This document shows, piece by piece, positions 1 through 64,000 of a DNA stretch of 64,000 nt. The position numbers were made by a program, and so were the translations under genes. Source of the DNA: an uncultured Veillonellaceae bacterium (GTDB lineage: Bacteria > Bacillota > Negativicutes > Selenomonadales > Selenomonadaceae); assembly GCA_902801565.1 (NCBI GenBank), contig CADCIX010000010.1, positions 1-64,000 on the forward strand, in the 5' to 3' direction. A model generated the notes under the pieces. That model was not told where the DNA came from and ran no database searches. It saw nothing but the letters and a program-made list of their open reading frames with translations. The number at the start of each line of letters is the position of its first letter. Position 1 is the first letter of the stretch.

Positions 1-104
1 AAAATCGGACGCAATGAATCAGGAAGATGTTTTGCGAAGAACATCACAGCGTAAATATGTGTAACTCTGTATAGATTTGTACATATTTATCGTAGCGGAG
101 TAAT

Positions 105-995
105 ATGATGAAAACATCGGATTCGATTGGTTTGGCGCTTGCTTTTTGGCTGCTTGCGGGAGGACATACGGCAATTGCCGCGGCAACTGAGGGCGGCATG
201 GATGCCGGCGCCCAGATGGAAAGAGACCGCAGGGATATGGAGCGGGAACGAGTGCTGGAACAGATTGCGGAAGACGAGGCCGCCAGGCAAAGCAAGGTAG
301 AGCAGGGACAGGAGACTCCTGCAGCCGAAGAGGGTACGGAAATCAGTTTCGAGTTGAAGCAGGTAAATTGGAGTCCCTCGGAAATCCTGACACAGGAGGA
401 GATCCAGTCCGTTGTGGATGCCTACATCGGGCGGCAGATCACCTTGGCGGATTTGCGAGAGATGGCGGACCGGATCACAGGCCTTTACCGGGATAAAGGC
501 TACATGACCTGCGGGGCGGTGCTGCCACCCCAGCGCATCCACGAAGGGGTGGTGGAGATCCGTCTCATCGAGGGAAAGACGGGGGATATCACCATCACGG
601 GGAACCATCATACCAAAGCCGGCTACATCACTGACCGGCTGGGGCTGAAACCGGGAGAGATTGCCAACATTGACAAGCTGAATCGTGACCTGCGCTGGTT
701 CCACGGCACAAATGACTTGCAACTCCGGGTGGTGCTGAAGCCCGGTACCAAGGAGAATACCACCGACTATGAAATCCTGGCCTTTGAGCCCCAGAACCAG
801 TCTGTGACCCTCTATGTGGACAATGACGGCTACGAAACCAGCGGACGCTGGCGTGAGGGCCTTTTCTACAATATGAGAAGTCTGACCGGCCACAGGGATG
901 CGTTGCGGGGCAGCTTCATCCGCAGCCAGGGGACCAGTGCCTGGGCCTTCGGGTACAGTTTCCCTGTTTCTAAAGGTGAACCGTGGCAATCTTGA
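105..995 (+). pseudogene. Truncated FhaC/ShlB-type two-partner secretion transporter
   Basis: This is the N-terminal half of an outer-membrane TpsB transporter, the family that exports large exoproteins. Residues 1-25 look like a signal peptide and are followed by a charged stretch. Residues 83-160 (ITLADLREMADRITGLYRDKGY region, then EGVVEIRLIEGKTGDI) and about 161-225 read as two POTRA domains, and the first barrel strands start near 235. The family has about 550-600 residues, but here the frame stops at 296, shortly after GTSAWAFGYSFPVSK. The reading then continues in another frame as exoprotein repeats, so a deletion has joined the two partner genes. A second ATG at 108 fits the GCGGAG at 95-100 better. 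Broken by sequence; family call is confident. Confidence 0.8.
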
Positions 996-1974
996 GATGG
1001 GGAACATGAATGCCGGAGGCGATGCAAACATCGATCTGGGGAAAGGGAACATCGTGGCAGAGGATGTCACTGCCGGAGGCAATGCCAAGGTGGCTGTGCA
1101 GAACGGCAACATTCAGATGCATGATGTGACCGCTTTCCGGGATGCTTCTGTTGTCAACAAAGGCCATGGTTCCATCAATGCCAATAACGTCACGTCCGGG
1201 GGAACCACCCGTGTGGCTTTGACCAATGGTGATCTCTTCCTGAATCTGGCAGAGGGCAGGGCTGTGTTGCTGCGTATGGAAAACAACACAGCAGCATCCC
1301 GGGTCAATCAGGTTTTGGCAGAGGCAAGCGGCGGTACTGGCCCCGATGTCATGATGACAGGCAATTTCATCCATATCGGCTCTATGGCCGCAAAGGATGG
1401 AGACACTGTTTTCCAGCTTTCGGCTATGGGAGCGGGGAACCAGAAACTCATTGGCGGAGATTTCTCTGTGGAGAGCCTGAGCTCCAGGTATGGCACACAG
1501 ATGCCCTATCTCTGGTCCAATCGTGGTTATCTCCATGTGGATGAAGGCGACGTTGCCATGAATGATGTGCTGGCGGTGGACAAGATTCATCTGGACAATG
1601 AGCAGACAGATCTGGCCATCTACGGGCGCACCCCTACCAGGGATGGCGAGCAGCTGGTTTACTGGAACAATTTGGAGATGGCATACAGCAAAGAGCGTGG
1701 ATTCCAGCTTTATGAGGATGGAAGGCTCAGGACAAGCAGGGCCGTCCTGATTGATGCCGGCAGGAACTACGGCAAGCTCTTTGGCGATAACCTCAGCGTG
1801 GTGGACATGATGCGCGAGCGGGTGAGCAATACACATGGAAAGTTCACTTTTGACAGCGTATTACTGACAGAGCCTGGTAAGGCTTTGAAAGAACAGGTAT
1901 TCTTTGACATGGAGCCTGCGGCAACCGATTTTCGGCAGAAAAGTGCATCCGATGAGAAAATTGTGGTAGAATAG
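973..1974 (+). pseudogene. C-terminal remnant of a filamentous-haemagglutinin-like exoprotein
   Basis: The frame carries short beta-helix-like repeats (GNLEMGNMNAGGDANIDLGK, GNIVAEDVTAGGNAKVAVQN, NGNIQMHDVTAFRDASVVN), then a unique C-terminus of about 230 residues ending in SASDEKIVVE. This resembles the end of large TpsA exoproteins with thousands of residues. No signal peptide or TPS recognition domain is left. The frame is fused out of phase to the FhaC-like remnant: frame 1 here, frame 3 upstream, with the upstream TGA at 993-995. The first ATG after the junction is at 997 and has no clear ribosome binding site. Probably untranslated or non-secreted. Confidence 0.75.
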
Positions 1975-2007
1975 AAGATATTAAAAGATTTGGAGGGTAA
2001 AAAGAAG

Positions 2008-2442
2008 ATGAACAAAAAAGCAGAAGCATTTGAAGCGTATCTGAAGGAAAAAGACATCAAAGCCTTTGAGATTGAGGAATTGGAGGGGGACGCGCAGAAA
2101 ACGGTGGTGTTTCGCTCCCATATCACGGTGGAGGGTCAGCAGCTTCCTACCATTGTGATTCTGGATGAGAGCATTTTCGCCTTGTTGCGGGTGCAGATAG
2201 CTCCCAAGGCTATGACGGAAGAGAATCAGTTGAAGCTCTTGAAGAAGGTCAATGAGGAATCTGCTGCCTACAAGCCCTTCAAGCTCTATCTGAACAATGC
2301 AGGCGATTTGATGATGGATGTGTGCATGGTCATCGAGGATGAACTGAAAGGTGACATGGTTTACACCATGTTTTCCCTCATCATCGACTATCTGAACAAC
2401 AATTATCGGTCCTTCATGAAATGCATCTGGCAAGGGGAATGA
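2008..2442 (+). CDS. YbjN-like small cytoplasmic protein
   Basis: A protein of 144 residues without signal peptide or membrane segment. The pattern (alpha start, VVFRSHITVEGQQLPTIVIL strand pair, a central helix, and a C-terminal TMFSLIIDYLNNNYRSFMKC helix) resembles the YbjN / type III secretion chaperone-like fold. The ATG at 2008 is preferred over an upstream TTG at 1990 because GGAGGG lies at 1992-1997, ten bases ahead. It follows the broken exoprotein by 33 bp and may once have been co-transcribed with it. No catalytic residues are evident. The family assignment rests on overall pattern only. Confidence 0.55.
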   Translation: MNKKAEAFEAYLKEKDIKAFEIEELEGDAQKTVVFRSHITVEGQQLPTIVILDESIFALLRVQIAPKAMTEENQLKLLKKVNEESAAYKPFKLYLNNAGDLMMDVCMVIEDELKGDMVYTMFSLIIDYLNNNYRSFMKCIWQGE

Positions 2443-2495
2443 CATAGGGACAAAGAGTACGGAAAAAGGATGAGAATATTAGGAGGCAGATCGTC

Positions 2496-3080
2496 ATGAA
2501 AAAGACGGCAATATGGCTGATGTCGGTGCTGATGTTATGCCTGATGACAGCCACCGCTTTCGCGGCCAATCCTGCAAAGATCCAGAAGGAACGGACAGAA
2601 ATTGAAGAATTGTCGACAAAGGCCCTGCAGAATCTGTATGAAAAGGTTCCCTCGGCCGAGAGAGTCATTGAGAACTGCTATGCCTATGCCACTCTGAGCA
2701 ATACGGGGATGAAGCTGGGACTTTTCGGGGATGCCCACGGAAGAGGCGTGGCGGTAAACAATGAGACGGGCGAACGCGTCTATATGCGTATGAAGGAAAT
2801 GGGTATCGGCTTTGGCCTTGGGGTAAAAGAGTACGACCTGATTTTCGTCATAGGGACGGAGGAGGCATGGAACTCCTTTATCTCCGGCGATGTCAAGTTT
2901 GCCAGTTCGGCGGAAGCCGCGGCCAGCGACGGACAGGCCGGCGGAGCCATAGAGGGTGCCTCCATTTCCGCAGATGGGATTTGGGTGTACCAGATGACGA
3001 AGAAGGGACTGGCTCTGGACGCTTCCATCAAGGGGACAAAGATTTACGCCGATAAGAACCTGAATACATACGAAGAATAA
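2496..3080 (+). CDS. Exported SYLF (YSC84/DUF500) domain lipid-binding protein
   Basis: Residues 1-23 form a classic signal peptide ending at AFA-AN, so the 194-residue product is exported, probably to the periplasm. The mature part carries the SYLF pattern: SAERVIENCYAYATLSNTGM, then GVAVNNETGERVYMRM and GFGLGVKEYDLIFVIGTEEA, and a glycine/alanine-rich C-terminal half. The family binds membranes or phosphoinositides in eukaryotes; the bacterial role is not settled. AGGAGG lies about nine bases before the ATG. A convergent lipoprotein gene follows and a symmetric terminator separates the two. Confidence 0.8.
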   Translation: MKKTAIWLMSVLMLCLMTATAFAANPAKIQKERTEIEELSTKALQNLYEKVPSAERVIENCYAYATLSNTGMKLGLFGDAHGRGVAVNNETGERVYMRMKEMGIGFGLGVKEYDLIFVIGTEEAWNSFISGDVKFASSAEAAASDGQAGGAIEGASISADGIWVYQMTKKGLALDASIKGTKIYADKNLNTYEE

Positions 3081-3103
3081 TGTAGACAATTATTCTCCGT
3101 TAG

Positions 3104-3150
3104 AAAGAGGCCATCCGGCCGGTCAATTCCACCGGCCAGATGGCCTCTTT
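3104..3150. terminator. Bidirectional rho-independent terminator
   Basis: An imperfect inverted repeat with arms AAAGAGGCCATC-CGGCCGG and CCGGCC-AGATGGCCTCTTT lies between two convergent genes. A or T runs on both outer sides suit termination of both transcripts. Confidence 0.8.
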
Positions 3151-3153
3151 GGT

Positions 3154-4236
3154 TTAAAAATCAATGCGGTAGAGTTTCTTTTGTCCCTCGTCATAAGCTA
3201 TGACATCATTTCCTGTGACGGTCCACAGGCATTTGGCCATCAGCTTGGGGGCATCGGCTGAGCCGTCGTATACCGGGACTTCTGCGATAAGCTGGCCGTT
3301 GGAACGGTCAAAGATGCGGAATACCTGGCCCTTTTTGCGGCTGTCCACCCGGATGAAGTAATTCGTCGTGAGGGTGGCACAGGAAAAAGCGGTATTGTCT
3401 CCGTCATCGTAAGTACCCAGGATATTTCCTTGTTTGTCTATTTCGTAGAAGGTGATGATGGGACTGCCCTTGTCTTCTTTTTTCTTTTCTGCAGAGACGA
3501 TGAGGCGGTCCTTGTCGGCAAAACGCACACGGAACGTGCCTTCAAACTCGGGATGGTCTGATTGCTCGAAGAGTTTTTCGCCCTCGCTGAGCTTGCCGTC
3601 CGCGAAAGTCGAGTGATAAACGATGTTGTGGCGGATCTTCGTTTCTTTATCCAGGACAGAGCTGAGATAATAGGCATCGTTGCTTTCCCGGGCAATGACA
3701 AAATCCATCTTGGATACGCTCTTGCCACTGTTGTCTCCCAATTGCTCGCCATGCTGGACTGACTTGCCGTCATACCAGGAGAGTTTGGTCAAGGGGGATT
3801 CATTGACCTGATAGAATACAGTATTGCCGCTGGTCTGGAACCAGGTGTTGTGTTTTCCCAGATGATCCAGGGGCTGAGGTTCGCCGACGAGAGCCTCGCC
3901 TTTGTATTCTTGGCGGAACAGGACATAATCCCGGGGGTTTTCCCCTGGATTGTCGCGGGTGTAGTAGAGAGCTTCGGGGGTGGCGGAGAAGGTGCGGTCA
4001 GAGCCGACCAGGATCGTATCTCCGGAGCCTTTGAAGGTGTATATCTTCGCTTCATGATCGCCGAACTTCAGTGCTCCCATCGGTTCACTCTCCCGTGTCG
4101 GCCGGGATGGCACCTCGATTTTTGCGGCGCCTGGCTTCCCCGCTTCGGGTGTCGCGCTATCGTTGGTGCAGCCAGACAGAGGCAGCAGGAACAGCCCTGC
4201 CAAAGCCATTGCCAATGCTTTTTTTCTGGTAATCAA
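3154..4236 (-). CDS. Lipoprotein of unknown function with repeated beta-strands
   Basis: A 360-residue protein that starts at a TTG preceded by AAGAAGGGA. Residues 1-23 are a lipoprotein signal with lipobox LSGC, so Cys23 should be lipidated. The rest is a series of short beta-strand units (ILVGSDRTFSATPEALYYTR, WFQTSGNTVFYQVNE, DRLIVSAEKKKEDKG, NYFIRVDSRKKGQVFRIFD) that suggests a WD-like or DPP-like propeller. I recognise no enzyme motif. It is a single-gene unit converging on the SYLF gene. Confidence 0.7.
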   Translation of the reverse strand: MITRKKALAMALAGLFLLPLSGCTNDSATPEAGKPGAAKIEVPSRPTRESEPMGALKFGDHEAKIYTFKGSGDTILVGSDRTFSATPEALYYTRDNPGENPRDYVLFRQEYKGEALVGEPQPLDHLGKHNTWFQTSGNTVFYQVNESPLTKLSWYDGKSVQHGEQLGDNSGKSVSKMDFVIARESNDAYYLSSVLDKETKIRHNIVYHSTFADGKLSEGEKLFEQSDHPEFEGTFRVRFADKDRLIVSAEKKKEDKGSPIITFYEIDKQGNILGTYDDGDNTAFSCATLTTNYFIRVDSRKKGQVFRIFDRSNGQLIAEVPVYDGSADAPKLMAKCLWTVTGNDVIAYDEGQKKLYRIDF

Positions 4237-4328
4237 TGTTTTCCCTTCTTTAATAAATAGAAACTGCCTTCATATCTTTTATATTCGCCGTCGACACTGC
4301 TGATTCCTGCTGAACGCTCCTGATCCTT

Positions 4329-5078
4329 ATGGTGTTCCGTTCGACGGATATCCTGGGGCATATTGGCGGGGATGAGTTCCTGGTGCTCATGAAGGACATC
4401 AAGACGCCGGACATTGTGCAGGAACGATGCAATCAGCTCCGGGATTTCCTGCGGAAGAGCTATGACCATGGAGAGGAGACCGTGCAGGTATCGGCAAGCA
4501 TCGGTATTGCCCTGGCTCCCACCGATGGCCAGGATTTCCAGACGCTGTTTTCCCATGCGGATGCGGCCCTGTACCAAAGCAAGCGGATGGGCAAGGATCG
4601 GCAGACGCTTTATGCCTCCGGCTTTGTGGAAAAGCGCGAGAAGGTGGTGGAGGAAAGCGAGTCGCGGCAGGACCTGCAGAAGCTGCTGGAAGACCCGAAG
4701 CATTACATCCTCGATATGGCGTTCAATTCCAAGAATACGGAGCTGGCGGTGCAGATCCTATTGGAGATATTTGCCAAATACTTCAGGGTTCATCGCGCCT
4801 ACGTCTTTTGGCATGTGGACGGACCCTATTGGCCAAGGGCACTGTTCGAGTATGCCATGGGGGATCACAAGAAGGCTTCTGTTGCTCATGACGCCCCTGT
4901 GCGCCGGCAGATACGGAAGCGCTACCGCACGACGAAATACGGGCGTTTTACGGAATGCATCGATACGAGCAGGCTCGCCAGCCAAATGGCACGAAAGGAG
5001 TTCCAGCGGCGTCAGATCTGTGCCTATCTGGAATGCGCGGTCATGGATGTGGACAAGTTCATCGGCTGCGTAGGCTAG
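4329..5078 (+). pseudogene. Doubly truncated GGDEF signalling protein remnant
   Basis: The frame begins abruptly inside a diguanylate cyclase domain (FRSTDILGHIGGDEFLVL, then SASIGIALAPTDG and ADAALYQSKRMGKD). The N-terminal half of the domain and any sensor part are missing, and a TGA lies six codons upstream. After GGDEF comes a GAF-like segment (AFNSKNTELAVQILLEIFAK to AVMDVDKFIGCVG), where the frame stops at a TAG in the middle of the fold. Both ends are therefore lost. The GGDEF active-site signature is intact, but half a domain cannot make cyclic di-GMP. No convincing ribosome binding site precedes the ATG. Confidence 0.75.
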
Positions 5079-5118
5079 TTCCCGCCGCTTCCGAAGGAAC
5101 AGGACAAATAAAGGTAAC

Positions 5119-5162
5119 ATCCCTGCAATCCCTCGTTATGGGCTTGCAGGGATTTTCTTTTT
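5119..5162 (+). terminator. Rho-independent terminator after the GGDEF remnant
   Basis: ATCCCTGCAA and TTGCAGGGAT form a perfect 10-bp stem around a 15-base loop, followed by TTTCTTTTT. It separates the remnant from the next gene. Confidence 0.75.
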
Positions 5163-5269
5163 GTGGGCAGACGGCAGACCGGAACGGGACAAATGCCCTT
5201 GGGATAGGAAGGATTTCCCCGGAAAATGGCGAAAGTCTAAAGGCAGAGAAATATCTTGCGGAGGAAAAA

Positions 5270-7018
5270 ATGAAACAGACGTTTATCTCTGGTTATATCC
5301 ATCGGATGCTGCCATCTATCATCATGAGCCAGGTTGTGATGACGAGCTGCGTGCTTATCGATACGGCTTTGTCGGGTCAGTTCCTGGGAGCCGAGGCAGT
5401 GGCGGCGGAGGGGATGGTGACACCGGTCGTTATGGTTGTGGTTGCCATTGCCGCCGTCATGTCTGCCGGAAATGCTACCATTTGCAGCAACGCATCCGGA
5501 AAAGGGGATGCAGATGAGATCAATCGGGTGTTCTCTACAACACTGACGGTTTCTCTTGGGGTTTCCATCGTCTGCACCCTGTTGATCTTGCTGTTTTCCC
5601 CTCTCATATGCCAAGGATTGGGGCTTACGCCGGGAACGGGGCTCTTTTCTTCAACCATGGACTACATGGTGGGGTATGTCCCGTTGATGCCGATGCTGGC
5701 CGTCATCATGACGATTCCGGCACTCTTGCAGATTGAGGGAGACAACAAAACCAACGTGGTGGCGGTGAGTCTGGTCTTTGTCTTTGACATCATATTCGAC
5801 CTCCTGAATCTTTTTGTGTTCTATGGGGGCGTGCTGGGAATGGCACTGGCAACTACCCTGAGCTACTACATCGCCGGGATGCTGGTGCTCATCCGTTTTT
5901 TTGGAAAGAAGCGCACGGTGCATTTTTCTCTCGGTTATGTGGAGTGGCGTCGTATCGGAAAGATCCTGCCTTACGGCACACCGGCTTTTGTCAATTCTCT
6001 TTGCAGGGGACTGATGACTGCGGCGTTGAATGGAGCGTTTCTGCAATATGGCTCCGAAATCTATGTGGCTGCATTCACCATCGTGGCAAAGGTTGGAGGA
6101 ATCCTTTTGTGTTTCGGCAACGGGATGGGAGAAATGACGGCAATTGTGACAGGGATTATCAACGGAGAGAAAGACAGGGACGGACTCAAGGAGATTCTTG
6201 GCATCATGTTCCGGAAGGCCGTCTGGATGAATGCAGTGCTCATGGTGGCCTGTTTGGTCCTTGGCGGCCTGTCTGTCCGGATTTTTACTGCAGATGCTGA
6301 ACTCATCGCTCTCAGCACGTTTGGTCTTCAGATTTTTGCCCTGCAGTTCATTTTTCGAAGTATTGTCTTGTGCTATGTGGGATATTTGCGGGGATTGAAG
6401 CGGTTCATGGCGGGAAATGCTGTCCTTTTCGTAGTGGCAGGCTCTGTGGTTCTCTTTGCCTGGAAGGCTCCTTTGGTCTTGGGAATAGATGCCGTGTGGT
6501 ACAGCTATTTGGTATCCATGGCTTGCAGCCTGGCTTTTGTGATCCTGTTTGTGGGCTTTTCTGCAAAGGGGAATCCCTTTTCCTGGGACAGTATGGTTCT
6601 GCAGCCGGAGTCCTATGGGATAGCAAAGGAAAATATTCTGGAGTGGGAAATTTCTGACCTTACCAAGTTGTGTGAATGCTGCGAAATGGCGTCGAATTTT
6701 GTGAAAGAGCATGGGGGAACCGACCAACAGGCTTTCCGTCTTTCACTTTTCATGGAAGAGATGGGAAAGAATGTTCTGGCATGGTCCTTTCATGATGGAA
6801 AGGATCACCGTCTCATGATCAAGGTCATGTTCAGCGACGGGGAATTTGTCCTGCGTATCAGGGATGATGGCGCGCAGTTTGATCCGAAGGAATACTATCG
6901 CCATCATAAGGAAGAGAATCCCGATGAAAATTTGGGGATTCGAATTGTGTTCGGCATGGCAACGGAAGTGACGTATCTGAATACCATGAATCTGAACAAC
7001 CTTTTGGTGAAGGTATAA
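5270..7018 (+). CDS. MATE-family transporter fused to an RsbW-like ATPase domain
   Basis: A 582-residue protein. Residues 1 to about 445 form a 12-helix MATE-type drug/sodium antiporter core with the usual start (IHRMLPSIIMSQVVMTSCVL). Residues 458-582 are a GHKL ATPase of the RsbW/SpoIIAB or HATPase_c_2 type: N-box SLFMEEMGKNVLAW (Glu496/497, Asn501), G1-like RDDGAQFDP (532-539) and NLGIRIV (554-560). The open frame extends upstream to 4955, but the ATG at 5270 with GGAGG at 5260-5264 begins the MATE homology. Ordinary MATE proteins end after helix 12, so the soluble tail is the odd part. It may sense or phosphorylate an anti-sigma-factor-antagonist-like partner; that is inference. Confidence 0.82.
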   Translation: MKQTFISGYIHRMLPSIIMSQVVMTSCVLIDTALSGQFLGAEAVAAEGMVTPVVMVVVAIAAVMSAGNATICSNASGKGDADEINRVFSTTLTVSLGVSIVCTLLILLFSPLICQGLGLTPGTGLFSSTMDYMVGYVPLMPMLAVIMTIPALLQIEGDNKTNVVAVSLVFVFDIIFDLLNLFVFYGGVLGMALATTLSYYIAGMLVLIRFFGKKRTVHFSLGYVEWRRIGKILPYGTPAFVNSLCRGLMTAALNGAFLQYGSEIYVAAFTIVAKVGGILLCFGNGMGEMTAIVTGIINGEKDRDGLKEILGIMFRKAVWMNAVLMVACLVLGGLSVRIFTADAELIALSTFGLQIFALQFIFRSIVLCYVGYLRGLKRFMAGNAVLFVVAGSVVLFAWKAPLVLGIDAVWYSYLVSMACSLAFVILFVGFSAKGNPFSWDSMVLQPESYGIAKENILEWEISDLTKLCECCEMASNFVKEHGGTDQQAFRLSLFMEEMGKNVLAWSFHDGKDHRLMIKVMFSDGEFVLRIRDDGAQFDPKEYYRHHKEENPDENLGIRIVFGMATEVTYLNTMNLNNLLVKV

Positions 7019-7048
7019 AATTTTTCGTGAGGGGATTGGAGAAAGCAC

Positions 7049-7531
7049 ATGGAAATTGAACGGCAATTCCTGGTGAACACTCTTCCTGCCCTGCCAGCGG
7101 AATATGACCGTCTGCGCCAGGGCTATATTGCTCTGGCGCCGGAAATACGCATCCGGCAAATCGGCACCCATCACTATATGCTGACGGTAAAGCGTGGTGC
7201 CGGATTGGTTCGGGAGGAGTGGGAGACAGAGATCTCACGGGAGGAGTTTGACAACCTTGTCCATAGGCTTCAGCCGGGGACTCTCCTGATTGAGAAACGC
7301 CGCTATCGCATTCCTCTGACGGATGGCAAGATAGCAGAACTTCATGTGCATGAGGGACATTTGGCGGGATTCAACTATGTGGAAGTGGAGTTCCCCTCGC
7401 GAGAGGAAGCAGGTGCTTTTATGCCGCCAACTTGGTTTGGGAGAGAAGTTACGGAAGACGCACGATTCTCCTATGGGACATTGGCTCAAAGCAACGGCAT
7501 GGAACTTGTGAAGCAGATTTTGGGGGAATGA
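7049..7531 (+). CDS. CYTH-domain protein (triphosphate tunnel metalloenzyme family)
   Basis: A 160-residue single-domain protein. It opens with MEIERQFLV, the EIERKFLV-type signature of the CYTH family, with Arg in place of Lys. Later strands alternate charged residues (IRIRQIG, YMLTVKRG, EEWETEIS, LIEKRRYRIPL, YVEVEFPS), as expected for the eight-stranded tunnel that binds triphosphates and metal ions. Likely a tripolyphosphatase or related hydrolase; the substrate cannot be read from sequence. It begins 30 bp after the MATE-ATPase gene and the next gene starts 2 bp after its stop. Confidence 0.85.
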   Translation: MEIERQFLVNTLPALPAEYDRLRQGYIALAPEIRIRQIGTHHYMLTVKRGAGLVREEWETEISREEFDNLVHRLQPGTLLIEKRRYRIPLTDGKIAELHVHEGHLAGFNYVEVEFPSREEAGAFMPPTWFGREVTEDARFSYGTLAQSNGMELVKQILGE

Positions 7532-7533
7532 CG

Positions 7534-7815
7534 ATGGAAATTCAAGGACATAACATAGCGGCATGGTATCTTGCCATAATCAATATCGTGGCAGTCGTGA
7601 TCTATGGATGGGATAAACTCTGCGCTATCCGCAAACGGTGGAGGGTGCCGGAGATGACACTGCTGGTCGTTGCGCTTTTGGGCGGCAGCATTGGAGCGAT
7701 CGCAGCCATGCAGGTGTTTCGGCATAAAACACTGCATTTGAAATTCAAATACGGTGTCCCCTTCATATTGGCGCTGCAAATTGTAGGGCTAGTAGTATTG
7801 GGGCATCGCTTTTGA
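7534..7815 (+). CDS. DUF1294 small membrane protein
   Basis: A 93-residue protein with three predicted helices (about 8-28, 46-64 and 73-90) and the DUF1294 pattern YGWDKLCAIRKRWRVPEMTL followed by GGSIGAIAAMQVFRHKTLH. The ATG at 7534 lies 2 bp after the CYTH stop and the GGGGG run at 7522-7526 serves as ribosome binding site. Function unknown in the family. Homology ends at the natural stop; the next bases already belong to gene debris. Confidence 0.8.
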   Translation: MEIQGHNIAAWYLAIINIVAVVIYGWDKLCAIRKRWRVPEMTLLVVALLGGSIGAIAAMQVFRHKTLHLKFKYGVPFILALQIVGLVVLGHRF

Positions 7816-7882
7816 CGAGGAACACATCAAGAACCATTCGGCCTACCTGCAGTCCTGGGCCAAGGTATTGGAGAGGGATTAC
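7811..7882 (+). pseudogene. ArdC/zincin-like antirestriction protein fragment
   Basis: Twenty-four codons in frame 2, overlapping the end of the DUF1294 gene, read FDEEHIKNHSAYLQSWAKVL. This resembles the C-terminal 'H-x-AYI-x-SW-x-KVL' segment of ArdC-type proteins carried by plasmids and integrative elements. It is joined directly to an Rpn fragment in another frame. The piece is too short for a firm assignment. Confidence 0.4.
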
Positions 7883-8091
7883 CAATCTATATTTTCGAGC
7901 GCTATTGTATTACACCGGATGGGCCGATGGCGTTTGATGACAAACTGCATATCATCTACGTCAATGGTCAGATACAGGATGATACCCCTTTGGGACTCCT
8001 GATGCATGATTTCCATTGCATCAATCCCGATGATATGCACTATAAGATTTTGGCTGATAGAGTGAAATACTCAAACTTCGCAGTTGCATGA
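7882..8091 (+). pseudogene. Rpn-family PD-(D/E)XK nuclease fragment cut by an IS element
   Basis: Frame 1 reads PIYIFERYCITPDGPMAFDD, then LHIIYVNGQIQDDTPLGLLM, then HDFHCINPDDMHYKILADRV. This matches the C-terminal half of the Rpn / PDDEXK transposase-like nuclease family (usual form YHI-R, FDDG-HIIYVNG, LMHDF, ADRV-YFK). Homology ends at ADRVKY, where the terminal repeat of the neighbouring IS begins at 8069, so the last codons SNFAVA are IS sequence. The N-terminal catalytic half is missing too. A dead gene piece. Confidence 0.6.
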
Positions 8092-8254
8092 ATTGCAATT
8101 AATCTAAATGATAAATTCTCAACATTTCATCAAAACAAATTTCAAATAAAATAGCATGAGTTTCCTCCATTTGGTATAATTAAAGCGCAACCAAAAATCA
8201 TCTAAATGGAGGTCTCATGCCATGGATATTATAGCATAAAACAACCATTATGAG

Positions 8255-8690
8255 ATGTGTAAATCCTACTTGAAACTTAGCAAAGAATGTCGATCTGTTT
8301 CTTATGATGGGATGACTGCTCATGCTGCAATTGTATTTACACGATACATATTTCTAGTGTCCCACCTCGTTCAGAAACATAAAAATAATTGTTCGAGATG
8401 TAGTCAGATGCTAGGAAGAGGAGGGCGGCGTAGCGGTGGCTACGCCAACTCTAGCGGTAGAACATCGTGAAAACATTGATCAGAGGAGCCTTGGAGAACT
8501 GTTTTATGTTACGATTGATGAATTGGAAGATCTACGCTATATGGATGCTTTGCGAATAATATTGAGCCTTCTTATTGATCAAGTAAAAGAACTTGCTCTT
8601 TTTGATGAAAAAAAGCTTTCCGCATTGCTCGATAAATTCATTGACGAATTGCCAATTTTATGGAGCGGATGTTTGAAACAGTGTGCATGA
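8255..8690 (+). pseudogene. IS4-type transposase C-terminal fragment, interrupted by a small insertion
   Basis: Frame 2 encodes CKSYLKLSKECRSVSYDGMT and AAIVFTRYIFL. The reading resumes in frame 3 as AVEHRENIDQRSLGELFYVT and continues to ILWSGCLKQCA. This matches the end of IS4-family transposases, where the two blocks are continuous (FTRYIFLA-EHREN). Removing the 93-bp insertion plus one copy of its 4-bp repeat restores the frame exactly. Most of the N-terminal and catalytic part is also lost. Not functional. Confidence 0.65.
8358..8450 (+). mobile_element. 93-bp miniature mobile element with CTAG direct repeats
   Basis: The element starts TGTCCCACCTCGTTCAG and ends GGCTACGCCAACT. It is bounded by CTAG at 8354-8357 and 8451-8454. 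Near its right end is a perfect 8-bp hairpin, GGCGTAGC/GCTACGCC around GGTG (8429-8448). It interrupts the transposase remnant, and its precise removal restores the frame. A related copy in opposite orientation lies at 9907-10029. It carries no gene, so it must have been moved in trans. It could be a MITE, or, because of the subterminal hairpin and tetranucleotide, a non-autonomous IS200/IS605-type element. Confidence 0.65.
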
Positions 8691-8784
8691 AGAAACATAT
8701 GAAAAGGTCTATGAGGATTTGTCCATCTTAGCTGGATGGCTGTTTTTGATGTGCGAAGTTTGAGTTACTACGATTGAGAAAATG

Positions 8785-8831
8785 AAAAAAGCGGGCATCG
8801 CGGAAGGTAATTTCCTACTACGATGCCCACG
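8785..8831 (-). terminator. Rho-independent terminator downstream of the Rpn remnant
   Basis: On the minus strand GTGGGCATCG pairs with CGATGCCCGC, with a smaller inner stem GGAAA/TTTCC, followed by TTTTTT. It lies 16 bp beyond the stop codon at 8848. Confidence 0.75.
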
Positions 8832-8847
8832 TTTTCTATACTCGACT

Positions 8848-9483
8848 TCAAATTAATGCCGCATATCTCCCACGATCTGCAACAGGGATTTCCAGCACAT
8901 CCATTGCTTGTTGTGCAGATAACTTCATGTTCTTCATTAAGTTACGAATAGAGCTTATACGTTCTGATTCCTTGCCCTTAATCTCGCCATCCATCCTCGC
9001 CCTCTCAGCGATGCCTTCTGCCAAGCTTCCCATTTCCGTCAACTCCTTTTCCATGTCCGGCGTAAGCACCAAACCGTATTCATCTTTTAGTTTCTTTGTC
9101 TTTTCCGCTGCTTTCATCTTGTCCAAAAAAATCAAGTGAAGCAAGCGGAGCAACCGATGCCGTGTTTTCTGTTTCCCAAGATAAACCATGATGGCAACCA
9201 TCAGGTCGTAGTTCTTCACATCCTCATGCCCATGTCCATGGAGAATCTTTTCCTTAATCTCGTATCGCCGGATGGAGTTCGAGCCGCCTCGCGGTGCATC
9301 CATCACCAGCCAGATGGTGTAGACCTTTTTGATGCTGTCGAAATCCTCGCCCGTGAATTCCACTTCCTTCTGGGAGGAAATCATCCGGCAGGCATAGTAG
9401 ATGCCACGGCGCACAAGGGATCTACACGCATCGGTACACTCTCCTTCTGCCTCTATTTTAAGCGATGCAACGGCTTTTTTCAA
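8848..9483 (-). pseudogene. C-terminal part of an Rpn/PD-(D/E)XK transposase-like nuclease
   Basis: 211 codons read MKKAVASLKIEAEGE, then GIYYACRMISSQKEVEFTGE, SIKKVYTIWLVMDAPRGG and YDLMVAIMVYLGKQ, and end with a helical tail (SSIRNLMKNMKLSAQQAMDV). This is the middle and end of the Rpn-like family common in Selenomonads and Lachnospiraceae, where the first block is the IINVEAQG motif of the nuclease core. The roughly 100 residues that normally precede it, with the first catalytic acid, are absent. The ATG is therefore probably not original. It could still be expressed as a short protein, but I consider it broken. Confidence 0.6.
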
Positions 9484-9805
9484 GAAGAATCATGGTGTCA
9501 TCATCATGTCCTGCCGAGATTCTCCTTGGATCGTCCAGTCTGGTAAATACAAGGGGAGAAGGCAATGTCATTAAGATAGGGCTTGCTCTCCTCCAGCCAT
9601 TCGAAAATCGAGGTATAAAGAACATGCATAACACATCAAGAAACGAAAAAATGGCATGGCAAACAGGTGGAACAGGTCCGTCTAGAAAGAACATATGATT
9701 CATTTGAGCCTACGCGCTACGGTAAAGGTTTGGCATGTTTGCAAGAGATAATCTACTTGAGATTTCATCGGAAGCAAATTCTGCATTACCATGGCAGCCG
9801 CATAG

Positions 9806-9854
9806 AAACAGGGATGTGCATTTGTCCAATATGGGCTTATGCACATCTCTGTTT
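9806..9854 (+). repeat. Imperfect 16-bp inverted repeat, terminator-like
   Basis: AAACAGGGATGTGCAT (9806-9821) and ATGCACATCTCTGTTT (9839-9854) pair at 15 of 16 positions around a 17-base loop and are followed by T residues. It may be an orphan terminator or the end of a lost element. Confidence 0.5.
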
Positions 9855-9906
9855 TTATGAACAATATTGTTCCCGCAGCAGAGCAATCACTCGGGTATAC
9901 CCCTCG

Positions 9907-10029
9907 TGTCCCGCCTCGTTCATATCCATAATAATTGCCCGATATGCAGTCATCTGCGTTGTCATCGTCAGTTGGCGTAGCCACCGCTACGCCGCCCTCC
10001 TTTTTTATGTTTCTGAACGAGGTGGGACA
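9907..10029 (-). mobile_element. Second copy of the miniature element, inverted and compound
   Basis: The ends TGTCCCGCCTCGTTCA (9907-9922) and TGAACGAGGTGGGACA (10014-10029) match at 15 of 16 positions as inverted repeats, and CTCG flanks both sides (9903-9906, 10030-10033). Read on the minus strand, 10029-9970 is a 60-bp version of the 8358-8450 copy, lacking its middle 33 bases. The remaining 9907-9969 resembles the left part of that copy again, so the unit looks like two copies joined head to head. Confidence 0.6.
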
Positions 10030-10121
10030 CTCGTTGTCATTGGGTGTTTCCAAAATAAAGGCAGGACTGGCAATGAAGAAAACTTTAGTCTTCACAAAAG
10101 AGACAAACTGCAACATTGTCC

Positions 10122-10150
10122 TTGACAAAAAGACAAAATAAGAATATAAT
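10122..10150 (+). promoter_or_regulatory. Consensus sigma-70 promoter of yraN-yifB
   Basis: TTGACA at 10122-10127 and TATAAT at 10145-10150 with a 17-bp spacer, a perfect match. Transcription should begin near 10157, which supports the yraN start at 10186 rather than 10168. Confidence 0.85.
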
Positions 10151-10185
10151 CCATTGATAGAGGACAAATGTTTCGAGGTAAGAGA

Positions 10186-10551
10186 ATGAATACAAAACTT
10201 TTGGGCGGGCAAGGCGAGGATGTTGCCGAGGATTTCCTGTGCTGCCGTGGATATCAGATTCTTGCGAGGAATTTTCGGGTGCGTGTGGGGGAACTGGATA
10301 TTGTGGCGAGAAAGGAGGATACCATCGTGTTTGTCGAGGTGAAAACCAGGCGGGGGAACCGCTGCGGTACACCGGGACAGTCCGTGACGTGGAAAAAGAA
10401 GAAAAAGATCATACAGACGGCCCGATGGTACTTGCGGCAGTATCATATGGAACAGATGCGTTGCCGTTTTGATGTCATTGAAGTGTATTCGCATGCCAGT
10501 GAGGCATGGGATGTGCGGCAGATCTGCGGTGCCTTTGAAGAGGATGCATGA
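10186..10551 (+). CDS. yraN: YraN family (UPF0102) endonuclease-like protein
   Basis: A 121-residue protein with the UPF0102 signature: GGQGEDVAEDFLCCRGYQIL at the N-terminus, then the nuclease-like core RVGELDIVARKEDTIVFVEVKTR. Here Glu, Asp and the E-x-K of VEVKTR correspond to the PD-(D/E)XK metal site, and a basic stretch follows. The family is related to Holliday-junction resolvases but its biological role is unproven. The ATG at 10186 has GAGGT at 10175-10179; an upstream ATG at 10168 would lie almost at the transcription start. yifB follows after 14 bp, a pairing common in bacteria. Confidence 0.85.
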   Translation: MNTKLLGGQGEDVAEDFLCCRGYQILARNFRVRVGELDIVARKEDTIVFVEVKTRRGNRCGTPGQSVTWKKKKKIIQTARWYLRQYHMEQMRCRFDVIEVYSHASEAWDVRQICGAFEEDA

Positions 10552-10565
10552 TAGGAGGGATTCCG

Positions 10566-12101
10566 GTGTTTGCCAAGGCATATGGGGCGACGACCTTGGG
10601 CGTGGATGGCATGCTCATTGATGTGGAGGTGGACTGTGCGAATGGCCTCCCAGCCTTTGATATTGTCGGACTGCCGGATGCTGCCGTCAAGGAATCCAAG
10701 GAACGGGTTCGCACTGCCATACGAAATTCCGGCATAAAACTGCGTCAGGAAAAATTGACCATCAACCTTGCCCCGGCAAATCTTCGCAAGGACAGTTCCG
10801 GACTGGATCTGCCGATTGCCGTGGGAATCTTGGCGGCCTATGGGCTTTTGCCCCCGGAGAGTCTGGAAAAGAGGCTCTTTGCCGCAGAGTTGTCCCTGGA
10901 GGGGGATTGCAGGGCAATCAAGGGAATCCTGCCCATGGCGGTCAAGGCCAGGGATCAGGGCTTTGAAGCATTTTTCACGGCGAGGGATAATGTCAACGAG
11001 GCTCTTCTGGTAGAGGGTATCAAAGTATATGCCTTGGACAATTTGGCGCAGCTTATGGATTTCCTTCTTGGCCGTGCGGAGCTGCCCTTGGCAGAAAAAG
11101 GGGAGTGCCCAACGGAGAAGGAGATCGGATTCTCCGATGATTTTGCCGACGTGCAGGGACAGTTCCTTGCAAAGCGAGCCTTGGAGATTGCTGCGGCAGG
11201 TGGGCATAATGCGCTCATGGTTGGGAGTCCCGGTGCAGGCAAGACCATGCTGGCGCGTCGAATGAGTTCCATTCTGCCGGAGCTTTCCAGGGAAGAGGCA
11301 CTGGAGGTGACGAAAATCTACAGCATCGCGGGCCTTTTGCCGCCAAATGGCGGCCTCATCACGAGACGGCCCTTTCGTAGCCCGCACCATACGACCTCCA
11401 TGACGGCGCTGATCGGGGGAGGGAGCATCCCGAGACCGGGAGAGGTTACATTGGCGCAGCATGGCGTTCTTTTTCTCGATGAGCTGCCGGAATTCAACAA
11501 GACGACCCTGGAGGTTCTGCGGCAGCCTTTGGAAGACCGCTCCGTAACAATCGCCAGGGTCAATGCAACCTTGAGCTTCCCTGCAAATTTCATTCTTCTT
11601 GCAGCGATGAACCCATGCCCCTGCGGATATTGGGGGGAGGAGGACGATTCCCATACCTGTGAGTGCACAATGAATGAAATCAAGCGATATACGAGAAAAA
11701 TTTCTGGCCCCTTATTGGATCGCATTGACATCCATATTCGTGTCCCGCGTGTGGAATACAAGGAGTTGAGTTCCACGCAGAAGGCAGAACCGTCTGTGAA
11801 GATACGGGAGCGCGTCACTGCGGCGAGACAGAAGCAGCTTGCGCGTCTGAAGGAATACGGCATGTTCTGCAACGCCCAGATGAACCATGCCATTCTTCGG
11901 GAGACTTGTCCGCTGGACAAGTCCGCGCAAAAGCTCCTGGAGCAGGCCTTTCGTGTTATGAGCCTCTCTGCCCGTTCCTATGACCGCATCATCAAGGTAG
12001 CCAGGACTGTGGCGGATTTGGGGAATTCCGAAAAGATACAGGATTCCCATATTGCCGAGGCAATTCAGCTTCGGAATGATGTGGGTCTGGATGTTAACTG
12101 A
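10566..12101 (+). CDS. yifB: YifB/ComM family AAA+ ATPase (Mg-chelatase-like)
   Basis: A 511-residue protein. Residues 1 to about 165 are the ChlI-like N-domain (YGATTLGVDGMLIDVEVDC; GLPDAAVKESKERVRTAI). The AAA+ core has Walker A GSPGAGKT at about 220-227 and Walker B GVLFLDELPEF near 300, and the C-terminal lid carries Zn-like cysteines (NPCPCGYWG, CECT). ComM relatives are helicases that promote branch migration during natural transformation; the role in this lineage is inferred. GTG at 10566 is chosen because AGGAGGG sits at 10553-10559; an ATG at 10548 overlapping the yraN stop lacks a binding site. Confidence 0.88.
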   Translation: MFAKAYGATTLGVDGMLIDVEVDCANGLPAFDIVGLPDAAVKESKERVRTAIRNSGIKLRQEKLTINLAPANLRKDSSGLDLPIAVGILAAYGLLPPESLEKRLFAAELSLEGDCRAIKGILPMAVKARDQGFEAFFTARDNVNEALLVEGIKVYALDNLAQLMDFLLGRAELPLAEKGECPTEKEIGFSDDFADVQGQFLAKRALEIAAAGGHNALMVGSPGAGKTMLARRMSSILPELSREEALEVTKIYSIAGLLPPNGGLITRRPFRSPHHTTSMTALIGGGSIPRPGEVTLAQHGVLFLDELPEFNKTTLEVLRQPLEDRSVTIARVNATLSFPANFILLAAMNPCPCGYWGEEDDSHTCECTMNEIKRYTRKISGPLLDRIDIHIRVPRVEYKELSSTQKAEPSVKIRERVTAARQKQLARLKEYGMFCNAQMNHAILRETCPLDKSAQKLLEQAFRVMSLSARSYDRIIKVARTVADLGNSEKIQDSHIAEAIQLRNDVGLDVN

Positions 12102-12138
12102 ATATCTTCGTGAATGGAAAATACGAGGAGAAGAAAGG

Positions 12139-14997
12139 ATGAAAAGAAATTATTATCGGGGATTGAAATGGAAAGGAAAAACCGTTCTTGTCCTGGCTGT
12201 GCTGCTGTGGACGGCAGACAGCGTGTGTGAGGGGGGAGCTACGTTTTGTATCGATGTGAGCCATCCGAATACATATTTGAGCAATTCTTACAATGGGCTG
12301 CCGGAGAATACGAACTTTTCCATCTCTGGGAAGACATTGAGTATTGTGGGTGGTTCTTGGGACGGGTGGTATCTTGAAGGTGGAAGCGCATTTAAAGAAG
12401 GAATCGATGTGGACGGGTACGTCCTGTTCCTTCGTGATGTGAAAGGAGTAGGACATGCTTATGGCGGCTATCCTATGGGTTACAAAGATGCCACGAGAAA
12501 TACTGTTGACATGTCAGAGCATAGCAGTGCGAATTTAGTCTGCGGCGGATATACACACGCTGGAAATGCTATGGGAAATATTGTCAACCTCAAAGACAGC
12601 AGTGCTGGAAATGTCTATGGCGGGTATACCGGCGGTGAAAAAGCCACGGGAAACGTTGTTAACATCAAGGACAGCAGTGCAAAAAATGTCTATGGCGGAC
12701 GTGCTGACTCTGGCAAAGTGGAGACAGGCAATAGGATCACACTGGACAATGCTGTGATTGACGGGCAACTCTGCGGTGCATATACGAATTCGAGTGACTG
12801 GAACGGAAATGTTTTGGTCCTTTCCGGTACCGGCAATAGTGCTGGGGAGGTGCAAAGATTTAAAACGATTCGGTTGTCGGATTCTTTGTCATGGGAAAAA
12901 GACGCGATTGTATTGAAGGCAGGGAGGTTTGCTAATTGGGACAAGGAACTTGACATATCAGGGGTGAATTTTTCGGCGGTGACTGTGCCTGGCAAAATGA
13001 TTTTGCTTTCGTCGGATACAGAGGATGATTTTGATGAACTTCATCTGAAAGACAAAAGTGGAACAACGCTGCTGAACATCGAGCATCCCGTTTGGAAATT
13101 TGCAACAGCCGAAACGCAGACGAGCACGAAAAACGGTGTGACACTCACCTATGGATTGACGCATATGGTTTCTCTTGATGAAGGAAGCCATTATAAAAAT
13201 GTTCTTTATAGGATTGCAGGCGGTGTGGATACTGTGTCCTTTGGAGAGATGGTTTGGAGTGGGGGCGGCACGGCGCGTACCGTAGATTCCGGATATGACT
13301 TCACAGATGCGTCCATTGACACATCAAATCTCAAGTTTGCAAATCCGGAAGCGGTGGCAAAGGGGAGGTTCATGACATTCCTTGCCGGTGCAGCCAACCT
13401 GCCTTCCGGATTGGGGGAAACGGGAATCTCATCGGCCTATACTTATGAACCGATATCCGGCGTTGCGATTCGGGGGCATGTCACGGGCGACATTGCCTCG
13501 GAAAAAGGAAAGATCATTTACACGGCAACGGCGAATCAGGCAGATCGAATTACCTTTGGAAGCATTCCATGGCTGGACAAGGAGGCTCTTCTTGTTCGTC
13601 CGGCCAATATTTCCTTTGCGGGAGCAGATGTGGATACGTCAAGCATTCACTTCAATAATGTCGATTCTCTTCGTGCCAACCAGTCCATGATACTGGTGAA
13701 GGATTTCGGGGATTCTGTTGGTACGGTGGAAGGTACGACGTATACGGTCGGTACGACGCTCACGGGGAAGGGACGGGCATCTCTTTCCGGCAATCATCTC
13801 ATCTACACGGTGGAGACAGGCACAAACTCAGAGGAACATCCCGAAACGCGGAGAAACCCATCTGTTCCAGGCCAGTCCGATGCAAAAATTACGGAGAATC
13901 CTCAAGAGGTTAAGATATCGAGTCCTTCTTCCGGCACCTCGGAATCGAAATCCAATCAAGAGACTGCAGATGGGAAATCTGATGAGGCTGCTGATGATGC
14001 AGGAACAGACAATCCAGCGACCGATTCGTCGGCACTTTTTACTGAAAATGATGCACCGATGGAGCAGGTTCCTATCGTCACGGCGCAGGAGCAGACACAT
14101 AACACGGTTATGGGCATGGAGGCAGATATGGCGGCCCTTGCTGTTGGAAATGATTTCATCGGAAAGGCTGCTGAGGGATTGGCAGACAGCGGAAATCGTG
14201 GGGCGGATGGCATTTCCGTTTTTGCTGCTATGGGAGGAGGTACATCCAGACGAGAAACGGGCAGTTATATCAAGATGAATACATGGGGTGCCATTGCGGC
14301 GGTTGGTACAAATCGTGAACTGTCGAATGGGGCTTTGGAATGGGGCGGTTTTGTCGAATATGGTGTTGGAAAATTCAGCCTTCATGGGAATACAAGCCAT
14401 GGAAGTGGTTCCTCGGATTATACAGGCGGAGGCCTGCTTGCCAAGTGGACGAATATCCATGATGTTTACTGGGAAGGAAGTTTCCGGATGGGAAGGATGC
14501 ACAGCAGTGCATCGGACGTTCTCCATGATGCCCTTGGGAATTCCTATGGATACGATGTGCATGCCAATTACTGCGGCAGCCATGTGGGCGTTGGGAAGAT
14601 TTATCGTTTTCATGGAGGCGAGAGCTTGGATATCTATGGAAAGTTCTTTTTGACAAGACAGCAGGGCGTTTCCTTTGATGCAGGAGGGCACTATGATCTC
14701 GATAGCGTGAGCAGCAAGGTCTTGCAGCTTGGTGTACGATATACAGCAGCGGGTCCGAAATGGAACTGGTATGGCGGCCTTGCCTATGCACATGAGTTTG
14801 ACGGTGAGGCATCCGGCACAGCAGACGGTGCAAGGATCCGCTCTGCCAGCATCAAGGGAGGAAGCCTTATGGCTGAACTCGGCCTTCGCATGGAACCCAC
14901 CGAGGCCTCCCCGTGGAAGATGGACCTCGGCCTTACGGGATATGCGGGAAAACATCGGGGCGTGAGTGGCAGTGCTGCGATTGAATATATGTTTTGA
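12139..14997 (+). CDS. Autotransporter outer-membrane beta-barrel protein
   Basis: A 952-residue protein. A signal peptide with a long polar N-region (KRNYYRGLKWKGKTVLVL) ends near residue 34. The passenger carries glycine-rich repeats (GNIVNLKDSSAGNVYGGY, GNVVNIKDSSAKNVYGGR) at about 105-215, consistent with a beta-helix, then a low-complexity Ser/Asp/Glu linker near 560-660. The last 270 residues are an autotransporter barrel (SYIKMNTWGAIAAVGTNREL; GGSLMAELGLRMEP) ending with the aromatic AIEYMF recognised by BAM. GAGGAG lies eight bases before the ATG. It follows yifB by 37 bp and a strong terminator closes the unit. The passenger's function cannot be read. Confidence 0.85.
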   Translation: MKRNYYRGLKWKGKTVLVLAVLLWTADSVCEGGATFCIDVSHPNTYLSNSYNGLPENTNFSISGKTLSIVGGSWDGWYLEGGSAFKEGIDVDGYVLFLRDVKGVGHAYGGYPMGYKDATRNTVDMSEHSSANLVCGGYTHAGNAMGNIVNLKDSSAGNVYGGYTGGEKATGNVVNIKDSSAKNVYGGRADSGKVETGNRITLDNAVIDGQLCGAYTNSSDWNGNVLVLSGTGNSAGEVQRFKTIRLSDSLSWEKDAIVLKAGRFANWDKELDISGVNFSAVTVPGKMILLSSDTEDDFDELHLKDKSGTTLLNIEHPVWKFATAETQTSTKNGVTLTYGLTHMVSLDEGSHYKNVLYRIAGGVDTVSFGEMVWSGGGTARTVDSGYDFTDASIDTSNLKFANPEAVAKGRFMTFLAGAANLPSGLGETGISSAYTYEPISGVAIRGHVTGDIASEKGKIIYTATANQADRITFGSIPWLDKEALLVRPANISFAGADVDTSSIHFNNVDSLRANQSMILVKDFGDSVGTVEGTTYTVGTTLTGKGRASLSGNHLIYTVETGTNSEEHPETRRNPSVPGQSDAKITENPQEVKISSPSSGTSESKSNQETADGKSDEAADDAGTDNPATDSSALFTENDAPMEQVPIVTAQEQTHNTVMGMEADMAALAVGNDFIGKAAEGLADSGNRGADGISVFAAMGGGTSRRETGSYIKMNTWGAIAAVGTNRELSNGALEWGGFVEYGVGKFSLHGNTSHGSGSSDYTGGGLLAKWTNIHDVYWEGSFRMGRMHSSASDVLHDALGNSYGYDVHANYCGSHVGVGKIYRFHGGESLDIYGKFFLTRQQGVSFDAGGHYDLDSVSSKVLQLGVRYTAAGPKWNWYGGLAYAHEFDGEASGTADGARIRSASIKGGSLMAELGLRMEPTEASPWKMDLGLTGYAGKHRGVSGSAAIEYMF

Positions 14998-14999
14998 AC

Positions 15000-15044
15000 A
15001 AGAAAACCGTGCAGACGTCGTAATAGCGTTTGCACGGTTTTCTT
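15000..15044 (+). terminator. Rho-independent terminator after the autotransporter gene
   Basis: AAGAAAACCGTGCA pairs perfectly with TGCACGGTTTTCTT over 14 bp. A-rich and T-rich arms suit both directions; the convergent ABC operon ends at 15081. Confidence 0.85.
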
Positions 15045-15080
15045 GGCACGGCATGGTGAAAGTCTGTAAACTGCCCCAAG

Positions 15081-15857
15081 TCAAATATAATACTCTGTGG
15101 CATCCTCCTGTTTCAGTGCAAAGGCGGAAAAAACCTTGTCACGTATATGGAGAAAGTCATGGCAGGTGCGGTCACGCTTGCCATGAAGGTCGACGGGGAT
15201 GATGGTTTTGATTCTGCCGGGGTTGGGCGTCATGACCGCGATGCGGTCTGCTAGCACCACGGCTTCGTCGATATCATGAGTGACGAAGATGATGGTTTTT
15301 TTCTCTTCCCGGCAGATGGCGGAAATCTCATCCTGGAGTTTCATGCGTGTGAGGGCATCCAGGGCGGCGAAGGGTTCATCCATAAAGAGAATGTCCGGGT
15401 TTACCGCCAAGGCTCTGGCAATGGCAACACGCTGCTGCATGCCGCCGGATAGTTCTGCCGGATGGCTCTGGGCAAATTTTTCCAGTCCCACCAATTTCAG
15501 GTAATGCATGGCGATTTCCTGGCGTTTGGCGGTGGGGATATCCTTGCCCTCAAGCCCCAGTTCCACATTCTTTTCCACGGTGCGCCAGGGAAGAAGACCA
15601 TAGTTCTGGAAGATGGTCACATACTTGAGATTGGGCTTTCCGACGGGCTTGCCGTCAATGGAAGCCTGGCCGGAACTGGCCTGCTCGAAACCTGCCAGGA
15701 TATTCAGCAAGGTGCTTTTGCCGCAGCCGGATGGTCCAAGAAGGCAGATGAATTCCCCCTGTTCTACCGTGAGGTTCACGTGGTCCAGTGCCGTGAATTC
15801 TTCGCCGCCGTTGCGACGGAATTGACGGGATACGTCCTTTACAGTGATGTAGCTCAT
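15081..15857 (-). CDS. NitT/TauT-type ABC transporter ATP-binding protein
   Basis: 258 residues with all ABC motifs: Walker [10 protein letters not shown] (about 41-49), the Q-loop in [15 protein letters not shown], signature LSGGMQQRVAIARAL, Walker B ILFMDEPFAALD and the switch His in FVTHDIDEAV. The LLPWRTVEKNV and NPGRIK features are typical of the SsuB/TauC/NrtD group that imports nitrate, sulfonates, taurine, pyrimidine precursors or similar anions. The ATG at 15857 overlaps the permease stop by 4 bp. It is the last gene of a four-gene operon led by a CO-dehydrogenase-like gene. The substrate is unknown. Confidence 0.9.
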   Translation of the reverse strand: MSYITVKDVSRQFRRNGGEEFTALDHVNLTVEQGEFICLLGPSGCGKSTLLNILAGFEQASSGQASIDGKPVGKPNLKYVTIFQNYGLLPWRTVEKNVELGLEGKDIPTAKRQEIAMHYLKLVGLEKFAQSHPAELSGGMQQRVAIARALAVNPDILFMDEPFAALDALTRMKLQDEISAICREEKKTIIFVTHDIDEAVVLADRIAVMTPNPGRIKTIIPVDLHGKRDRTCHDFLHIRDKVFSAFALKQEDATEYYI

Positions 15858-16621
15858 GATACTCCGCTCCTTTTCTTCAGTCCCCAAAGACGGTAAATGC
15901 GTCCCTCCAGCAGTCTCACGCCGCCGTCCAGCAGGAGCCCGAGCACACCGATGGTCAGGATGGCTGCCATGAGCCAGTCCGCCCGAAGATTGTTGCGGGC
16001 ATCGATGATGAGGAAGCCCAATCCCGACTGCGCCCCGGCCATTTCTCCGGCCACCAGGAACACCCAGGCGGTACCCAGGGCCAGATGCAGCCCCGTGGCG
16101 ATGCGGGGGAATACGGCGGGAAAGACAATCTTTCCAAGGATTTCCGGCTGACCTATGCCAAAGTTCCGGGCCACTTTCAGATATACCGGCTCCATCTCCT
16201 GTACTGCTGATACGGTGGCCAGAAGCACAGGAAAAAAGGCGGCAATGAAGATGATGACAAGAGCGGGCATTTCCCCAATGCCAAAGAACAGGACGATAAA
16301 GGGCAGCCATGCCACCGGAGAAACAGGACGCAGAACCTGTGCCAGGGGGTTGATATAATTCCAGAGGCTGCGGTACCAGCCAAGTACCAGACCCAGTGCC
16401 ATGGCCAGTACCACGGCACTGACATAACCAAGGAAAAACCTGCCCAGACTGGCACCAATGTCTGTTGCCAGGACTCCTTCTGAGAGAAGCTCTCCCAATC
16501 CTTTCAAGGTTCCCCAAGGGGAGGGGAACAGAGCCTCATTCCAGCCTCCTGCCAGAGCCAGGGATTGCCAGAGGATGGCAAGTACCAGCAGGGAGCCGCC
16601 AATATGTTTTATTTTTTCCAT
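15854..16621 (-). CDS. NitT/TauT-type ABC transporter permease
   Basis: 255 residues with six predicted membrane helices and the BPD_transp_1 EAA region (VYLKVARNFGIGQPEILGKIVFP), as in SsuC/TauC permeases. LAQVLRPVSPVAWLPFIVLFFGIGE is the family's conserved second-helix block. It starts 19 bp after the substrate-binding protein and overlaps the ATPase start. It would form the membrane channel of the same importer. Confidence 0.9.
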   Translation of the reverse strand: MEKIKHIGGSLLVLAILWQSLALAGGWNEALFPSPWGTLKGLGELLSEGVLATDIGASLGRFFLGYVSAVVLAMALGLVLGWYRSLWNYINPLAQVLRPVSPVAWLPFIVLFFGIGEMPALVIIFIAAFFPVLLATVSAVQEMEPVYLKVARNFGIGQPEILGKIVFPAVFPRIATGLHLALGTAWVFLVAGEMAGAQSGLGFLIIDARNNLRADWLMAAILTIGVLGLLLDGGVRLLEGRIYRLWGLKKRSGVS

Positions 16622-16640
16622 ATAGTCACCAACTTTCTAC

Positions 16641-17582
16641 TCAAGGCAGCAGTGTGCTGTCCACAAATTCCTCATAGTCCGGCACCTGCCGGATCAGCCC
16701 GGCCTCCTGCATGCGGGAGGTGAGTTCCTTGTAGGCTTCCCGTGTGATGGCCAGATCATTGTAGCGGATGAATTGCAGCGATTTCTCAATCACTTTCGCC
16801 TTGGCCTTCAGATAGATCTGGGCAATGCGGGGCTGTTCCTCTGGATTTTTCTCCAGATAGCGGCTGGCGGCCAGATATTTTGCCACGGTTTCCCTGGCCA
16901 GTTCATGGTGTTCCTCCACGAATCTGCCATTGAACACCAGGGCGCAGCAAAGGCTGTCGGGCCAGAGTTCCTCGGCTTTGGCAAGAATATGTCCTTTTCC
17001 GAGGGCAATGGCCTTGGCACCGAAGGGCTCTGCCACGCAGTAACCGGAAATCTGCCCTTGGGCAAGACCGGCAGGCATTTCCGGGGGAGAAAGCTCCACT
17101 ACCGTCAGATCCTGGGGGCTCATGCCGTGCTCCCTCAGGAGCTGCTGCAAAAGCAGATTGTGGGTGGATTGCTTGTGGGGGATGGCAAAGATTTTGCCTC
17201 GCAGATCCTCCACGGAGTTGATGTCATTGCCACCGATGATCACATTGCCGTCCTTGTGCCCAAGGGCGGCTGCCCGCACGTCAATGCCCTGTTCTCTGGC
17301 CTTGACCGCAAGCTCTATCAGGACGGAAGCACCGTCCACCTTGCCCGTGTTCAGGGCATCCATCAGCTCCGGCCAGGAACCGTATTTGATGAGCTCGATC
17401 TGTACATTGTCATCGGTGCTCAGCAGCTCTTTTTCCGCAAACAGGGGAAGGGCGTGGGTGATGGGCAGATAGGCGATGCGTACCGTCCGCATCTCACTGC
17501 CCTGGGCACTCTTTTCGGCCCCGCTGCAGCCGGCGGTCAGTACGGCTATTGACAGTAGGAAAAATAAGAAGATCTTGCGCAT
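16641..17582 (-). CDS. NitT/TauT-type substrate-binding lipoprotein
   Basis: 313 residues. The signal peptide ends with lipobox LTAGC (Cys18-19 region), so it is a membrane-anchored binding protein. The mature part opens RTVRIAYLPITHALPLFAEK, and the centre holds DLRGKIFAIPHKQSTHNLLL and QISGYCVAEPFGAKAI, as in NMT1/SsuA-like proteins. The ligand is not evident; Cys in the hinge-proximal GYCVAEPFG is unusual. The ATG at 17582 has an excellent GGAGGTGA. The CO-dehydrogenase-like stop lies only 4 bp upstream, so the two are translationally coupled. Confidence 0.88.
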   Translation of the reverse strand: MRKIFLFFLLSIAVLTAGCSGAEKSAQGSEMRTVRIAYLPITHALPLFAEKELLSTDDNVQIELIKYGSWPELMDALNTGKVDGASVLIELAVKAREQGIDVRAAALGHKDGNVIIGGNDINSVEDLRGKIFAIPHKQSTHNLLLQQLLREHGMSPQDLTVVELSPPEMPAGLAQGQISGYCVAEPFGAKAIALGKGHILAKAEELWPDSLCCALVFNGRFVEEHHELARETVAKYLAASRYLEKNPEEQPRIAQIYLKAKAKVIEKSLQFIRYNDLAITREAYKELTSRMQEAGLIRQVPDYEEFVDSTLLP

Positions 17583-17586
17583 ATAC

Positions 17587-19623
17587 TCACCTCCAGCCCA
17601 GCTTTTGCCGGGCACTTTCTATGTCTGCCACGATTTGTTCTCCAAGTTTTCTTGGGTTGGTATTCACTGTCATCACGGCGCCCAGCATATCCTTGGTATC
17701 TTCCTTCAGGAATTTCTCTATGGCAGCCGAACCCTGTACAGGGGGTTCCACACAGTGGTAGGAGTCGATGCCAAAGAGACGGAAGGCAAGGGAAGCGTCC
17801 AGGCCTTTTTCGTTGGACCACTCCGGGCTGGCAAAGGCATAGGGCATATCCTTGATGGCGCAATCGGCGCAGGCGGCAACTCCGGCCAAAATGCCAGAGG
17901 AACGGGTGTTATCTATGCATTCTCCCACATGCCAGACGGGAGGGACATCGTATTCTCTGGCAAAGGCACGAAGGCTGTCCCCAGCCTTGTCCGCCCCTTC
18001 CTTGCTGCAATAGCCAAGCTTCAGCAGGGGGAAGGAGGCGCAGCCGTTGGTGAGTATCAGCACGTTGTTTTCCAGTAGCACATCGGCCACATCCACCGTG
18101 GCCCGTTCATAGACCACCCGAGGGTTGCTGCAGCCCACGATATTGACGATTCCCAGGATCCTGCCGTCCCGCAGGGCTTCGTAGAGCTTTTCGAAGTGAT
18201 TGAACTGCTCTCCCACGTTTTCCGCCGTGAAGCCCACAGATGCGGTGATTTCATAGGCAGGGATGAACACGGGAACATCCCTGCGGGTAGCGAAGCTCTC
18301 AATGGCCCGGGTGACAATCTTGCGGGCCAGTTTCTCCGTATCCCCGATGTTGCTGTGGCGGTAATCGTAGGCATAATGCTCTGCACCGGGGAGACGGGCG
18401 GAATCGCTGGTGGTGACCACCGTGGTCTTGAAGCACCGGGCCACATCCATGATGGCAGGATATACATCCTGCACGTCTGCCACCCAAAGATCCAAGGCAC
18501 CGGTGCCCAGCACCAGCTCTGCTCCCACTGCATTGGATAAGGGGATGACTCCCTCGTAGCGGTACATGGCAGCCAGGCAGGAGCAGCAGATTCCATAGAA
18601 CTGGATGCCCTTGGCTCCATGCTTTTTTGCCAGTTCCACGAATTCCGGCAAATGTCCCACCCGGACAATCTCGCTGACCAGGGTAGGCAGGTGCCCATGC
18701 ACGGCGATGTTCACATAGCCTTTTTTCAGTGCCCCGACATTTATCTTGGAGGTAGCCCGGTGGCCGGTGCCAAAAAGCACATCCGTGCCGATATTGGAGG
18801 CCACGACTCCCGTGAAGCAGAAGGCCAGGCCGCAGCGCAGGAAGGCTTTCAGGATGCTGCGGTAATCCCCGTCGGTGCCCACTCCTGTGCGATGAAAGGC
18901 ATCAAAGACCTCCTGATAGGCACTGATGGGCATGATGCCCAATTTGTCCCAGACATCCTGCCGCTCCTTGGGAGCCAGGGCACGGATGGTTTTGTAATCC
19001 TCCGGCAGTGCCCGGGACAGGTCCTCCAGAAGCACGTCTGCCAGTTTGTTCAGCAGTCTGGCAGAACTCTGACCACGGGTCTCGATGTCGAAGGCTTGGC
19101 ATAACGCGCGCAATTTCTTTTCTCCCAGGATGGGCAGGGATAATCTTCCCTCGGCCACCGCTTTCATGGACAGGAGGATTTCCCTGGCATGGGCACCGTG
19201 CTGGGCCACGCCTGCAGCGGCACTGCGCAGGAGATTCCGGGCGACGATCAGGTCAGCATCTGCTCCGCAGACTCCCTTGGGTGATTTGGGGGTAATCTTG
19301 CAGGGGCCCATGTTGCAGAACTTGCAGCAGACACCTGCCAGGCCGAAAGAACATTGCGGTTTCTGGGCATCAAAGCGGTCAAACACTGTATCTACGCCCA
19401 GCTGTTCAAGCCTCAGCATCAGCTCCCGGACTGCCGGGTCGGGCGTATGGTCCAATACGTCCTGCTTGGAAGCAAAGGTCTTGCGATAGGCGGACACCGC
19501 CTGCATATAGTCCGTCACGCCACCGTGCTCATGGGGGTGTGCAGCATCGTGTTCATGGAAATGCCAATCGGCATGCTCGTGCTCATGATCGTAGTCATGA
19601 TGATGTGGGTGCTGATTCTGCAT
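17587..19623 (-). CDS. Anaerobic carbon-monoxide dehydrogenase (CooS)-like protein, variant active site
   Basis: 678 residues; the family has about 620-640. The extra N-terminus has 13 His in the first 33 residues (HPHHHDYDHEHEHADWHFHE), a likely Ni or Zn store. Cys91, 99, 100, 103, 108 and 119 match the D- and B-cluster ligands. For the Ni-Fe C-cluster I see His309/311 (VHGHLP), Cys346/347 (YGICC), Cys498 (VGCSNP), Cys528 (NGCAS) and Cys569 (GECIDN). The expected Cys of the DxQC motif is Asp386 (VADVQDVYP). CO oxidation is therefore uncertain; a modified, hybrid-cluster-like centre is possible. First gene of an operon with an ABC importer; no cooC, cooF or hydrogenase genes are in the window. 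Confidence 0.85.
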   Translation of the reverse strand: MQNQHPHHHDYDHEHEHADWHFHEHDAAHPHEHGGVTDYMQAVSAYRKTFASKQDVLDHTPDPAVRELMLRLEQLGVDTVFDRFDAQKPQCSFGLAGVCCKFCNMGPCKITPKSPKGVCGADADLIVARNLLRSAAAGVAQHGAHAREILLSMKAVAEGRLSLPILGEKKLRALCQAFDIETRGQSSARLLNKLADVLLEDLSRALPEDYKTIRALAPKERQDVWDKLGIMPISAYQEVFDAFHRTGVGTDGDYRSILKAFLRCGLAFCFTGVVASNIGTDVLFGTGHRATSKINVGALKKGYVNIAVHGHLPTLVSEIVRVGHLPEFVELAKKHGAKGIQFYGICCSCLAAMYRYEGVIPLSNAVGAELVLGTGALDLWVADVQDVYPAIMDVARCFKTTVVTTSDSARLPGAEHYAYDYRHSNIGDTEKLARKIVTRAIESFATRRDVPVFIPAYEITASVGFTAENVGEQFNHFEKLYEALRDGRILGIVNIVGCSNPRVVYERATVDVADVLLENNVLILTNGCASFPLLKLGYCSKEGADKAGDSLRAFAREYDVPPVWHVGECIDNTRSSGILAGVAACADCAIKDMPYAFASPEWSNEKGLDASLAFRLFGIDSYHCVEPPVQGSAAIEKFLKEDTKDMLGAVMTVNTNPRKLGEQIVADIESARQKLGWR

Positions 19624-19666
19624 AGAAATCTCTCCTCATAAATACCTATTAATCCGATATGTTTAT

Positions 19667-19695
19667 ATATTACTGTAAATGTGCAGCATTGTCAA
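19667..19695 (-). promoter_or_regulatory. Promoter of the CO-dehydrogenase-like/ABC operon
   Basis: On the minus strand TTGACA (19695-19690) and TAATAT (19672-19667) are separated by 17 bp. The start codon lies 43 bp downstream after a GAGGAGAGA ribosome binding site. I see no clear operator palindrome. Confidence 0.75.
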
Positions 19696-19780
19696 AGAGA
19701 AATAGTATTTAGAAAAATCTGTCGCTTCTTTGCTACGTTTTTGATTTGATTTTGGACTTTATCGTGGACATGAATGGGAT

Positions 19781-19810
19781 TTGCACTCGGGCAGGAAAGA
19801 GGAGTATAAT
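19781..19810 (+). promoter_or_regulatory. Candidate promoter of the thioesterase gene
   Basis: TTGCAC at 19781-19786 and TATAAT at 19805-19810 with an 18-bp spacer; transcription would start about 70 bp ahead of the gene. Confidence 0.55.
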
Positions 19811-19823
19811 TTCTACTATGAAT

Positions 19824-19853
19824 ATGAAAGCAATTTTTATGAAAGCAATTTTT
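19824..19853 (+). repeat. Tandem 15-bp duplication in a leader
   Basis: ATGAAAGCAATTTTT occurs twice in direct succession (19824-19838, 19839-19853), inside the untranslated leader of the thioesterase gene. It looks like a recent slippage duplication. Confidence 0.8.
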
Positions 19854-19885
19854 CGTAAATCGCAGGTCGAAAGGATGAAGAACCC

Positions 19886-20281
19886 ATGTCGAACAATGAT
19901 TCATACTGCTTTGCTTGTGGCAAGGAGAACCCGATTGGGCTGAAACTGGATTTTTCCATGCAGGATGGAAAATGCGTTGCCCGGAAGGTGGTTCCCAGGG
20001 AATACCAGGGATACGAGGGCATTGTCCATGGGGGAATCCTCACCACAATGCTCGATGAGATTATGGTGAAATACCTGATTCTGTCAGGAGGTGAGCAGGC
20101 GGTGACGGCGAAGCTGGAAATCCGCTATCGGCAGCCGACACCTGTGGGAGAGATGCTGACGATTTCTGGGTGGGAGGAATCCCGCAAGAAGAATTTCGTC
20201 CGCATGAGGGCGGCCATCGCCCTGCCGGATGGAATGGTTACTGCCGAAGGGACGGCACAGATGGCTTTGGGACATGCCTGA
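19886..20281 (+). CDS. PaaI-type hotdog-fold thioesterase
   Basis: 131 residues. The N-terminal CFACGKENPIGLKLDF block and GYEGIVHGGILTTMLDEIM, containing the hotdog HGG motif and catalytic Asp/Glu, are typical of the PaaI/YigI thioesterases that hydrolyse acyl-CoA esters. The C-terminal half gives the usual strands (KLEIRYRQPTPVGEMLTISG). AAAGGATG precedes the ATG at normal spacing. It is followed by a DUF1703-type gene after 82 bp. Confidence 0.8.
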   Translation: MSNNDSYCFACGKENPIGLKLDFSMQDGKCVARKVVPREYQGYEGIVHGGILTTMLDEIMVKYLILSGGEQAVTAKLEIRYRQPTPVGEMLTISGWEESRKKNFVRMRAAIALPDGMVTAEGTAQMALGHA

Positions 20282-20363
20282 GAATGCGGAGTGTTCATTG
20301 GAAGAGGGAAGGAAGTATGCTATACTGGAAGCAAGAGAATTGCATGGAGCGGAGGTGTTCAAG

Positions 20364-22049
20364 GTGCAGGAAAGAAAACGTCCCATGCCTGTGGGCATTG
20401 AGGATTTTGGGGAATTGATCCAGAGAGAATATTATTTCGTTGACAAGACCAGGTTTATCCGGGAATTATTGGATGCCCAGGGAAAGATTACCTTGATTAC
20501 CCGTCCCCGCCGTTTCGGCAAGACACTGACTCTATCCATGCTCCAATACTTTTTCACCTTGGAGAACGCCGAGGAAAACAGGAAATTGTTTGTGGGGCTG
20601 GACATTGAGAAGGCGGGAGAGAAGTACATGCGGGAGCAGGGCACTCGGCCTGTAGTATTTCTCACGCTGAAGGAAGTGCAGTCTGGGAATTATGAGAGCC
20701 TTATGGTGAAACTCTCAGAAATTCTTTGCCAGCTTTACGGGCAATCGGACTATCTTGAGAGCAGCAATGCACTCTCAAGGAAGGAAAGGGTATATTTCTC
20801 CGATATTTTCGATGGAACATGTCAAAGGGAAAAAATGCAGTTTGCCCTCGCAAATCTCATGAAAATGCTGGAAAAGCATCACGGGAAAAAGCCCATCCTT
20901 CTTCTGGATGAGTACGATGCCCCCATCCTCTCTGCATGGGAGAACGGCTATTACAAGGAAGGCATCGATTTCATGCGGGGCTTCCTTGGCTCTGCCCTCA
21001 AGACGAATCCCTCCCTGGGGTTTGCTGTCCTGACGGGGGTGACACGAGTTTCCAAGGAGAGCATTTTTTCAGGACTTAACAATCTGGAGGTATGCAGTGT
21101 CCTGTCCGACAGTTATGCCGATGCCTTTGGTTTTACCCAGGAGGAAGCAGCAAGGCTTATGGAAGAGTGCGGCGTAGGGGACAAGATGCCGGAATTGAAA
21201 AAATGGTATGACGGCTATCTGTTTGGGCAGGTGGAAATCTACAATCCCTGGTCGGTAATCAACTACATCAAGAACGGCTGCAAGTTTCAGAGATACTGGA
21301 TCAATGTCTCGGGCAACAGCATCCTGAAAGTCTTGTTGGAGCATGTGGATGAGAAACGCCGGGGAGAGCTCCAGCAATTGCTGCAGATGAAGGAGGCTTC
21401 GGTGGATGTTTTGGTGGATGAGGGCATAGTCTATTCCGATGTTCGGGAGGACGAGAATGCTCTCTATATGATGCTTCTGACCACAGGCTATTTGAAGTCC
21501 ATTGAGACATGGCAGGATCGCCGTGGGCGGTGGTGGTGCCGTCTGCAGATACCGAACAGGGAGGTCCTGCTTGCCTATGAGGACGAGATCCTCGGCAAGG
21601 TGGTAGGGCGTGGGAACCGGGTCACTCTCTTTGAGATGCTGGATGCCATGATAGCGGGCAAGGCGGGCTTGTTCCAGAAGCATCTGGGAAAAATCCTGAA
21701 GGACAGTGTAAGCTATCACGATACTGCTCAACCGGAGTCCTTTTATCATGGTCTCATCCTGGGCTTTAGCGTTCTGATGGAAGACGAATATAGAGTGGAG
21801 TCCAATCGGGAGAGCGGCTACGGCCGCTTCGACATCGCCTTCTTCCCCTTGAAGGACAGTGAGCCGGGGGTCATTCTGGAACTCAAATCCGCCAACTCCG
21901 AGGAGGCCATGGAGGGAGCGGCAAAGGAAGCCCTCCGCCAGATTGAAGAGAAAGCCTATATCACAGAACTATCCCAGCAAGGGGTGAAGGAGGTCTGGAA
22001 GTATGGCATTGCCTTCCATGGAAAGAAAGTATGGCTGGAATGTCAGTAA
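20364..22049 (+). CDS. AAA-ATPase-like / PD-(D/E)XK nuclease (DUF1703) protein
   Basis: 561 residues. The N-terminal AAA_ATPase-like domain has YYFVDKTRFIRELLD, a P-loop variant TRPRRFGKTLTLSM and Walker B ILLLDEYDAPI. The C-terminal 100 residues form a nuclease-like domain (GYGRFDIAFFP; VILELKSANSEEAMEGAAKE, where Asp, Glu and Lys give the PD-(D/E)XK triad). Proteins of this type occur in many copies in Selenomonads and Bacteroidetes; their function is unknown. GTG at 20364 is chosen because GGAGG lies at 20351-20355; ATG at 20385 is the alternative. The longer open frame from 20229 overlaps the thioesterase and is not needed. Confidence 0.75.
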   Translation: MQERKRPMPVGIEDFGELIQREYYFVDKTRFIRELLDAQGKITLITRPRRFGKTLTLSMLQYFFTLENAEENRKLFVGLDIEKAGEKYMREQGTRPVVFLTLKEVQSGNYESLMVKLSEILCQLYGQSDYLESSNALSRKERVYFSDIFDGTCQREKMQFALANLMKMLEKHHGKKPILLLDEYDAPILSAWENGYYKEGIDFMRGFLGSALKTNPSLGFAVLTGVTRVSKESIFSGLNNLEVCSVLSDSYADAFGFTQEEAARLMEECGVGDKMPELKKWYDGYLFGQVEIYNPWSVINYIKNGCKFQRYWINVSGNSILKVLLEHVDEKRRGELQQLLQMKEASVDVLVDEGIVYSDVREDENALYMMLLTTGYLKSIETWQDRRGRWWCRLQIPNREVLLAYEDEILGKVVGRGNRVTLFEMLDAMIAGKAGLFQKHLGKILKDSVSYHDTAQPESFYHGLILGFSVLMEDEYRVESNRESGYGRFDIAFFPLKDSEPGVILELKSANSEEAMEGAAKEALRQIEEKAYITELSQQGVKEVWKYGIAFHGKKVWLECQ

Positions 22050-22063
22050 TGGAGTCATATCCC

Positions 22064-22092
22064 TTGACAAAGGAACACAGAACTGCTATGAT
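22064..22092 (+). promoter_or_regulatory. Promoter of the T-box aroF-tyrA transcript
   Basis: TTGACA at 22064-22069 and TATGAT at 22087-22092 with a 17-bp spacer; transcription should start near 22099, at the beginning of the T-box leader. Confidence 0.8.
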
Positions 22093-22098
22093 AGTTTG

Positions 22099-22367
22099 CG
22101 TTGAGAGAAATGCGTTGATTGAGAGAAGTAGGGGTTTGGAATCCTATAGAGAGTTGCGGGGCGGTGGAACGCAGCGGAGGAGGGCCTTGAAATACACTCA
22201 TGAGCAGCGGGCTGAAAGGACAGGCATCTGTCGAAAGTAGGCCTCGCCGGAATGCCCCCGTTAGCAAAGGCTAGGATATGTCAGTATCCAAAAGGAGAGG
22301 CTTGCTTCGGCAAGCAGGGTGGTACCACGGGTATAACAGCTCGTCCCTGTAGAGGGGCGGGCTTTTT
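22099..22367 (+). ncRNA. T-box riboswitch leader, probably tyrosine-specific
   Basis: The hallmark T-box AGGGTGGTACCACGG lies at 22316-22330, directly after a stem III hairpin (GCTTGC-TTCG-GCAAGC, 22300-22315). A GC-rich terminator stem GCTCGTCCC/GGGGCGGGC followed by TTTTT ends at 22367. In the Stem I right arm, TTGAAA-TAC-A at 22187-22196 places TAC (Tyr) at the specifier position. Uncharged tRNA-Tyr would bind, stabilise the antiterminator and allow transcription of aroF-tyrA. The T-box is certain; the specifier reading is by eye and fits the genes. Confidence 0.85.
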
Positions 22368-22432
22368 ACTATGAAAAATTAGTGAATCAAGCCCGAAGGG
22401 CGCAGATGAACTTAGTTTTCGTGTAAGGCGTA

Positions 22433-22461
22433 GTGCGAAACACCGTTTCGCACGGAGTTTG
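22433..22461 (+). repeat. Intergenic palindromic repeat, copy 1
   Basis: GTGCGAAAC-ACC-GTTTCGCAC is a perfect 9-bp palindrome followed by GGAGTTTG, just ahead of aroF. The right arm plus GGAGTTTG recurs at 25549-25565 ahead of lepB. Both sites are also preceded by TTTTACTATGAAAA after a terminator (22364-22377, 25527-25540). Confidence 0.65.
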
Positions 22462-22497
22462 TTTGGAGCAATCACAATCGGTTTGGGAGGAAATCAT

Positions 22498-23511
22498 ATG
22501 ATCATTGTCATGAGTCCGAATGCCACAGAGGAAAATCTTGTCCGCGTCCAGGAAAAAGTGGAAAAGGCGGGACTGCGTGTCCATCTTTCCACAGGGGAGG
22601 ATCGCACGATTGTCGGTGTCATTGGAGACAAAAAGAAGATTGCCAATCTGGAAATGAATATGATGGAGGGCGTGGAGAAGACCGTGCGCATCACAGAAAA
22701 ATACAAGCTGGTGAGCCGTGACTTCCAGCCGGAGGATACCATTGTGGATGTTGGCGGCGTCAAGATTGGCGGAGACCAGCTGGTCATCATGGCCGGCCCC
22801 TGCGCTGTGGAAAGCATGGAGCAACTCCGTGAGGCCGCGGAATGCGTCAAGGCAGGCGGCGCGCAGTTCCTCCGGGGAGGTGCCTTCAAGCCCCGCACCT
22901 CTCCCTATGATTTTCAGGGTCTGGCGGAGAAAGGCCTGGAAATGCTCCGCACAGCGGCGGATGAGCAGGGACTCAAGGTCGTCACGGAAATCGTGGATCA
23001 TGACGATATCGAGCTGATGGAAAACTATGTGGATGTCTTCCAGGTGGGGGCGCGAAATATGCAGAACTTCCAGCTCCTGAAGGCATTGGGCAAGGCGAGG
23101 AAGCCTGTCCTTCTGAAGAGGGGACTTTCTGCCACCATCAGCGAATGGCTCAATGCGGCGGAGTACATCCTGAGCGGTGGTAACGAGAATGTCATCCTCT
23201 GTGAGCGCGGCATAAGGACCTATGAGACCTTTACCCGCAATACGCTGGACCTGAGTGCCGTGGCGGCGGTCAAGGAGCTTACCCATCTGCCGATTGTCGT
23301 GGATCCCAGTCATGGCACAGGCCGCTGGCAGATGGTGCGCCCCATGGCGAGAGCCGCGGTGGCGGCTGGCGCGGATGGGCTCATCATCGAGGTTCATCCC
23401 CATCCGGAGGTCGCCCTTTCCGATGGTGACCAGTCTTTGACACCGAAGAATTTCAATCGCCTGATGGAAGAGGTTTCCGGGATTGCGAAGCTCATGGGGA
23501 AGAGATTATGA
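22498..23511 (+). CDS. aroF: 3-deoxy-7-phosphoheptulonate (DAHP) synthase
   Basis: 337 residues. Catalyses condensation of phosphoenolpyruvate and erythrose 4-phosphate, the first step of aromatic amino-acid synthesis. Residues 1-65 form a ferredoxin/ACT-like regulatory domain (IIVMSPNATEENLVRVQEKV). The barrel carries VIMAGPCAVES, FKPRTSPYDFQG, VLLKRG and VVDPSHGTG, the AroA type I-beta set with metal ligands Cys, His, Glu and Asp. ATG at 22498 follows GGGAGG at 22485-22490. It overlaps tyrA by 4 bp, and both are governed by the tyrosine T-box. Confidence 0.93.
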   Translation: MIIVMSPNATEENLVRVQEKVEKAGLRVHLSTGEDRTIVGVIGDKKKIANLEMNMMEGVEKTVRITEKYKLVSRDFQPEDTIVDVGGVKIGGDQLVIMAGPCAVESMEQLREAAECVKAGGAQFLRGGAFKPRTSPYDFQGLAEKGLEMLRTAADEQGLKVVTEIVDHDDIELMENYVDVFQVGARNMQNFQLLKALGKARKPVLLKRGLSATISEWLNAAEYILSGGNENVILCERGIRTYETFTRNTLDLSAVAAVKELTHLPIVVDPSHGTGRWQMVRPMARAAVAAGADGLIIEVHPHPEVALSDGDQSLTPKNFNRLMEEVSGIAKLMGKRL

Positions 23512-24398
23512 GCAAGCTGCATCTCGCCATTATCGGCATCGGCCTGATTGGCGGTTCTCTGGGGCTTGCCCTCAAGGATAAGCTGGGGGATGACATCCAT
23601 ATCACCGGCATGTGCCGTACCCAGGAATCCATGGACAAGGCAGTGGCCCTTGGCGCTGTGGACATGGCGAGCTCCGATGCAAGACAGGTGGTGGAGGATG
23701 CAGACATCGTATTTCTGAGTCCTCCTGTGCTCCAGATCGTGCCGATGGTGGAAAGAATCCTGCCCTATCTGCGGAAGGGCACCATCCTGACCGATGCGGG
23801 CAGCACGAAGCAGTATATATGGGAACATCTGCAGAAGATCCTGCCCCCGGATATCTACTATATCGCCGGACATCCCATGACGGGGCGGGAGAAGAGCGGC
23901 GTGGAGGCAGCGAAGAAAGACCTTTTTGTCAACAAGGCTTATGTCATTGTGGAGAATACCGGTGCACCACCGGAGGCCCATGAAAAGCTCATGTCCGTGC
24001 TTCGGCACACCGGGGCGAATTTCACGACATTGGACATTGCAAAGCATGATCGTTGCGCCTCTGTGATCAGCCATGTGCCCCATGTGACGGCTGCCGCACT
24101 GGTGACGTTGTTGAACCGGAGCGGCGGCGATATGGAGTCCTGCATCAAGCTCATCGGCGGCGGATTCAAGGATACGACGCGCATCGCATCTTCCAATTCC
24201 GACATGTGGGCGGATATCTGCATGACAAATGGCGCTGCGATTTCCGCCAATCTGCGGGAACTGCAGGCCATTCTCGGTGAGGTCATCGCATCCATAGAGG
24301 CTCAGGACCGGCAGGCAATCCACGATTATTTTGCGGCATCCAAGGAGCGGCGTGACAGCCTGCTGGAAAAGACCGTGAACATGTTCGACCCAAATTGA
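23508..24398 (+). CDS. tyrA: Prephenate dehydrogenase
   Basis: 296 residues. Oxidises prephenate to 4-hydroxyphenylpyruvate in tyrosine synthesis. The N-terminal Rossmann motif is AIIGIGLIGGSLGLAL. LTDAGSTKQYIWE and YYIAGHPMTGREKSGVEAA give the catalytic/substrate region with the conserved His, and SHVPHVTAAAL starts the helical dimerisation domain. No C-terminal ACT domain, so the Tyr response probably comes from the T-box. Start overlaps aroF in an ATGA arrangement. Confidence 0.92.
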   Translation: MSKLHLAIIGIGLIGGSLGLALKDKLGDDIHITGMCRTQESMDKAVALGAVDMASSDARQVVEDADIVFLSPPVLQIVPMVERILPYLRKGTILTDAGSTKQYIWEHLQKILPPDIYYIAGHPMTGREKSGVEAAKKDLFVNKAYVIVENTGAPPEAHEKLMSVLRHTGANFTTLDIAKHDRCASVISHVPHVTAAALVTLLNRSGGDMESCIKLIGGGFKDTTRIASSNSDMWADICMTNGAAISANLRELQAILGEVIASIEAQDRQAIHDYFAASKERRDSLLEKTVNMFDPN

Positions 24399-24410
24399 TG
24401 AAAAAATTTA

Positions 24411-24435
24411 GAGGACGCTGTCGGGCGTCCTCTTT
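24411..24435. terminator. Terminator between tyrA and the nitroreductase gene
   Basis: GAGGACGC-TGTCGG-GCGTCCTC, a perfect 8-bp stem with T run on the right and A run on the left, lies between convergent genes. Confidence 0.85.
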
Positions 24436-24438
24436 GCA

Positions 24439-24963
24439 TTATTTTATATAATAGACACGATGGTCCTTGCGCGGTGGCGGAGGCGTTTTTTCGGTGTCAG
24501 GATATCCGAGGATGCAGTGGCCGATGCCCTCGTAATCCCCCTCGATGCCGTGGAGTGTCAGGAAAGCCTTTCCTCCTACGCTGTCGAATTCCTCCTTGGC
24601 ACGGTGGATCCAGCAGCTTCCCAGCCCAAGGCTCTCTGCCATGAGCATCATGTTCCCCATGACGAGGCTTCCATCGTATACATAGGTCGGATAGCTCTTG
24701 TCCGCCAGCACGATGAGCACCACCGGTGCGCCGTAGAATGGGTCGATGTCCTCGTTCCCGAGGATCTTCGCATTGGCAGAGGAAAAGTGATCCCGGATTT
24801 CCTTGTTGGTCACGGCGAGGATGATGGGGGACTGGTTCCCATGTCCGCTGGCGGCGTAAAGGCCGGCTTCGATGACCTGGTCGATCAGTTCCTGCGGCAC
24901 CACGTCCGGCTTGTATTTTCTGACGCTGCGGCGTTCCATCATTGTTTTCAGCATGTCATTCAT
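24439..24963 (-). CDS. Nitroreductase family FMN flavoprotein
   Basis: 174 residues. MMERRSVRKYKPDVVPQELI and AASGHGNQSPIILAV are the FMN-phosphate binding blocks of the NfsA/NfsB-type nitroreductases. GSLVMGNMMLMAESLGLGSCWI is the conserved dimer/FMN helix. It should reduce nitro compounds or quinones with NAD(P)H; the physiological substrate is unknown. The third ATG (24963) is used because AAGGAG lies eight bases ahead; upstream ATGs are too close to it. Confidence 0.85.
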   Translation of the reverse strand: MNDMLKTMMERRSVRKYKPDVVPQELIDQVIEAGLYAASGHGNQSPIILAVTNKEIRDHFSSANAKILGNEDIDPFYGAPVVLIVLADKSYPTYVYDGSLVMGNMMLMAESLGLGSCWIHRAKEEFDSVGGKAFLTLHGIEGDYEGIGHCILGYPDTEKTPPPPRKDHRVYYIK

Positions 24964-25043
24964 ATGCATTGCTCCTTTCAATGTTTCATTCGCCTTTCCT
25001 GGAAATTTTCCTGCCAGACAGGAAAGAAATATTTTTATAATGG

Positions 25044-25072
25044 TTGAAACTGGTATGAAAGCATGATATACT
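25044..25072 (+). promoter_or_regulatory. Promoter and leader of rplS
   Basis: TTGAAA at 25044-25049 and TATACT at 25067-25072 with a 17-bp spacer. The roughly 70-base leader that follows may hold an L19-type autoregulatory structure, but I see only a weak hairpin (AAGC/GCTT near 25104-25117). Confidence 0.65.
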
Positions 25073-25148
25073 AGGTAGGCATGTGGGCGGTCCTCTGAGC
25101 CAAGCCATGATGCTTGCCATGAACGTCTGAAGAAGGAGGATATACAAA

Positions 25149-25490
25149 ATGAACATTATTGAGGCATTGGAGAAGGAACAGCTTCGTTCTGACATCCCGG
25201 TCTTTGCACCTGGTGACACGGTGCGTGTCCATGCGAAGATCGTCGAGGGTACCCGTGAGCGTATCCAGGTTTTTGAGGGCGTTGTCATTGGGCGTCAGGG
25301 CACGGGCGTTCGGGAGACCTTCACGGTTCGCCGTATTTCCTATGGAATCGGTGTGGAGAGGACGTTCCCGGTACATTCCCCCCGGATCGAAAAGATCGAG
25401 GTTGTACGCCGCGGTATTGTCCGTCGTGCAAAGCTTTATTACCTGCGCAAACTTACAGGAAAGGCTGCCCGTATCCGGGAGAAACGCTGA
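25149..25490 (+). CDS. rplS: 50S ribosomal protein L19
   Basis: 113 residues, full length. [34 protein letters not shown] and [20 protein letters not shown] are diagnostic of L19, which lies at the subunit interface. AAGGAGG precedes the ATG. Its own promoter and terminator make it monocistronic here, without the usual trmD/rimM neighbours. Confidence 0.97.
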
Positions 25491-25502
25491 TTCAGCGCAC
25501 AG

Positions 25503-25530
25503 TAGGGACTGCGTCCGCAGTCCCTATTTT
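25503..25530 (+). terminator. Rho-independent terminator of rplS
   Basis: TAGGGACTGC and GCAGTCCCTA form a perfect 10-bp stem with a 4-base loop, followed by TTTT. Confidence 0.85.
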
Positions 25531-25540
25531 ACTATGAAAA

Positions 25541-25565
25541 GAAACATCGTTTCGCACGGAGTTTG
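25541..25565 (+). repeat. Intergenic repeat, copy 2 (partial palindrome)
   Basis: GAAACATC-GTTTCGCACGGAGTTTG shares its last 18 bases with the repeat ahead of aroF (22433-22461) but lacks part of the left arm. It sits between the rplS terminator and lepB. Confidence 0.6.
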
Positions 25566-25585
25566 GTGCATCTGGGAGGTAGGAA

Positions 25586-26107
25586 ATGAGTTCGTTAGGC
25601 GAGGAAGCCAAGGACTGGATTGTATCTATTCTTGTGGCTGTTGTGCTGGCATTTTTTATCCGCCAGTTCATTGTGGAGCTGTATATTGTCGATGGTCCTT
25701 CCATGCGTCCGACACTGCAGTCGGGGGAAAGGCTGGTTGTCAATAAGTTTATCTATCGATTCCGTCCCCCCGAAAAAGGTGAGGTGCTCGTGTTCCGCTA
25801 TCCGCGGGATCCCAGCCGGGATTTCATCAAGCGGGTCATAGCAGTGCCCGGGGACTCCATCGAGATCAAGGAAGGGCGGGTCTATGTCAATGACCAGCTT
25901 TTGAATGAGCCCTATATCCTTGAGAAAACGCGTAGCGAATATCCAAGGGCCACGGTACCTCCGGGGACGATTTTCGTCATGGGGGACAACCGCAACAATT
26001 CCGAGGACAGTCGCTTTGTCGATGTAGGCTTTGTGCCCTATGATCTCATCAAGGGCAAGGCAGTGCTTGTGTTCTGGCCGGTGAGCCAGTTCAAGACATT
26101 GGAATAG
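25586..26107 (+). CDS. lepB: Signal peptidase I
   Basis: 173 residues with one N-terminal membrane helix (WIVSILVAVVLAFFIRQFIV). The catalytic Ser is in DGPSMRPTL, the general-base Lys in DFIKRVIAVPGDSIEI, and box E GDNRNNSEDSRFVDVGFV is complete. It removes signal peptides from exported proteins. GGGAGG lies ahead of the ATG. A 64-residue ORF follows after 10 bp. Confidence 0.95.
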   Translation: MSSLGEEAKDWIVSILVAVVLAFFIRQFIVELYIVDGPSMRPTLQSGERLVVNKFIYRFRPPEKGEVLVFRYPRDPSRDFIKRVIAVPGDSIEIKEGRVYVNDQLLNEPYILEKTRSEYPRATVPPGTIFVMGDNRNNSEDSRFVDVGFVPYDLIKGKAVLVFWPVSQFKTLE

Positions 26108-26117
26108 GAGTGATTTC

Positions 26118-26312
26118 ATGACGGTAGAACAGTTCAAACAGGAAGCCCGGCAGAAAGGCTTGTCGGAGCATGCAATCGAATGCCAGGTGAAGCTGCAGGA
26201 GAAGCTGAGGGCGGAAGGCCTGCCGCCCATTTCCTATGAGGATATACTGGCAGCCCAGGGGCTGCATTCCTGCATCAGTGTCTTCGAGCAGCATCAGCCG
26301 ATGCAGGCATAA
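26118..26312 (+). CDS. Small hypothetical protein downstream of lepB
   Basis: 64 residues, soluble and largely helical (TVEQFKQEARQKGLSEHAIE; VKLQEKLRAEGLPPISYEDI). It has a good AGGAG binding site ten bases before the ATG and sits 10 bp after lepB, so it is likely co-transcribed. I recognise no family. Confidence 0.6.
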   Translation: MTVEQFKQEARQKGLSEHAIECQVKLQEKLRAEGLPPISYEDILAAQGLHSCISVFEQHQPMQA

Positions 26313-26323
26313 ATCAAGAGTCC

Positions 26324-26352
26324 TTGACTGTTGGGCATTAAGATGATATAAT
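26324..26352 (+). promoter_or_regulatory. Promoter of the riboflavin operon
   Basis: TTGACT at 26324-26329 and TATAAT at 26347-26352 with a 17-bp spacer, immediately ahead of the FMN riboswitch. Confidence 0.8.
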
Positions 26353-26368
26353 TTTATTGCAAATGAGA

Positions 26369-26488
26369 AAGCTCTTTGAGGCAGGGTGAAATTCCCTACC
26401 GGCGGTACAGCCCGCAAGCCTTTACATTTAGGCATGACCCGGTGTGATTCCGGGGCCGACAGTATAGTCTGGATGAGAAAAGAGTGCT
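26369..26488 (+). ncRNA. FMN riboswitch (RFN element)
   Basis: The conserved RFN segments appear in order: CTTTGAGGCAGGGTGAAAT, CCCTACCGGCGGTACAGCCC, GCAAGCC, GACCCGGTGTGATTCCGGGG, CCGACAGTATAGTCTGGATG and a closing GAGAAAAGAG. FMN binding should favour the terminator at 26517-26545 and switch off the rib genes. Confidence 0.95.
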
Positions 26489-26516
26489 TTGCATGTTTTT
26501 TTGCGTGCATTCACAG

Positions 26517-26545
26517 CCGATTGAGCATTGCTCAATCGGTTTTTC
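26517..26545 (+). terminator. Riboswitch-controlled terminator ahead of ribD
   Basis: CCGATTGAGC-ATT-GCTCAATCGG followed by TTTTT, a perfect 10-bp stem. It lies between the FMN aptamer and ribD, as expected for an attenuation platform. Confidence 0.9.
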
Positions 26546-26574
26546 TGTTTGCCTTGTGGCTGGAGGTGAGATTT

Positions 26575-27678
26575 ATGCAGGATGCTGATTTCATGGGAAA
26601 AGCCCTGGAATTGGCAAAAAATGCCTTGGGACGCACTTCCCCGAATCCATTGGTGGGAGCAGTCATCGTGAAGGATGGGCGCATTGTGGCTTCCGGGTGG
26701 CACAGGAAGGCAGGAACACCCCATGCGGAAATCCACGCCCTCAACATGGCGGGGGAACTGGCAAAGGGGGCAACGCTCTATGTGACCTTGGAGCCCTGCG
26801 CACATTATGGGCGTACCGGGCCTTGCGCGAAGGCAGTGATCGAGGCGGGAATCCGGCGAGTAGTGATTGCCATGAGGGATCCCAATCCGTTGGTGGCTGG
26901 CAAGGGTATCGCGATGCTGGAAGAGGCTGGTATGGAAGTTGTCTGCGGCATCATGGAGGCCGAGGCGCGGAAATTGAACGAGGTGTTCCTGAAGTGGATT
27001 TCCACGAAAAAGCCCTTTGTTGCCTTGAAGACAGCAATGACACTGGATGGCAAGATTGCGACGGTGGCAGGGAAGTCCCAATGGATCACGAATGAGGCAT
27101 CCCGTCATCTGGTCCACGAATGGCGGGACATCTATGACGGCATTCTCGTGGGCATCAATACTGTGCTCAAGGATGATCCGAGCCTTACGACGCGGTTGCC
27201 GGACCGCAAGGGAAGGAATCCTGTCCGCATCATTGTTGACAGCAGGGGGAGGACACCGTTGGATTCCCGTGTGGTGCGGGATGGACAGGCTAAAACCCTC
27301 ATTGCTGTGACTTCCGGCGCACCCAGGGAGAACCTGGAGGCATTACGGGCGGCAGGGGTTGAGATCCTGGTGGCAGGAGACGGCCCCCAGGTGGATCTGC
27401 AGGAACTCATGGGGCAGCTTGGGGAAAGAGACATCTGTTCCCTGTTCGTCGAGGGGGGCGCAGCGGTCAATTTCTCCTTTTTGCGGGAAGGGCTTGTGGA
27501 CAAGGTATATGCTTTTGTTGCCCCGAAAATCGTCGGGGGCCGGGAGGCACTTACCCCTGTGGGCGGCGAAGGCTTTGCGGAACTCTCCGAGGCCGTTGAG
27601 CTTGAAGGTCTTTCGGTTGAGTCCCTGGAAGGTGATGTGCTCATCAGCGGATATGTGAAGGGACAGACTGTGAGGTGA
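26575..27678 (+). CDS. ribD: Riboflavin biosynthesis deaminase/reductase
   Basis: 367 residues with two domains. Residues 1-145 are the deaminase with zinc motif TPHAEIHAL and PCAHYGRTGPC. Residues 148-367 are the reductase (FVALKTAMTLDGKIATVAGK; DGILVGINTVLKDDPSLTTR; FVEGGAAVNFSFL). They convert the pyrimidine intermediate in steps 2 and 3 of riboflavin synthesis. TGGAGGTGA lies just ahead of the ATG at 26575. First gene of ribD-ribE-ribBA-ribH. Confidence 0.96.
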   Translation: MQDADFMGKALELAKNALGRTSPNPLVGAVIVKDGRIVASGWHRKAGTPHAEIHALNMAGELAKGATLYVTLEPCAHYGRTGPCAKAVIEAGIRRVVIAMRDPNPLVAGKGIAMLEEAGMEVVCGIMEAEARKLNEVFLKWISTKKPFVALKTAMTLDGKIATVAGKSQWITNEASRHLVHEWRDIYDGILVGINTVLKDDPSLTTRLPDRKGRNPVRIIVDSRGRTPLDSRVVRDGQAKTLIAVTSGAPRENLEALRAAGVEILVAGDGPQVDLQELMGQLGERDICSLFVEGGAAVNFSFLREGLVDKVYAFVAPKIVGGREALTPVGGEGFAELSEAVELEGLSVESLEGDVLISGYVKGQTVR

Positions 27679-27682
27679 TCGG

Positions 27683-28318
27683 TTGTTTACCGGAATCGTA
27701 GAAGAAGTCGGCAAGGTGCTTCAGGCCGGAAATGGGAAGATTGCGGTGGAGGCATCAAGGGTCCTGGAGGATGTGCAGATGGGGGACAGCATCGCGGTCA
27801 ACGGGATCTGCCTGACCGTCACGGGATTTGACAGCAGGCATTTCACGGCGGATGTCATGCCGGAGACCCTGCGGCGGACCTCCCTGCAGGAAGCGCGGCC
27901 CGGAAGCCCGGTGAATCTCGAACGGGCACTTTCTCTTTCAAGACGGCTCGGCGGCCATATTGTAAGCGGCCATATCGATGGCGTTGGGAAAATCCTTTCC
28001 TTTCAGGAGGAAAAGAATGCGGTTCTCATGCGGATTGCAGCAGAAGACAGGCTTTTGCGCTACATTGTGGAGAAGGGCTCCGTCGCCCTGGATGGCATCA
28101 GCCTCACCGTGGCTGCCGTGACAGAGTCAGATTTCACGGTCTCGCTGATCCCGCATACCAGGGAAGTGACGAACCTTGGAAGCAAGCGCGTGGGAAGCCC
28201 TATCAACATTGAGACGGACATCATCGGAAAATATGTGGAGAAAATGATGCGGGGCGAAAATTCCTGTTCGGAGGCAACGGGGATCACGAGGGAATTTTTG
28301 TTGTCGAATGGTTTTTGA
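27683..28318 (+). CDS. ribE: Riboflavin synthase alpha subunit
   Basis: 211 residues with the two-fold internal repeat typical of riboflavin synthase: [22 protein letters not shown] and [15 protein letters not shown] in the first lumazine-binding domain, and [13 protein letters not shown] plus [13 protein letters not shown] in the second. It dismutates two lumazine molecules to riboflavin. The start is TTG, with GAGGTGA at 27672-27678, overlapping the end of ribD. Confidence 0.95.
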
Positions 28319-28331
28319 AAGGAGCATGGTT

Positions 28332-29546
28332 ATGTCGGATTTTGCAACAGTGGAGCAGGCAATCGAAGATATAAAGAATGGGAAAATGGTTGTCGTTGTG
28401 GACGATGAGGACAGGGAAAACGAAGGGGATCTCATCGTGGCGGCGGAGACCGTGACGCCGGAGGATATCAATTTCATGGCGACGTATGCCAAGGGGCTGA
28501 TCTGCACGCCCATCGAGGGCAAGCGTCTCGATGAACTGGATATCCTGCCCATGGTGGCAAACAATACGGACAATCATGAAACGGCATTTACGGTTTCCAT
28601 TGATGCCTTTGACACGGAGACCGGGATATCGGCTTTTGAGCGCTGCCAGACCATCAAGAAGCTGCTGGATCCCAAGGCGAAGCCCTCCAGCTTCCGCCGC
28701 CCCGGGCATGTATTCCCTCTGCGTTCCGTGGAGGGCGGCGTGCTCCGTCGGGCCGGTCATACGGAGACGACAACGGATCTCGCACGGCTGGCGGGATTCT
28801 ATCCGGCAGGGCTCTGCTGTGAGATCATGGATGATGACGGGCATATGATGCGGACGCCGAAACTCATCGAGTTTTCCAAAAAGCATGGGCTCAACATGAT
28901 CACAGTGCAGGCGCTCATTGAGTATCGCAAGCGCACGGAGACCTTTGTGAAGCAGGTGGCGGATGTGGATTTCCCCAGCAAGTATGGGCATTTCCGCATC
29001 AAGGCCTTCGAGAGCCTTTTGGACGGAAAGTGTCATCTTGCCATCGTCAAGGGCGAGGTGAATGGGAAGCAGAATGTTCTGGTGCGCGTCCATTCCGAAT
29101 GCCTTACGGGGGATGCCCTTGGCTCCTTGCGCTGTGATTGCGGCGAACAGCTGGTAGCGGCCATGAAGAAAATCGAGGCTGCCGGGGAGGGCGTCGTGCT
29201 CTACATGCGGCAGGAAGGCCGTGGCATCGGGCTCGCCAACAAGATGAGGGCCTATGCCTTGCAGGATGACGGCAAGGACACGGTAGAGGCAAATGTGCTC
29301 CTTGGCTTTGCGCCGGATCTCCGGGATTACGGCATTGGGGCGCAGATCCTTGCAAAGCTGGGGCTCACCAGCATCCGCCTCATGACGAACAACCCTGCCA
29401 AAAGGGCAGGGCTGGAGGGCTACGGCCTCAGCATTGTGGAGCGCGTTCCCATTATCATCAAGGCGAACAAGTTTGACAAGAAATACCTGACCGTAAAGAA
29501 GACGAAGATGGGACATATCCTGGACGAGTCGGCACAGGAAGCATAA
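28332..29546 (+). CDS. ribBA: Bifunctional DHBP synthase / GTP cyclohydrolase II
   Basis: 404 residues. Residues 1-200 are 3,4-dihydroxy-2-butanone-4-phosphate synthase ([41 protein letters not shown]). Residues 205-404 are GTP cyclohydrolase II, with zinc cysteines in [15 protein letters not shown] and the catalytic region [20 protein letters not shown]. It supplies both precursors of riboflavin. The third in-frame ATG (28332) has GGAG seven bases ahead and is preferred over 28326 and 28308. Confidence 0.96.
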
Positions 29547-29564
29547 GATTGGGGGAAGATATTC

Positions 29565-30029
29565 ATGGCAAATGTAATGGAAGGCTTTATCACAGGCAAG
29601 GGTCTGAAGTTCGGCATCGTGGTGTCGCGTTTCAATGAGTTCATCACGAGCAAGCTGCTGGGCGGGGCGCTGGATGCCCTTCATCGGCATGAGACACAGG
29701 ATGAGGATATCGATGTGGCATGGGTTCCCGGTGCCTTCGAGATTCCCATCACGGCAAAGAAGATGGCGGAAAGCGGCAAGTACGATGCAGTGATCTGCCT
29801 CGGTGCGGTCATCCGCGGTTCCACGAGCCATTACGATTATGTCTGCAACGAGGTCTCCAAGGGGACGGCGCAGGTCGGGATGACGACGGGCGTGCCCACG
29901 ATTTTCGGCGTGGTGACCACAGAGAACATCGAGCAGGCCATCGAGCGTGCCGGCACGAAGGCTGGCAATAAGGGCACGGACAGTGCCATGGCGGCCATGG
30001 AGATGGGAAATCTCCTGAAGAAGATCTGA
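29565..30029 (+). CDS. ribH: 6,7-dimethyl-8-ribityllumazine synthase
   Basis: 154 residues. [55 protein letters not shown] with the catalytic His, and [20 protein letters not shown] are the complete lumazine synthase set. The enzyme forms icosahedral capsids in many bacteria. Last riboflavin gene of the operon; a phosphodiesterase gene follows after 19 bp. Confidence 0.96.
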
Positions 30030-30048
30030 CAGCGGGGAGGAGAGCAGC

Positions 30049-30612
30049 GTGAAAGTAGGTATCATCAGCGATACGCATGGGCATGAGATGCGGTGGACAT
30101 TGGCCTATGAGAAGTTCTTCAAGGATGCGGATCTCATCATCCATTCGGGGGATGTGCTTTACCATGGGCCACGCAATCCCATGCTGGAGGATTACAATCC
30201 CGCAGGTCTGGCAGAGCGCATCAATACTTCGCCTGTGCCTGTCATCATCGCCAAGGGGAACTGTGATTCCGAGGTGGATGCCATGGTGCTGGAAGGTCCC
30301 GTTCAGACACCTTATGCCTACGTGATGATCGATGGATTCCGCATTGTGGCCACCCATGGGCACACGGTGGAGACCGATGCGGAGAAGGATGCCATGGCGA
30401 AGCAACTGAAGGCGGACCTCTTCATTAGTGGCCATATCCATACGAATGTGCTGGAAAAGCGTGGCAATACGATTTTCCTCAATCCCGGTTCCCCTGCCCT
30501 GTCCAAGCGGGAGGACAAGCGCTCCACGGTGGCGGTTTTGACGGATGAGAAAATCGAGATCGTGGACATTGACGATGGTGAGGTACTCATGGAACTGGAG
30601 ATCGGGAAATGA
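30049..30612 (+). CDS. YfcE/MJ0936-type metallophosphodiesterase
   Basis: 187 residues. The calcineurin-like metal ligands are in order: ISDTHGH, HSGDVLYHG, AKGNCD, THGHTVET and SGHIHTN. It most resembles E. coli YfcE, a manganese phosphodiesterase of unknown natural substrate. The start is GTG at 30049 after GGGGAGGAG. It overlaps hslO by 4 bp, so it is read with the tail of the riboflavin operon. Confidence 0.88.
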   Translation: MKVGIISDTHGHEMRWTLAYEKFFKDADLIIHSGDVLYHGPRNPMLEDYNPAGLAERINTSPVPVIIAKGNCDSEVDAMVLEGPVQTPYAYVMIDGFRIVATHGHTVETDAEKDAMAKQLKADLFISGHIHTNVLEKRGNTIFLNPGSPALSKREDKRSTVAVLTDEKIEIVDIDDGEVLMELEIGK

Positions 30613-31475
30613 GGGATCATCTGGTCAGGGCTGTGGCGGAAGGCGTTCGCGTCTATGGGGCTGTCACCACGGATCTGGTGAATGAGGGGATTTCCCGGCA
30701 TGACTGCTATCCCGTGGCAGCGGCTGCACTGGGGAGGACCATGACGGGAGCTCTCCTTCTCGCGGCGAATCTCAAGAACAGGGAAGCCATCACCGTGAAA
30801 TTCAGCGGGGATGGCCCCTTGGGAACCGTGACGGCAGATGCGACGCCGGAAGGCATTGTGCGTGGCTATGTGGGGAATCCCCATGTGGATCTTCCCCTGA
30901 ATTCCCATGGGAAGATCGATGTGGGCGGCGGCGTAGGCAGAGGCCTTGTCTCCGTGACGCGGTTTACGGGACTCAAGGAGCCGGTCACGGGAAGCTGTGA
31001 GATCACGGACGGTGAGATTGCCAACGATCTGACGAGGTACCTTTTCCTGTCGGAACAGACGCCTTCCAGTGTGGGGCTTGGTGTTCTTGTGGGCAAGGAC
31101 TTCGAGGCAGAGGCTGCCGGAGGTTTTTTCATCCAGCCCTTGCCGGATGCTACGGAGGATGTTCTCGCGCAGTTGGAGAAAAACCTTTCAGAGGTGAGAT
31201 CCGTTTCCCATATGGTGGCCGCTGGCATGGATGCGAAAGCAATCGTGTCAGAACTCCTCCGGGGATTTCCTGCCGTGGATTACCTTGCGACGACAGAGCT
31301 TTCCTTCCGCTGCCAATGCTCAAAGAAGCGGATCGGGGAAGTCCTCTTGAGTCTGGGCAGGTCAGAACTGGAATCCCTGGCAGAGGACGGGCATGCCGAG
31401 GTATGCTGTCATTTTTGCGGGGAAAGATATCAGTTCAGCGGGGAAGAATTGAAGGCATTGCTGGAAATGCGCTGA
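30609..31475 (+). CDS. hslO: Redox-regulated holdase Hsp33
   Basis: 288 residues. The N-terminal chaperone core begins RDHLVRAVAEGVRVYGAVTT. The C-terminal switch has the four zinc cysteines in CQCSKKR and CCHFCGERYQF (C-x-C and C-x2-C). Oxidation of these cysteines unfolds the linker and activates the chaperone against bleach or peroxide stress. The start overlaps the phosphodiesterase stop and a strong terminator follows. Confidence 0.95.
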   Translation: MRDHLVRAVAEGVRVYGAVTTDLVNEGISRHDCYPVAAAALGRTMTGALLLAANLKNREAITVKFSGDGPLGTVTADATPEGIVRGYVGNPHVDLPLNSHGKIDVGGGVGRGLVSVTRFTGLKEPVTGSCEITDGEIANDLTRYLFLSEQTPSSVGLGVLVGKDFEAEAAGGFFIQPLPDATEDVLAQLEKNLSEVRSVSHMVAAGMDAKAIVSELLRGFPAVDYLATTELSFRCQCSKKRIGEVLLSLGRSELESLAEDGHAEVCCHFCGERYQFSGEELKALLEMR

Positions 31476-31492
31476 ATGCAGAGGAATATGGC

Positions 31493-31538
31493 AAAAGCCG
31501 GGCATTATTGAGAGCCTCTCGATAATGCCCGGCTTTTT
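31493..31538 (+). terminator. Rho-independent terminator after hslO
   Basis: AAAAGCCGGGCATTAT pairs with ATAATGCCCGGCTTTT, with an inner GAGAG/CTCTC stem and a final T run. Confidence 0.9.
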
Positions 31539-31550
31539 GAAATTGTCAAC

Positions 31551-32924
31551 TCATGAAAAGATCCAGTGTGCAAAAGGCGCTGCGATGAGGAGGCTGATGA
31601 AGGTCCTCTCAAGGAAGAGAAGGAAGAGCTCGGGAAGGCTCACGGGAATCTTTGAGCCGAGAATGAGCCCGCCGACCTCGGAGAGGTAGATGAGCTGGGT
31701 TACGGAGATGACCGCAACAATGAAGCGTGTCATGGGACTCGTGATGGTGCTGGCGGCGAGGATGGAGGGCGTGAACATGTCCGTGAACCCTACAATCATG
31801 GTCTTTGATGCCTCGGCGGCTTCCGGCACATCCAGGAATTGGAGCAGGGGCAGGAAGGGCATCCCAAGCACCTCGAATATGGTCGTGTTGTTTGCCAGTA
31901 CGAGGGCGAGGGTGCCGATGCACATGACAACGGGGAGTACGCCGAACCACATGCCGGCTGCATTCTTGAAGCTGCTTTCAAGGAACTGTGCGGCTCCCTG
32001 ATGCTCGCCGACGCGCTGGCGCGCAAGGGCAAGCCCGTATTGGATGGAGGAAGTGTACCCTTTAGGAAGGGTTTCGCCCATGGCCTTTCCGGGAACGAGG
32101 TATTCGTCCTTTTTGAAGGAGAGGGGCGGGATACGCGGCAGGAGAAGGGCACAGGCAACGCCGATCAGGCAGATGAGGAGATAGTAGGCACCGAAGTATT
32201 CCATGAGGCCGACCTGGGCAAGAACGACGATGCTGAAGGTGATGGAGACGGCGGAAAAGGTTGTGGCGATGATGGCTGCCTCGCGCTTGGAATAGTAACC
32301 GCTCTCGTACTGGTTTGCGGTCAGCATGACCCCCAGAGTTCCATCGCCGATCCATGAGGTGATGCAGTCAACGGCGGCGCGCCCCGGAATGGTGAAGAGG
32401 GGACGCATGACCTTCGTGAGCAGTGCGCCGATGAATTCCAGAAGACCGAAGTCCAGCAGAAGGGGCAGAAGAAGACCTGCCAGGAGAAAGATGACGACGA
32501 GGATGGAGAGCAGGTCGCCCAGGACGAAGCCCCCGGCATCCCCGCAGGTAATCATGTGGAGAATCCCTTCGTTTCCGTCCTCTGCATCAATGCCAAGGTA
32601 GGTGAGCCAGATGAAGACTGCGCCGACCAGGCGGATGATTGCCCATACCGCTGTTGTTGAGAAGGTGCTGTGTATGATGGGATAGCTTGTGATGAACGTT
32701 GGAGTCCTGAGGGAAGCAAGGCCCAGGATGGCAGAAACTGTGACGATGATGACACAGAGGATCGGCAGGAAATCACCGATGCACTGGCTGATGAGGTCAG
32801 CAATGATCTTCACGACCACGGTCCAGCTTCCGTTGTACTGGATGGGAATCATGAAGAGGAAAATGCCGATGATCGAAGGAAGGAGGAATCCCGCGAGAGA
32901 TCCCTGTTTCTTTGTTTGTTCCAT
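31551..32924 (-). CDS. YjiH-family membrane protein (nucleoside recognition / GATE domain)
   Basis: 457 residues with about ten membrane helices. It belongs to the YjiH family: the block GRAAVDCITSWIGDGTLGVM and the C-terminal TMIVGFTDMFTPSILAASTI, then GGLILGSKIPVSLPELFLLF, are characteristic of Gate-domain transporters. The substrate is unknown (nucleosides, nucleobases or small organic acids have been suggested for relatives). It stands alone on the minus strand between the hslO terminator and rpmB. Confidence 0.82.
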   Translation of the reverse strand: MEQTKKQGSLAGFLLPSIIGIFLFMIPIQYNGSWTVVVKIIADLISQCIGDFLPILCVIIVTVSAILGLASLRTPTFITSYPIIHSTFSTTAVWAIIRLVGAVFIWLTYLGIDAEDGNEGILHMITCGDAGGFVLGDLLSILVVIFLLAGLLLPLLLDFGLLEFIGALLTKVMRPLFTIPGRAAVDCITSWIGDGTLGVMLTANQYESGYYSKREAAIIATTFSAVSITFSIVVLAQVGLMEYFGAYYLLICLIGVACALLLPRIPPLSFKKDEYLVPGKAMGETLPKGYTSSIQYGLALARQRVGEHQGAAQFLESSFKNAAGMWFGVLPVVMCIGTLALVLANNTTIFEVLGMPFLPLLQFLDVPEAAEASKTMIVGFTDMFTPSILAASTITSPMTRFIVAVISVTQLIYLSEVGGLILGSKIPVSLPELFLLFLERTFISLLIAAPFAHWIFS

Positions 32925-32969
32925 GCTGTGGTCTCCCTTGTGGTGTTATAGTTGGGGTGTGCTGGTAAT

Positions 32970-33006
32970 AAAACAAGCTGCTTAACTCGGTTAAGCAGCT
33001 TGTTTT
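32970..33006 (-). terminator. Terminator of rpmB
   Basis: AAAACAAGCTGCTTAAC and GTTAAGCAGCTTGTTTT form a perfect 17-bp stem with a 3-base loop, 50 bp beyond the rpmB stop on the minus strand. Confidence 0.85.
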
Positions 33007-33056
33007 ATGATATATCAGCTTCTGATATTATATGCGCAAATAACCAGAATTTGGGA

Positions 33057-33248
33057 TTAAAGAGCACGCTGAACCTTACCGGAACGCAGGCAGCGCGTGC
33101 AGACGTTTACGCGTTTCACTTCGCCGTCAACAACCGCACGTACGCGCTGAATGTTCGGCTTCCAGACGCGCTTGGTCTTCAAATGGGAGTGGCTGACGTT
33201 CATGCCAGACTGCTTCCCCTTTGCGCAGATTTCGCAAACACATGCCAT
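33057..33248 (-). CDS. rpmB: 50S ribosomal protein L28
   Basis: 63 residues. VCEICAKGKQSGMNVSHSHL and KTKRVWKPNIQRVR are the L28 signature. It is a zinc-type (C+) version with Cys pairs CEIC and CTRC. AGGAGGTG lies before the ATG. Confidence 0.97.
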   Translation of the reverse strand: MACVCEICAKGKQSGMNVSHSHLKTKRVWKPNIQRVRAVVDGEVKRVNVCTRCLRSGKVQRAL

Positions 33249-33306
33249 GTGTTACACCTCCTGTCTAGTATACGAAGGATAAAATATCCACAAACGCAAC
33301 GCATAT

Positions 33307-33335
33307 ATTTTAGCATAATGAAAGATTGTATGCAA
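33307..33335 (-). promoter_or_regulatory. Promoter of rpmB
   Basis: On the minus strand TTGCAT (33335-33330) and TAAAAT (33312-33307) are 17 bp apart, about 60 bp ahead of the start codon. Confidence 0.65.
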
Positions 33336-33423
33336 GCAAAAACCTGGATTTTGCAAAAAAAACTCTTTTTTTTGATGTTTTGGTGTATAATAGGGAGAAA
33401 GGTTTTTCTAGGAGGCTGATATT

Positions 33424-33864
33424 ATGATATTCGAGACGGATTTTGGATATGCATGTATGCACCTGTATCTGGTGCTCCATCCGAAGAAGTCGAGCGCCTA
33501 TGACCCGACGACAGAGGGATATATCTCCGATGAGGAGGAATCACGGCTGCATCATTTTGCGGAGTTCATCCGCTATCGCCAGAAATTGGAGGATTCCTGG
33601 ACGGGAATGCGCGATGGGGGAATGAGCAGGGCCGAGGTAGAGAAAGTGATTGCAGATATAGCGGAGGAAGGCTGGCAGGACTTCACGAAGCGCTTTGTTG
33701 ATAATGTGAAGGGCGAGATGCTGTTTGACGATGATGATCTCCCCAGAGTGTTCAAGGAATTCATGACAGATGTGCGTCGCATCTGCAGTCGGCCCCATAC
33801 ACAGCTGGAGCGGGAGATTGCGAAATCCATGGCGAGCCAGGTGAGGCTTCATGCCGAAAAGTAA
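33424..33864 (+). CDS. Hypothetical acidic helical protein
   Basis: 146 residues, cytoplasmic, mostly helical and acidic (SDEEESRLHHFAEFIRYRQK; EVEKVIADIAEEGWQDFTKR; MLFDDDDLPRVFKEFMTDVR). No family recognised. AGGAGG precedes the ATG and a TATAAT lies at 33386-33391. It overlaps the downstream NUDIX gene by 14 bp, so they are one transcript. Confidence 0.7.
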   Translation: MIFETDFGYACMHLYLVLHPKKSSAYDPTTEGYISDEEESRLHHFAEFIRYRQKLEDSWTGMRDGGMSRAEVEKVIADIAEEGWQDFTKRFVDNVKGEMLFDDDDLPRVFKEFMTDVRRICSRPHTQLEREIAKSMASQVRLHAEK

Positions 33865-34324
33865 CCTGACCACCCTCTGCTATGTGGAGCAGGATGGGAA
33901 ATATCTTATGATGCATCGCATAAAGAAGGAAAATGACATCAACAAGGATAAGTGGGTCGGCATCGGAGGGCACTTTGAGCCGGATGAGTCCCCGGAGGAA
34001 TGCCTCCTGCGGGAGGCAAAAGAGGAAACGGGGCTGGAACTCCTTTCCTATCAACTGCGCGGCATTGTCACGTTCTTGTCTGACGCATGGCAGACGGAGT
34101 ATATGTTCCTCTATACGGCAGACCGTTTTTCCGGTGAGCTTGGGGAATGCAGGGAAGGCGTGCTCGAGTGGGTGCGGAAGGATAAAGTCTGTGAACTGCC
34201 GATATGGGAAGGGGACAAGATATTCTTTCGCTTGCTGGCAGAGGATAGAGGCTTTTTCTCCCTGAAACTTCGCTATGTCGGGGACAGGCTTGTGGAGAAG
34301 GCTCTGGATGGAGTGGAGTTTTGA
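33851..34324 (+). CDS. NUDIX hydrolase (MutT/8-oxo-dGTPase type)
   Basis: 157 residues. The Nudix box is complete: GHFEPDESPEECLLREAKEE followed by TGLEL. The N-terminus TTLCYVEQDGKYLMMHRIKK and WVGIGG fit 8-oxo-dGTP diphosphatases. The start lies inside the upstream gene after GTGAGG. A tandem repeat array begins at the base after its stop codon. Confidence 0.87.
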   Translation: MPKSNLTTLCYVEQDGKYLMMHRIKKENDINKDKWVGIGGHFEPDESPEECLLREAKEETGLELLSYQLRGIVTFLSDAWQTEYMFLYTADRFSGELGECREGVLEWVRKDKVCELPIWEGDKIFFRLLAEDRGFFSLKLRYVGDRLVEKALDGVEF

Positions 34325-34500
34325 TTTTGCCTTTGGCAAAATTTGAACAATGCGTTATGACAGGACAAGCCTGTCGAAACGTTAATTTGTATATTTTGCC
34401 TTTGGCAAAATCTGAACAATGCGTTATGACAGGACAAGCCTGTCGAAACGCAATAATGTATATTTTGCCCTTGGCAAAATTTGAACGCCTGCGTTATAAT
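34325..34500 (+). repeat. 69-bp tandem element array A (two full units and a terminal promoter unit)
   Basis: Units start at 34325, 34394 and 34463, a 69-bp period. Each unit holds palindrome 1 (TTTTGCC-N3-GGCAAAA), a promoter-like core (TTGGCA, 17 bp, TATGAC) and palindrome 2 (GACAGG-acaag-CCTGTC) followed by GAAACG. The third unit diverges after its TTGAAC segment and ends in TATAAT, giving the trmL promoter. Array B at 45317-45526 has the same design with different but still complementary stem bases. Confidence 0.85.
34471..34500 (+). promoter_or_regulatory. Promoter of trmL inside the last repeat unit
   Basis: TTGGCA at 34471-34476 and TATAAT at 34495-34500, spacer 18 bp. The -35 hexamer is part of palindrome 1 of the repeat. 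Confidence 0.65.
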
Positions 34501-34527
34501 AAGCTCATTGGTTGTGGGAGGTATGGA

Positions 34528-35010
34528 TTGCATATCGTATTGATTGAACCGGAAATACCGGGAAACACTGGGAATATTGCCCGCCTTTGTGCTGCTACGG
34601 GGATTGAGCTTCATCTTGTGAAGCCTCTGGGATTTTCGACGGATGACAAATATCTGAAACGTGCCGGGCTGGATTATTGGCATCTGGTCAAGGTGCATTA
34701 TCATGAGAATTTCGCGGAGGTTTTGGCATCATATCAGGGTCACGGTTTCCACTACTGCTCGACAAAGGCCCCGCGTTCCTATACGGAAGCATCGTACACG
34801 CCGGAGGATATGCTCGTATTTGGCAAGGAGACGGCGGGGATACCGGAGGATATCCTTTCGGCCCATTGGGAATCCTGTGTCCGGATTCCCATGATTGCAG
34901 AGGCGAGATCCTTGAATCTTTCCAATGCGGTTGCGGTTGTTGCCTATGAGGCGCTCCGGCAGCAGGGATTCCCCGGTTTGATGGAAAATGGTCCCGGGCT
35001 GGCTTTATAA
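34528..35010 (+). CDS. trmL: tRNA (cytidine/uridine-2'-O-)-methyltransferase TrmL
   Basis: 160 residues of the SPOUT class, which methylates the wobble base 34 of tRNA-Leu. HIVLIEPEIPGNTGNIARLC begins the domain; VFGKETAGIPEDIL and IPMIAEARSLNLSNAVAVVA are the trefoil-knot AdoMet motifs (usual form GSLNLSNA). The start is TTG at 34528, six bases after GGGAGG; a nearby ATG at 34523 is out of frame. murB follows after 23 bp. Confidence 0.93.
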   Translation: MHIVLIEPEIPGNTGNIARLCAATGIELHLVKPLGFSTDDKYLKRAGLDYWHLVKVHYHENFAEVLASYQGHGFHYCSTKAPRSYTEASYTPEDMLVFGKETAGIPEDILSAHWESCVRIPMIAEARSLNLSNAVAVVAYEALRQQGFPGLMENGPGLAL

Positions 35011-35033
35011 TTATGCGTGAGAGGATTGTTGTC

Positions 35034-35951
35034 ATGCCAATAAACGAAAATTTTGTGTCAAAGATAAAGGAAGTTCTGGTCTCAGGACAGCTTATGCTCA
35101 ATGAACCGATGAAGGATCATACGACCTTCAAGATTGGGGGGCCTGTCGATTATTTGATTTTGCCTGCCTCTGTCACAGAGGTGCAGCAAGTGTTTATCCT
35201 GTTGAAGGAGTACGGGATTCCCTACACTGTTTTGGGCAATGGGTCCAATGTTCTGGTGAGGGACAAGGGCGTGCGTGGTGCCATCGTGAAATTCAATTCT
35301 CCCTTTTCCGGTATCCGCCTGGAAGAGAATCGCATCTTTGCCGGAGCGGGTGCATCCTTGAAGGATGTGTCCCTTTTTGCCGCTGAGCATGGCCTCACGG
35401 GGATGGAGTTTGCCATCGGGATTCCCGGCAGTGTGGGCGGAGCGGTATTCATGAATGCGGGTGCCTATGACGGTGAGATGAAGAACGTGGTATATAGGGT
35501 CCGCTCCGTGGCAGAGGATGGCAGTTTGCATGAGATGGAGGCTGCGGATCTGGATCTGGGCTATCGTCATAGCATTTTCCAGACAAATGGCCATGCCATT
35601 TGTGAAGTGGAGCTGAAGCTCGTTGGTGGGGAAGGATCAACCATCCGCATGAAGATGGCAGACCTTACCAGAAGGCGGGAACAGCGGCAGCCCTTGGAGA
35701 TGCCGAGCGCCGGCAGTACCTTCAAACGTCCCACGGGATATTTTGCAGGAACCCTCATCGACCAGACGGGGTTGAAGGGACTGAAGGTAGGCGGTGCGCA
35801 GGTTTCGGAGAAGCATGCGGGATTTGTTGTCAATACCGGGAATGCGACAGCGGAAGATGTGCTGGCGCTTATCTCAGAGGTACAGAAACGGGTATACGAG
35901 AAGCATGGGGTAAAGCTTTATCCGGAGGTCAGGATTATCGGTGAAGAGTAA
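35034..35951 (+). CDS. murB: UDP-N-acetylmuramate dehydrogenase
   Basis: 305 residues. Reduces UDP-GlcNAc-enolpyruvate to UDP-MurNAc with NADPH and FAD. FAD-binding HTTFKIGGPVDYL and VLGNGSNVLV, GIPGSVGGAVFMNAGAY, the catalytic Ser in PSAGSTFKRP and Glu in YPEVRIIGEE are all present. It lacks the extra loop of enteric type I enzymes, so it is type II. The ATG at 35034 has GAGAGG at suitable distance. Confidence 0.95.
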   Translation: MPINENFVSKIKEVLVSGQLMLNEPMKDHTTFKIGGPVDYLILPASVTEVQQVFILLKEYGIPYTVLGNGSNVLVRDKGVRGAIVKFNSPFSGIRLEENRIFAGAGASLKDVSLFAAEHGLTGMEFAIGIPGSVGGAVFMNAGAYDGEMKNVVYRVRSVAEDGSLHEMEAADLDLGYRHSIFQTNGHAICEVELKLVGGEGSTIRMKMADLTRRREQRQPLEMPSAGSTFKRPTGYFAGTLIDQTGLKGLKVGGAQVSEKHAGFVVNTGNATAEDVLALISEVQKRVYEKHGVKLYPEVRIIGEE

Positions 35952-35978
35952 AAACGCGGCATTGTCCGCGTTTTTTTT
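35951..35978 (+). terminator. Rho-independent terminator after murB
   Basis: AAAACGCGG and CCGCGTTTT form a 9-bp stem with a 6-base loop and an eight-T tail. Confidence 0.9.
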
Positions 35979-36052
35979 CTTTGGCATTCATGCTGATATC
36001 AGAAAATTATGGTATAATAAAAGAAAGTATATCTTCAAAAGGTGGGAATGCT

Positions 36053-37666
36053 ATGAGGATGAGTTTTCTTGGCGCAGCGCATATGGTGACGGGTTCCTGC
36101 TATCTTATTGAGACGAATGACAAGAAATTTCTTGTGGATTGCGGCATGTTTCAGGGCGCGAAGCGCATACGGGAATTGAATTACGAGGAGTTCTCCTTTT
36201 CCCCGGCAGAACTTGACTGTGTGGTTCTGACCCATGCGCATGTGGATCATTGCGGCCTCATCCCAAAGCTTTGCAAGGAGGGGTTCAAGGGAGATGTCTA
36301 TGCCACGAAGGTGACCTGTGACCTGGCCAAGATCATGCTGCCGGACTCTGCCTACATACAGCAGTCGGATGCGGAGATGCTGAACCGCAAGGGCCGGCGC
36401 CGGGGGGATGCCCCGATTGAGGTCCTTTATTCCGTGGATGATGCACAGGATGCGCTCAATCATTTTGTGCCGGTATCCTATGACGATACCATTGCCATTT
36501 TTGACCATGTGAATGTGACCTTTCGCGATGCAGGGCATATCATAGGTTCCGCCATTCTGGAAATCGAGGTGACCGAGGGAGGGAAGACCTCGCGTCTGGT
36601 GTTTTCCGGCGATTTGGGGCAGCCGGACCAGCCCATCCTTCGCGACCCCTCCATCCTGCACGGCGCGGATTTCCTTGTGATTGAGTCTACCTATGGGGAT
36701 CGTCTGCATAAGCTTTATGATAAGGAAACGGCCCTGCTGGAAATCATCAACGATACCATGGACCGGGGAGGAAATCTCGTCATTCCCGCTTTTGCAGTGG
36801 GGCGCACCCAGACACTGCTTTATTACTTCTATAAATTATGGAAGGAAGGACGCCTGGACAGCGATATCCCCATCATCCTCGACAGCCCACTGGCCATTGC
36901 GGCAACCCATGTATTCCTGCAAAATATGCATGTGTTTGACGAGGAAACCATGCGGTTGCTCAATAGCGGGGAAAAGTTATTGCAGTTCCCGCAGCTTCAT
37001 GTCTGCGAGACAGCAGCGGAATCCAGGGCGCTCAACAGTGAGGAGGGCTCTGCCATCATCCTGTCGGCAAGCGGTATGGCGGATGCGGGGCGTATCCTTC
37101 ATCATCTCAAGCATAATCTCTGGCGGCCGGAATCCACAATACTCTTTGTGGGCTATCAGGCGGAGGGGAGCATGGGAAGGCGCCTCATCGATGGGATCAA
37201 GCGCGTCAGGGTTTTGGGCGAGGAAGTTGTCGTGCGTGCAAAAATACAGTCCATGGACGGTTTTTCTGCCCATGCGGATGCCCATCAGATCCTGGACTGG
37301 GTATCCCATCTGGAATCTCCCAAGCCTGCCAAGGTATTCATTGTCCATGGTGAGGCACAGGCGCAGGAAGCGCTCAAGGAGCAGTTTGACAAGAAGCTGG
37401 CCTTGGAGTCGTATATTCCCTTCCGGGGGGATGCCGTAAAGATCCATGGCCGCGCCTCGGAGATCATCAAGTCCAACATTCCCCAGGTGTCTGTGGAAAT
37501 GGAAATGGAAGATGTGCTCAAGGATTTCGATGCCGAGTACCGCCAGATGAGGCGCAAACTCATGCACATCGTAATGCGTCAGCCAAAGCTCATGGAACCC
37601 ATTATCAAAGGCCTTACAAAAGCCCGCAATTATGTGCGCAAGGTATTTGCTGCGTATAATATTTGA
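36053..37666 (+). CDS. Metallo-beta-lactamase fold beta-CASP ribonuclease-like protein
   Basis: 537 residues. The metal site is LTHAHVDHCGLIPKL, with further ligands in DAGHIIGSAI and FSGDLGQ. The beta-CASP insertion includes GNLVIPAFAVGRTQTLLYYF and the C-terminal RMMBL motif is FSAHADAHQILDWV. Such proteins (YsiA/CPSF-73-like, KH-less) are RNA nucleases. About 70 C-terminal residues after RMMBL are helical and lineage-specific. Promoter-like TATAAT lies at 36013-36018. The next gene follows after 22 bp. Confidence 0.88.
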   Translation: MRMSFLGAAHMVTGSCYLIETNDKKFLVDCGMFQGAKRIRELNYEEFSFSPAELDCVVLTHAHVDHCGLIPKLCKEGFKGDVYATKVTCDLAKIMLPDSAYIQQSDAEMLNRKGRRRGDAPIEVLYSVDDAQDALNHFVPVSYDDTIAIFDHVNVTFRDAGHIIGSAILEIEVTEGGKTSRLVFSGDLGQPDQPILRDPSILHGADFLVIESTYGDRLHKLYDKETALLEIINDTMDRGGNLVIPAFAVGRTQTLLYYFYKLWKEGRLDSDIPIILDSPLAIAATHVFLQNMHVFDEETMRLLNSGEKLLQFPQLHVCETAAESRALNSEEGSAIILSASGMADAGRILHHLKHNLWRPESTILFVGYQAEGSMGRRLIDGIKRVRVLGEEVVVRAKIQSMDGFSAHADAHQILDWVSHLESPKPAKVFIVHGEAQAQEALKEQFDKKLALESYIPFRGDAVKIHGRASEIIKSNIPQVSVEMEMEDVLKDFDAEYRQMRRKLMHIVMRQPKLMEPIIKGLTKARNYVRKVFAAYNI

Positions 37667-37688
37667 TGGAAACGGAGGGCGTTTGGAT

Positions 37689-38516
37689 ATGCAAGCAGTC
37701 TGTGGGCTTTGCCCGCATCATTGCCATCTTTCGGAAGGGCAGACGGGATTCTGCCGGGCACGGAAGAATGTGGGGGGCAAGGTCCTTTCCATCAATTATG
37801 GAAAACTGACCTCTTTGGCATTGGATCCCATAGAAAAAAAGCCCCTGGCCCGTTTTCATCCGGGCAGCTATATCCTCTCCGTGGGGAGCTTTGGATGCAA
37901 TCTGCGTTGCCCTTTCTGCCAGAACCATGAAATTTCCCAGGCGGATGAACGGTTTCCTGTGCAGGAGATCACTCCCGAAAAATTGGTGGAACTTGCCGGG
38001 GAGCTTTCCCGAAAGGAGCAGGGGAATCTTGGAGTGGCCTTTACTTACAATGAGCCCCTCATTGGCTTTGAGTTTGTGAGGGATACCTCAAAACTGCTTC
38101 AGGCAGCTGGCCTTTCTGCGGTGCTGGTGACGAATGGAACGATTGAGGAGGCACCGCTTCAGGAACTCTTGCCCTTCATTGATGCAATGAACATCGATCT
38201 GAAAGCATTTTCCGAGGAGTTTTATCGATGGGTTCATGGGGATCTTTCTACGGTCAAAAGAACCATTGCCATGGCAGCATCATCCTGTCATGTAGAGGTG
38301 ACAACGCTGGTGATACCAGGGAGAAACGACAGCCTGGAGGAGATGGAGGAAGAGGCGGCATGGATTGCCTCGCTGAGTCCTGACATTCCTCTTCACATCA
38401 GTCGTTACTTCCCACGCTGGCAGTGGATGGAGCCGGCCACGGAAGTGCGACGCATCTATGAGCTTTGCCGTGTGGCAGGAAAATATTTAAAGTTTGTTTA
38501 CTCAGGGAACTGTTGA
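37689..38516 (+). CDS. amrS: AmrS-type radical SAM enzyme (AmmeMemoRadiSam family)
   Basis: 275 residues. The radical SAM cluster motif is GCNLRCPFCQNHE (C-x3-C-x2-C). The N-terminal CGLCPHHCHLSEGQTGFCRA is the extra cysteine region of the PflA-like AmrS family. VLVTNGTIEEAPLQELL and MNIDLKAFSEEFYRWVHG continue the barrel. Family members are linked to AmrA and AmrB-like (Memo) proteins; those partners are not next to this gene. The reaction is not established. ATG at 37689 follows GGAGGG. Confidence 0.85.
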   Translation: MQAVCGLCPHHCHLSEGQTGFCRARKNVGGKVLSINYGKLTSLALDPIEKKPLARFHPGSYILSVGSFGCNLRCPFCQNHEISQADERFPVQEITPEKLVELAGELSRKEQGNLGVAFTYNEPLIGFEFVRDTSKLLQAAGLSAVLVTNGTIEEAPLQELLPFIDAMNIDLKAFSEEFYRWVHGDLSTVKRTIAMAASSCHVEVTTLVIPGRNDSLEEMEEEAAWIASLSPDIPLHISRYFPRWQWMEPATEVRRIYELCRVAGKYLKFVYSGNC

Positions 38517-38545
38517 TTTTCCAATTCTATGGAAGGTATTCTTTC

Positions 38546-38574
38546 TTGCATGTCGAATAAAAATAATGTATTAG
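38546..38574 (+). promoter_or_regulatory. Candidate promoter of the 38616 gene
   Basis: TTGCAT (38546-38551), 17 bp, then TATTAG (38569-38574); a weak match 42 bp before the next coding start. Confidence 0.35.
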
Positions 38575-38615
38575 GCATTGGAATGGCTTTTGGAAGGAGA
38601 TGGTGAGATAAAAGT

Positions 38616-39092
38616 ATGAAGTCAAAATCTTTGGAACGGTTTTATCGGGAATTGCTCTCTGTTGACTGGGAAGCGCGGCTTCGTGCATACTCGGCCATAG
38701 AGCAGGATCTCAAGTCGCGTGGTTGCTATGAGCTGAACGATGATCGGTGGGAAGACATGAAACTCCTGGTGGGACAGGTCATTTCCATTCATTTCAAGAA
38801 ACATGTGCCAAGGGATCTGGAAGACTTCGAGGAGAAGCTGTCACAGCTTTATCTCCGCCTGATAGGACCGCTTCGTATGGATCACAGTATCGGATATTTG
38901 GACAGCATGCAACTTCTGATTGATATTTATGATGACGATGATCACGCTGCACGTGACGATATCCATCGTTTCTTTTCAACGCAGGGGATGGAGGGCCCGC
39001 GGGAGGACGAGACCGTCCTTGGGAATCTTTTCCGCTGTTATGAGCTTATGATGCAACAGGTCAAGGAGCGTTCGGCCTGTGCCACGATATGA
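38616..39092 (+). CDS. Hypothetical cytoplasmic protein
   Basis: 158 residues, helical, no membrane segment and no motif I recognise (LERFYRELLSVDWEARLRAY; FKKHVPRDLEDFEEKLSQLY; LLIDIYDDDDHAARDDIHRF). GGAAGGAG lies about 15 bases ahead of the ATG. It has its own terminator, so it is probably a single-gene unit. Confidence 0.65.
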   Translation: MKSKSLERFYRELLSVDWEARLRAYSAIEQDLKSRGCYELNDDRWEDMKLLVGQVISIHFKKHVPRDLEDFEEKLSQLYLRLIGPLRMDHSIGYLDSMQLLIDIYDDDDHAARDDIHRFFSTQGMEGPREDETVLGNLFRCYELMMQQVKERSACATI

Positions 39093-39101
39093 TGCAAGCG
39101 G

Positions 39102-39127
39102 GCGGCTGTTGGTCAACAGCCGCTTTT
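39102..39127 (+). terminator. Rho-independent terminator
   Basis: GCGGCTGTTG-GT-CAACAGCCGC followed by TTTT, a perfect 10-bp stem. Confidence 0.85.
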
Positions 39128-39152
39128 CTTGAAAATGCAGGGAGGGAGACAC

Positions 39153-40199
39153 ATGGCAGATAAGTTGTGGCGCACCTGCCGTTTGATGATCAATGGATTG
39201 GCGCATAAAGTGCAATACAACCAGGAAACCATTGATTCCCTATTTTTGCCCTTTTTGCGGCGGATGACGAACCTGCAGCAGAAAAAGGGGCAGAGATTCC
39301 TGGTATATCTGGCAGCGCCGCCGGGGACAGGGAAATCCACGCTGGCCTTGCTTTTAGAAAAATTGTCGCAGATGGGGGATGGCATCGAGCAGATCCAGGC
39401 TGTGGGGCTGGATGGGTTCCATTATCATTCGGATTACATTGCCAGTCATTCTGTGGAACGGGACGGGAAAAAGATTCCCATGGCGATGGTGAAGGGCTGT
39501 CCGGAGACCTTCGATGTGGATCGTCTGAAGGAAAAATTGCAGGCCGTGAAGACGGAGGATGTGCGCTGGCCTGTCTATGACCGCCGCCGCCATGATGTGG
39601 TGGAGGAAGTGGTCACTGTCCGTCGGAACATCATCCTGCTGGAAGGAAATTGGCTGCTTTTGCGGGATGCAGGATGGGAGGATATCTATTCCTTTGCGGA
39701 CTATACGCTGTTCATCACGGCACACGCCGGTGACCTCAAGGATCGTTTGATCCAGAGGAAAATACGGGGCGGCATGACGCAGCGGGAGGCGGAAAGCTTC
39801 TATGAGAGGAGCGACAAGCTGAATGTGGAAAGGGTTCTGCGCCAGTCGTGGCTGGCCCAGGAGACGTGGCGTCTTCTGTCTGACGGGGATTATGTATTGC
39901 AGGCCGATGCGCCAAAACCCGTCCAGATGGTGAACAGGTCATCCCTCTGGAAAAAGCCCGATGTGCGGCGCAGCGAGGATGACATCATGATTGACCGCAT
40001 ACAGCAACAATTGGCTGCTTATCATGCACAAGGGAAGGATGATTATGCGGAAGGCTACAGCGAGGGCATGGCGGCGGCCCGAAGGGATATCCTGCGGAAT
40101 CTCTACAACAGTGGAAGGATGAGCAGCAAGGAGCTTCTGTCTACCTTTGAACTGGCACCGGAAGACCTGGCAGATATCCTCATGCGCGACAAGGCATAG
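39153..40199 (+). CDS. P-loop nucleoside/nucleotide kinase-like protein
   Basis: 348 residues. The P-loop is LAAPPGTGKSTLALLL, and AVGLDGFHYHSDYIASH plus VRWPVYDRRRHDVVEE match the uridine-kinase/pantothenate-kinase-like group (YggC/FrcK type). IILLEGNWLLLRDAGWEDIY is the Walker B region and a lid has IQRKIRGGMTQREAESFYE. About 80 C-terminal residues are an added helical tail. The substrate, a sugar or nucleoside, is not evident. ATG at 39153 follows GGGAGGGAG. Confidence 0.8.
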   Translation: MADKLWRTCRLMINGLAHKVQYNQETIDSLFLPFLRRMTNLQQKKGQRFLVYLAAPPGTGKSTLALLLEKLSQMGDGIEQIQAVGLDGFHYHSDYIASHSVERDGKKIPMAMVKGCPETFDVDRLKEKLQAVKTEDVRWPVYDRRRHDVVEEVVTVRRNIILLEGNWLLLRDAGWEDIYSFADYTLFITAHAGDLKDRLIQRKIRGGMTQREAESFYERSDKLNVERVLRQSWLAQETWRLLSDGDYVLQADAPKPVQMVNRSSLWKKPDVRRSEDDIMIDRIQQQLAAYHAQGKDDYAEGYSEGMAAARRDILRNLYNSGRMSSKELLSTFELAPEDLADILMRDKA

Positions 40200-40202
40200 A
40201 AA

Positions 40203-40236
40203 AAAGGCCGTTGGGGAATTCCCCGAAACGGCCTTC
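40203..40236. terminator. Bidirectional terminator between convergent genes
   Basis: AAGGCCGTT-GGGG-AATT-CCCC-GA-AACGGCCTT, a long near-perfect stem between the kinase and phosphoribosyltransferase genes. Confidence 0.85.
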
Positions 40237-40252
40237 CTTGTGAGGACGTATG

Positions 40253-40804
40253 TTATTTTGCATCGAAGAGCGGAAGGGACTCAAGAAAGATGATGTCCTT
40301 GCGTTTTGCGGCATCACCTTCCGCCAATACAGCGGCCTCGCCGATGACCTTGCCGCCGGCTTTTTCCGCAAGTTCCCGCAGGGCTTTCATGGAACCGCCC
40401 GTGCTGATGACATCGTCGATGAGGAGGACATTCTTTCCCTTGATGCGCTCAATGTCGGCATCCATCAGGCATAAGATCTGTTTTCCTTTTGTGGTGATGG
40501 ATTCATCGTCGACAACCAAAGGGTTCTCCATGTAGGCCTTGATGGATTTGCGGGCGGTGATGTACCATTTCATGCCCATCTGACGAGCCAGCTCACCGAC
40601 GAGGGGAATGCCCTTTGTTTCTGCAGTCATGAGGATTTCCGTTTCGGGGGGAATCCGTTTGGCAAGTTCCTTTGCGCAGTTCTCCACGAGTTCCACGTCG
40701 CCCAATATGACGAAAGCGGCAATGGCCAGCTTATCAGAGATGTTCAGTATCGGCAACGACCTTGTACAGCCTGCTACATGTAATTCATAAGCTCTGTCTG
40801 ACAT
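40253..40804 (-). CDS. Purine phosphoribosyltransferase-like protein (adenine/xanthine PRT type)
   Basis: 183 residues. The PRPP-binding loop is NVLLIDDVISTGGSMKAL, and ILMTAETKGIPLVGELARQM and YITARKSIKAYMENP match adenine/xanthine phosphoribosyltransferases such as Apt and PurR-like effector domains. It would salvage a purine base with PRPP. ATG at 40804 has GAGGTG about eight bases ahead; a GTG at 40813 is an alternative. Confidence 0.8.
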   Translation of the reverse strand: MSDRAYELHVAGCTRSLPILNISDKLAIAAFVILGDVELVENCAKELAKRIPPETEILMTAETKGIPLVGELARQMGMKWYITARKSIKAYMENPLVVDDESITTKGKQILCLMDADIERIKGKNVLLIDDVISTGGSMKALRELAEKAGGKVIGEAAVLAEGDAAKRKDIIFLESLPLFDAK

Positions 40805-40925
40805 TGATTGCACCTCGCATAATTTTTTTAGGAAGTATTGTTTTCCTTATATCATAATCATTATACTATTTTTTACATGAAACAGTCAAAATATTTTTAT
40901 TCTCGTGTGAATGGGGGACGAGGGG

Positions 40926-41678
40926 ATGAAACTCATTTCTTGGAATGTCAACGGATTGAGGGCCTGCCTCAAGAAAGGGTTCATGGAATCTTTCGGCGCG
41001 CTGGGGGCGGATATCTTTGCACTTCAGGAAACGAAGATGCAGCCGGGGCAGGCGATCCTGGAATTGTCCGGGTATCAGCAGTACTGGAACAGCGCGGAAA
41101 AAAAGGGCTATTCCGGCACGGCGGTATTCACGCGCATTCCCCCTCTTTCGGTGTCCTATGGCCTTGGGATCGAGGAACACGACCATGAGGGACGCGTGAT
41201 TGCGCTGGAATTTCCTGAGTACTATTTCGTGACGGTGTATACACCGAATTCAAAGCGTGCACTGGAGCGTCTCGAATACCGCATGGTATGGGAGGATGCC
41301 TTCCGGGAGTATCTTCTGGAGCTCGACAAGAAAAAGCCTGTCATCGTTTGCGGGGATCTCAATGTGGCCCATGAGGAGATCGACTTGAAGAACCCAAAGA
41401 CAAACCATCGGAATGCCGGTTTCACGGACGAGGAACGTTCAAAATTCACACAGCTCCTGCAGGCCGGCTTTTCGGATACCTTTCGGAAGCTCTATCCGGA
41501 CAGGGCCGGCATCTACACCTGGTGGTCCTATCTCCGCAAGGCAAGGGAAACGAATGCGGGATGGCGCATCGATTATTTCGTGGTGTCTGACCGCCTCATG
41601 GAGAAGGTGGAGGATGCCACGATCCACAATGAGATTTTCGGCAGCGACCATTGTCCTGTAGGGCTTTTGCTGAAATAA
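40926..41678 (+). CDS. xth: Exodeoxyribonuclease III
   Basis: 250 residues of the AP endonuclease/exonuclease III family. Motifs in order: [22 protein letters not shown] with the metal Glu, [50 protein letters not shown] and [10 protein letters not shown] with the catalytic Asp-His. It cuts at abasic sites in base-excision repair. The ATG at 40926 starts the conserved fold. Confidence 0.95.
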
Positions 41679-41682
41679 GGAA

Positions 41683-41711
41683 TTGACAGGAGAGCGGCAT
41701 CGTGCTAAACT
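41683..41711 (+). promoter_or_regulatory. Promoter of the FliD-like gene
   Basis: TTGACA at 41683-41688 and TAAACT at 41706-41711, spacer 17 bp, starting 4 bp after the xth stop. Confidence 0.7.
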
Positions 41712-41717
41712 AAAAAT

Positions 41718-41796
41718 ATAAAGGAGAAGTGTACCTTGATGGAGGTACGATACAGGATGTAAAAGAATGATTCTATGGATGGAAGGAGAATGACTT
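41718..41796 (+). promoter_or_regulatory. GGA-rich leader with hairpin, possible CsrA target
   Basis: The roughly 79-base leader contains six GGA triplets (near 41723, 41741, 41755, 41775, 41779 and 41783), one at the loop edge of GTACCT-TGATGG-AGGTAC (41731-41748) and others covering the ribosome binding site. This resembles CsrA-regulated flagellar leaders. Inference only. Confidence 0.35.
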
Positions 41797-42648
41797 ATGG
41801 CTTATACGATTTCATCGATAGCGAACAACACATATTCCATGTTGAATTTCGCAGCGAATAATGGAACATCCCTTTTCGGCAGCCAGTCCAGCCAAAAGTC
41901 GGACAGCATTTCGACAATGTGGAACAATTATGCGAATTCGCAAAACAGTTCCTCCGGCCTTACGGCCCTGAATGTCTACAATGTGAAGTCCAGCGCGGCA
42001 GAGGTGCTGAACTCTTACGATAGTGCCAAGAAGGAGTTCAACACGGAGTACAAGTCGACGATGGATGATCTCTCCAAGGCAGTGAAGTCTGTCAATTCCA
42101 CGAATTTCGAGGTTGGCGAGGATGCACTGACAAAGACGACGTCCACTACGACGGACAAGGATGGCAAGACGACCACCACCACGAAGCTCAACATGAGCGA
42201 TGACCTCAAGACTGCCGTGAAGAACGTGCAGAATCTCGTGGACAAGTACAATGATGCCATCGATCTCTTCAAGGGGAGCGAATCCCTTTCGAACCGCATG
42301 AAGAACATGAGCACGATGTTTTCCGACACGAAGTATCGTTCAGAGAACTATGCCAGCATCGGCATCACGGTGGGAAAAGATGGAGCTTTGTCGGTGGATG
42401 AGGAGAAGCTGGCGGATGCGATTGTATCCTCTCCTGACAAGGTATCCCGCATCATCGGCAAGGAGGGCCTGGCAGGAAAAGCGGAGTCCCATATGCAGAT
42501 TGCCAATTCCCAGCAGGACAAATTGTTCCCGTCGGTGAGCTCCATGTTCGGTTCGCAGTTGAAGACAGCACAGGCCTATACGGGAACCGGCCTTCTCAGC
42601 ATGAGCCATTACGCGAATGTTGGAAATCTCTTCAGCATGTATTTCTAG
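41797..42648 (+). CDS. FliD-like flagellar filament-cap / hook-associated protein
   Basis: 283 residues, Ser/Asn/Thr/Lys-rich with few hydrophobics, no signal peptide. The C-terminal part matches the FliD C-terminal pattern: VQNLVDKYNDAIDLFKGSES, MKNMSTMFSDTKYRSENYAS, then IGITVGKDGALSVDEEKLAD. The N-terminal FliD domain is absent; FliD proteins usually have 450-700 residues. It stands alone with its own promoter and terminator, far from any flagellar operon in this window. It may be a secreted filament-associated or adhesive protein. Confidence 0.7.
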   Translation: MAYTISSIANNTYSMLNFAANNGTSLFGSQSSQKSDSISTMWNNYANSQNSSSGLTALNVYNVKSSAAEVLNSYDSAKKEFNTEYKSTMDDLSKAVKSVNSTNFEVGEDALTKTTSTTTDKDGKTTTTTKLNMSDDLKTAVKNVQNLVDKYNDAIDLFKGSESLSNRMKNMSTMFSDTKYRSENYASIGITVGKDGALSVDEEKLADAIVSSPDKVSRIIGKEGLAGKAESHMQIANSQQDKLFPSVSSMFGSQLKTAQAYTGTGLLSMSHYANVGNLFSMYF

Positions 42649-42660
42649 AATAATTGCTTG

Positions 42661-42696
42661 ACTGCCCCGGCAGGTTCTGTCGGGGCAGTTTTTTGG
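42661..42696 (+). terminator. Rho-independent terminator after the FliD-like gene
   Basis: ACTGCCCCG and CGGGGCAGT with an inner CAG/CTG pair, followed by TTTTTT. Confidence 0.88.
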
Positions 42697-42737
42697 TGCA
42701 AGACTATGGATATATATCTATATTTGTCCGATGCTAA

Positions 42738-42837
42738 CGAGCGCTAAGACTCCCGCCTTTAAAGCGGGAGATAAGCGCTCGTAAAGCCCTGGGTAAATTC
42801 GACTAAATTCAGTGGGAGTCTAAAACTCCCACTGAAT
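42738..42837 (+). repeat. Two-hairpin element upstream of prfC (IS200/IS605-end-like)
   Basis: Hairpin A has CGAGCGCT/AGCGCTCG outside (42738-42745, 42774-42781) and CTCCCGC/GCGGGAG inside. Hairpin B is a perfect 13-bp stem, ATTCAGTGGGAGT/ACTCCCACTGAAT (42807-42819, 42825-42837). The two hairpins share the ACTCCC motif and are joined by a 25-base linker. The arrangement resembles the right end of IS200/IS605-TnpB elements without their genes, or a structured prfC leader. Confidence 0.55.
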
Positions 42838-42870
42838 AAGTCTCATTTTATTATTTGGGAGGAAAGTATT

Positions 42871-44496
42871 TTGCCAGTCACAACAGAGGAACTCAATCAG
42901 GAGATAAAGAAGCGGCGCACCTTTGCCATCATTTCCCATCCGGATGCAGGAAAGACGACCCTGACGGAGAAGCTCCTGCTCTACGGAGGGGCCATCCATC
43001 TTGCGGGTTCCATCAAATCCCGAAAGACGCAGCGCCATGCGGTCTCCGACTGGATGGAGATCGAGAAGCAGCGTGGCATCTCGGTGACCTCGTCGGTGCT
43101 GCAGTTCGACTACGATGGCTGCCGCATCAACATCCTTGACACGCCCGGGCACCAGGATTTCAGTGAGGATACCTATCGCACACTCATGGCGGTGGACAGC
43201 GCTGTCATGATCATTGACGTTGCAAAGGGTGTCGAGGCCCAGACGAAGAAGCTGTTCAAGGTTTGCAAACAGCGGGGGATTCCCATTTTCACCTTTGTGA
43301 ACAAGCTGGACCGCTTCGGCAAGGCTCCTTTGGATTTGATGGATGAGATTGAGCAGGTGCTGGGAATCCGTTCCTATCCCATGAATTGGCCCATTGGTGT
43401 GGATGGCAAGTACATGGGCGTCTACGACCGCCAGAAGGACAGGGTGGAGCTTTTTGCCGAGGATATCACCCATGGGCAGGAGGAACGGGCATCGGAGATC
43501 TTTGCCCTGGACGATCCTGCCATGAAGCAGCGCATAGGGGAGGAAGCCTGTGAGACCCTTCTGGATGATATCGACTTGCTGGATGAGGCGGGGGAGGACT
43601 TTGACCTGGACAAGGTAGCTGCCGGTGAGCTCACTCCCATGTTCTTCGGTTCCGCCATGACGAATTTCGGCGTGCAGAACTTTTTAGAGGAATATATACG
43701 TTTGGCGCCGCCCCCGGCACCGCGGAAATCGTCGGACGGGCTTATCCAGCCGAATGATACGAAATTCTCTGCTTTTGTCTTCAAGATCCAGGCGAACATG
43801 AACCCGGCGCATCGTGACCGGCTCGCCTTTATCCGCATTTGTTCCGGGAAGTTCGAGCGCAATATGGATGTGTATCATCATAAATCGGACAAGGTGGTGC
43901 GGCTGGCCCAGCCCCAGCAATTCCTTGCGCAGGACCGCCAGATCATCGACGAGGCATGGCCTGGGGATATTGTCGGGCTTTTTGATCCAGGCATCTTCGG
44001 CATCGGCGATACAATCTGCGACGAGGGGCATAAGTTCGACTTCGAGGAGTTCCCGGTGTTCCCGCCGGAGAAGTTTGCGCGGGTGCAGGCAAAGGATACC
44101 ATGAAACGCAAGCAGTTTGTCAAGGGAATCGAGCAGCTTACCCAGGAGGGGGCAATCCAGCTCTTCCAACAGGCCGGTGCCGGAACGGAATCCTATATTG
44201 TCGGCACCGTGGGGACCTTGCAGTTCGAGGTGTTGGAGTACCGTCTGAAGAACGAGTACAATGTGGATATCATCATGCAGATGCAGCCCTTCGAGGTGGC
44301 CCGGTGGCTGGCCTGGGAGGATGGAAGTGAGGTGGTTCCCTCCGGACTCCGCGGCATAGATCGCGGCATGTTCGTCTATGACCGGAAGCAGAATCCTGTT
44401 TTGCTGGTGAACAACGAGTGGGCCCTGGGGTGGATTACGGACAATAACCCCAAGCTCCTTTTGAACCATGTTCCCTTTGACCGGAAAGAAGCATAA
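42871..44496 (+). CDS. prfC: Peptide chain release factor 3
   Basis: 541 residues. GTPase motifs: ISHPDAGKTTLTEKLLLYGG (G1), RGISVTSSV (G2), ILDTPGHQDFSEDTYR (G3) and NKLDRFG (G4). The C-terminal half (VVRLAQPQQFLAQDRQIIDE; GTLQFEVLEYRLKNEYNVDI) is the RF3-specific domain. It recycles RF1/RF2 from the ribosome. The start is TTG at 42871 after GGGAGG. A two-hairpin element lies 34 bp upstream. Confidence 0.96.
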   Translation: MPVTTEELNQEIKKRRTFAIISHPDAGKTTLTEKLLLYGGAIHLAGSIKSRKTQRHAVSDWMEIEKQRGISVTSSVLQFDYDGCRINILDTPGHQDFSEDTYRTLMAVDSAVMIIDVAKGVEAQTKKLFKVCKQRGIPIFTFVNKLDRFGKAPLDLMDEIEQVLGIRSYPMNWPIGVDGKYMGVYDRQKDRVELFAEDITHGQEERASEIFALDDPAMKQRIGEEACETLLDDIDLLDEAGEDFDLDKVAAGELTPMFFGSAMTNFGVQNFLEEYIRLAPPPAPRKSSDGLIQPNDTKFSAFVFKIQANMNPAHRDRLAFIRICSGKFERNMDVYHHKSDKVVRLAQPQQFLAQDRQIIDEAWPGDIVGLFDPGIFGIGDTICDEGHKFDFEEFPVFPPEKFARVQAKDTMKRKQFVKGIEQLTQEGAIQLFQQAGAGTESYIVGTVGTLQFEVLEYRLKNEYNVDIIMQMQPFEVARWLAWEDGSEVVPSGLRGIDRGMFVYDRKQNPVLLVNNEWALGWITDNNPKLLLNHVPFDRKEA

Positions 44497-44500
44497 AAAG

Positions 44501-44542
44501 ATGCCAATGCCTACTGGATTTTGCAAGGCATTGGCATTTTTT
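44501..44542. terminator. Terminator between prfC and the DUF4931 gene
   Basis: ATGCCAATGCCT and AGGCATTGGCAT form a perfect 12-bp stem with T/A tails on both sides, between convergent genes. Confidence 0.88.
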
Positions 44543-45300
44543 CAGAAGTATAGCTGCTTCATGTCCCGGACGATCTGCTCCAGATTGTTGGGCAGGAAGT
44601 GGATGTTGTAGCCGATGAAGAGTGGCGAGGTGGCAAAGCGGGGCATGACCTTTGCGAAAAACCTGTCCCCATCGTGGTAGAAGAAGATGTTATAGCTGTT
44701 GCAGCGTTTGTTGAAATGGTGCATTATGTAGTCCACGGAAATCTGCAGGAAGTCGGCAAGGGTGTCGAGGTCGGCTCCCTCCTTGGGAACGATGTTGAGC
44801 TCGCCAAAGCCGACGCGGGGGCAGGTGGAGGCGTTGAGGGTGATGCCGTTCCGTTGGCAGATGACCATTCCCTCGAATTCCCTTGGGGAGAAGAGGAGTT
44901 CGGAGTTTAGGTCAGAAAAGCCGATGAGCTGCATGTGGGGATGGCGGATCGTCCCTCCTGACAAGGGCCCGTAGTTCTTGAAGAAAAGAACATCCTTATA
45001 TTTTCCTGAGGTAAGCATGCGCTTCCAATGGTGCAGACTGAAGCGGATCAGGCGGTGCATGTGTTCAGCCGTGTAATCCGGCATATCGGCATGGCAGATG
45101 TGTCCCTCGATGATGACGAACTGGTCCGCGCCCTCGATGACGTTGTACTTGTTGCGGAGCAGGATGATATCGCCCTCGGTGGCGATGATATCCGTGAGAT
45201 GCTCCACATCACAGAAGGGGCAGTCTGCTTTCCTGTTGATGATGTTTTCCGGCTTCTGGCTTCCCAAGGTTACATCGAAGCCGATGAGGTTGATGTCCAT
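44542..45300 (-). CDS. DUF4931 / galactose-1-phosphate uridylyltransferase-like protein
   Basis: 252 residues. It resembles the HIT/GalT superfamily: Cys pair CPFCDVEHL, VIIEGHICHADMPDYTAEHM, and GPLSGGTIRHPHMQLIGFSD, with the H-x-H pattern of the nucleotidyl-transfer site. The natural substrate is unknown. ATG at 45300 follows AAAGGAG; the open frame continues upstream only because it runs through the repeat array at 45317-45526. Confidence 0.78.
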   Translation of the reverse strand: MDINLIGFDVTLGSQKPENIINRKADCPFCDVEHLTDIIATEGDIILLRNKYNVIEGADQFVIIEGHICHADMPDYTAEHMHRLIRFSLHHWKRMLTSGKYKDVLFFKNYGPLSGGTIRHPHMQLIGFSDLNSELLFSPREFEGMVICQRNGITLNASTCPRVGFGELNIVPKEGADLDTLADFLQISVDYIMHHFNKRCNSYNIFFYHDGDRFFAKVMPRFATSPLFIGYNIHFLPNNLEQIVRDMKQLYF

Positions 45301-45316
45301 AGAGAACTCCTTTGAG

Positions 45317-45526
45317 ATGACGGGATTCCCCGTCGAAACTTTAATCGGTATATTTTGCCCTTGGCAAAATTGGAACAATGAGTTATGACGGAAAAATTCC
45401 GTCGAAACGTAAATCTGAATGTTTTGCCCTTGGCAAAACTTGAACAATGCGTTATGACGGGATTCCCCGTCGAAACTTTAATCGGTATATTTTGCCCTTG
45501 GCAAAATTGGAACAATGAGTTATAAT
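45317..45526 (+). repeat. 69-bp tandem element array B (half unit, two units, terminal promoter unit)
   Basis: Palindrome 1 (TTTTGCCCTTGGCAAAA) starts at 45353, 45422 and 45490, spaced 69 and 68 bp. A half unit precedes it from 45317. Palindrome 2 appears as GACGGG/CCCGTC, GACGGAA/TTCCGTC and GACGGG/CCCGTC, whereas array A has GACAGG/CCTGTC, so paired positions change together. The core TTGGCA-17-TATGAC of inner units becomes TTGGCA-17-TATAAT in the last. It lies between the divergent DUF4931 and flippase genes. Confidence 0.85.
45498..45526 (+). promoter_or_regulatory. Promoter of the flippase gene inside the last repeat unit
   Basis: TTGGCA at 45498-45503 and TATAAT at 45521-45526 with a 17-bp spacer; the inner units carry TATGAC at the same place. 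Confidence 0.65.
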
Positions 45527-45588
45527 TGCATTCGTTGATATGTAGCTGATTACTCGGTTTATCTTATTATATAAGCAATGCGGCTTTT

Positions 45589-47283
45589 TTGCAAAAAGAA
45601 GTCGATAAAGCTAGGACGGTGTTTTCGATTAGCAGCCAAAACGGTTCGGACAAGAAGGCCAGCAAGGGAGAGTCGTTCCTGAAGGGGACGCTCATCCTCA
45701 CCGTCGCTGGGTTTGTGGTCAAGGTCATCGGGTCCCTCAACTGGATTTTTGTTTCCCGTATCCTTGGCGGTGAGGGAATCGGCCTTTACCAGATGGCCTT
45801 CCCCATCTATTTTTTTGCAATGACGGTTTCCCAGGCAGGGGTTCCGGTCGCCATATCCATCATCACGGCAGAGCGTGTGGCTCTCAAGGACATCTATGGC
45901 GCAAAGCGGGTCTTTCGTATCTCCATGGCGTTGATGCTTGTCACGGGACTGGTGTTCTCGTTCCTGACGTATTTCGGCGCGCAATGGCTCATCGACTGGC
46001 ACTTCATCCGCGATCCCCGCGCCTATATGTCCATGGTGGTACTGGCTCCTACCGTGTTCTTTGTGACGTTTCTTGCAAGTTCCCGCGGCTACCTGCAGGG
46101 CTGGCAGCGCATGACACCCACGGCGGTTTCCCAGATCGTGGAGCAGATTTTCCGCGTCATCACGATGATCGTGCTGGCGAATCTTTTGTTGCCCTGGGGA
46201 TTGGAATATGCTTCGGCAGGCGCGAGCCTCGGTGCTTTGGCGGGTGCGGTGACAGGTCTTATCGTGCTCGTCTATTACCATATCCGGTTGGACAGGGATA
46301 TTGAACGGGATTATGGGCATGTGCTGGAGCCGACGCCGGAAACCAAAGGTGAGACGAGCTGGCAGATCATCAAGCGTATCTTTGCGTTGTCCTTGCCCGT
46401 GTCGGCAGCAAGCATCATGTTGCCGGTGGTTTCCAACCTGGACCTCATGATCGTGCCGCAGAGGCTGGAGGTTGCAGGCTATTCCGTCAACCAGGCCACG
46501 GAGCTTTTCGGTTATCTTACGGGCATGGCGGTTCCCCTGGTGAACCTGGCCACGATCCTTACGGCTTCCATGGCCATGAGCATCGTGCCGGCGATTTCCG
46601 AGGCGCGGGCATTGAAGCAGAAGGACAGGGTTTACAGCCAGACGGCTTCTTCTGTGCGCATATCCAATTTCGTATGCTTTCCGGCCTTTGTGATTGTGTT
46701 CGTGTTAGCGACGCCCATTGCGTCCTTGATCTACAACGCACCGGGAGCCGGTCCCGCCGTGATGATCTCTGCCGTGAGCATTGTGCTCCTGGGCTTGCAT
46801 CAGGTGTCGACAGCCGTCCTGCAAGGCCTGGGCCATACGAAGATTCCCATGGTGAACATGGTCTTGGCGGCGGTGGCGAAGGTCATACTGAACTGGACCT
46901 TGACTGCCCAGCCCTGGCTGGGAATCATGGGAGCTGCCTGGGCGACGGCAGCGGATATGGGCGTGGCGGCGTTTATCAATCTCTACTTTATTTATCGGTA
47001 CATCGGTTATCGTATTGAGATTCCCCAGCTTCTGAAGACTGTGGGAGCAGCCGCGGTCATGGCCGTCTCGGTGAAGTTTTTCTATGATTTCACCATGGCG
47101 CAGTGGGCCATGGGAACGTTTTCTACCTTTGGGGCGGTCTTTGTTGGCTGTGTCGTCTATCTGGTGACCCTTGTTCTCATCGGCGGCATCCGTGAGGAGG
47201 ATGTTCAGCGCATCCCGATGATCGGGAAGTTTTTCATTCGCGGCTTGCGCCGGATCGGCGTCTTCAAGTCTCGGGAGGGTTGA
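45589..47283 (+). CDS. MurJ/SpoVB-family lipid flippase (polysaccharide biosynthesis protein)
   Basis: 564 residues with about 14 membrane helices, MVF/MOP superfamily. SFLKGTLILTVAGFVVKVIG and FVSRILGGEGIGLYQMAFPI are typical of SpoVB/MurJ-like flippases that turn lipid-linked cell-envelope precursors. ASSRGYLQGWQRMTPTAVSQ is a second conserved block. The start is uncertain: TTG at 45589 gives the longest frame but lacks a ribosome binding site; GTG at 45619 has only a close AGGA. A lipid-kinase gene follows after 2 bp. Confidence 0.82.
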   Translation: MQKEVDKARTVFSISSQNGSDKKASKGESFLKGTLILTVAGFVVKVIGSLNWIFVSRILGGEGIGLYQMAFPIYFFAMTVSQAGVPVAISIITAERVALKDIYGAKRVFRISMALMLVTGLVFSFLTYFGAQWLIDWHFIRDPRAYMSMVVLAPTVFFVTFLASSRGYLQGWQRMTPTAVSQIVEQIFRVITMIVLANLLLPWGLEYASAGASLGALAGAVTGLIVLVYYHIRLDRDIERDYGHVLEPTPETKGETSWQIIKRIFALSLPVSAASIMLPVVSNLDLMIVPQRLEVAGYSVNQATELFGYLTGMAVPLVNLATILTASMAMSIVPAISEARALKQKDRVYSQTASSVRISNFVCFPAFVIVFVLATPIASLIYNAPGAGPAVMISAVSIVLLGLHQVSTAVLQGLGHTKIPMVNMVLAAVAKVILNWTLTAQPWLGIMGAAWATAADMGVAAFINLYFIYRYIGYRIEIPQLLKTVGAAAVMAVSVKFFYDFTMAQWAMGTFSTFGAVFVGCVVYLVTLVLIGGIREEDVQRIPMIGKFFIRGLRRIGVFKSREG

Positions 47284-47285
47284 TG

Positions 47286-48167
47286 ATGAAGCGGCTGGTT
47301 CTCGTCTATAATCCCGTGTCGGGGCATGCGACCTTCAAGAACAGGCTGGACTGGATCATTGAGGCCTTTCAGAAGCGCGGCTTCATGCTTCTCATCTATC
47401 GGACACAGAGGGACAATACCGATGCTTTCGTGGACTTTGTGCGCGAGGCGCAGGCGGAGGGACTTCTGATTGCCGGTGGTGATGGGACCTTGCATGAAAT
47501 GGTCAATCTGCTGCTGAAGGCTGGCATCCATCTGCCTGTTGCCATCATCGGCAGCGGTACTTCCAATGACTTTGCATCTTACCTGCGGATCAATGAAGAC
47601 CTGGAAGCCTATTTTGACTGCATTGCATCAGGAAAGACGCGCTGGGTGGATCTTGGCAGGGTCGAACAGGAGTATTTCGTCAATGTGGCGAGTGCAGGAA
47701 TGATGACTGCCATTGCCCATGAGGTGGATGCGCGGCTTAAGAATGCCATGGGAAAGATGGCGTATTACCTGAAAGGGCTGGGGGAGATCCCGAAATTTCG
47801 GGCGATGCCTTTGACACTTGTTGCGGATGGCGTGGAGCATGAGATGGAGGCCTTTCTGTTCGTTATCACCAACAGCCCGGTGGTGGCGAGCATGAAGAAT
47901 GTGTCAGACGAAGTCAGGGTGGACGACGGGAAACTGGATTTTCTTGCTGTGAAGAAGTGCAGTGTGGCGGAACTCATGAAAATAACGGCAGATCTCATTG
48001 CGGGAAAGCCTGTGACCTCGAAGAAGGGCGTTTTCCATATCCAGGCAGAGGAGTTCACTGTCTCTGCTGCAGAGGACATACTCAGCGATCTGGACGGGGA
48101 ACTGGGACCGAGATTGCCCCTGCATGTGGAAACTGTGGCAAAGGCGCTGGAAGTATACTGTATGTGA
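47286..48167 (+). CDS. Diacylglycerol/lipid kinase family protein (YegS/DgkB type)
   Basis: 293 residues. VLVYNPVSGHATFKNRLDWI and LLIAGGDGTLHEMVNLLL are the nucleotide-binding motifs of the DAGK catalytic domain. AIIGSGTSNDFASYLRIN corresponds to the PLGTGNDFAR loop. DDGKLDFLAVKKCSVAELMK starts the C-terminal domain. It would phosphorylate a diacylglycerol-like lipid, fitting its place beside a lipid flippase. ATG at 47286 follows GGGAGGG. Confidence 0.88.
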   Translation: MKRLVLVYNPVSGHATFKNRLDWIIEAFQKRGFMLLIYRTQRDNTDAFVDFVREAQAEGLLIAGGDGTLHEMVNLLLKAGIHLPVAIIGSGTSNDFASYLRINEDLEAYFDCIASGKTRWVDLGRVEQEYFVNVASAGMMTAIAHEVDARLKNAMGKMAYYLKGLGEIPKFRAMPLTLVADGVEHEMEAFLFVITNSPVVASMKNVSDEVRVDDGKLDFLAVKKCSVAELMKITADLIAGKPVTSKKGVFHIQAEEFTVSAAEDILSDLDGELGPRLPLHVETVAKALEVYCM

Positions 48168-48187
48168 CTCTTTCATGGACGGAATTA

Positions 48188-49423
48188 TCAGAAGGGGACA
48201 TAGACGGGAGAGATCAGGAAATCCTTTCCAAACCTTGAAATCTGTGGCCGGCATAATTCCTGGAGGTCGGAGGCGAGGAAGTCGAGGCGCAGCATTCTCT
48301 GCAATGGCGTGAGAACCTCCGGCTGAAGGTGCATCTCCTTGCCCGTGAGGAAATGGCTGGCCTTGGTGATGAGAGGGAGAGTTCCCTTGGCTTTTATCCG
48401 GCTGAGGAGTTCCCTGCCCTTGTCATCGAAGGATAGCACCCTTGCGTATTGGGGACCAAGACGGTCGGCCTCGGCGCATTGTTCTTTAGTGGAGCCGATG
48501 AGAAGATGGGGAACGATACGCTGGATCCGGCTTTTGGGATATCGTTTGCTGGCGGTTTCCTGAATGATTTCTTCGAGGGAATGCGTTCTTTGGATGGATG
48601 CAAGCAGGCGGTTTTCCAATCCCTCGTTGATGCCTTGGATTTCCTGGAGCTGTCTGGGATTCATGGTGCAGAGTCTTGTAAGAAAAGGACGATACAGCAG
48701 ATCGTTGTTTGCAAGTAACATATGCTGCTTCAGGCATGGAAGGGAAGTTTCGGGCAGGACCCGTGCCAGTGCAGTCCAGTCGGGCGTGGTTTTTCGGAGT
48801 TCCCTTCGGATGGCGGAAGCACTGGCGATGCTTTCTTGCACGGATGTGTCATGGTAGCCTGTTCCATGCCTTTTTATGGGGAAGACGGTCATCCTGCTTT
48901 TTGTGAGATGGAGGGTGCGAAAATATTCCATGGCGAGGATGGTGTTGGGCTGCTTTAAAAGGGATTCCTCTATACCGAGGCTTTCCGAAAGGGCGGAGGT
49001 CAGCGCTGCGGCATAGGATTTCCCTTCGCGGACAGCGACGTGGAGTTTTTCCTGTACATCCTCTGTGTCGATGAGCCGGGCAGCTTTTTGGAGTTTTTCC
49101 GGGGCATCTCCTTCCATTCCGAAGGCGATCTCATTGACGATGCCAAGCCGTTCCAGGAGCAAGATGGCACCACGTGCGAAGTCCTGGGCACTGCGCACGG
49201 CAAAGGCAAAGGGAAGCTCCAGCACGAGATTGCAGCCGCCCTGCACAGCCATTTGTGCCCGCTGCCATTTGTCGAGGATGGCGGCTTCGCCCCGCTGGGT
49301 GAAACTTCCGCTCATGACAGCGAGGATTGCGGCATCGGGGAATTTGCGCCGCACCTCTTTGAGCATATAGGCGTGTCCCTTGTGAAAGGGATTGTATTCG
49401 GCAATGATGCCAATGACTCGCAT
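48188..49423 (-). CDS. tmcAL: tRNA(Met) cytidine acetate ligase TmcAL
   Basis: 411 residues. The nucleotidyltransferase start VIGIIAEYNPFHKGHAYMLK, with the HxGH-like motif HKGH, and LAVMSGSFTQRGEAAILDKW define the YlbM/TmcAL family, which uses acetate and ATP to make N4-acetylcytidine at the wobble position of elongator tRNA-Met. NLVLELPFAFAVRSAQDFA and SASAIRRELR are also typical. ATG at 49423 follows GGGAGG; the longer frame to 49579 has no homology. Confidence 0.9.
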   Translation of the reverse strand: MRVIGIIAEYNPFHKGHAYMLKEVRRKFPDAAILAVMSGSFTQRGEAAILDKWQRAQMAVQGGCNLVLELPFAFAVRSAQDFARGAILLLERLGIVNEIAFGMEGDAPEKLQKAARLIDTEDVQEKLHVAVREGKSYAAALTSALSESLGIEESLLKQPNTILAMEYFRTLHLTKSRMTVFPIKRHGTGYHDTSVQESIASASAIRRELRKTTPDWTALARVLPETSLPCLKQHMLLANNDLLYRPFLTRLCTMNPRQLQEIQGINEGLENRLLASIQRTHSLEEIIQETASKRYPKSRIQRIVPHLLIGSTKEQCAEADRLGPQYARVLSFDDKGRELLSRIKAKGTLPLITKASHFLTGKEMHLQPEVLTPLQRMLRLDFLASDLQELCRPQISRFGKDFLISPVYVPF

Positions 49424-49600
49424 ATGGTCTGCCTCCCATGGATGTTGTTCAATACACCATCCTAGTTTAGCAAAAATTACTTGGGTTGGAAAGAAAAAGC
49501 ATTGGTCAAGGCAGGATTTGTTGCTTTCGTCAAGAAATATGTTAAGAAGACAAGCATTCTGTTGTGTTTGTGTTTTCAAATAGACATGGGAGCTGAGATT

Positions 49601-50653
49601 ATGGGCAGACAGTTGAAACTGAAATTATTGTTTGTTCTCGGAGTACTGCTTCTTCTGGGAATCGGCGGAATCTATTGGTATCTGGCCGTGTATACCAAGA
49701 CGCCGGAGTATTCTATGCAGATGATACAGAACGCTATGGAAAGGCATGACAAGGCAAAGTTCCATAAGTACGTGGATATCGATCTTGTTCTGGATGGCGC
49801 ATACGATGATCTGGTTTCGGGGCTCATGGATGCGGGGCAGCCGATGTCACAGGAAACAAAGGCCGCTGTGGGGGATATCGTTAAAGTCATGAAGGCACCG
49901 TTGATCACGAGTTTCAAAACGGCGATTGACCAGTATGTGGAAACCGGAAGCTGGGATGGGATTGGAACGGAAGATGGATTGCCGGAAGATTCCATGGATT
50001 TCCATCAGGCATTGTTGAAATCCGGTCTCAAGGACGCCTGCCTTCGTGGGATAGAAGGCATCGTGAAGGAAGCCGGAACCAAAGAAGCGATTGCAAACGT
50101 GAAGGTGTTCCAGTCGGAAGCAAATGCCGAGTTCGTCCTGGAGGTCCTGCTCTCCCAGGGGAAGGATGGGACCTGGCGTGTGACCGGCATCAGGAATTTC
50201 CATGATTTTGTGGTGTTTGTGGGAGAGGCGAGAAAAGCAGAACTCACGAAGTATCTTGAGGAAACCGCGGACATCATGGCGAAGCATGACAAGTCCATGC
50301 GGGATGCGGATTTCGATTTCCAGAGAATCATGGCGGCAGGCAGTCTTGGAAAACAGGGGACGCGGGAAGAACTCAAGAAGCTGATGGAGGATACCGTGGC
50401 GAAGGACTGGAAGGCGCGCCGCGATGAACTGGAATCCGTGACGGTGCCGGATGAGGCACAGAGTTTGCAGCGTCTGCGCTTGCGGATCTGCGATCTGCAC
50501 ATCGGCTATGCAGAGGGCTATGCCGCATGGCTGGACGACAAGAAAGCGGCAACCCTCCGTGAGGCGGAGTCAAAGATCAAACAGGCCAGGACCCTGGAGC
50601 AGGAGGCCCGTTTCCTCGCCAAGCGGATGGGAGGCTCGCCAAATGATATATGA
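49601..50653 (+). CDS. Membrane-anchored DUF2939-like protein
   Basis: 350 residues. One N-terminal membrane helix (LLFVLGVLLLLGIGGIYWYL) is followed by an extracytoplasmic helical domain (TPEYSMQMIQNAMERHDKAK; YVDIDLVLDGAYDDLVSGLM) resembling DUF2939. The C-terminal 100 residues are charged helices. ATG at 49601 has GGGAG at 49588-49592. Function unknown. Confidence 0.65.
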   Translation: MGRQLKLKLLFVLGVLLLLGIGGIYWYLAVYTKTPEYSMQMIQNAMERHDKAKFHKYVDIDLVLDGAYDDLVSGLMDAGQPMSQETKAAVGDIVKVMKAPLITSFKTAIDQYVETGSWDGIGTEDGLPEDSMDFHQALLKSGLKDACLRGIEGIVKEAGTKEAIANVKVFQSEANAEFVLEVLLSQGKDGTWRVTGIRNFHDFVVFVGEARKAELTKYLEETADIMAKHDKSMRDADFDFQRIMAAGSLGKQGTREELKKLMEDTVAKDWKARRDELESVTVPDEAQSLQRLRLRICDLHIGYAEGYAAWLDDKKAATLREAESKIKQARTLEQEARFLAKRMGGSPNDI

Positions 50654-50688
50654 TTGTGACAGGGAATGCAAAAGAGGTTATATAGAAA

Positions 50689-51468
50689 ATGACATTGGAT
50701 TCAAGCAATGAGACGGTGGGGATTCTCTATGACATTGAGAATGCTCCCTTTGAGATGTTGGACTACACTTTGGGCAAGGCGCGCAGATATCAGCCTTGCC
50801 GCACCATCGTGATTTCGGATTGGGATGCGCGTCCCGACCAGAAACGATGGGAGAAATTGCTTCGTCGGCCGGGATTCACTTTCCGTCAGATCGATCGGAC
50901 CTTCTATGGAAAGAACTCCCTGGACTATGCCCTTTTCGAATCCGCAAAGATTTTGTATGCGGAAGGGGTCCGGCGCTTCTTCATCATCACGACGGATTCC
51001 GATTTCGTGAGGATTGCAGAGGCACTGAATTCCGGGGAGACGCCTTCTTATATCATCGGCGTCGGAACGAAGCAGGCGAGCGAGACCCTTCGGAATGCCT
51101 ATGATGAGTTCCTCTGCTATCCGCCGGAAGGAAAGGCGCCTGCAAAGGAGAAGCAGGAGAAAAAGGAAAAAAAGTCGGGAAGCAAGACCGTGAAGAAGGC
51201 AGAGGCCGAGGAACCGCAACAGGAAAAGAAGAAGCGCACGTCAAAGAAGAAGGTGGCGGAGCAGCCGGCGGCGGATGCTGCAAAGCCGGAGAAAAAGGAA
51301 AAAGCAACCCGCAAGAAGAATGCAAAGGCCGAGAAACAGGAGACTGGAATCCTTTCGGTGCACCTGCCCAAAACCCTTCAGGAAGATCTTGGGAAGCGGA
51401 TGGAAGAGGAAGGCGTGTCCATGGACGAACTCATCACTTATCTTTTGATGCGCGGCTTGTCGCGTTGA
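50689..51468 (+). CDS. NYN-domain nuclease-like protein with a C-terminal ribbon-helix-helix
   Basis: 259 residues in three parts. Residues 9-145 form a NYN/PIN-like domain (VGILYDIENAPFEMLDYTLG; FFIITTDSDFVRIAEALN, with acidic residues at the metal site) of presumed RNase function. Residues 147-215 are a Lys/Ala/Glu-rich low-complexity linker. Residues 220-259 (SVHLPKTLQEDLGKRMEEEG, then MDELITYLLMRGL) look like a ribbon-helix-helix DNA-binding or dimerisation unit. First gene of a run of closely spaced genes to 56516. Confidence 0.78.
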   Translation: MTLDSSNETVGILYDIENAPFEMLDYTLGKARRYQPCRTIVISDWDARPDQKRWEKLLRRPGFTFRQIDRTFYGKNSLDYALFESAKILYAEGVRRFFIITTDSDFVRIAEALNSGETPSYIIGVGTKQASETLRNAYDEFLCYPPEGKAPAKEKQEKKEKKSGSKTVKKAEAEEPQQEKKKRTSKKKVAEQPAADAAKPEKKEKATRKKNAKAEKQETGILSVHLPKTLQEDLGKRMEEEGVSMDELITYLLMRGLSR

Positions 51469-51487
51469 TGCGGTCAGGGGGTTCCAG

Positions 51488-51895
51488 ATGAAACGGGAAG
51501 AACAGATATTGCTGTATCAATTCCGGGATGCAGAAAAGCAGAAGGCTATGCAGCAGGTTTTTGGGAAGCTGCATATCAAAAGCCGTGTCCTGCCGGAAGA
51601 TTCTTATGGGCAAAAGGTCGGCTTCCTGCTCGGCTTGAAGGGATTCAAGGAAACTTCGGAGCGGGACGGGAATTTTTCCTTTCCCCATGAGGTCCTGATT
51701 TTCCATCACATCCGGGGCAAACGGCTGGATGAGGTCCTGGAATCCATGAAAAAGGCAGGGATTCCCCACGTGAAATTCAAGGCAGTGGTGACCCCGTTCA
51801 ATACCCTTTGGACCTTGCAACGCCTTTGCGAGACAATGCAGAGGGAACATGCCGCAGTGATGGAACAGAAGAAAGAAAAGGCTGGGGAACAATAG
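51488..51895 (+). CDS. DUF3783 domain protein
   Basis: 135 residues. EEQILLYQFRDAEKQKAMQQ and ILFHH-like VLIFHHIRGKRLDEVLESMK, then IPHVKFKAVVTPFNTLWTLQ, match DUF3783, a small domain of unknown function. It lies 19 bp after the NYN gene and touches the next gene. Confidence 0.75.
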   Translation: MKREEQILLYQFRDAEKQKAMQQVFGKLHIKSRVLPEDSYGQKVGFLLGLKGFKETSERDGNFSFPHEVLIFHHIRGKRLDEVLESMKKAGIPHVKFKAVVTPFNTLWTLQRLCETMQREHAAVMEQKKEKAGEQ

Positions 51896-52675
51896 ATGCA
51901 GAAGGAAGATCCGGGACAGGTGCAACGGCGCCTGGAGGATACCCAATCCATGCCTCCTGTTTCGGAGGAGGATGAAAATATACAGCCGCCTTTTCCGCAA
52001 CAGCCTCGAAACGTGAGAGAACTGGAGCGGCTGCCGTTGGAAAGGGAAAAAAAGCCTCCCGCAAAGAATTTCAAAAGGCATGCCTTTTTGATTCTTGCGG
52101 TGTTTTTGTTCGCCCTTTTTTGCGGATTCCTGCTGGCGGGCTATGCGATGGATCGTTCCGAACAGGCGGAAAAAGCCCGTATCCAGCAAGCCCAGGCACT
52201 GGAACAGAAACAGAGGAAGCTGGAGGCAGAGGAAAGCAGCCTGATACAGAAGAGAAAGCAGCTGGAGCAGGAACGGAAGGATCTGGAGAAACGGCGGCAG
52301 GAAATCGCGCAGGATTATGACCGGGCTAAGAAGAGGAACGACCAGCTTTCTGCAGAGGCTCCGGATTCTGCCCTGGGACATTTCTTTGACAAAATCACAG
52401 GCAAGGAAAAGGAACGCAAGGATGCCATACAGGAGAACAAGCAGCGGCAGGCCCAGGCGGCCAGCGATGCCGACAGCATCGATCAATCCATAGCAGATGC
52501 ACAGGAGATGCTGGAGGAGGTGAATTCCAAGCTGGAGACGGTGGCCGAAATGAAGCGGGAAGCCGACCAGATGAAGTCGAAAGTCGAAGCGGCCTATGAG
52601 GAAAACAAGGATCTCATCGATACCATACTTTATTATGCCTCGGAAGGCCTGAAATCAATGCAAGGCTTAGAATAG
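51896..52675 (+). CDS. Membrane protein with a long coiled coil
   Basis: 259 residues. A proline-rich cytoplasmic N-terminus (1-55) is followed by one helix (HAFLILAVFLFALFCGFLLA, about 61-80). A coiled coil rich in Gln/Glu/Lys/Arg follows at about 90-150 and 180-245. No signal cleavage site. The ATG directly follows the DUF3783 stop. Function unknown; the shape suggests an envelope spacer or scaffold. Confidence 0.7.
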   Translation: MQKEDPGQVQRRLEDTQSMPPVSEEDENIQPPFPQQPRNVRELERLPLEREKKPPAKNFKRHAFLILAVFLFALFCGFLLAGYAMDRSEQAEKARIQQAQALEQKQRKLEAEESSLIQKRKQLEQERKDLEKRRQEIAQDYDRAKKRNDQLSAEAPDSALGHFFDKITGKEKERKDAIQENKQRQAQAASDADSIDQSIADAQEMLEEVNSKLETVAEMKREADQMKSKVEAAYEENKDLIDTILYYASEGLKSMQGLE

Positions 52676-52687
52676 GAGAGGATTGTT

Positions 52688-53629
52688 TTGAAAAAGTTTT
52701 TGGCATGCATGCTCATGATGATTCTGGCAGTGGCCACAGGCTGCGGTACTGGAGGGAATGAGGCGAAGAAGGGAGATCTTCCGCCTTTGGAGATCGGGCT
52801 CATGCCTGATACCGATTCCCTGCCGTTCCTCATTGCCCAGGAAAAGGGCTACTTCGAGGAAGAAGGGGTCAAGGTAAACCTCCAGCAGTTCAAGAGCGCC
52901 ATGGACAGGGATTCCGCCCTGCAGAGCGGCAATCTTGACGGCGCGATTTCCGACCTGCTGGCCGTGGCCTTTGCGAAGTCCGGCGGCTTTGATGTGAAGG
53001 TCGTCTCTGCCAGCAACGGAAACTATCAGATGATCGCAGGCAAGGAAGAGACGGGGACCGCGGTAAAGGATTACGCAGGGAAGGATGTGGCGGTGTCCCG
53101 CAATACCATCATCGAGTATGTGACGGACCGGATCCTTGAGAAAGAGGGCATGTCGGAGGACAGCATCAACAAAGTTATCATTCCCCAGATTCCCACGCGT
53201 CTTGAGATGCTCCAGAACGGCAACCTCGCCGCGGCAACCCTGCCCGAGCCCATGGGAAGCATTGCCGTCCATAACGGTTGCCATTTCCTGACCAGCTCCG
53301 AGCAGCTTGGAATCAATCCCGGTGTCATCATGTTCACGGCAAAGGCGCTGGCCGACAAGAAGGCAAGCGTGCAGGCCATGTACCGCGCTTATAACAAGGC
53401 AGTGAAGTATCTCAATGAGACGCCCCGGGAGGAGTATATCGACCTGATCGTGGAAAAGGGAGGATTCCCTCCGGCAGCGAAGGAGGCATTGAAGCTTCCC
53501 AAGTACCAGGAGGCCGCTATTCCCAAGGAAAGCGATGTGACGGAGTGCATCAAGTGGCTGAATGCAAAGTCCCTGGTTTCCGAAACCTACAGCTATGATG
53601 ATATCGTCATGGACATCTTCCGTAAGTGA
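52688..53629 (+). CDS. NitT/TauT-type substrate-binding lipoprotein (second system)
   Basis: 313 residues. The lipobox is ATGC (Cys19). [40 protein letters not shown] and [20 protein letters not shown] are typical of NMT1-like binding proteins. [20 protein letters not shown] and [16 protein letters not shown] follow. It differs clearly from the binding protein at 16641. The start is TTG. The ATPase and permease follow at once. Confidence 0.88.
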
Positions 53630-53635
53630 TGCGGG

Positions 53636-54397
53636 ATGATGAGATCTTCCATTGACATAGGGAACCTTTCCGTTGCATATGATAGAGGCCAATTCATAGT
53701 ACTGGATGATATCAGCCTGACCGTTCCAGAGGGAACGGTCTGTGCTGTTATTGGCCCTTCCGGTTGCGGGAAATCCACCTTGCTTCGCGTTGTGGCAGGA
53801 TTGCAGAAACCGACAGCAGGAAATGTGCTCATCGGCGGGAATCCCGTGAACCCCAAGAAACAGAAAATCGGATTTGTCCCCCAGAACTATGGCCTGCTTC
53901 CCTGGCGTACCGTGAAGGAGAATATCCTTCTCGGCTGCCGCATCCGCAAGGAGATGGAAGCAGATACCATGGAAAGGCTGGCTGTCATGATGGAGCAGCT
54001 GGGGATCCAGGGGCTTGAGGACCGTTATCCGAGGGAATTGAGCGGCGGGCAGCAGCAGCGTGTGGGGCTGGCGCGTTCCTTCCTTTTGCGGACGGATGTG
54101 CTTCTCATGGATGAGCCCTTTTCCGCGCTGGATGCCATCACAAGGGAGGACATGCAGGAGGTTTTCCTGGGACTCTGGCAGAAGCATGCTGTCACCACCA
54201 TGCTCGTGACCCATTATGTGGAGGAGGCCCTGTATCTCGGCCAGAAGATTGTCCTGATGTCGGCCAATCCGGGCCGGATCGCCCAGGTGCTGGAGAATCC
54301 TCTCTTCGGCAGCAGTGAGAAGCGTCAGCAGCCGGAATTTTTCGCCATGGGCCGGAGGATCCGGAATCTCATCAAGGAAATGGGGGGGAATGCATGA
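53636..54397 (+). CDS. NitT/TauT-type ABC transporter ATP-binding protein (second system)
   Basis: 253 residues. Walker [30 protein letters not shown] with the Q-loop, signature [15 protein letters not shown], Walker [13 protein letters not shown], and [12 protein letters not shown]. The Asp normally after the switch His (THD) is Tyr here (THY). It begins 6 bp after the binding protein and overlaps the permease start. Confidence 0.9.
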
Positions 54398-55137
54398 AAC
54401 GTTCCATCTTCCTTTCTTATCTGGCAGGAGCACTGGCGATTTTCCTGGTCTGGTGGGGGATTTCCGCAGTGGTTGCCCTGCCCATGATTCCGTCGCCCTG
54501 GGTTGTGGCGGCAAAGCTCGTGAATATCTTTGCGAAGTCCATTGCCATCCATGCAGCCTACAGCCTTTGGCGCATTGCTGCCGGTCTGGTGCTGGCTGTT
54601 GTGGTTGGGTTTCCTTTGGGGATGGTCATGGGATATTTTCCGAAGGCAGACCGCTATCTGGCGCCCCTGGTCTATCTTACCTATCCTGTGCCGAAAATCG
54701 CCCTGCTTCCCATCTTCATGCTTCTGGCGGGGGTGGGGGAGACCTCCAAGATCATCATGATTTTCCTCATCATCGTGTTTCAGGTGGTCATCGCCGTGCG
54801 GGACGGCATTCGGGCAATACCGAAGGAAACCTATTTTCCACTGTATTCCCTTGGCGCCTCCTTCGTGCAGGTGTTTGCGGAGGTTCTGTGGCCCGCTTCC
54901 CTGCCGAAATTCATCACGGCGGTCCGCGTTGCGATGGCGACGGCAATTTCTGTGCTGTTTTTTACGGAGACCTTCGGGACGCAGTACGGGATGGGATATT
55001 TCATCATGGATGCATGGCTGCGGGTGAACTACCTGGACATGTATGCCGGCATCGTGTGCCTGAGTTTCATCGGGCTTCTGCTCTTCGGTGTGATTGACCT
55101 GGTGGAGCATTTTGCCTGCCGCTGGCAGAAGAGATAA
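54394..55137 (+). CDS. NitT/TauT-type ABC transporter permease (second system)
   Basis: 247 residues, six predicted membrane helices. The BPD_transp_1 coupling region is ETYFPLYSLGASFVQVFAEV followed by LWPASLPKF. PKIALLPIFMLLAGVGETSK is the conserved SsuC-like block. The ATG overlaps the ATPase stop. brnQ follows after 23 bp. Confidence 0.9.
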   Translation: MKRSIFLSYLAGALAIFLVWWGISAVVALPMIPSPWVVAAKLVNIFAKSIAIHAAYSLWRIAAGLVLAVVVGFPLGMVMGYFPKADRYLAPLVYLTYPVPKIALLPIFMLLAGVGETSKIIMIFLIIVFQVVIAVRDGIRAIPKETYFPLYSLGASFVQVFAEVLWPASLPKFITAVRVAMATAISVLFFTETFGTQYGMGYFIMDAWLRVNYLDMYAGIVCLSFIGLLLFGVIDLVEHFACRWQKR

Positions 55138-55160
55138 TAGGGAAAGAGAGTTTTGTTTGT

Positions 55161-56516
55161 ATGAAGTATTTGAAAAAATCCGAGCTGGTCATGATCGGGC
55201 TGATGATGTTTTCCATCTTCTTTGGAGCCGGAAACCTGATCTTTCCGCCCGCCCTGGGACAGTCGGCAGGGGAGAGCCTGCTGCCGGCCATCTTCGGCTT
55301 CCTGCTCACAGGGGTCGGTCTGCCCCTTCTGGGCATTGTGGCGATTGCACTGCAGGGAGGACAGTACAAGGAATTCATTGCGGAAAAGATCCATCCCTGT
55401 TTTGCCATTGGCCTGCTGAGCATCCTGTACCTCACCATCGGGCCGCTCTTTGCCATGCCGCGTACCGGGGCGGTTTCTTTTGAGATCGGCATCCTGCCCT
55501 TCCTGTCGGGGGAAGATGAGGCAGTGGGACGCGCTGTCTATACGGCGGTCTTCTATCTTGTGACCTATTATCTGGCCCTGAATCCCAGCAAGCTGATTGA
55601 CCGCGTGGGGAAACTCCTGACGCCGGTTCTCCTGCTCTTTCTGGCTCTGCTGTTTGCAAAGTCCTTTGCATCCCCACTGGGAGATATTTTGGCGGCGACG
55701 GGAACCTATGCAGAGGCGCCCTTTGCCCAAGGGTTTCAGGATGGCTATCTGACCATGGACCTTCTGGCCTCCATTGCCATCGGCACCCTTGTGGTGAATT
55801 CCGTGCGCCTGCGGGGCGTGGAGGGGCGCGGTGCCCTCGGCAGGGTGTGCATTCTGGCAGGGGTGATTGCCCTTTCCCTCATGAGCATTGTCTATGTGTC
55901 CCTGGCACATCTCGGCGCCACGAGCGCCTCGCTTTTGGGCCACTCCGACAATGGGGGGCAGCTTTTGGCGGATGCCGTGGGGATTTTCTTCGGCTCCACG
56001 GGAAATATCCTGCTGGCGGTCATCATTGGACTGGCCTGCCTGACAACGAGCTGCGGCCTGGCTTCCGGCTGTTCGGATTTCTTCCATAGGATATTGGGGC
56101 AGAGGATTTCCTATCAGCGCATTGTGCTTGCCTTCACGTTCTTCAGCTTTGTCGCCTCCAACGTGGGGCTCACGGCGCTGATCCAGTTTTCCGTGCCCTT
56201 CCTTGTGGCGATCTATCCGATTGTCATCGTCCTCGTCGTGCTGTCGCTTTTTGACGGGTTCATTGGAGCGAGGAAGGAAGTCTATCGCTATGCCATTGAT
56301 TTCACCCTGGTATTCAGCATCCTGGATGGATTGAATGCCGCAGGCATGGACCTTTCCATGGTGAACTCCGTGCTGAACCAGTACATCCCCTTCTACAACA
56401 TCATGCTGGGGTGGTTCTTCCCTGCTCTTGCAGGCGCCCTTTTGGGATGGGCAGTGTCGGCCCTGCAGACCGGTGCCGGGAGGGATTCCTGTCCCCGGGC
56501 GGAAGAGGAAGGATGA
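55161..56516 (+). CDS. brnQ: Branched-chain amino-acid transport protein
   Basis: 451 residues, about 12 membrane helices. LMMFSIFFGAGNLIFPPALG and GPLFAMPRTGAVSFEIGILP are the signature of the BrnQ/LIVCS family, which imports Leu, Ile and Val with sodium or protons. TTSCGLASGCSDFF and FSFVASNVGLTALIQFSVPF are further conserved blocks. It closes the run of same-strand genes that begins at 50689. Confidence 0.93.
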   Translation: MKYLKKSELVMIGLMMFSIFFGAGNLIFPPALGQSAGESLLPAIFGFLLTGVGLPLLGIVAIALQGGQYKEFIAEKIHPCFAIGLLSILYLTIGPLFAMPRTGAVSFEIGILPFLSGEDEAVGRAVYTAVFYLVTYYLALNPSKLIDRVGKLLTPVLLLFLALLFAKSFASPLGDILAATGTYAEAPFAQGFQDGYLTMDLLASIAIGTLVVNSVRLRGVEGRGALGRVCILAGVIALSLMSIVYVSLAHLGATSASLLGHSDNGGQLLADAVGIFFGSTGNILLAVIIGLACLTTSCGLASGCSDFFHRILGQRISYQRIVLAFTFFSFVASNVGLTALIQFSVPFLVAIYPIVIVLVVLSLFDGFIGARKEVYRYAIDFTLVFSILDGLNAAGMDLSMVNSVLNQYIPFYNIMLGWFFPALAGALLGWAVSALQTGAGRDSCPRAEEEG

Positions 56517-56543
56517 ATTTCTGCGAAATCTGCAAAAAAGTGC

Positions 56544-56572
56544 TGGACATTTGCTTTTTGATATGGTAATAT
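56544..56572 (+). promoter_or_regulatory. Candidate promoter of the glutamine synthetase gene
   Basis: TGGACA at 56544-56549 and TAATAT at 56567-56572, spacer 17 bp. It implies a leader of about 185 bases in which I recognise no known riboswitch. Confidence 0.5.
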
Positions 56573-56761
56573 CTAAACATCGGCGAAACGGAGTGCTCTT
56601 TGAGGCTTTGGCCGGGACAAAAGCATTTGTTTGGCAGCGTGGCCATATGATTCCTTTTGGGAAGGCAGAAGTGTCTTTCGGAAAGTGGATTGTATGGTTT
56701 TTTTGTTTAGGAACTGTGAAGAAATAAATCTTAGATGAACAGTTCCACAGAAAGGATGGTA

Positions 56762-58651
56762 ATGATGGCAGATCTGTTGTATGTGATTCCCGCAAATTCA
56801 CCCAAGGAGGATATCGTAAAGACCCTCAAGGAGCATCCGGAAATCAAGTTCGTTTCCCTTGTCGGCATCGACATGGCAGGAAATGACACGGATGAGAAGA
56901 TTCCCATGCGCATTTTCCTCAAGGACATCGACGACTTCTATGCCGGGTCTGCTGTCCAGACAGACGGGTCCTCTGTTGTGCTCACCGGCATTGCGACGCT
57001 GAACAACGCCAAGGTGGACATGCCCATCGATCCCGGTGTCAACTGGTTCGTGGATTACAATATGGAGCATTACGATGAGGAGACCGGCAAGCCCGTCGGC
57101 ACCCTCCGCATCCCGTCCTTCCTCATTCACGAGGGCAAGCGCGTGGATTCCCGTTCCGTGCTTGTGGATACGCTGAGCTTTGTGAAGAAGGAACTCCTGG
57201 AAACCTTCCACTCCCATCCGAAGATTTCCGGTCTCGGATCTGTGGATGGCTCTGAGGTGGAAGATATCCAGTTCACATCTGCCACGGAATTGGAGTTCTG
57301 GGTCAAGACTCCCCTGGAGGAAGCAAATATTGAGGAGATGTCCGCTTCCCAGGTCATGCAGGAGCAGTACTGGGAGCGCACCCATGGCGCAGTTCGTACC
57401 GCCTTGGAGACCTGTGTTCTCGAACTGGACAAGTACGGCCTGCAGGTTGAGATGGGCCACAAGGAGGTAGGTGGCCTCAAGGCGCAGATCGACGAGAGCG
57501 GCCGCATGACCCATGTGTGCGAGCAGATCGAGATTGACTGGCGCTTTGCCGATGCCGTGCAGGCTGCAGACAATGAGATGTTCGTCCGCACGGTGGTCCG
57601 CGAGGTCTTCCGCAATATGGGCCTGGAAGTCAGCTTCAAGGCGAAGCCCATGATCGGACTGGCCGGAAACGGTGAGCATACCCATATCGGCATGGCGGCC
57701 GTGACGAAGGACGGCAAGCTGCACAACCTCTTCTCCGCGGACGAGCCCACGAAGAATTTCATGAGCGCTGTGGGCTACGGTGCCATCATGGGGCTTTTGA
57801 AGAACTATGAGGTCATCAATCCTTTTGTCTCCGCGACCAATGATTCCCTGAACCGCTTGAAGCCCGGCTTCGAGGCACCTGTCTGCATCGTGACCTCCCT
57901 TGGCCATACGCCGGAGATTCCTTCCCGTAACCGCACCATCCTTGCGGGGCTCATCCGCGATATCAACAATCCCTTCGCGACCCGCTTTGAGCTTCGTGCC
58001 TGCAACCCCTATACGAATACCTATCTCGTGCTTGCGGCAATCTATTCCGCTGTTCTCGATGGGGTCAAGGCATCCATCTCCCATACGACAGAAGAACTTC
58101 TCAAGGAGCTCTCCAAGGAAGCCGGACAGGAAGGCTTCTATCTGGAGAAGGACAGGGCATACCGCAGCGAGGAGGATGTATTCGAGGACTACACGGACAC
58201 GGAGAGGGATCGTCTCTTTGGCGCACCTCCTGCCACCGTTTGGGAGAACATGGAGAACTTCGTGAACTATCCGGAGAAAAAGGCTGTCATCACGGCCAGC
58301 GGCGCCCTGCGTGACCAGATCATCGATGCCTTCAAGGCCGGTGCACTGCTTCGCTGGAAGACGGAGCTCATCAGCCGCATCATTCCGGAGAACCGCGATA
58401 TCGTCCGCAAGCTGAAGGAAATCGATGCCGATTTCGTCACGGACCAGGATGCTTACAACTGGAACAAGATCAACAGCATCCGCATCTATCTGGCCAAGGA
58501 CAGCATCGACGAGAAGTCTCTCTTCACCCTGCTCATCAATGCCCTCAACGAGGAAGACTATGCCACGGCTTCCGGGCTGCAGGTGGAGATGTACAACAAG
58601 ATGGAGGAGCTCAAGAGCCTTTACGACAGTTATGTCAAGAATATGATCTGA
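56762..58651 (+). CDS. glnA: Glutamine synthetase family protein (long form)
   Basis: 629 residues, longer than GSI (about 450-470). Catalytic blocks: SATELEFWVK, ALETCVLELDKYGLQVEMGH, the ATP/His region LAGNGEHTHIGMAAVTKDGK, PFVSATNDSLNRLKPGFEAP and SRNRTILAGLIRD with the Arg and Glu residues. About 150 C-terminal residues are an added helical part. It would make glutamine from glutamate and ammonia. ATG at 56762 has AGAAAGG seven bases ahead; ATG 56765 is also possible. No glnB or nif genes nearby. Confidence 0.85.
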   Translation: MMADLLYVIPANSPKEDIVKTLKEHPEIKFVSLVGIDMAGNDTDEKIPMRIFLKDIDDFYAGSAVQTDGSSVVLTGIATLNNAKVDMPIDPGVNWFVDYNMEHYDEETGKPVGTLRIPSFLIHEGKRVDSRSVLVDTLSFVKKELLETFHSHPKISGLGSVDGSEVEDIQFTSATELEFWVKTPLEEANIEEMSASQVMQEQYWERTHGAVRTALETCVLELDKYGLQVEMGHKEVGGLKAQIDESGRMTHVCEQIEIDWRFADAVQAADNEMFVRTVVREVFRNMGLEVSFKAKPMIGLAGNGEHTHIGMAAVTKDGKLHNLFSADEPTKNFMSAVGYGAIMGLLKNYEVINPFVSATNDSLNRLKPGFEAPVCIVTSLGHTPEIPSRNRTILAGLIRDINNPFATRFELRACNPYTNTYLVLAAIYSAVLDGVKASISHTTEELLKELSKEAGQEGFYLEKDRAYRSEEDVFEDYTDTERDRLFGAPPATVWENMENFVNYPEKKAVITASGALRDQIIDAFKAGALLRWKTELISRIIPENRDIVRKLKEIDADFVTDQDAYNWNKINSIRIYLAKDSIDEKSLFTLLINALNEEDYATASGLQVEMYNKMEELKSLYDSYVKNMI

Positions 58652-58658
58652 TTTTTCC

Positions 58659-58687
58659 TTGACCGAACGGGCTGGCTATAGTATAAT
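58659..58687 (+). promoter_or_regulatory. Promoter of tRNA-Arg
   Basis: TTGACC at 58659-58664 and TATAAT at 58682-58687, spacer 17 bp; the tRNA starts 14 bp later. Confidence 0.8.
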
Positions 58688-58701
58688 ATCCATTTGTAAG
58701 G

Positions 58702-58776
58702 GCGCTCGTAGTCCAGTGGATAGGACGTTAGCCTCCGGAGCTGAAAGCGTGGGTTCGACTCCCGCCGAGCGCACCA
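58702..58776 (+). tRNA. tRNA-Arg (anticodon CCG)
   Basis: 75 bases with encoded CCA. Acceptor GCGCTCG/CGAGCGC, D-stem GTCC/GGAC, anticodon stem TTAGC/GCTGA with loop CTCCGGA (anticodon CCG, reads CGG), and T-arm GTGGG-TTCGACT-CCCGC. It reads CGG codons. Its 3' half, from 58731, is duplicated at 60405. Confidence 0.95.
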
Positions 58777-58784
58777 TAGAGAAT
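58731..58784 (+). repeat. attL-like direct repeat (3' half of tRNA-Arg)
   Basis: 54 bases from the anticodon loop through CCA and 8 bases beyond are identical to 60405-60458. After one mismatch another 14 bases match, reaching into the terminator. This is the usual layout of a tRNA-targeted integration with the tRNA restored at one end. Confidence 0.8.
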
Positions 58785-58788
58785 TCAA

Positions 58789-58820
58789 GGCTTCACGGTA
58801 TTTTGCCGTGAAGCCTTTTT
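58789..58820 (+). terminator. Terminator of tRNA-Arg
   Basis: GGCTTCACGG and CCGTGAAGCC form a perfect 10-bp stem, followed by TTTTT. Confidence 0.88.
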
Positions 58821-58846
58821 GAATGCCAAATATCTTTGAACCTGCA

Positions 58847-60031
58847 TCAAGGAATTTCCAAAAGCCAATCGATGATATTTTTTTGCAAAATCCCATCCTC
58901 TCCCATAGGGTACTCGTCCAGGGTAAGGACATATTTGGGATAATTGTCCTTTATTTTCTTCAACGGAGTGAATTCGCGTTCATAGGTGGTTTTGTCCATG
59001 ACGCTTGCGGCTACTTGGAAGTAGATTCTCTTATCCCCGCGCTCGGCTACGAAATCAACTTCCAGGCGGTCTACTTTTCCGATACTGGCAGAATACCCGC
59101 GCCTCAGAAGTTCAAGATAGACGATATTTTCCAAGATGTGACCGATATCGCGGCTCCGCTCACCGATGAGAAGGCTTCGCAGCCCCAGATCCACCAAATA
59201 GTATTTCTCAAGTGAGCGCAAATGCTGCTTGCCTTTGATGTCATATCGCCTTGCCTCGTATATGAGAAAGGCTTCCTTTAAGGCATCCACATAGCTGTCA
59301 ATGGTGACGGTTGTTGTCTTTCTTCCATCGCTGCTCAGGGTATCGGCGATTTTCTTTACCGATACGATATTCCCCACATTGTCTGCGAGGAAGCGGATCA
59401 CAGTTTCTAAGAGGGGGATATCCGTAATCCGTTTCTTTGCGGCTATGTCCTTTAAGAGTACCGTGCTGTAAATGCCGGAAAGATAATCCCGCCAGATATC
59501 TCCCTTCAGGGTCACAGAGTAGGGAAAGCCGCCATGCTGCGTATATGACAAAAACGCCTGTCTTTTGTCGCCGCCAACGCTCTCGTAATATTCCCGGAAG
59601 GAGAAGGGAAGGAGCTTGATTTCGACATAGCGCCCGGAAAGAAGCGTCGCAAGCTCCCCTGAAAGCATCTTGGCATTGGAGCCAGTCAGGTAAATATCCA
59701 CATCGTCCCGCAGGAACAGACTGTTTACTGCCTGCTGAAAATCTGGCACCATTTGAATCTCATCCAAAAAGATATAGGTCTTTCTTTGACCGCTCAGTTT
59801 TTCGATGATATAATTATAGAGCTTGTGATACTCTTGGAGTCCTTCAAAGCGGATGTCTTCAAAATTGATACTGATCAGGCTTTCCTCATGGACACCCGTT
59901 TCTGTGAGTTCATCTCGGAACATACGGAGAAGCGTAGACTTGCCGGAGCGTCGCACCCCGGTGATTACCTTGATGATGGGACGGTCTTTCCATTCGGCGA
60001 GTTTCTTCATGTATTCCCGGCGCTTTATCAA
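58847..60031 (-). CDS. AAA_14/DUF4143 ATP-binding protein
   Basis: 394 residues. The P-loop is ITGVRRSGKSTLLRMF and Walker B is TYIFLDEIQMVPDFQQAVNS; YLTGSNAKMLSGELATLLSG is sensor-1-like. The C-terminal 150 residues (YYLVDLGLRSLLIGERSRDI; YSASIGKVDRLEVDFVAERG) form the DUF4143 domain with a nuclease-like E-x-D-F-V motif. The role is unknown; such genes are often on mobile islands. TTG at 60031 follows GGAGGTG and begins IKRREYMKKL as in relatives. It is the only gene in the island between the two tRNA repeats. Confidence 0.82.
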   Translation of the reverse strand: MIKRREYMKKLAEWKDRPIIKVITGVRRSGKSTLLRMFRDELTETGVHEESLISINFEDIRFEGLQEYHKLYNYIIEKLSGQRKTYIFLDEIQMVPDFQQAVNSLFLRDDVDIYLTGSNAKMLSGELATLLSGRYVEIKLLPFSFREYYESVGGDKRQAFLSYTQHGGFPYSVTLKGDIWRDYLSGIYSTVLLKDIAAKKRITDIPLLETVIRFLADNVGNIVSVKKIADTLSSDGRKTTTVTIDSYVDALKEAFLIYEARRYDIKGKQHLRSLEKYYLVDLGLRSLLIGERSRDIGHILENIVYLELLRRGYSASIGKVDRLEVDFVAERGDKRIYFQVAASVMDKTTYEREFTPLKKIKDNYPKYVLTLDEYPMGEDGILQKNIIDWLLEIP

Positions 60032-60040
60032 AATCGACAC

Positions 60041-60404
60041 CTCCGCTTAGTTGCAAGCGAGAGCCTTTGCCTTGTGTATGGGTTTCGTGTATCACAGCAA
60101 TCTTGATTTTGACAAGGCTCTCTTGAGTGGTCACTTTTTAAAGTCAAGTATAACATACTCGGATGAATTTTCAAGTTTTATTAGTCCACTATACAAAAAA
60201 TGTTTACATGGTCTGACACCTTGCAACACCTTATTGACACCTTATCGGCGAAAAAACGATGGAAAAAAATGTAAAATCAGTGAAAATATCAAGAGTGCGA
60301 GTTGTTTTCGGACCATGAAAAGAAATCCAATGAATCCTTATGTATCAAGGTCTCGTGGAGTGTGAACAAGAGGGTGCGTCAATGGCGGAAGAGTATGGAC
60401 ATAC
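60041..60404. other. Island end region without an intact gene
   Basis: AT-rich sequence between the AAA gene and the second tRNA repeat. Three spaced ACACCTT motifs lie near 60213-60242, where one plus-strand frame reads LTPCNTLLTPYRRKNDGKK. This could be the decayed end of an integrase gene, but it is too short to assign. No intact integrase is present. Confidence 0.35.
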
Positions 60405-60458
60405 GCCTCCGGAGCTGAAAGCGTGGGTTCGACTCCCGCCGAGCGCACCATAGAGAAT
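60405..60458 (+). repeat. attR-like direct repeat (tRNA-Arg 3' fragment)
   Basis: Exact 54-bp copy of 58731-58784. The sequence before it cannot form the 5' half of a tRNA, so it is not a functional gene. Confidence 0.8.
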
Positions 60459-60462
60459 ACAA

Positions 60463-60494
60463 GGCTTCACGGTTTTTCCGTGAAGCCCTTTTTT
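60463..60494 (+). terminator. Duplicated terminator beside the att-like repeat
   Basis: GGCTTCACGG-TTTTT-CCGTGAAGCC with six T residues, a near copy of the tRNA-Arg terminator at 58789. Confidence 0.85.
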
Positions 60495-60664
60495 GTGCGA
60501 TTAAGAACTTCAACAGATTCGGAAAAATAAATAAGAAAACTTTTTAAAGGAAAGGATTCTTACTGTTTTGCCGCGAAATAATAATAAGGACAGGAGATGC
60601 ACCCAGCCTCCATGGGTGGGGGAAGGGATGCAAAAAATATGTTTTTGAAGAAGGGAGAATTTTT

Positions 60665-61963
60665 ATGGGATTGATCAAGGCAGCTATGGGAGCCGTGGAT
60701 GGTGTTCTTGCGGACCAGTGGAAAGAATTTTTCTACTGTGATGCATTGGATGCGGATACCCTTGTGGCAAAGGGAATGAAGCGCACAAGCTCGAGGGGGC
60801 GCAGCTCGAACACCAGCGGGGAGGACAATATCATCTCCAATGGCTCTGTCATCTCTGTGAACAACGGGCAGTGCATGATCATCGTGGAGCAGGGCAAGGT
60901 GGTGGAGATCTGCGCCGAGCCGGGGGAATACACCTATGACAAGTCCACGGAGCCAACGGTGTTTGAGGGCGATCTCGGCACGAGCCTCATGGAAGTGTTC
61001 AAGCAGATGGGCAAGCGGTTCACCTTTGGTGGGGATACGGGGAAGGACCAGCGTGTCTATTACTTCAACACGAAGGAAATCATAGGGAACAAATACGGGA
61101 CGCCGCAGCCGATTCCCTTCCGCATCACCGATGCATCCCTGGGACTGAATGCAGTGGTGTCCATCCGCTGCTTTGGGGAATACAGCTATCGGCTCGTGAA
61201 CCCGATTCTCTTTTACACGAATGTCTGCGGGAATGTGGAGGGGACTTACAGCCGCAGCGAGATTGACAGCCAGCTCAAGACGGAACTGCTGACGGCCCTC
61301 CAGCCTGCCTTTGCGCAGATTTCCAGCCAGGGCATCCGTTATGACGAACTTCCGGGGCACACCATGGAGATCGCGGATGCACTCAATAGTGTGCTGGGCA
61401 GGCAATGGGGGGAGCGCCGCGGCATCGAGGTGGTTTCTTTCGGCGTTTCCAGTGTCACGGCAAACCCCGAGGACGAGAAACGCCTCAAAGACCTGCAGTT
61501 CTCGACGCCCCTTACCAATCCGGCCATGGCAGCAGCCCGTATTGCAGGCGCCCAGGCCCAGGCGATGCAGGATGCAGCGAGAAACGAGGGCGGCATGGGG
61601 GCAATGGGAGCCTTTATGGGAATGGGCATGGCGCAGAATGCAGGTGGAATCAATGCGGGCCAGCTTTTCCAGATGGCAGGGCAGCAGGCGCAGCCGCAGG
61701 CAGCGCCTCCTCCATCGCCGGCGGCGGGTGGCTGGACCTGTAGCTGCGGTCATGCGGGAAATACGGGAAAGTTCTGCTCGGAATGCGGCAAGCCCCAGCC
61801 CGCGCCGGCAAGTGCATGGACCTGCAGCTGCGGTCATGCAGGAAATACGGGAAAGTTCTGCGCAGAGTGCGGCAAGCCGAAACCGGCAGGCCCATGGACC
61901 TGCAGCTGCGGCACGCAGAATGAGGGCAAGTTCTGCTCCAATTGCGGAAAGCCGAGGCAGTGA
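60665..61963 (+). CDS. SPFH-domain protein with three C-terminal zinc ribbons (YdjI-like)
   Basis: 432 residues. Residues 1 to about 290 are an SPFH/virion-core-like domain (IIVEQGKVVEICAEPGEYTY; TNPAMAAARIAGAQAQAMQD). A Met/Gly/Gln-rich linker follows, then three ribbons of the form W-T-C-x-C-G-x5-GKFC-x2-CGKP. In Bacillus subtilis the related YdjI tethers the stress protein PspA to the membrane. Transferring that role here is inference. The next two genes match the rest of the ydj cassette. Confidence 0.85.
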   Translation: MGLIKAAMGAVDGVLADQWKEFFYCDALDADTLVAKGMKRTSSRGRSSNTSGEDNIISNGSVISVNNGQCMIIVEQGKVVEICAEPGEYTYDKSTEPTVFEGDLGTSLMEVFKQMGKRFTFGGDTGKDQRVYYFNTKEIIGNKYGTPQPIPFRITDASLGLNAVVSIRCFGEYSYRLVNPILFYTNVCGNVEGTYSRSEIDSQLKTELLTALQPAFAQISSQGIRYDELPGHTMEIADALNSVLGRQWGERRGIEVVSFGVSSVTANPEDEKRLKDLQFSTPLTNPAMAAARIAGAQAQAMQDAARNEGGMGAMGAFMGMGMAQNAGGINAGQLFQMAGQQAQPQAAPPPSPAAGGWTCSCGHAGNTGKFCSECGKPQPAPASAWTCSCGHAGNTGKFCAECGKPKPAGPWTCSCGTQNEGKFCSNCGKPRQ

Positions 61964-61969
61964 GGAATC

Positions 61970-63070
61970 ATGGAGAATACAACAGTCAGCTATAAATGTC
62001 CCCATTGCACGGCACCATTGAGCTTCCAGCCCGGCCATGAGAAAATCACCTGCGAGTATTGTGGCACGGAGTACGAGGCAGCGGCAATCCAGGAACTCTT
62101 TGCGCGGGAGCAGGAACTTGCGGCAAGGGCTGCGGAATCGGAGAACGTGCAGTGGGACACTTCGGGTGTTGGCGGGGAATGGTCCGCGGAGGAGGCAGGT
62201 GGCTTGCAGAAGTTCACCTGCTCCTCCTGCGGGGCAGAGCTTGTCTGCGATGAGAATACACTGGCAACCGAATGCTGCTATTGCGGCAACCCCACCATGC
62301 TGCCCTCGCGGTTTGACGGAATGCTGAAGCCGGACTATGTCATTCCCTTCAAGAAAACAAAAGCGGAAGCGGTTGCGGCACTCAAGGAGTTCTACAAGGG
62401 GAAGATCTTGCTGCCGGCAGCTTTTACGGCAAACAACAGGGTGGAGGATATCCAGCCCATGTATGTGCCCTTTTGGCTCTTTGATGCTACGGTCTCCGCA
62501 ACGGCAACTTTTCGGGCGGAGTCGGACAAGGTTTACGATACTCCCCGTGAGACCGTAACGGAGACGAGCTTCTATTCCTGCGAGAGGACTGGGCACATGG
62601 GATTTGGGCGCATCCCTGTGGATGGCAGCCAAAAGATGGACGACAGCTATATGGAGTCCATTGAGCCATTTGACTACAATGATATCGTGGAGTTCAACGC
62701 CGGATATCTTGCGGGATATCTTGCCGACCGCTACGATGTAAGCGCCGAGGAATCCGTATCCCGGGCAGACAAGCGCATAGAGACCAGTGCTGCTGGTGTC
62801 CTGCAGGGAACGGTGACAGGATATCATCGTGTAGCCTTGGAGAACAGTGTCGTTTCAAAGGAGGAAGGCAAGGTTTCCTATGCCCTTGCTCCTGTCTGGA
62901 TCCTCACAACGCGGTATGAGGGCAAGCCCTATACTTTCATGATGAATGGGCAGACGGGCAAGATGGTAGGACATCTCCCCTATGACAAGAAGAAATCCTG
63001 GCTCTATTCCGGGGGCGTGGCATTGGTTCTCGTTCCTGTGCTGTATTTTGTGGCCAAGTTCTTTGTGTAA
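61970..63070 (+). CDS. TFIIB-type zinc-ribbon membrane protein (YdjG-like)
   Basis: 366 residues. Two N-terminal zinc ribbons (CPHCTAPL to CEYCGTEY; CSSCGAEL to CCYCGNPT) precede a domain of about 230 residues (VEDIQPMYVPFWLFDATVSA; YALAPVWILTTRYEGKPYTF) and a C-terminal membrane helix (SGGVALVLVPVLYFVAKFFV). The layout matches YdjG of the Bacillus pspA-ydjGHI operon. It begins 6 bp after the SPFH gene. Confidence 0.82.
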   Translation: MENTTVSYKCPHCTAPLSFQPGHEKITCEYCGTEYEAAAIQELFAREQELAARAAESENVQWDTSGVGGEWSAEEAGGLQKFTCSSCGAELVCDENTLATECCYCGNPTMLPSRFDGMLKPDYVIPFKKTKAEAVAALKEFYKGKILLPAAFTANNRVEDIQPMYVPFWLFDATVSATATFRAESDKVYDTPRETVTETSFYSCERTGHMGFGRIPVDGSQKMDDSYMESIEPFDYNDIVEFNAGYLAGYLADRYDVSAEESVSRADKRIETSAAGVLQGTVTGYHRVALENSVVSKEEGKVSYALAPVWILTTRYEGKPYTFMMNGQTGKMVGHLPYDKKKSWLYSGGVALVLVPVLYFVAKFFV

Positions 63071-63082
63071 AGGAGGGAAAGG

Positions 63083-63958
63083 ATGAGAAATATATTTTTT
63101 TGCCTTGTGGCATCGATTCTGATCTTGTTCTCCGTTCCTTTGTCTGCAGCAAGCATGAATCCTGCGCAAGACGCGGTCCAAAAGGCTTCTTCGACAGAGA
63201 AGGCCCCTCCGGCAGGGACAGCTGCGCCGGCAGAGAAGGCTGCTCCGGCGGGAGGAAATGCTCTCGTTCGTGTGGATCAGGGGGTATATGGTTTCAGCGA
63301 CCATGCCAAAAAGAAATTGGAGGATCGCCTTGCGAAACTCAATGCAAAATACGATGTCCATGTGGGTGTGGTATTCCTGAAAAAATTGCCTGCCGGCAAG
63401 ACTGCGGAACATGAGGCAAAAGCCATCGTGGAGGGTGGCAACGGTTACGAACAGGGCTCAAAGGGAAGCATGGTCCTTCTGGTGGCAACGGACTCCCGTG
63501 ACTATTACATCGCCACGGGACGCAATCTCAACAAGATCATCACCTCGAAGGAGGGAATCCCTTACATTGAGAATAGGATCCTGAAGGATCTCAAGGACAA
63601 CGATTACGAGAAAGCAGCTACTCACTTTGCCGGGGCAGTGGAGAAGGAACTGGCCTACTACGAGGAGAATGGGGAACCTTATGATCCCTCGAAGACCTTC
63701 AGCGTGCTGGCCTTGCTCATCGCTGTACTCGGAAGCGGGGCTGCGGGCATTGGCGTCCGTTCGTATCTCATCTCTCAGATGAGCAATGTCCATCACGCAG
63801 CGGATGCGGATGTCTATCTGGACAAGGAGAGTTTTGAGCTTACGGGTGAGTCGGATACTTTCCTCTACACAAAGGTCAAGTCTGTTCCGAAAAGGAAGCA
63901 TTCCAGCAGCAGGTCCAGTGACAGCGGTTCCACCGGGGGCGGTGGAGGAAAGTTCTAG
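63083..63958 (+). CDS. Exported TPM-domain protein (YdjH/YgcG-like)
   Basis: 291 residues. The signal peptide ends at LSAAS. An Ala/Pro/Lys-rich linker (about 30-60) leads to the TPM domain (VYGFSDHAKKKLEDRLAKLN; GSKGSMVLLVATDSRDYYIA; then TGRNL). One membrane helix (SVLALLIAVLGSGAAGIGVR) follows and a Ser/Gly-rich tail ends in GGGGGKF, common in this family. It begins 12 bp after the zinc-ribbon gene and completes the cassette. A further gene may start near 63976 beyond the window. Confidence 0.85.
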   Translation: MRNIFFCLVASILILFSVPLSAASMNPAQDAVQKASSTEKAPPAGTAAPAEKAAPAGGNALVRVDQGVYGFSDHAKKKLEDRLAKLNAKYDVHVGVVFLKKLPAGKTAEHEAKAIVEGGNGYEQGSKGSMVLLVATDSRDYYIATGRNLNKIITSKEGIPYIENRILKDLKDNDYEKAATHFAGAVEKELAYYEENGEPYDPSKTFSVLALLIAVLGSGAAGIGVRSYLISQMSNVHHAADADVYLDKESFELTGESDTFLYTKVKSVPKRKHSSSRSSDSGSTGGGGGKF

Positions 63959-64000
63959 CCTTTGCAAGCCAATCATGTATGACAGGACAATCATTCTGTA

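What the first reader, a model, noticed from the sequence alone, without database searches (positions are those of the whole stretch)
45317..45526. Array B of the same element with compensatory changes in its hairpin
Eleven kilobases away, between divergent genes, the same units recur, but palindrome 2 is GACGGG/CCCGTC or GACGGAA/TTCCGTC instead of GACAGG/CCTGTC. Both arms change together between loci and even between units in one array, so selection or copying keeps the fold rather than the sequence. This implies a structure read as RNA or single-stranded DNA. The last unit again becomes a TTGGCA-17-TATAAT promoter, here for a flippase.
Basis: seen in the sequence. Interest (0 to 1): 0.8.

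Follow-up and report, generated by a model that had tools for sequence, protein, structure and literature searches.

The report
Tiny mobile element that rebuilds promoters
The repeats are worn copies of a small mobile DNA element that jumps into the sequence TATAA, which includes the core of bacterial promoters, and brings a replacement promoter half with it; its matching hairpin arms are most likely kept matching by DNA copying errors, not by a working RNA.

Summary
Array B (45317-45526) is three 68-69 nt units ending in TTGGCA-17-TATAAT. Palindrome-2 arms covary strongly (13 two-sided changes, no one-sided ones; 0 of 500 shuffles match). There are about 59 such promoter ends in this genome. 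The family is Selenomonadaceae; outside it nothing was found in the 16 genomes of the class searched.

The decisive evidence came from a relative, G062. It carries at least 34 complete copies, nine of them identical, of a ~131 nt two-hairpin element inserted in TATAA. TATAA stands on both sides, and one site is empty in ten genus-mates. This is a MITE-like mobile element. Its right end carries a -35 (TTGGCA) 17-18 nt before the duplicated TATAA, so a copy landing in a -10 box TATAAT swaps the promoter's upstream half but keeps the -10. In G062, 16 of 37 copies are followed by TATAAT; in the window genome 35 of 36 non-internal ones are, so promoter copies seem selectively kept.

The paired arms are best explained by template-switch copying. 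One young copy differs from its siblings by a left arm replaced with the reverse complement of its own right arm (70, 87), and left-truncated copies lose pairing only in the non-promoter arm (45). No RAYT is present. The transposase is unknown.

The parts
45317..45526 (+). Array B: three tandem shortened copies of the element, left part worn, right end at the -10 box
45319..45334 (+). Palindrome 2 (shortened helix A), unit 1: GACGGGATTCCCCGTC
45353..45369 (+). Palindrome 1 (tip of helix B), unit 1
45387..45403 (+). Palindrome 2, unit 2: GACGGAAAAATTCCGTC
45422..45438 (+). Palindrome 1, unit 2
45456..45471 (+). Palindrome 2, unit 3
45490..45506 (+). Palindrome 1, unit 3; its right arm holds the -35
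45498..45503 (+). -35 TTGGCA supplied by the element
45521..45526 (+). -10 TATAAT; aligns with the native -10 of relatives without the array (L092 TATAATGGCAATCGTCGATATGTA, window TATAATTGCATTCGTTGATATGTA)
45589..47283 (+). Flippase-like gene (Polysacc_synt, PF01943) downstream of array B
44542..45300 (-). Divergent gene whose ribosome-binding site abuts the left end of array B
34324..34500 (+). Array A: same element, P1 at 34325, 34394, 34463; P2 at 34359, 34428; -35 34471-34476, -10 34495-34500 (spacing 18)
34528..35007 (+). SpoU/TrmL-type methyltransferase gene downstream of array A

Best explanation
Arrays A and B are old, shortened, tandem copies of a non-autonomous mobile element (MITE-like) of Selenomonadaceae. 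The complete form (relative G062) is about 131 nt and consists of two adjacent hairpins: helix A (AACGAGGC..GCCTCGTT, reduced here to palindrome 2) and helix B (AACGCC..GGCGTT, tipped by palindrome 1). It inserts at TATAA so that TATAA stands on both sides (shown in G062). The right end carries TTGGCA 17-18 nt before the right-hand TATAA, so a copy that lands in a -10 box TATAAT leaves that -10 in place and replaces the rest of the promoter (anatomy shown, expression inferred). Copies that become promoters are kept while their left side erodes; copies elsewhere are lost (inferred from the contrast between a young and an old population). Arrays grow by new insertions at the re-created target and by local duplication (inferred). 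The complementary arms are kept matched mainly by replication template-switch (quasi-palindrome) copying of one arm onto the other, not by selection on an RNA (direct example in one young copy; inferred for palindrome 2).
For: Mobility and target: at least 34 complete copies in G062, nine identical and 23 with at most 2 differences. In the 37 with a canonical right end it is TTATAA followed by T16/A13/G5/C3, and left ends are TATAA with few exceptions. One filled site (L287) is empty in ten genus-mates, contiguous across the junction, with the stop-codon frame of the neighbouring gene kept (my reading of the frame). Promoter anchoring: at the flippase, ctsR, flagellin and ompH-like loci the element-bearing genome and element-free relatives align at the same -10 TATAAT. 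In the window genome, 55 of 59 terminal ends are TATAAT and the spacing is 17 (47) or 18 (12). A ribosome-binding site with start codon and ORF follows in 24 of 35, against 7 of 33 mirror and 19% random positions. 18 of 20 downstream ORFs tested are Pfam proteins. Retention: TATAAT after 35/36 non-internal ends in the window genome against 16/38 in G062, Fisher p 1e-7. Arm copying: L292, L243, L271, L295, L200, L277, L297 have left arms that mirror their own right arms, 9-14 of 14 nt where other units have at most 8. Template switching as a source of compensatory changes is described in PMC8794818.
Against: No transposase or autonomous copy was found. Promoter activity is untested. The exact duplication length is ambiguous (TATAA in most, ATAA in three; in the window genome left ends read TAT-GAC). 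At array B the native -35 region left of the array is missing, so that insertion is not clean by itself. Units 1 and 3 of array B are identical, which points to local duplication as well as insertion. For palindrome 2 the copying mechanism is inferred from the pattern only. Insertion in G062 is not confined to promoters.
Confidence: 0.77

Rival explanations
1. Structured RNA or single-stranded DNA under selection: hairpins are functional and compensatory changes are selected pair by pair.
For: Strong covariation of palindrome 2; palindrome 1 also has double changes such as TTTTTCC/GGAAAAA and TTTCGCC/GGCGAAA.
Against: No one-sided or G-U intermediates in the stems counted. The non-promoter arm decays in truncated copies. 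Young copies carry uncompensated stem changes and one block replacement of an arm. In the last unit both palindromes lie upstream of the predicted start site. No Rfam match.
Confidence: 0.12
2. REPIN/RAYT-type or IS200/IS605-type element mobilised by a Y1 tyrosine transposase acting on single-stranded hairpins.
For: Two adjacent hairpins next to a short fixed target; Y1_Tnp genes occur in several carriers.
Against: Y1_Tnp absent from the window genome, G001, G002, G023, G051 and G146, which all carry the element; G062, with the fresh expansion, has only a fragment with a stop. Thirty Y1 loci show no element ends (the one short match is a terminator hairpin). No GTAG or similar unpaired tag.
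Confidence: 0.1
3. Not mobile: an array of operator/promoter sites of one regulator (a regulon) spread by point mutation and tandem duplication.
For: In the window genome nearly every copy is a promoter in the right orientation.
Against: Identical copies at unrelated sites with TATAA on both sides and an empty site in relatives. Downstream genes are functionally unrelated (trmL, leuS, murI, folE, ctsR, flagellin and others). The palindrome sequence itself varies.
Confidence: 0.03

Closest known systems
Correia repeat enclosed elements (CREE) of Neisseria
   Same: Short non-autonomous inverted-repeat element; a -35 and partial -10 at the end nearest the gene, completed on insertion at TA (Black promoter; PMC2649163).
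   Different: Other sequence and host group; the target here is TATAA rather than TA; two unequal hairpins instead of long terminal inverted repeats. In gonococcus only 18 potential Black promoters were counted (71-76 CREE lie 5' of genes), whereas nearly all old copies here have a full -10.
Pneumococcal BOX elements
   Same: Modular, hairpin-rich repeats with a module in variable tandem number (PMC3049150).
   Different: No boxA/B/C sequence; here the whole unit repeats and the end regenerates a -10 box.
REP/REPIN with RAYT transposases
   Same: Short palindromes in pairs, many intergenic copies.
   Different: No GTAG tag and no RAYT (PMC3733652).
Template-switch / quasi-palindrome mutation
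   Same: One arm overwritten by the complement of the other; multi-base compensatory change in one event (PMC8794818).
   Different: There described for RNA genes across life; here seen in a dispersed mobile element with sibling copies as reference.

Membership tests
MITE (non-autonomous transposable element) | Short element without coding capacity, many near-identical copies at unrelated sites | tested here: met
   At least 34 complete ~131-nt copies in G062, nine identical
MITE (non-autonomous transposable element) | Target-site duplication and empty site | tested here: met
   TATAA on both sides; empty in ten relatives at one site
MITE (non-autonomous transposable element) | Terminal inverted repeats | tested here: inconclusive
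   Only TAACG/CGTTA shared at the ends, overlapping the target; no long TIR
MITE (non-autonomous transposable element) | Shares ends with an autonomous IS in the host or relatives | tested here: inconclusive
   Left ends in G062 nearly all pair with right ends, no solitary long element found; 30 Y1 loci have no element ends
REP/RAYT | Linked Y1 tyrosine transposase in the genome | tested here: not met
   PF01797 absent from G000, G001, G002, G023; only a broken remnant in G062
Correia element | Correia terminal repeat TATAG[CT]GGATTAA | tested here: not met
   Ends read TATAACGAGG / GGCGTTATAA; motif from PMC2649163
Correia element (works like) | -35 in the element and -10 completed at the insertion site | tested here: met
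   TTGGCA-17/18-TATAAT type at 55 of 59 terminal ends; activity not tested
Structured RNA family | Match to an Rfam family | tested here: not met
   No match over the arrays at gathering score; only sub-threshold chance hits in related loci
Structured RNA family | Transcribed and processed RNA | not testable with these tools
   No expression data

The most novel reading that the evidence does not exclude
A mobile element family that uses the -10 box as a preferred landing site and regenerates it while importing its own -35, so that insertion is promoter-preserving. Dozens of housekeeping genes (leuS, serS, ftsH, murI, ctsR and others) in a bacterium have thereby been rewired onto one selfish promoter. 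Its hairpin arms covary by replication template switching without selection, a natural false positive for covariation-based RNA discovery.
Probability: 0.5. Interest if true: 0.72.

Novelty: new variant of a known kind. Interest (0 to 1): 0.6.

Why it matters
If right, a large set of essential genes in rumen Selenomonadaceae depends on promoters donated by a selfish element whose insertion rule keeps each gene expressed, a clear and testable case of wholesale promoter replacement. It also gives a documented example, with near-identical sibling copies as reference, of compensatory stem changes made by DNA copying, a caution for using covariation alone as proof of functional RNA.

Tried and rejected
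A RAYT or other Y1 transposase as partner: PF01797 scans in the window genome and relatives; 30 Y1 loci searched for element ends, one short match being an unrelated terminator hairpin. Rfam at gathering and permissive thresholds: nothing over the arrays. An exact-pattern scan of genome contigs with the window-genome form found nothing, perhaps because near records are withheld, so the flippase protein was used for named relatives. Simple ORF length as a test for downstream genes was dropped because random positions scored 70-87%; replaced by ribosome-binding site plus start codon. An early idea that the element targets only -10 boxes was dropped after an unbiased pattern showed 16 of 37 TATAAT in G062; early pattern searches had required TATAA. 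Viral contigs and phage records: no match; plasmids: one, in Selenomonas ruminantium TAM6421 pSRC1. Paper searches found no description of this repeat. CGTC-tagged REPs were considered and not adopted: their tag is unpaired, whereas the GACG/CGTC here is paired.

Full report
WHAT IS THERE. Array B (45317-45526) consists of three 68-69 nt units, each with palindrome 2 (GACGGG..CCCGTC or GACGGAA..TTCCGTC) and palindrome 1 (TTTTGCCCTTGGCAAAA). The last unit ends in TTGGCA-17-TATAAT, 62 nt before a TTG start of a flippase-like gene. Array A is the same element with GACAGG..CCTGTC and spacing 18. The genome (G000, 2.7 Mb draft) has 49 BLAST-level copies, 77 exact right ends against 0 for the reversed control and 59 terminal ends in the stretches I fetched.

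PLACE IN THE FAMILY. Related copies occur in scattered genera of one family; nothing was found in the 16 genomes from other families of the class that were searched. The exact promoter end was found in 47 of 151 family genomes, with no match to the reversed control. Named relatives of the flippase locus are Selenomonadaceae, mostly rumen Selenomonas and uncultured relatives. Most of the flippase loci examined have no element.

COVARIATION IS REAL. Over 17 distinct 17-nt palindrome-2 sequences from three genomes, 98% of cells pair, 13 cells are changed on both sides and none on one side only; 0 of 500 shuffles reach this, and slid controls collapse. A separate permutation gave 49 of 51 paired against a mean of 30.7, maximum 43 in 20,000. 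Outside this set the stems also differ in length and sequence (GACGAGGCA, GACACGG, GACGAAAC) yet pair. 8 of 49 palindrome-2 copies have a mismatch in the outer six pairs.

WHAT THE ELEMENT IS. A pattern survey turned up G062, where the element has expanded very recently. At least 34 complete copies were read; nine are identical and 23 differ from the consensus at two positions or fewer. The complete form is TATAA-CGAGGCAAGAAAATGTCCCCCACCTCAGCAGGTGGGGGCACGAATACCAAAACAGGCGGCGAGCATATCTCCCGCCTCGTTGAAACGCCAAGAGGAAGTTTTGCCTATGGCAAAACTGGAACAACGGCGT-TATAA. Folded as RNA it gives two side-by-side hairpins. Palindrome 2 of the window genome corresponds to helix A with its inner part lost; palindrome 1 is the tip of helix B. 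L046 in the window genome keeps a near-complete copy. A 24-nt insert (GCGAAGCGAAGCTAGTCCTTTAGG) marks a sub-family in G062, and a related, longer nested module occurs in the window genome (L020, L029, L030, L041).

TARGET. An unbiased pattern that stops before the target found 42 ends in G062. Of 38 read, 37 continue TTATAA, followed by T 16, A 13, G 5 and C 3; left ends read TATAA apart from three with xATAA. The L287 site is empty in ten genus-mates and aligns across the junction. By my reading of the frame, the relatives' convergent gene ends ..AGA ATA TAA where the joined flanks give ..AGA TTA TAA, which fits one TATAA in the native site. That site is not a promoter. The target is therefore the sequence TATAA, which -10 boxes contain. 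The duplication length (4 or 5) cannot be fixed because the element ends resemble the target; in the window genome internal junctions read TAT-GAC.

WHY NEARLY EVERY OLD COPY IS A PROMOTER. In the window genome 35 of 36 non-internal ends found with the same unbiased pattern are followed by TATAAT, against 16 of 38 in G062 (Fisher p 1e-7). Ribosome-binding site plus start codon plus ORF lies within 150 nt downstream in 24 of 35, against 7 of 33 mirror positions and 19% of random positions. In G062 the figures are 7 of 16 (TATAAT), 6 of 21 (other), 1 of 16 (mirror) and 11% (random). 18 of 20 downstream ORFs tested have Pfam families. At several loci relatives lacking the element show a native promoter whose TATAAT aligns with the element's: flippase, ctsR in G004 and G022, where the distance to GTCAAATAGTCAATGA is kept, flagellin in G001 and G002, and an ompH-like gene. 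I infer that copies landing in a -10 box are kept as promoters and that useless sequence to their left is deleted; many arrays abut an upstream stop codon or ribosome-binding site, array B included.

WHY THE ARMS MATCH. Three observations favour copying over selection. First, among 34 young copies in G062 most differences are single and uncompensated, while L292 differs by one block: its left arm became the reverse complement of its own right arm. Similar mirrored arms are in L243, L271, L295, L200, L277 and L297; over 122 units the 14-nt arm flanks match at 9-14 positions in nine units and at no more than 8 in the rest. In L277 and L295 the mirroring includes the -10, giving a bidirectional promoter-like palindrome. 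Second, in truncated old copies the stem is perfect in only 9 of 19, and where one arm alone departs it is the left, non-promoter arm; complete copies are perfect in 36 of 39 and internal units in 14 of 16 (my count after removing false hits). Third, there are no one-sided intermediates. Template switching as a maker of compensatory changes is published (PMC8794818). For palindrome 2 of arrays A and B the inference is by analogy, since no parent copy is at hand.

ENZYME. PF01797 is absent from the window genome and several carriers and only a broken piece is left in G062. Element ends were not found around 30 Y1 loci. In G062 left ends nearly all pair with right ends; of four variant left ends only one was followed up (L279), and no further element end or transposase was evident there. 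The mobilising enzyme is unknown.

RELATION TO KNOWN ELEMENTS. Neisserial Correia elements carry a -35 and partial -10 that insertion can complete (PMC2649163), so promoter creation by a MITE is known. What differs is the TATAA target, the two-hairpin anatomy, the near-complete conversion of surviving copies into promoters, and the visible arm copying. I rate it a new variant of a known kind.

LIMITS. No expression data; draft genomes; most genome identifiers are unnamed; the age argument compares two species only; array B lacks a clean left junction, and its identical units 1 and 3 show local duplication as well.

Noticed in passing
window 22106-22351 and 26368-26488: T-box leader and FMN riboswitch (Rfam), ordinary for this group.
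   Followed up: no
L020 1990-2215, L029, L030, L041, L061: A second module nested in many copies: short form TCCCC..GGGGACTAG..CTTCGCGTCG and a ~200-nt foldback form with inverted ends CTAGTGTCCCGCCTCGTTC, in either arm of the element.
   Followed up: partly
L277 (window genome C38) and L295 (G143 C32): Near-perfect palindromes carrying inverted -10 boxes on both sides; in L277 divergent genes flank it, so one element looks like a bidirectional promoter.
   Followed up: partly
L035 (rpiB leader, window genome C9): TATAATATGAACGCTTAGCGAAGACA occurs twice, about 85 nt apart, the upstream copy directly at the element's right end; looks like a duplicated native promoter.
   Followed up: no
L113, L120, L122 (Selenomonas flippase leaders): Element copies in antisense orientation in the leader; L120 also has a sense copy that is an almost perfect ~48-nt palindrome directly before TATAAT.
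   Followed up: partly
L367 2501-2640 (plasmid pSRC1, Selenomonas ruminantium TAM6421): A copy of the complete element (80% identical to the G062 form) upstream of a pyridoxamine 5'-phosphate oxidase family gene; an unannotated region in a named strain.
   Followed up: partly
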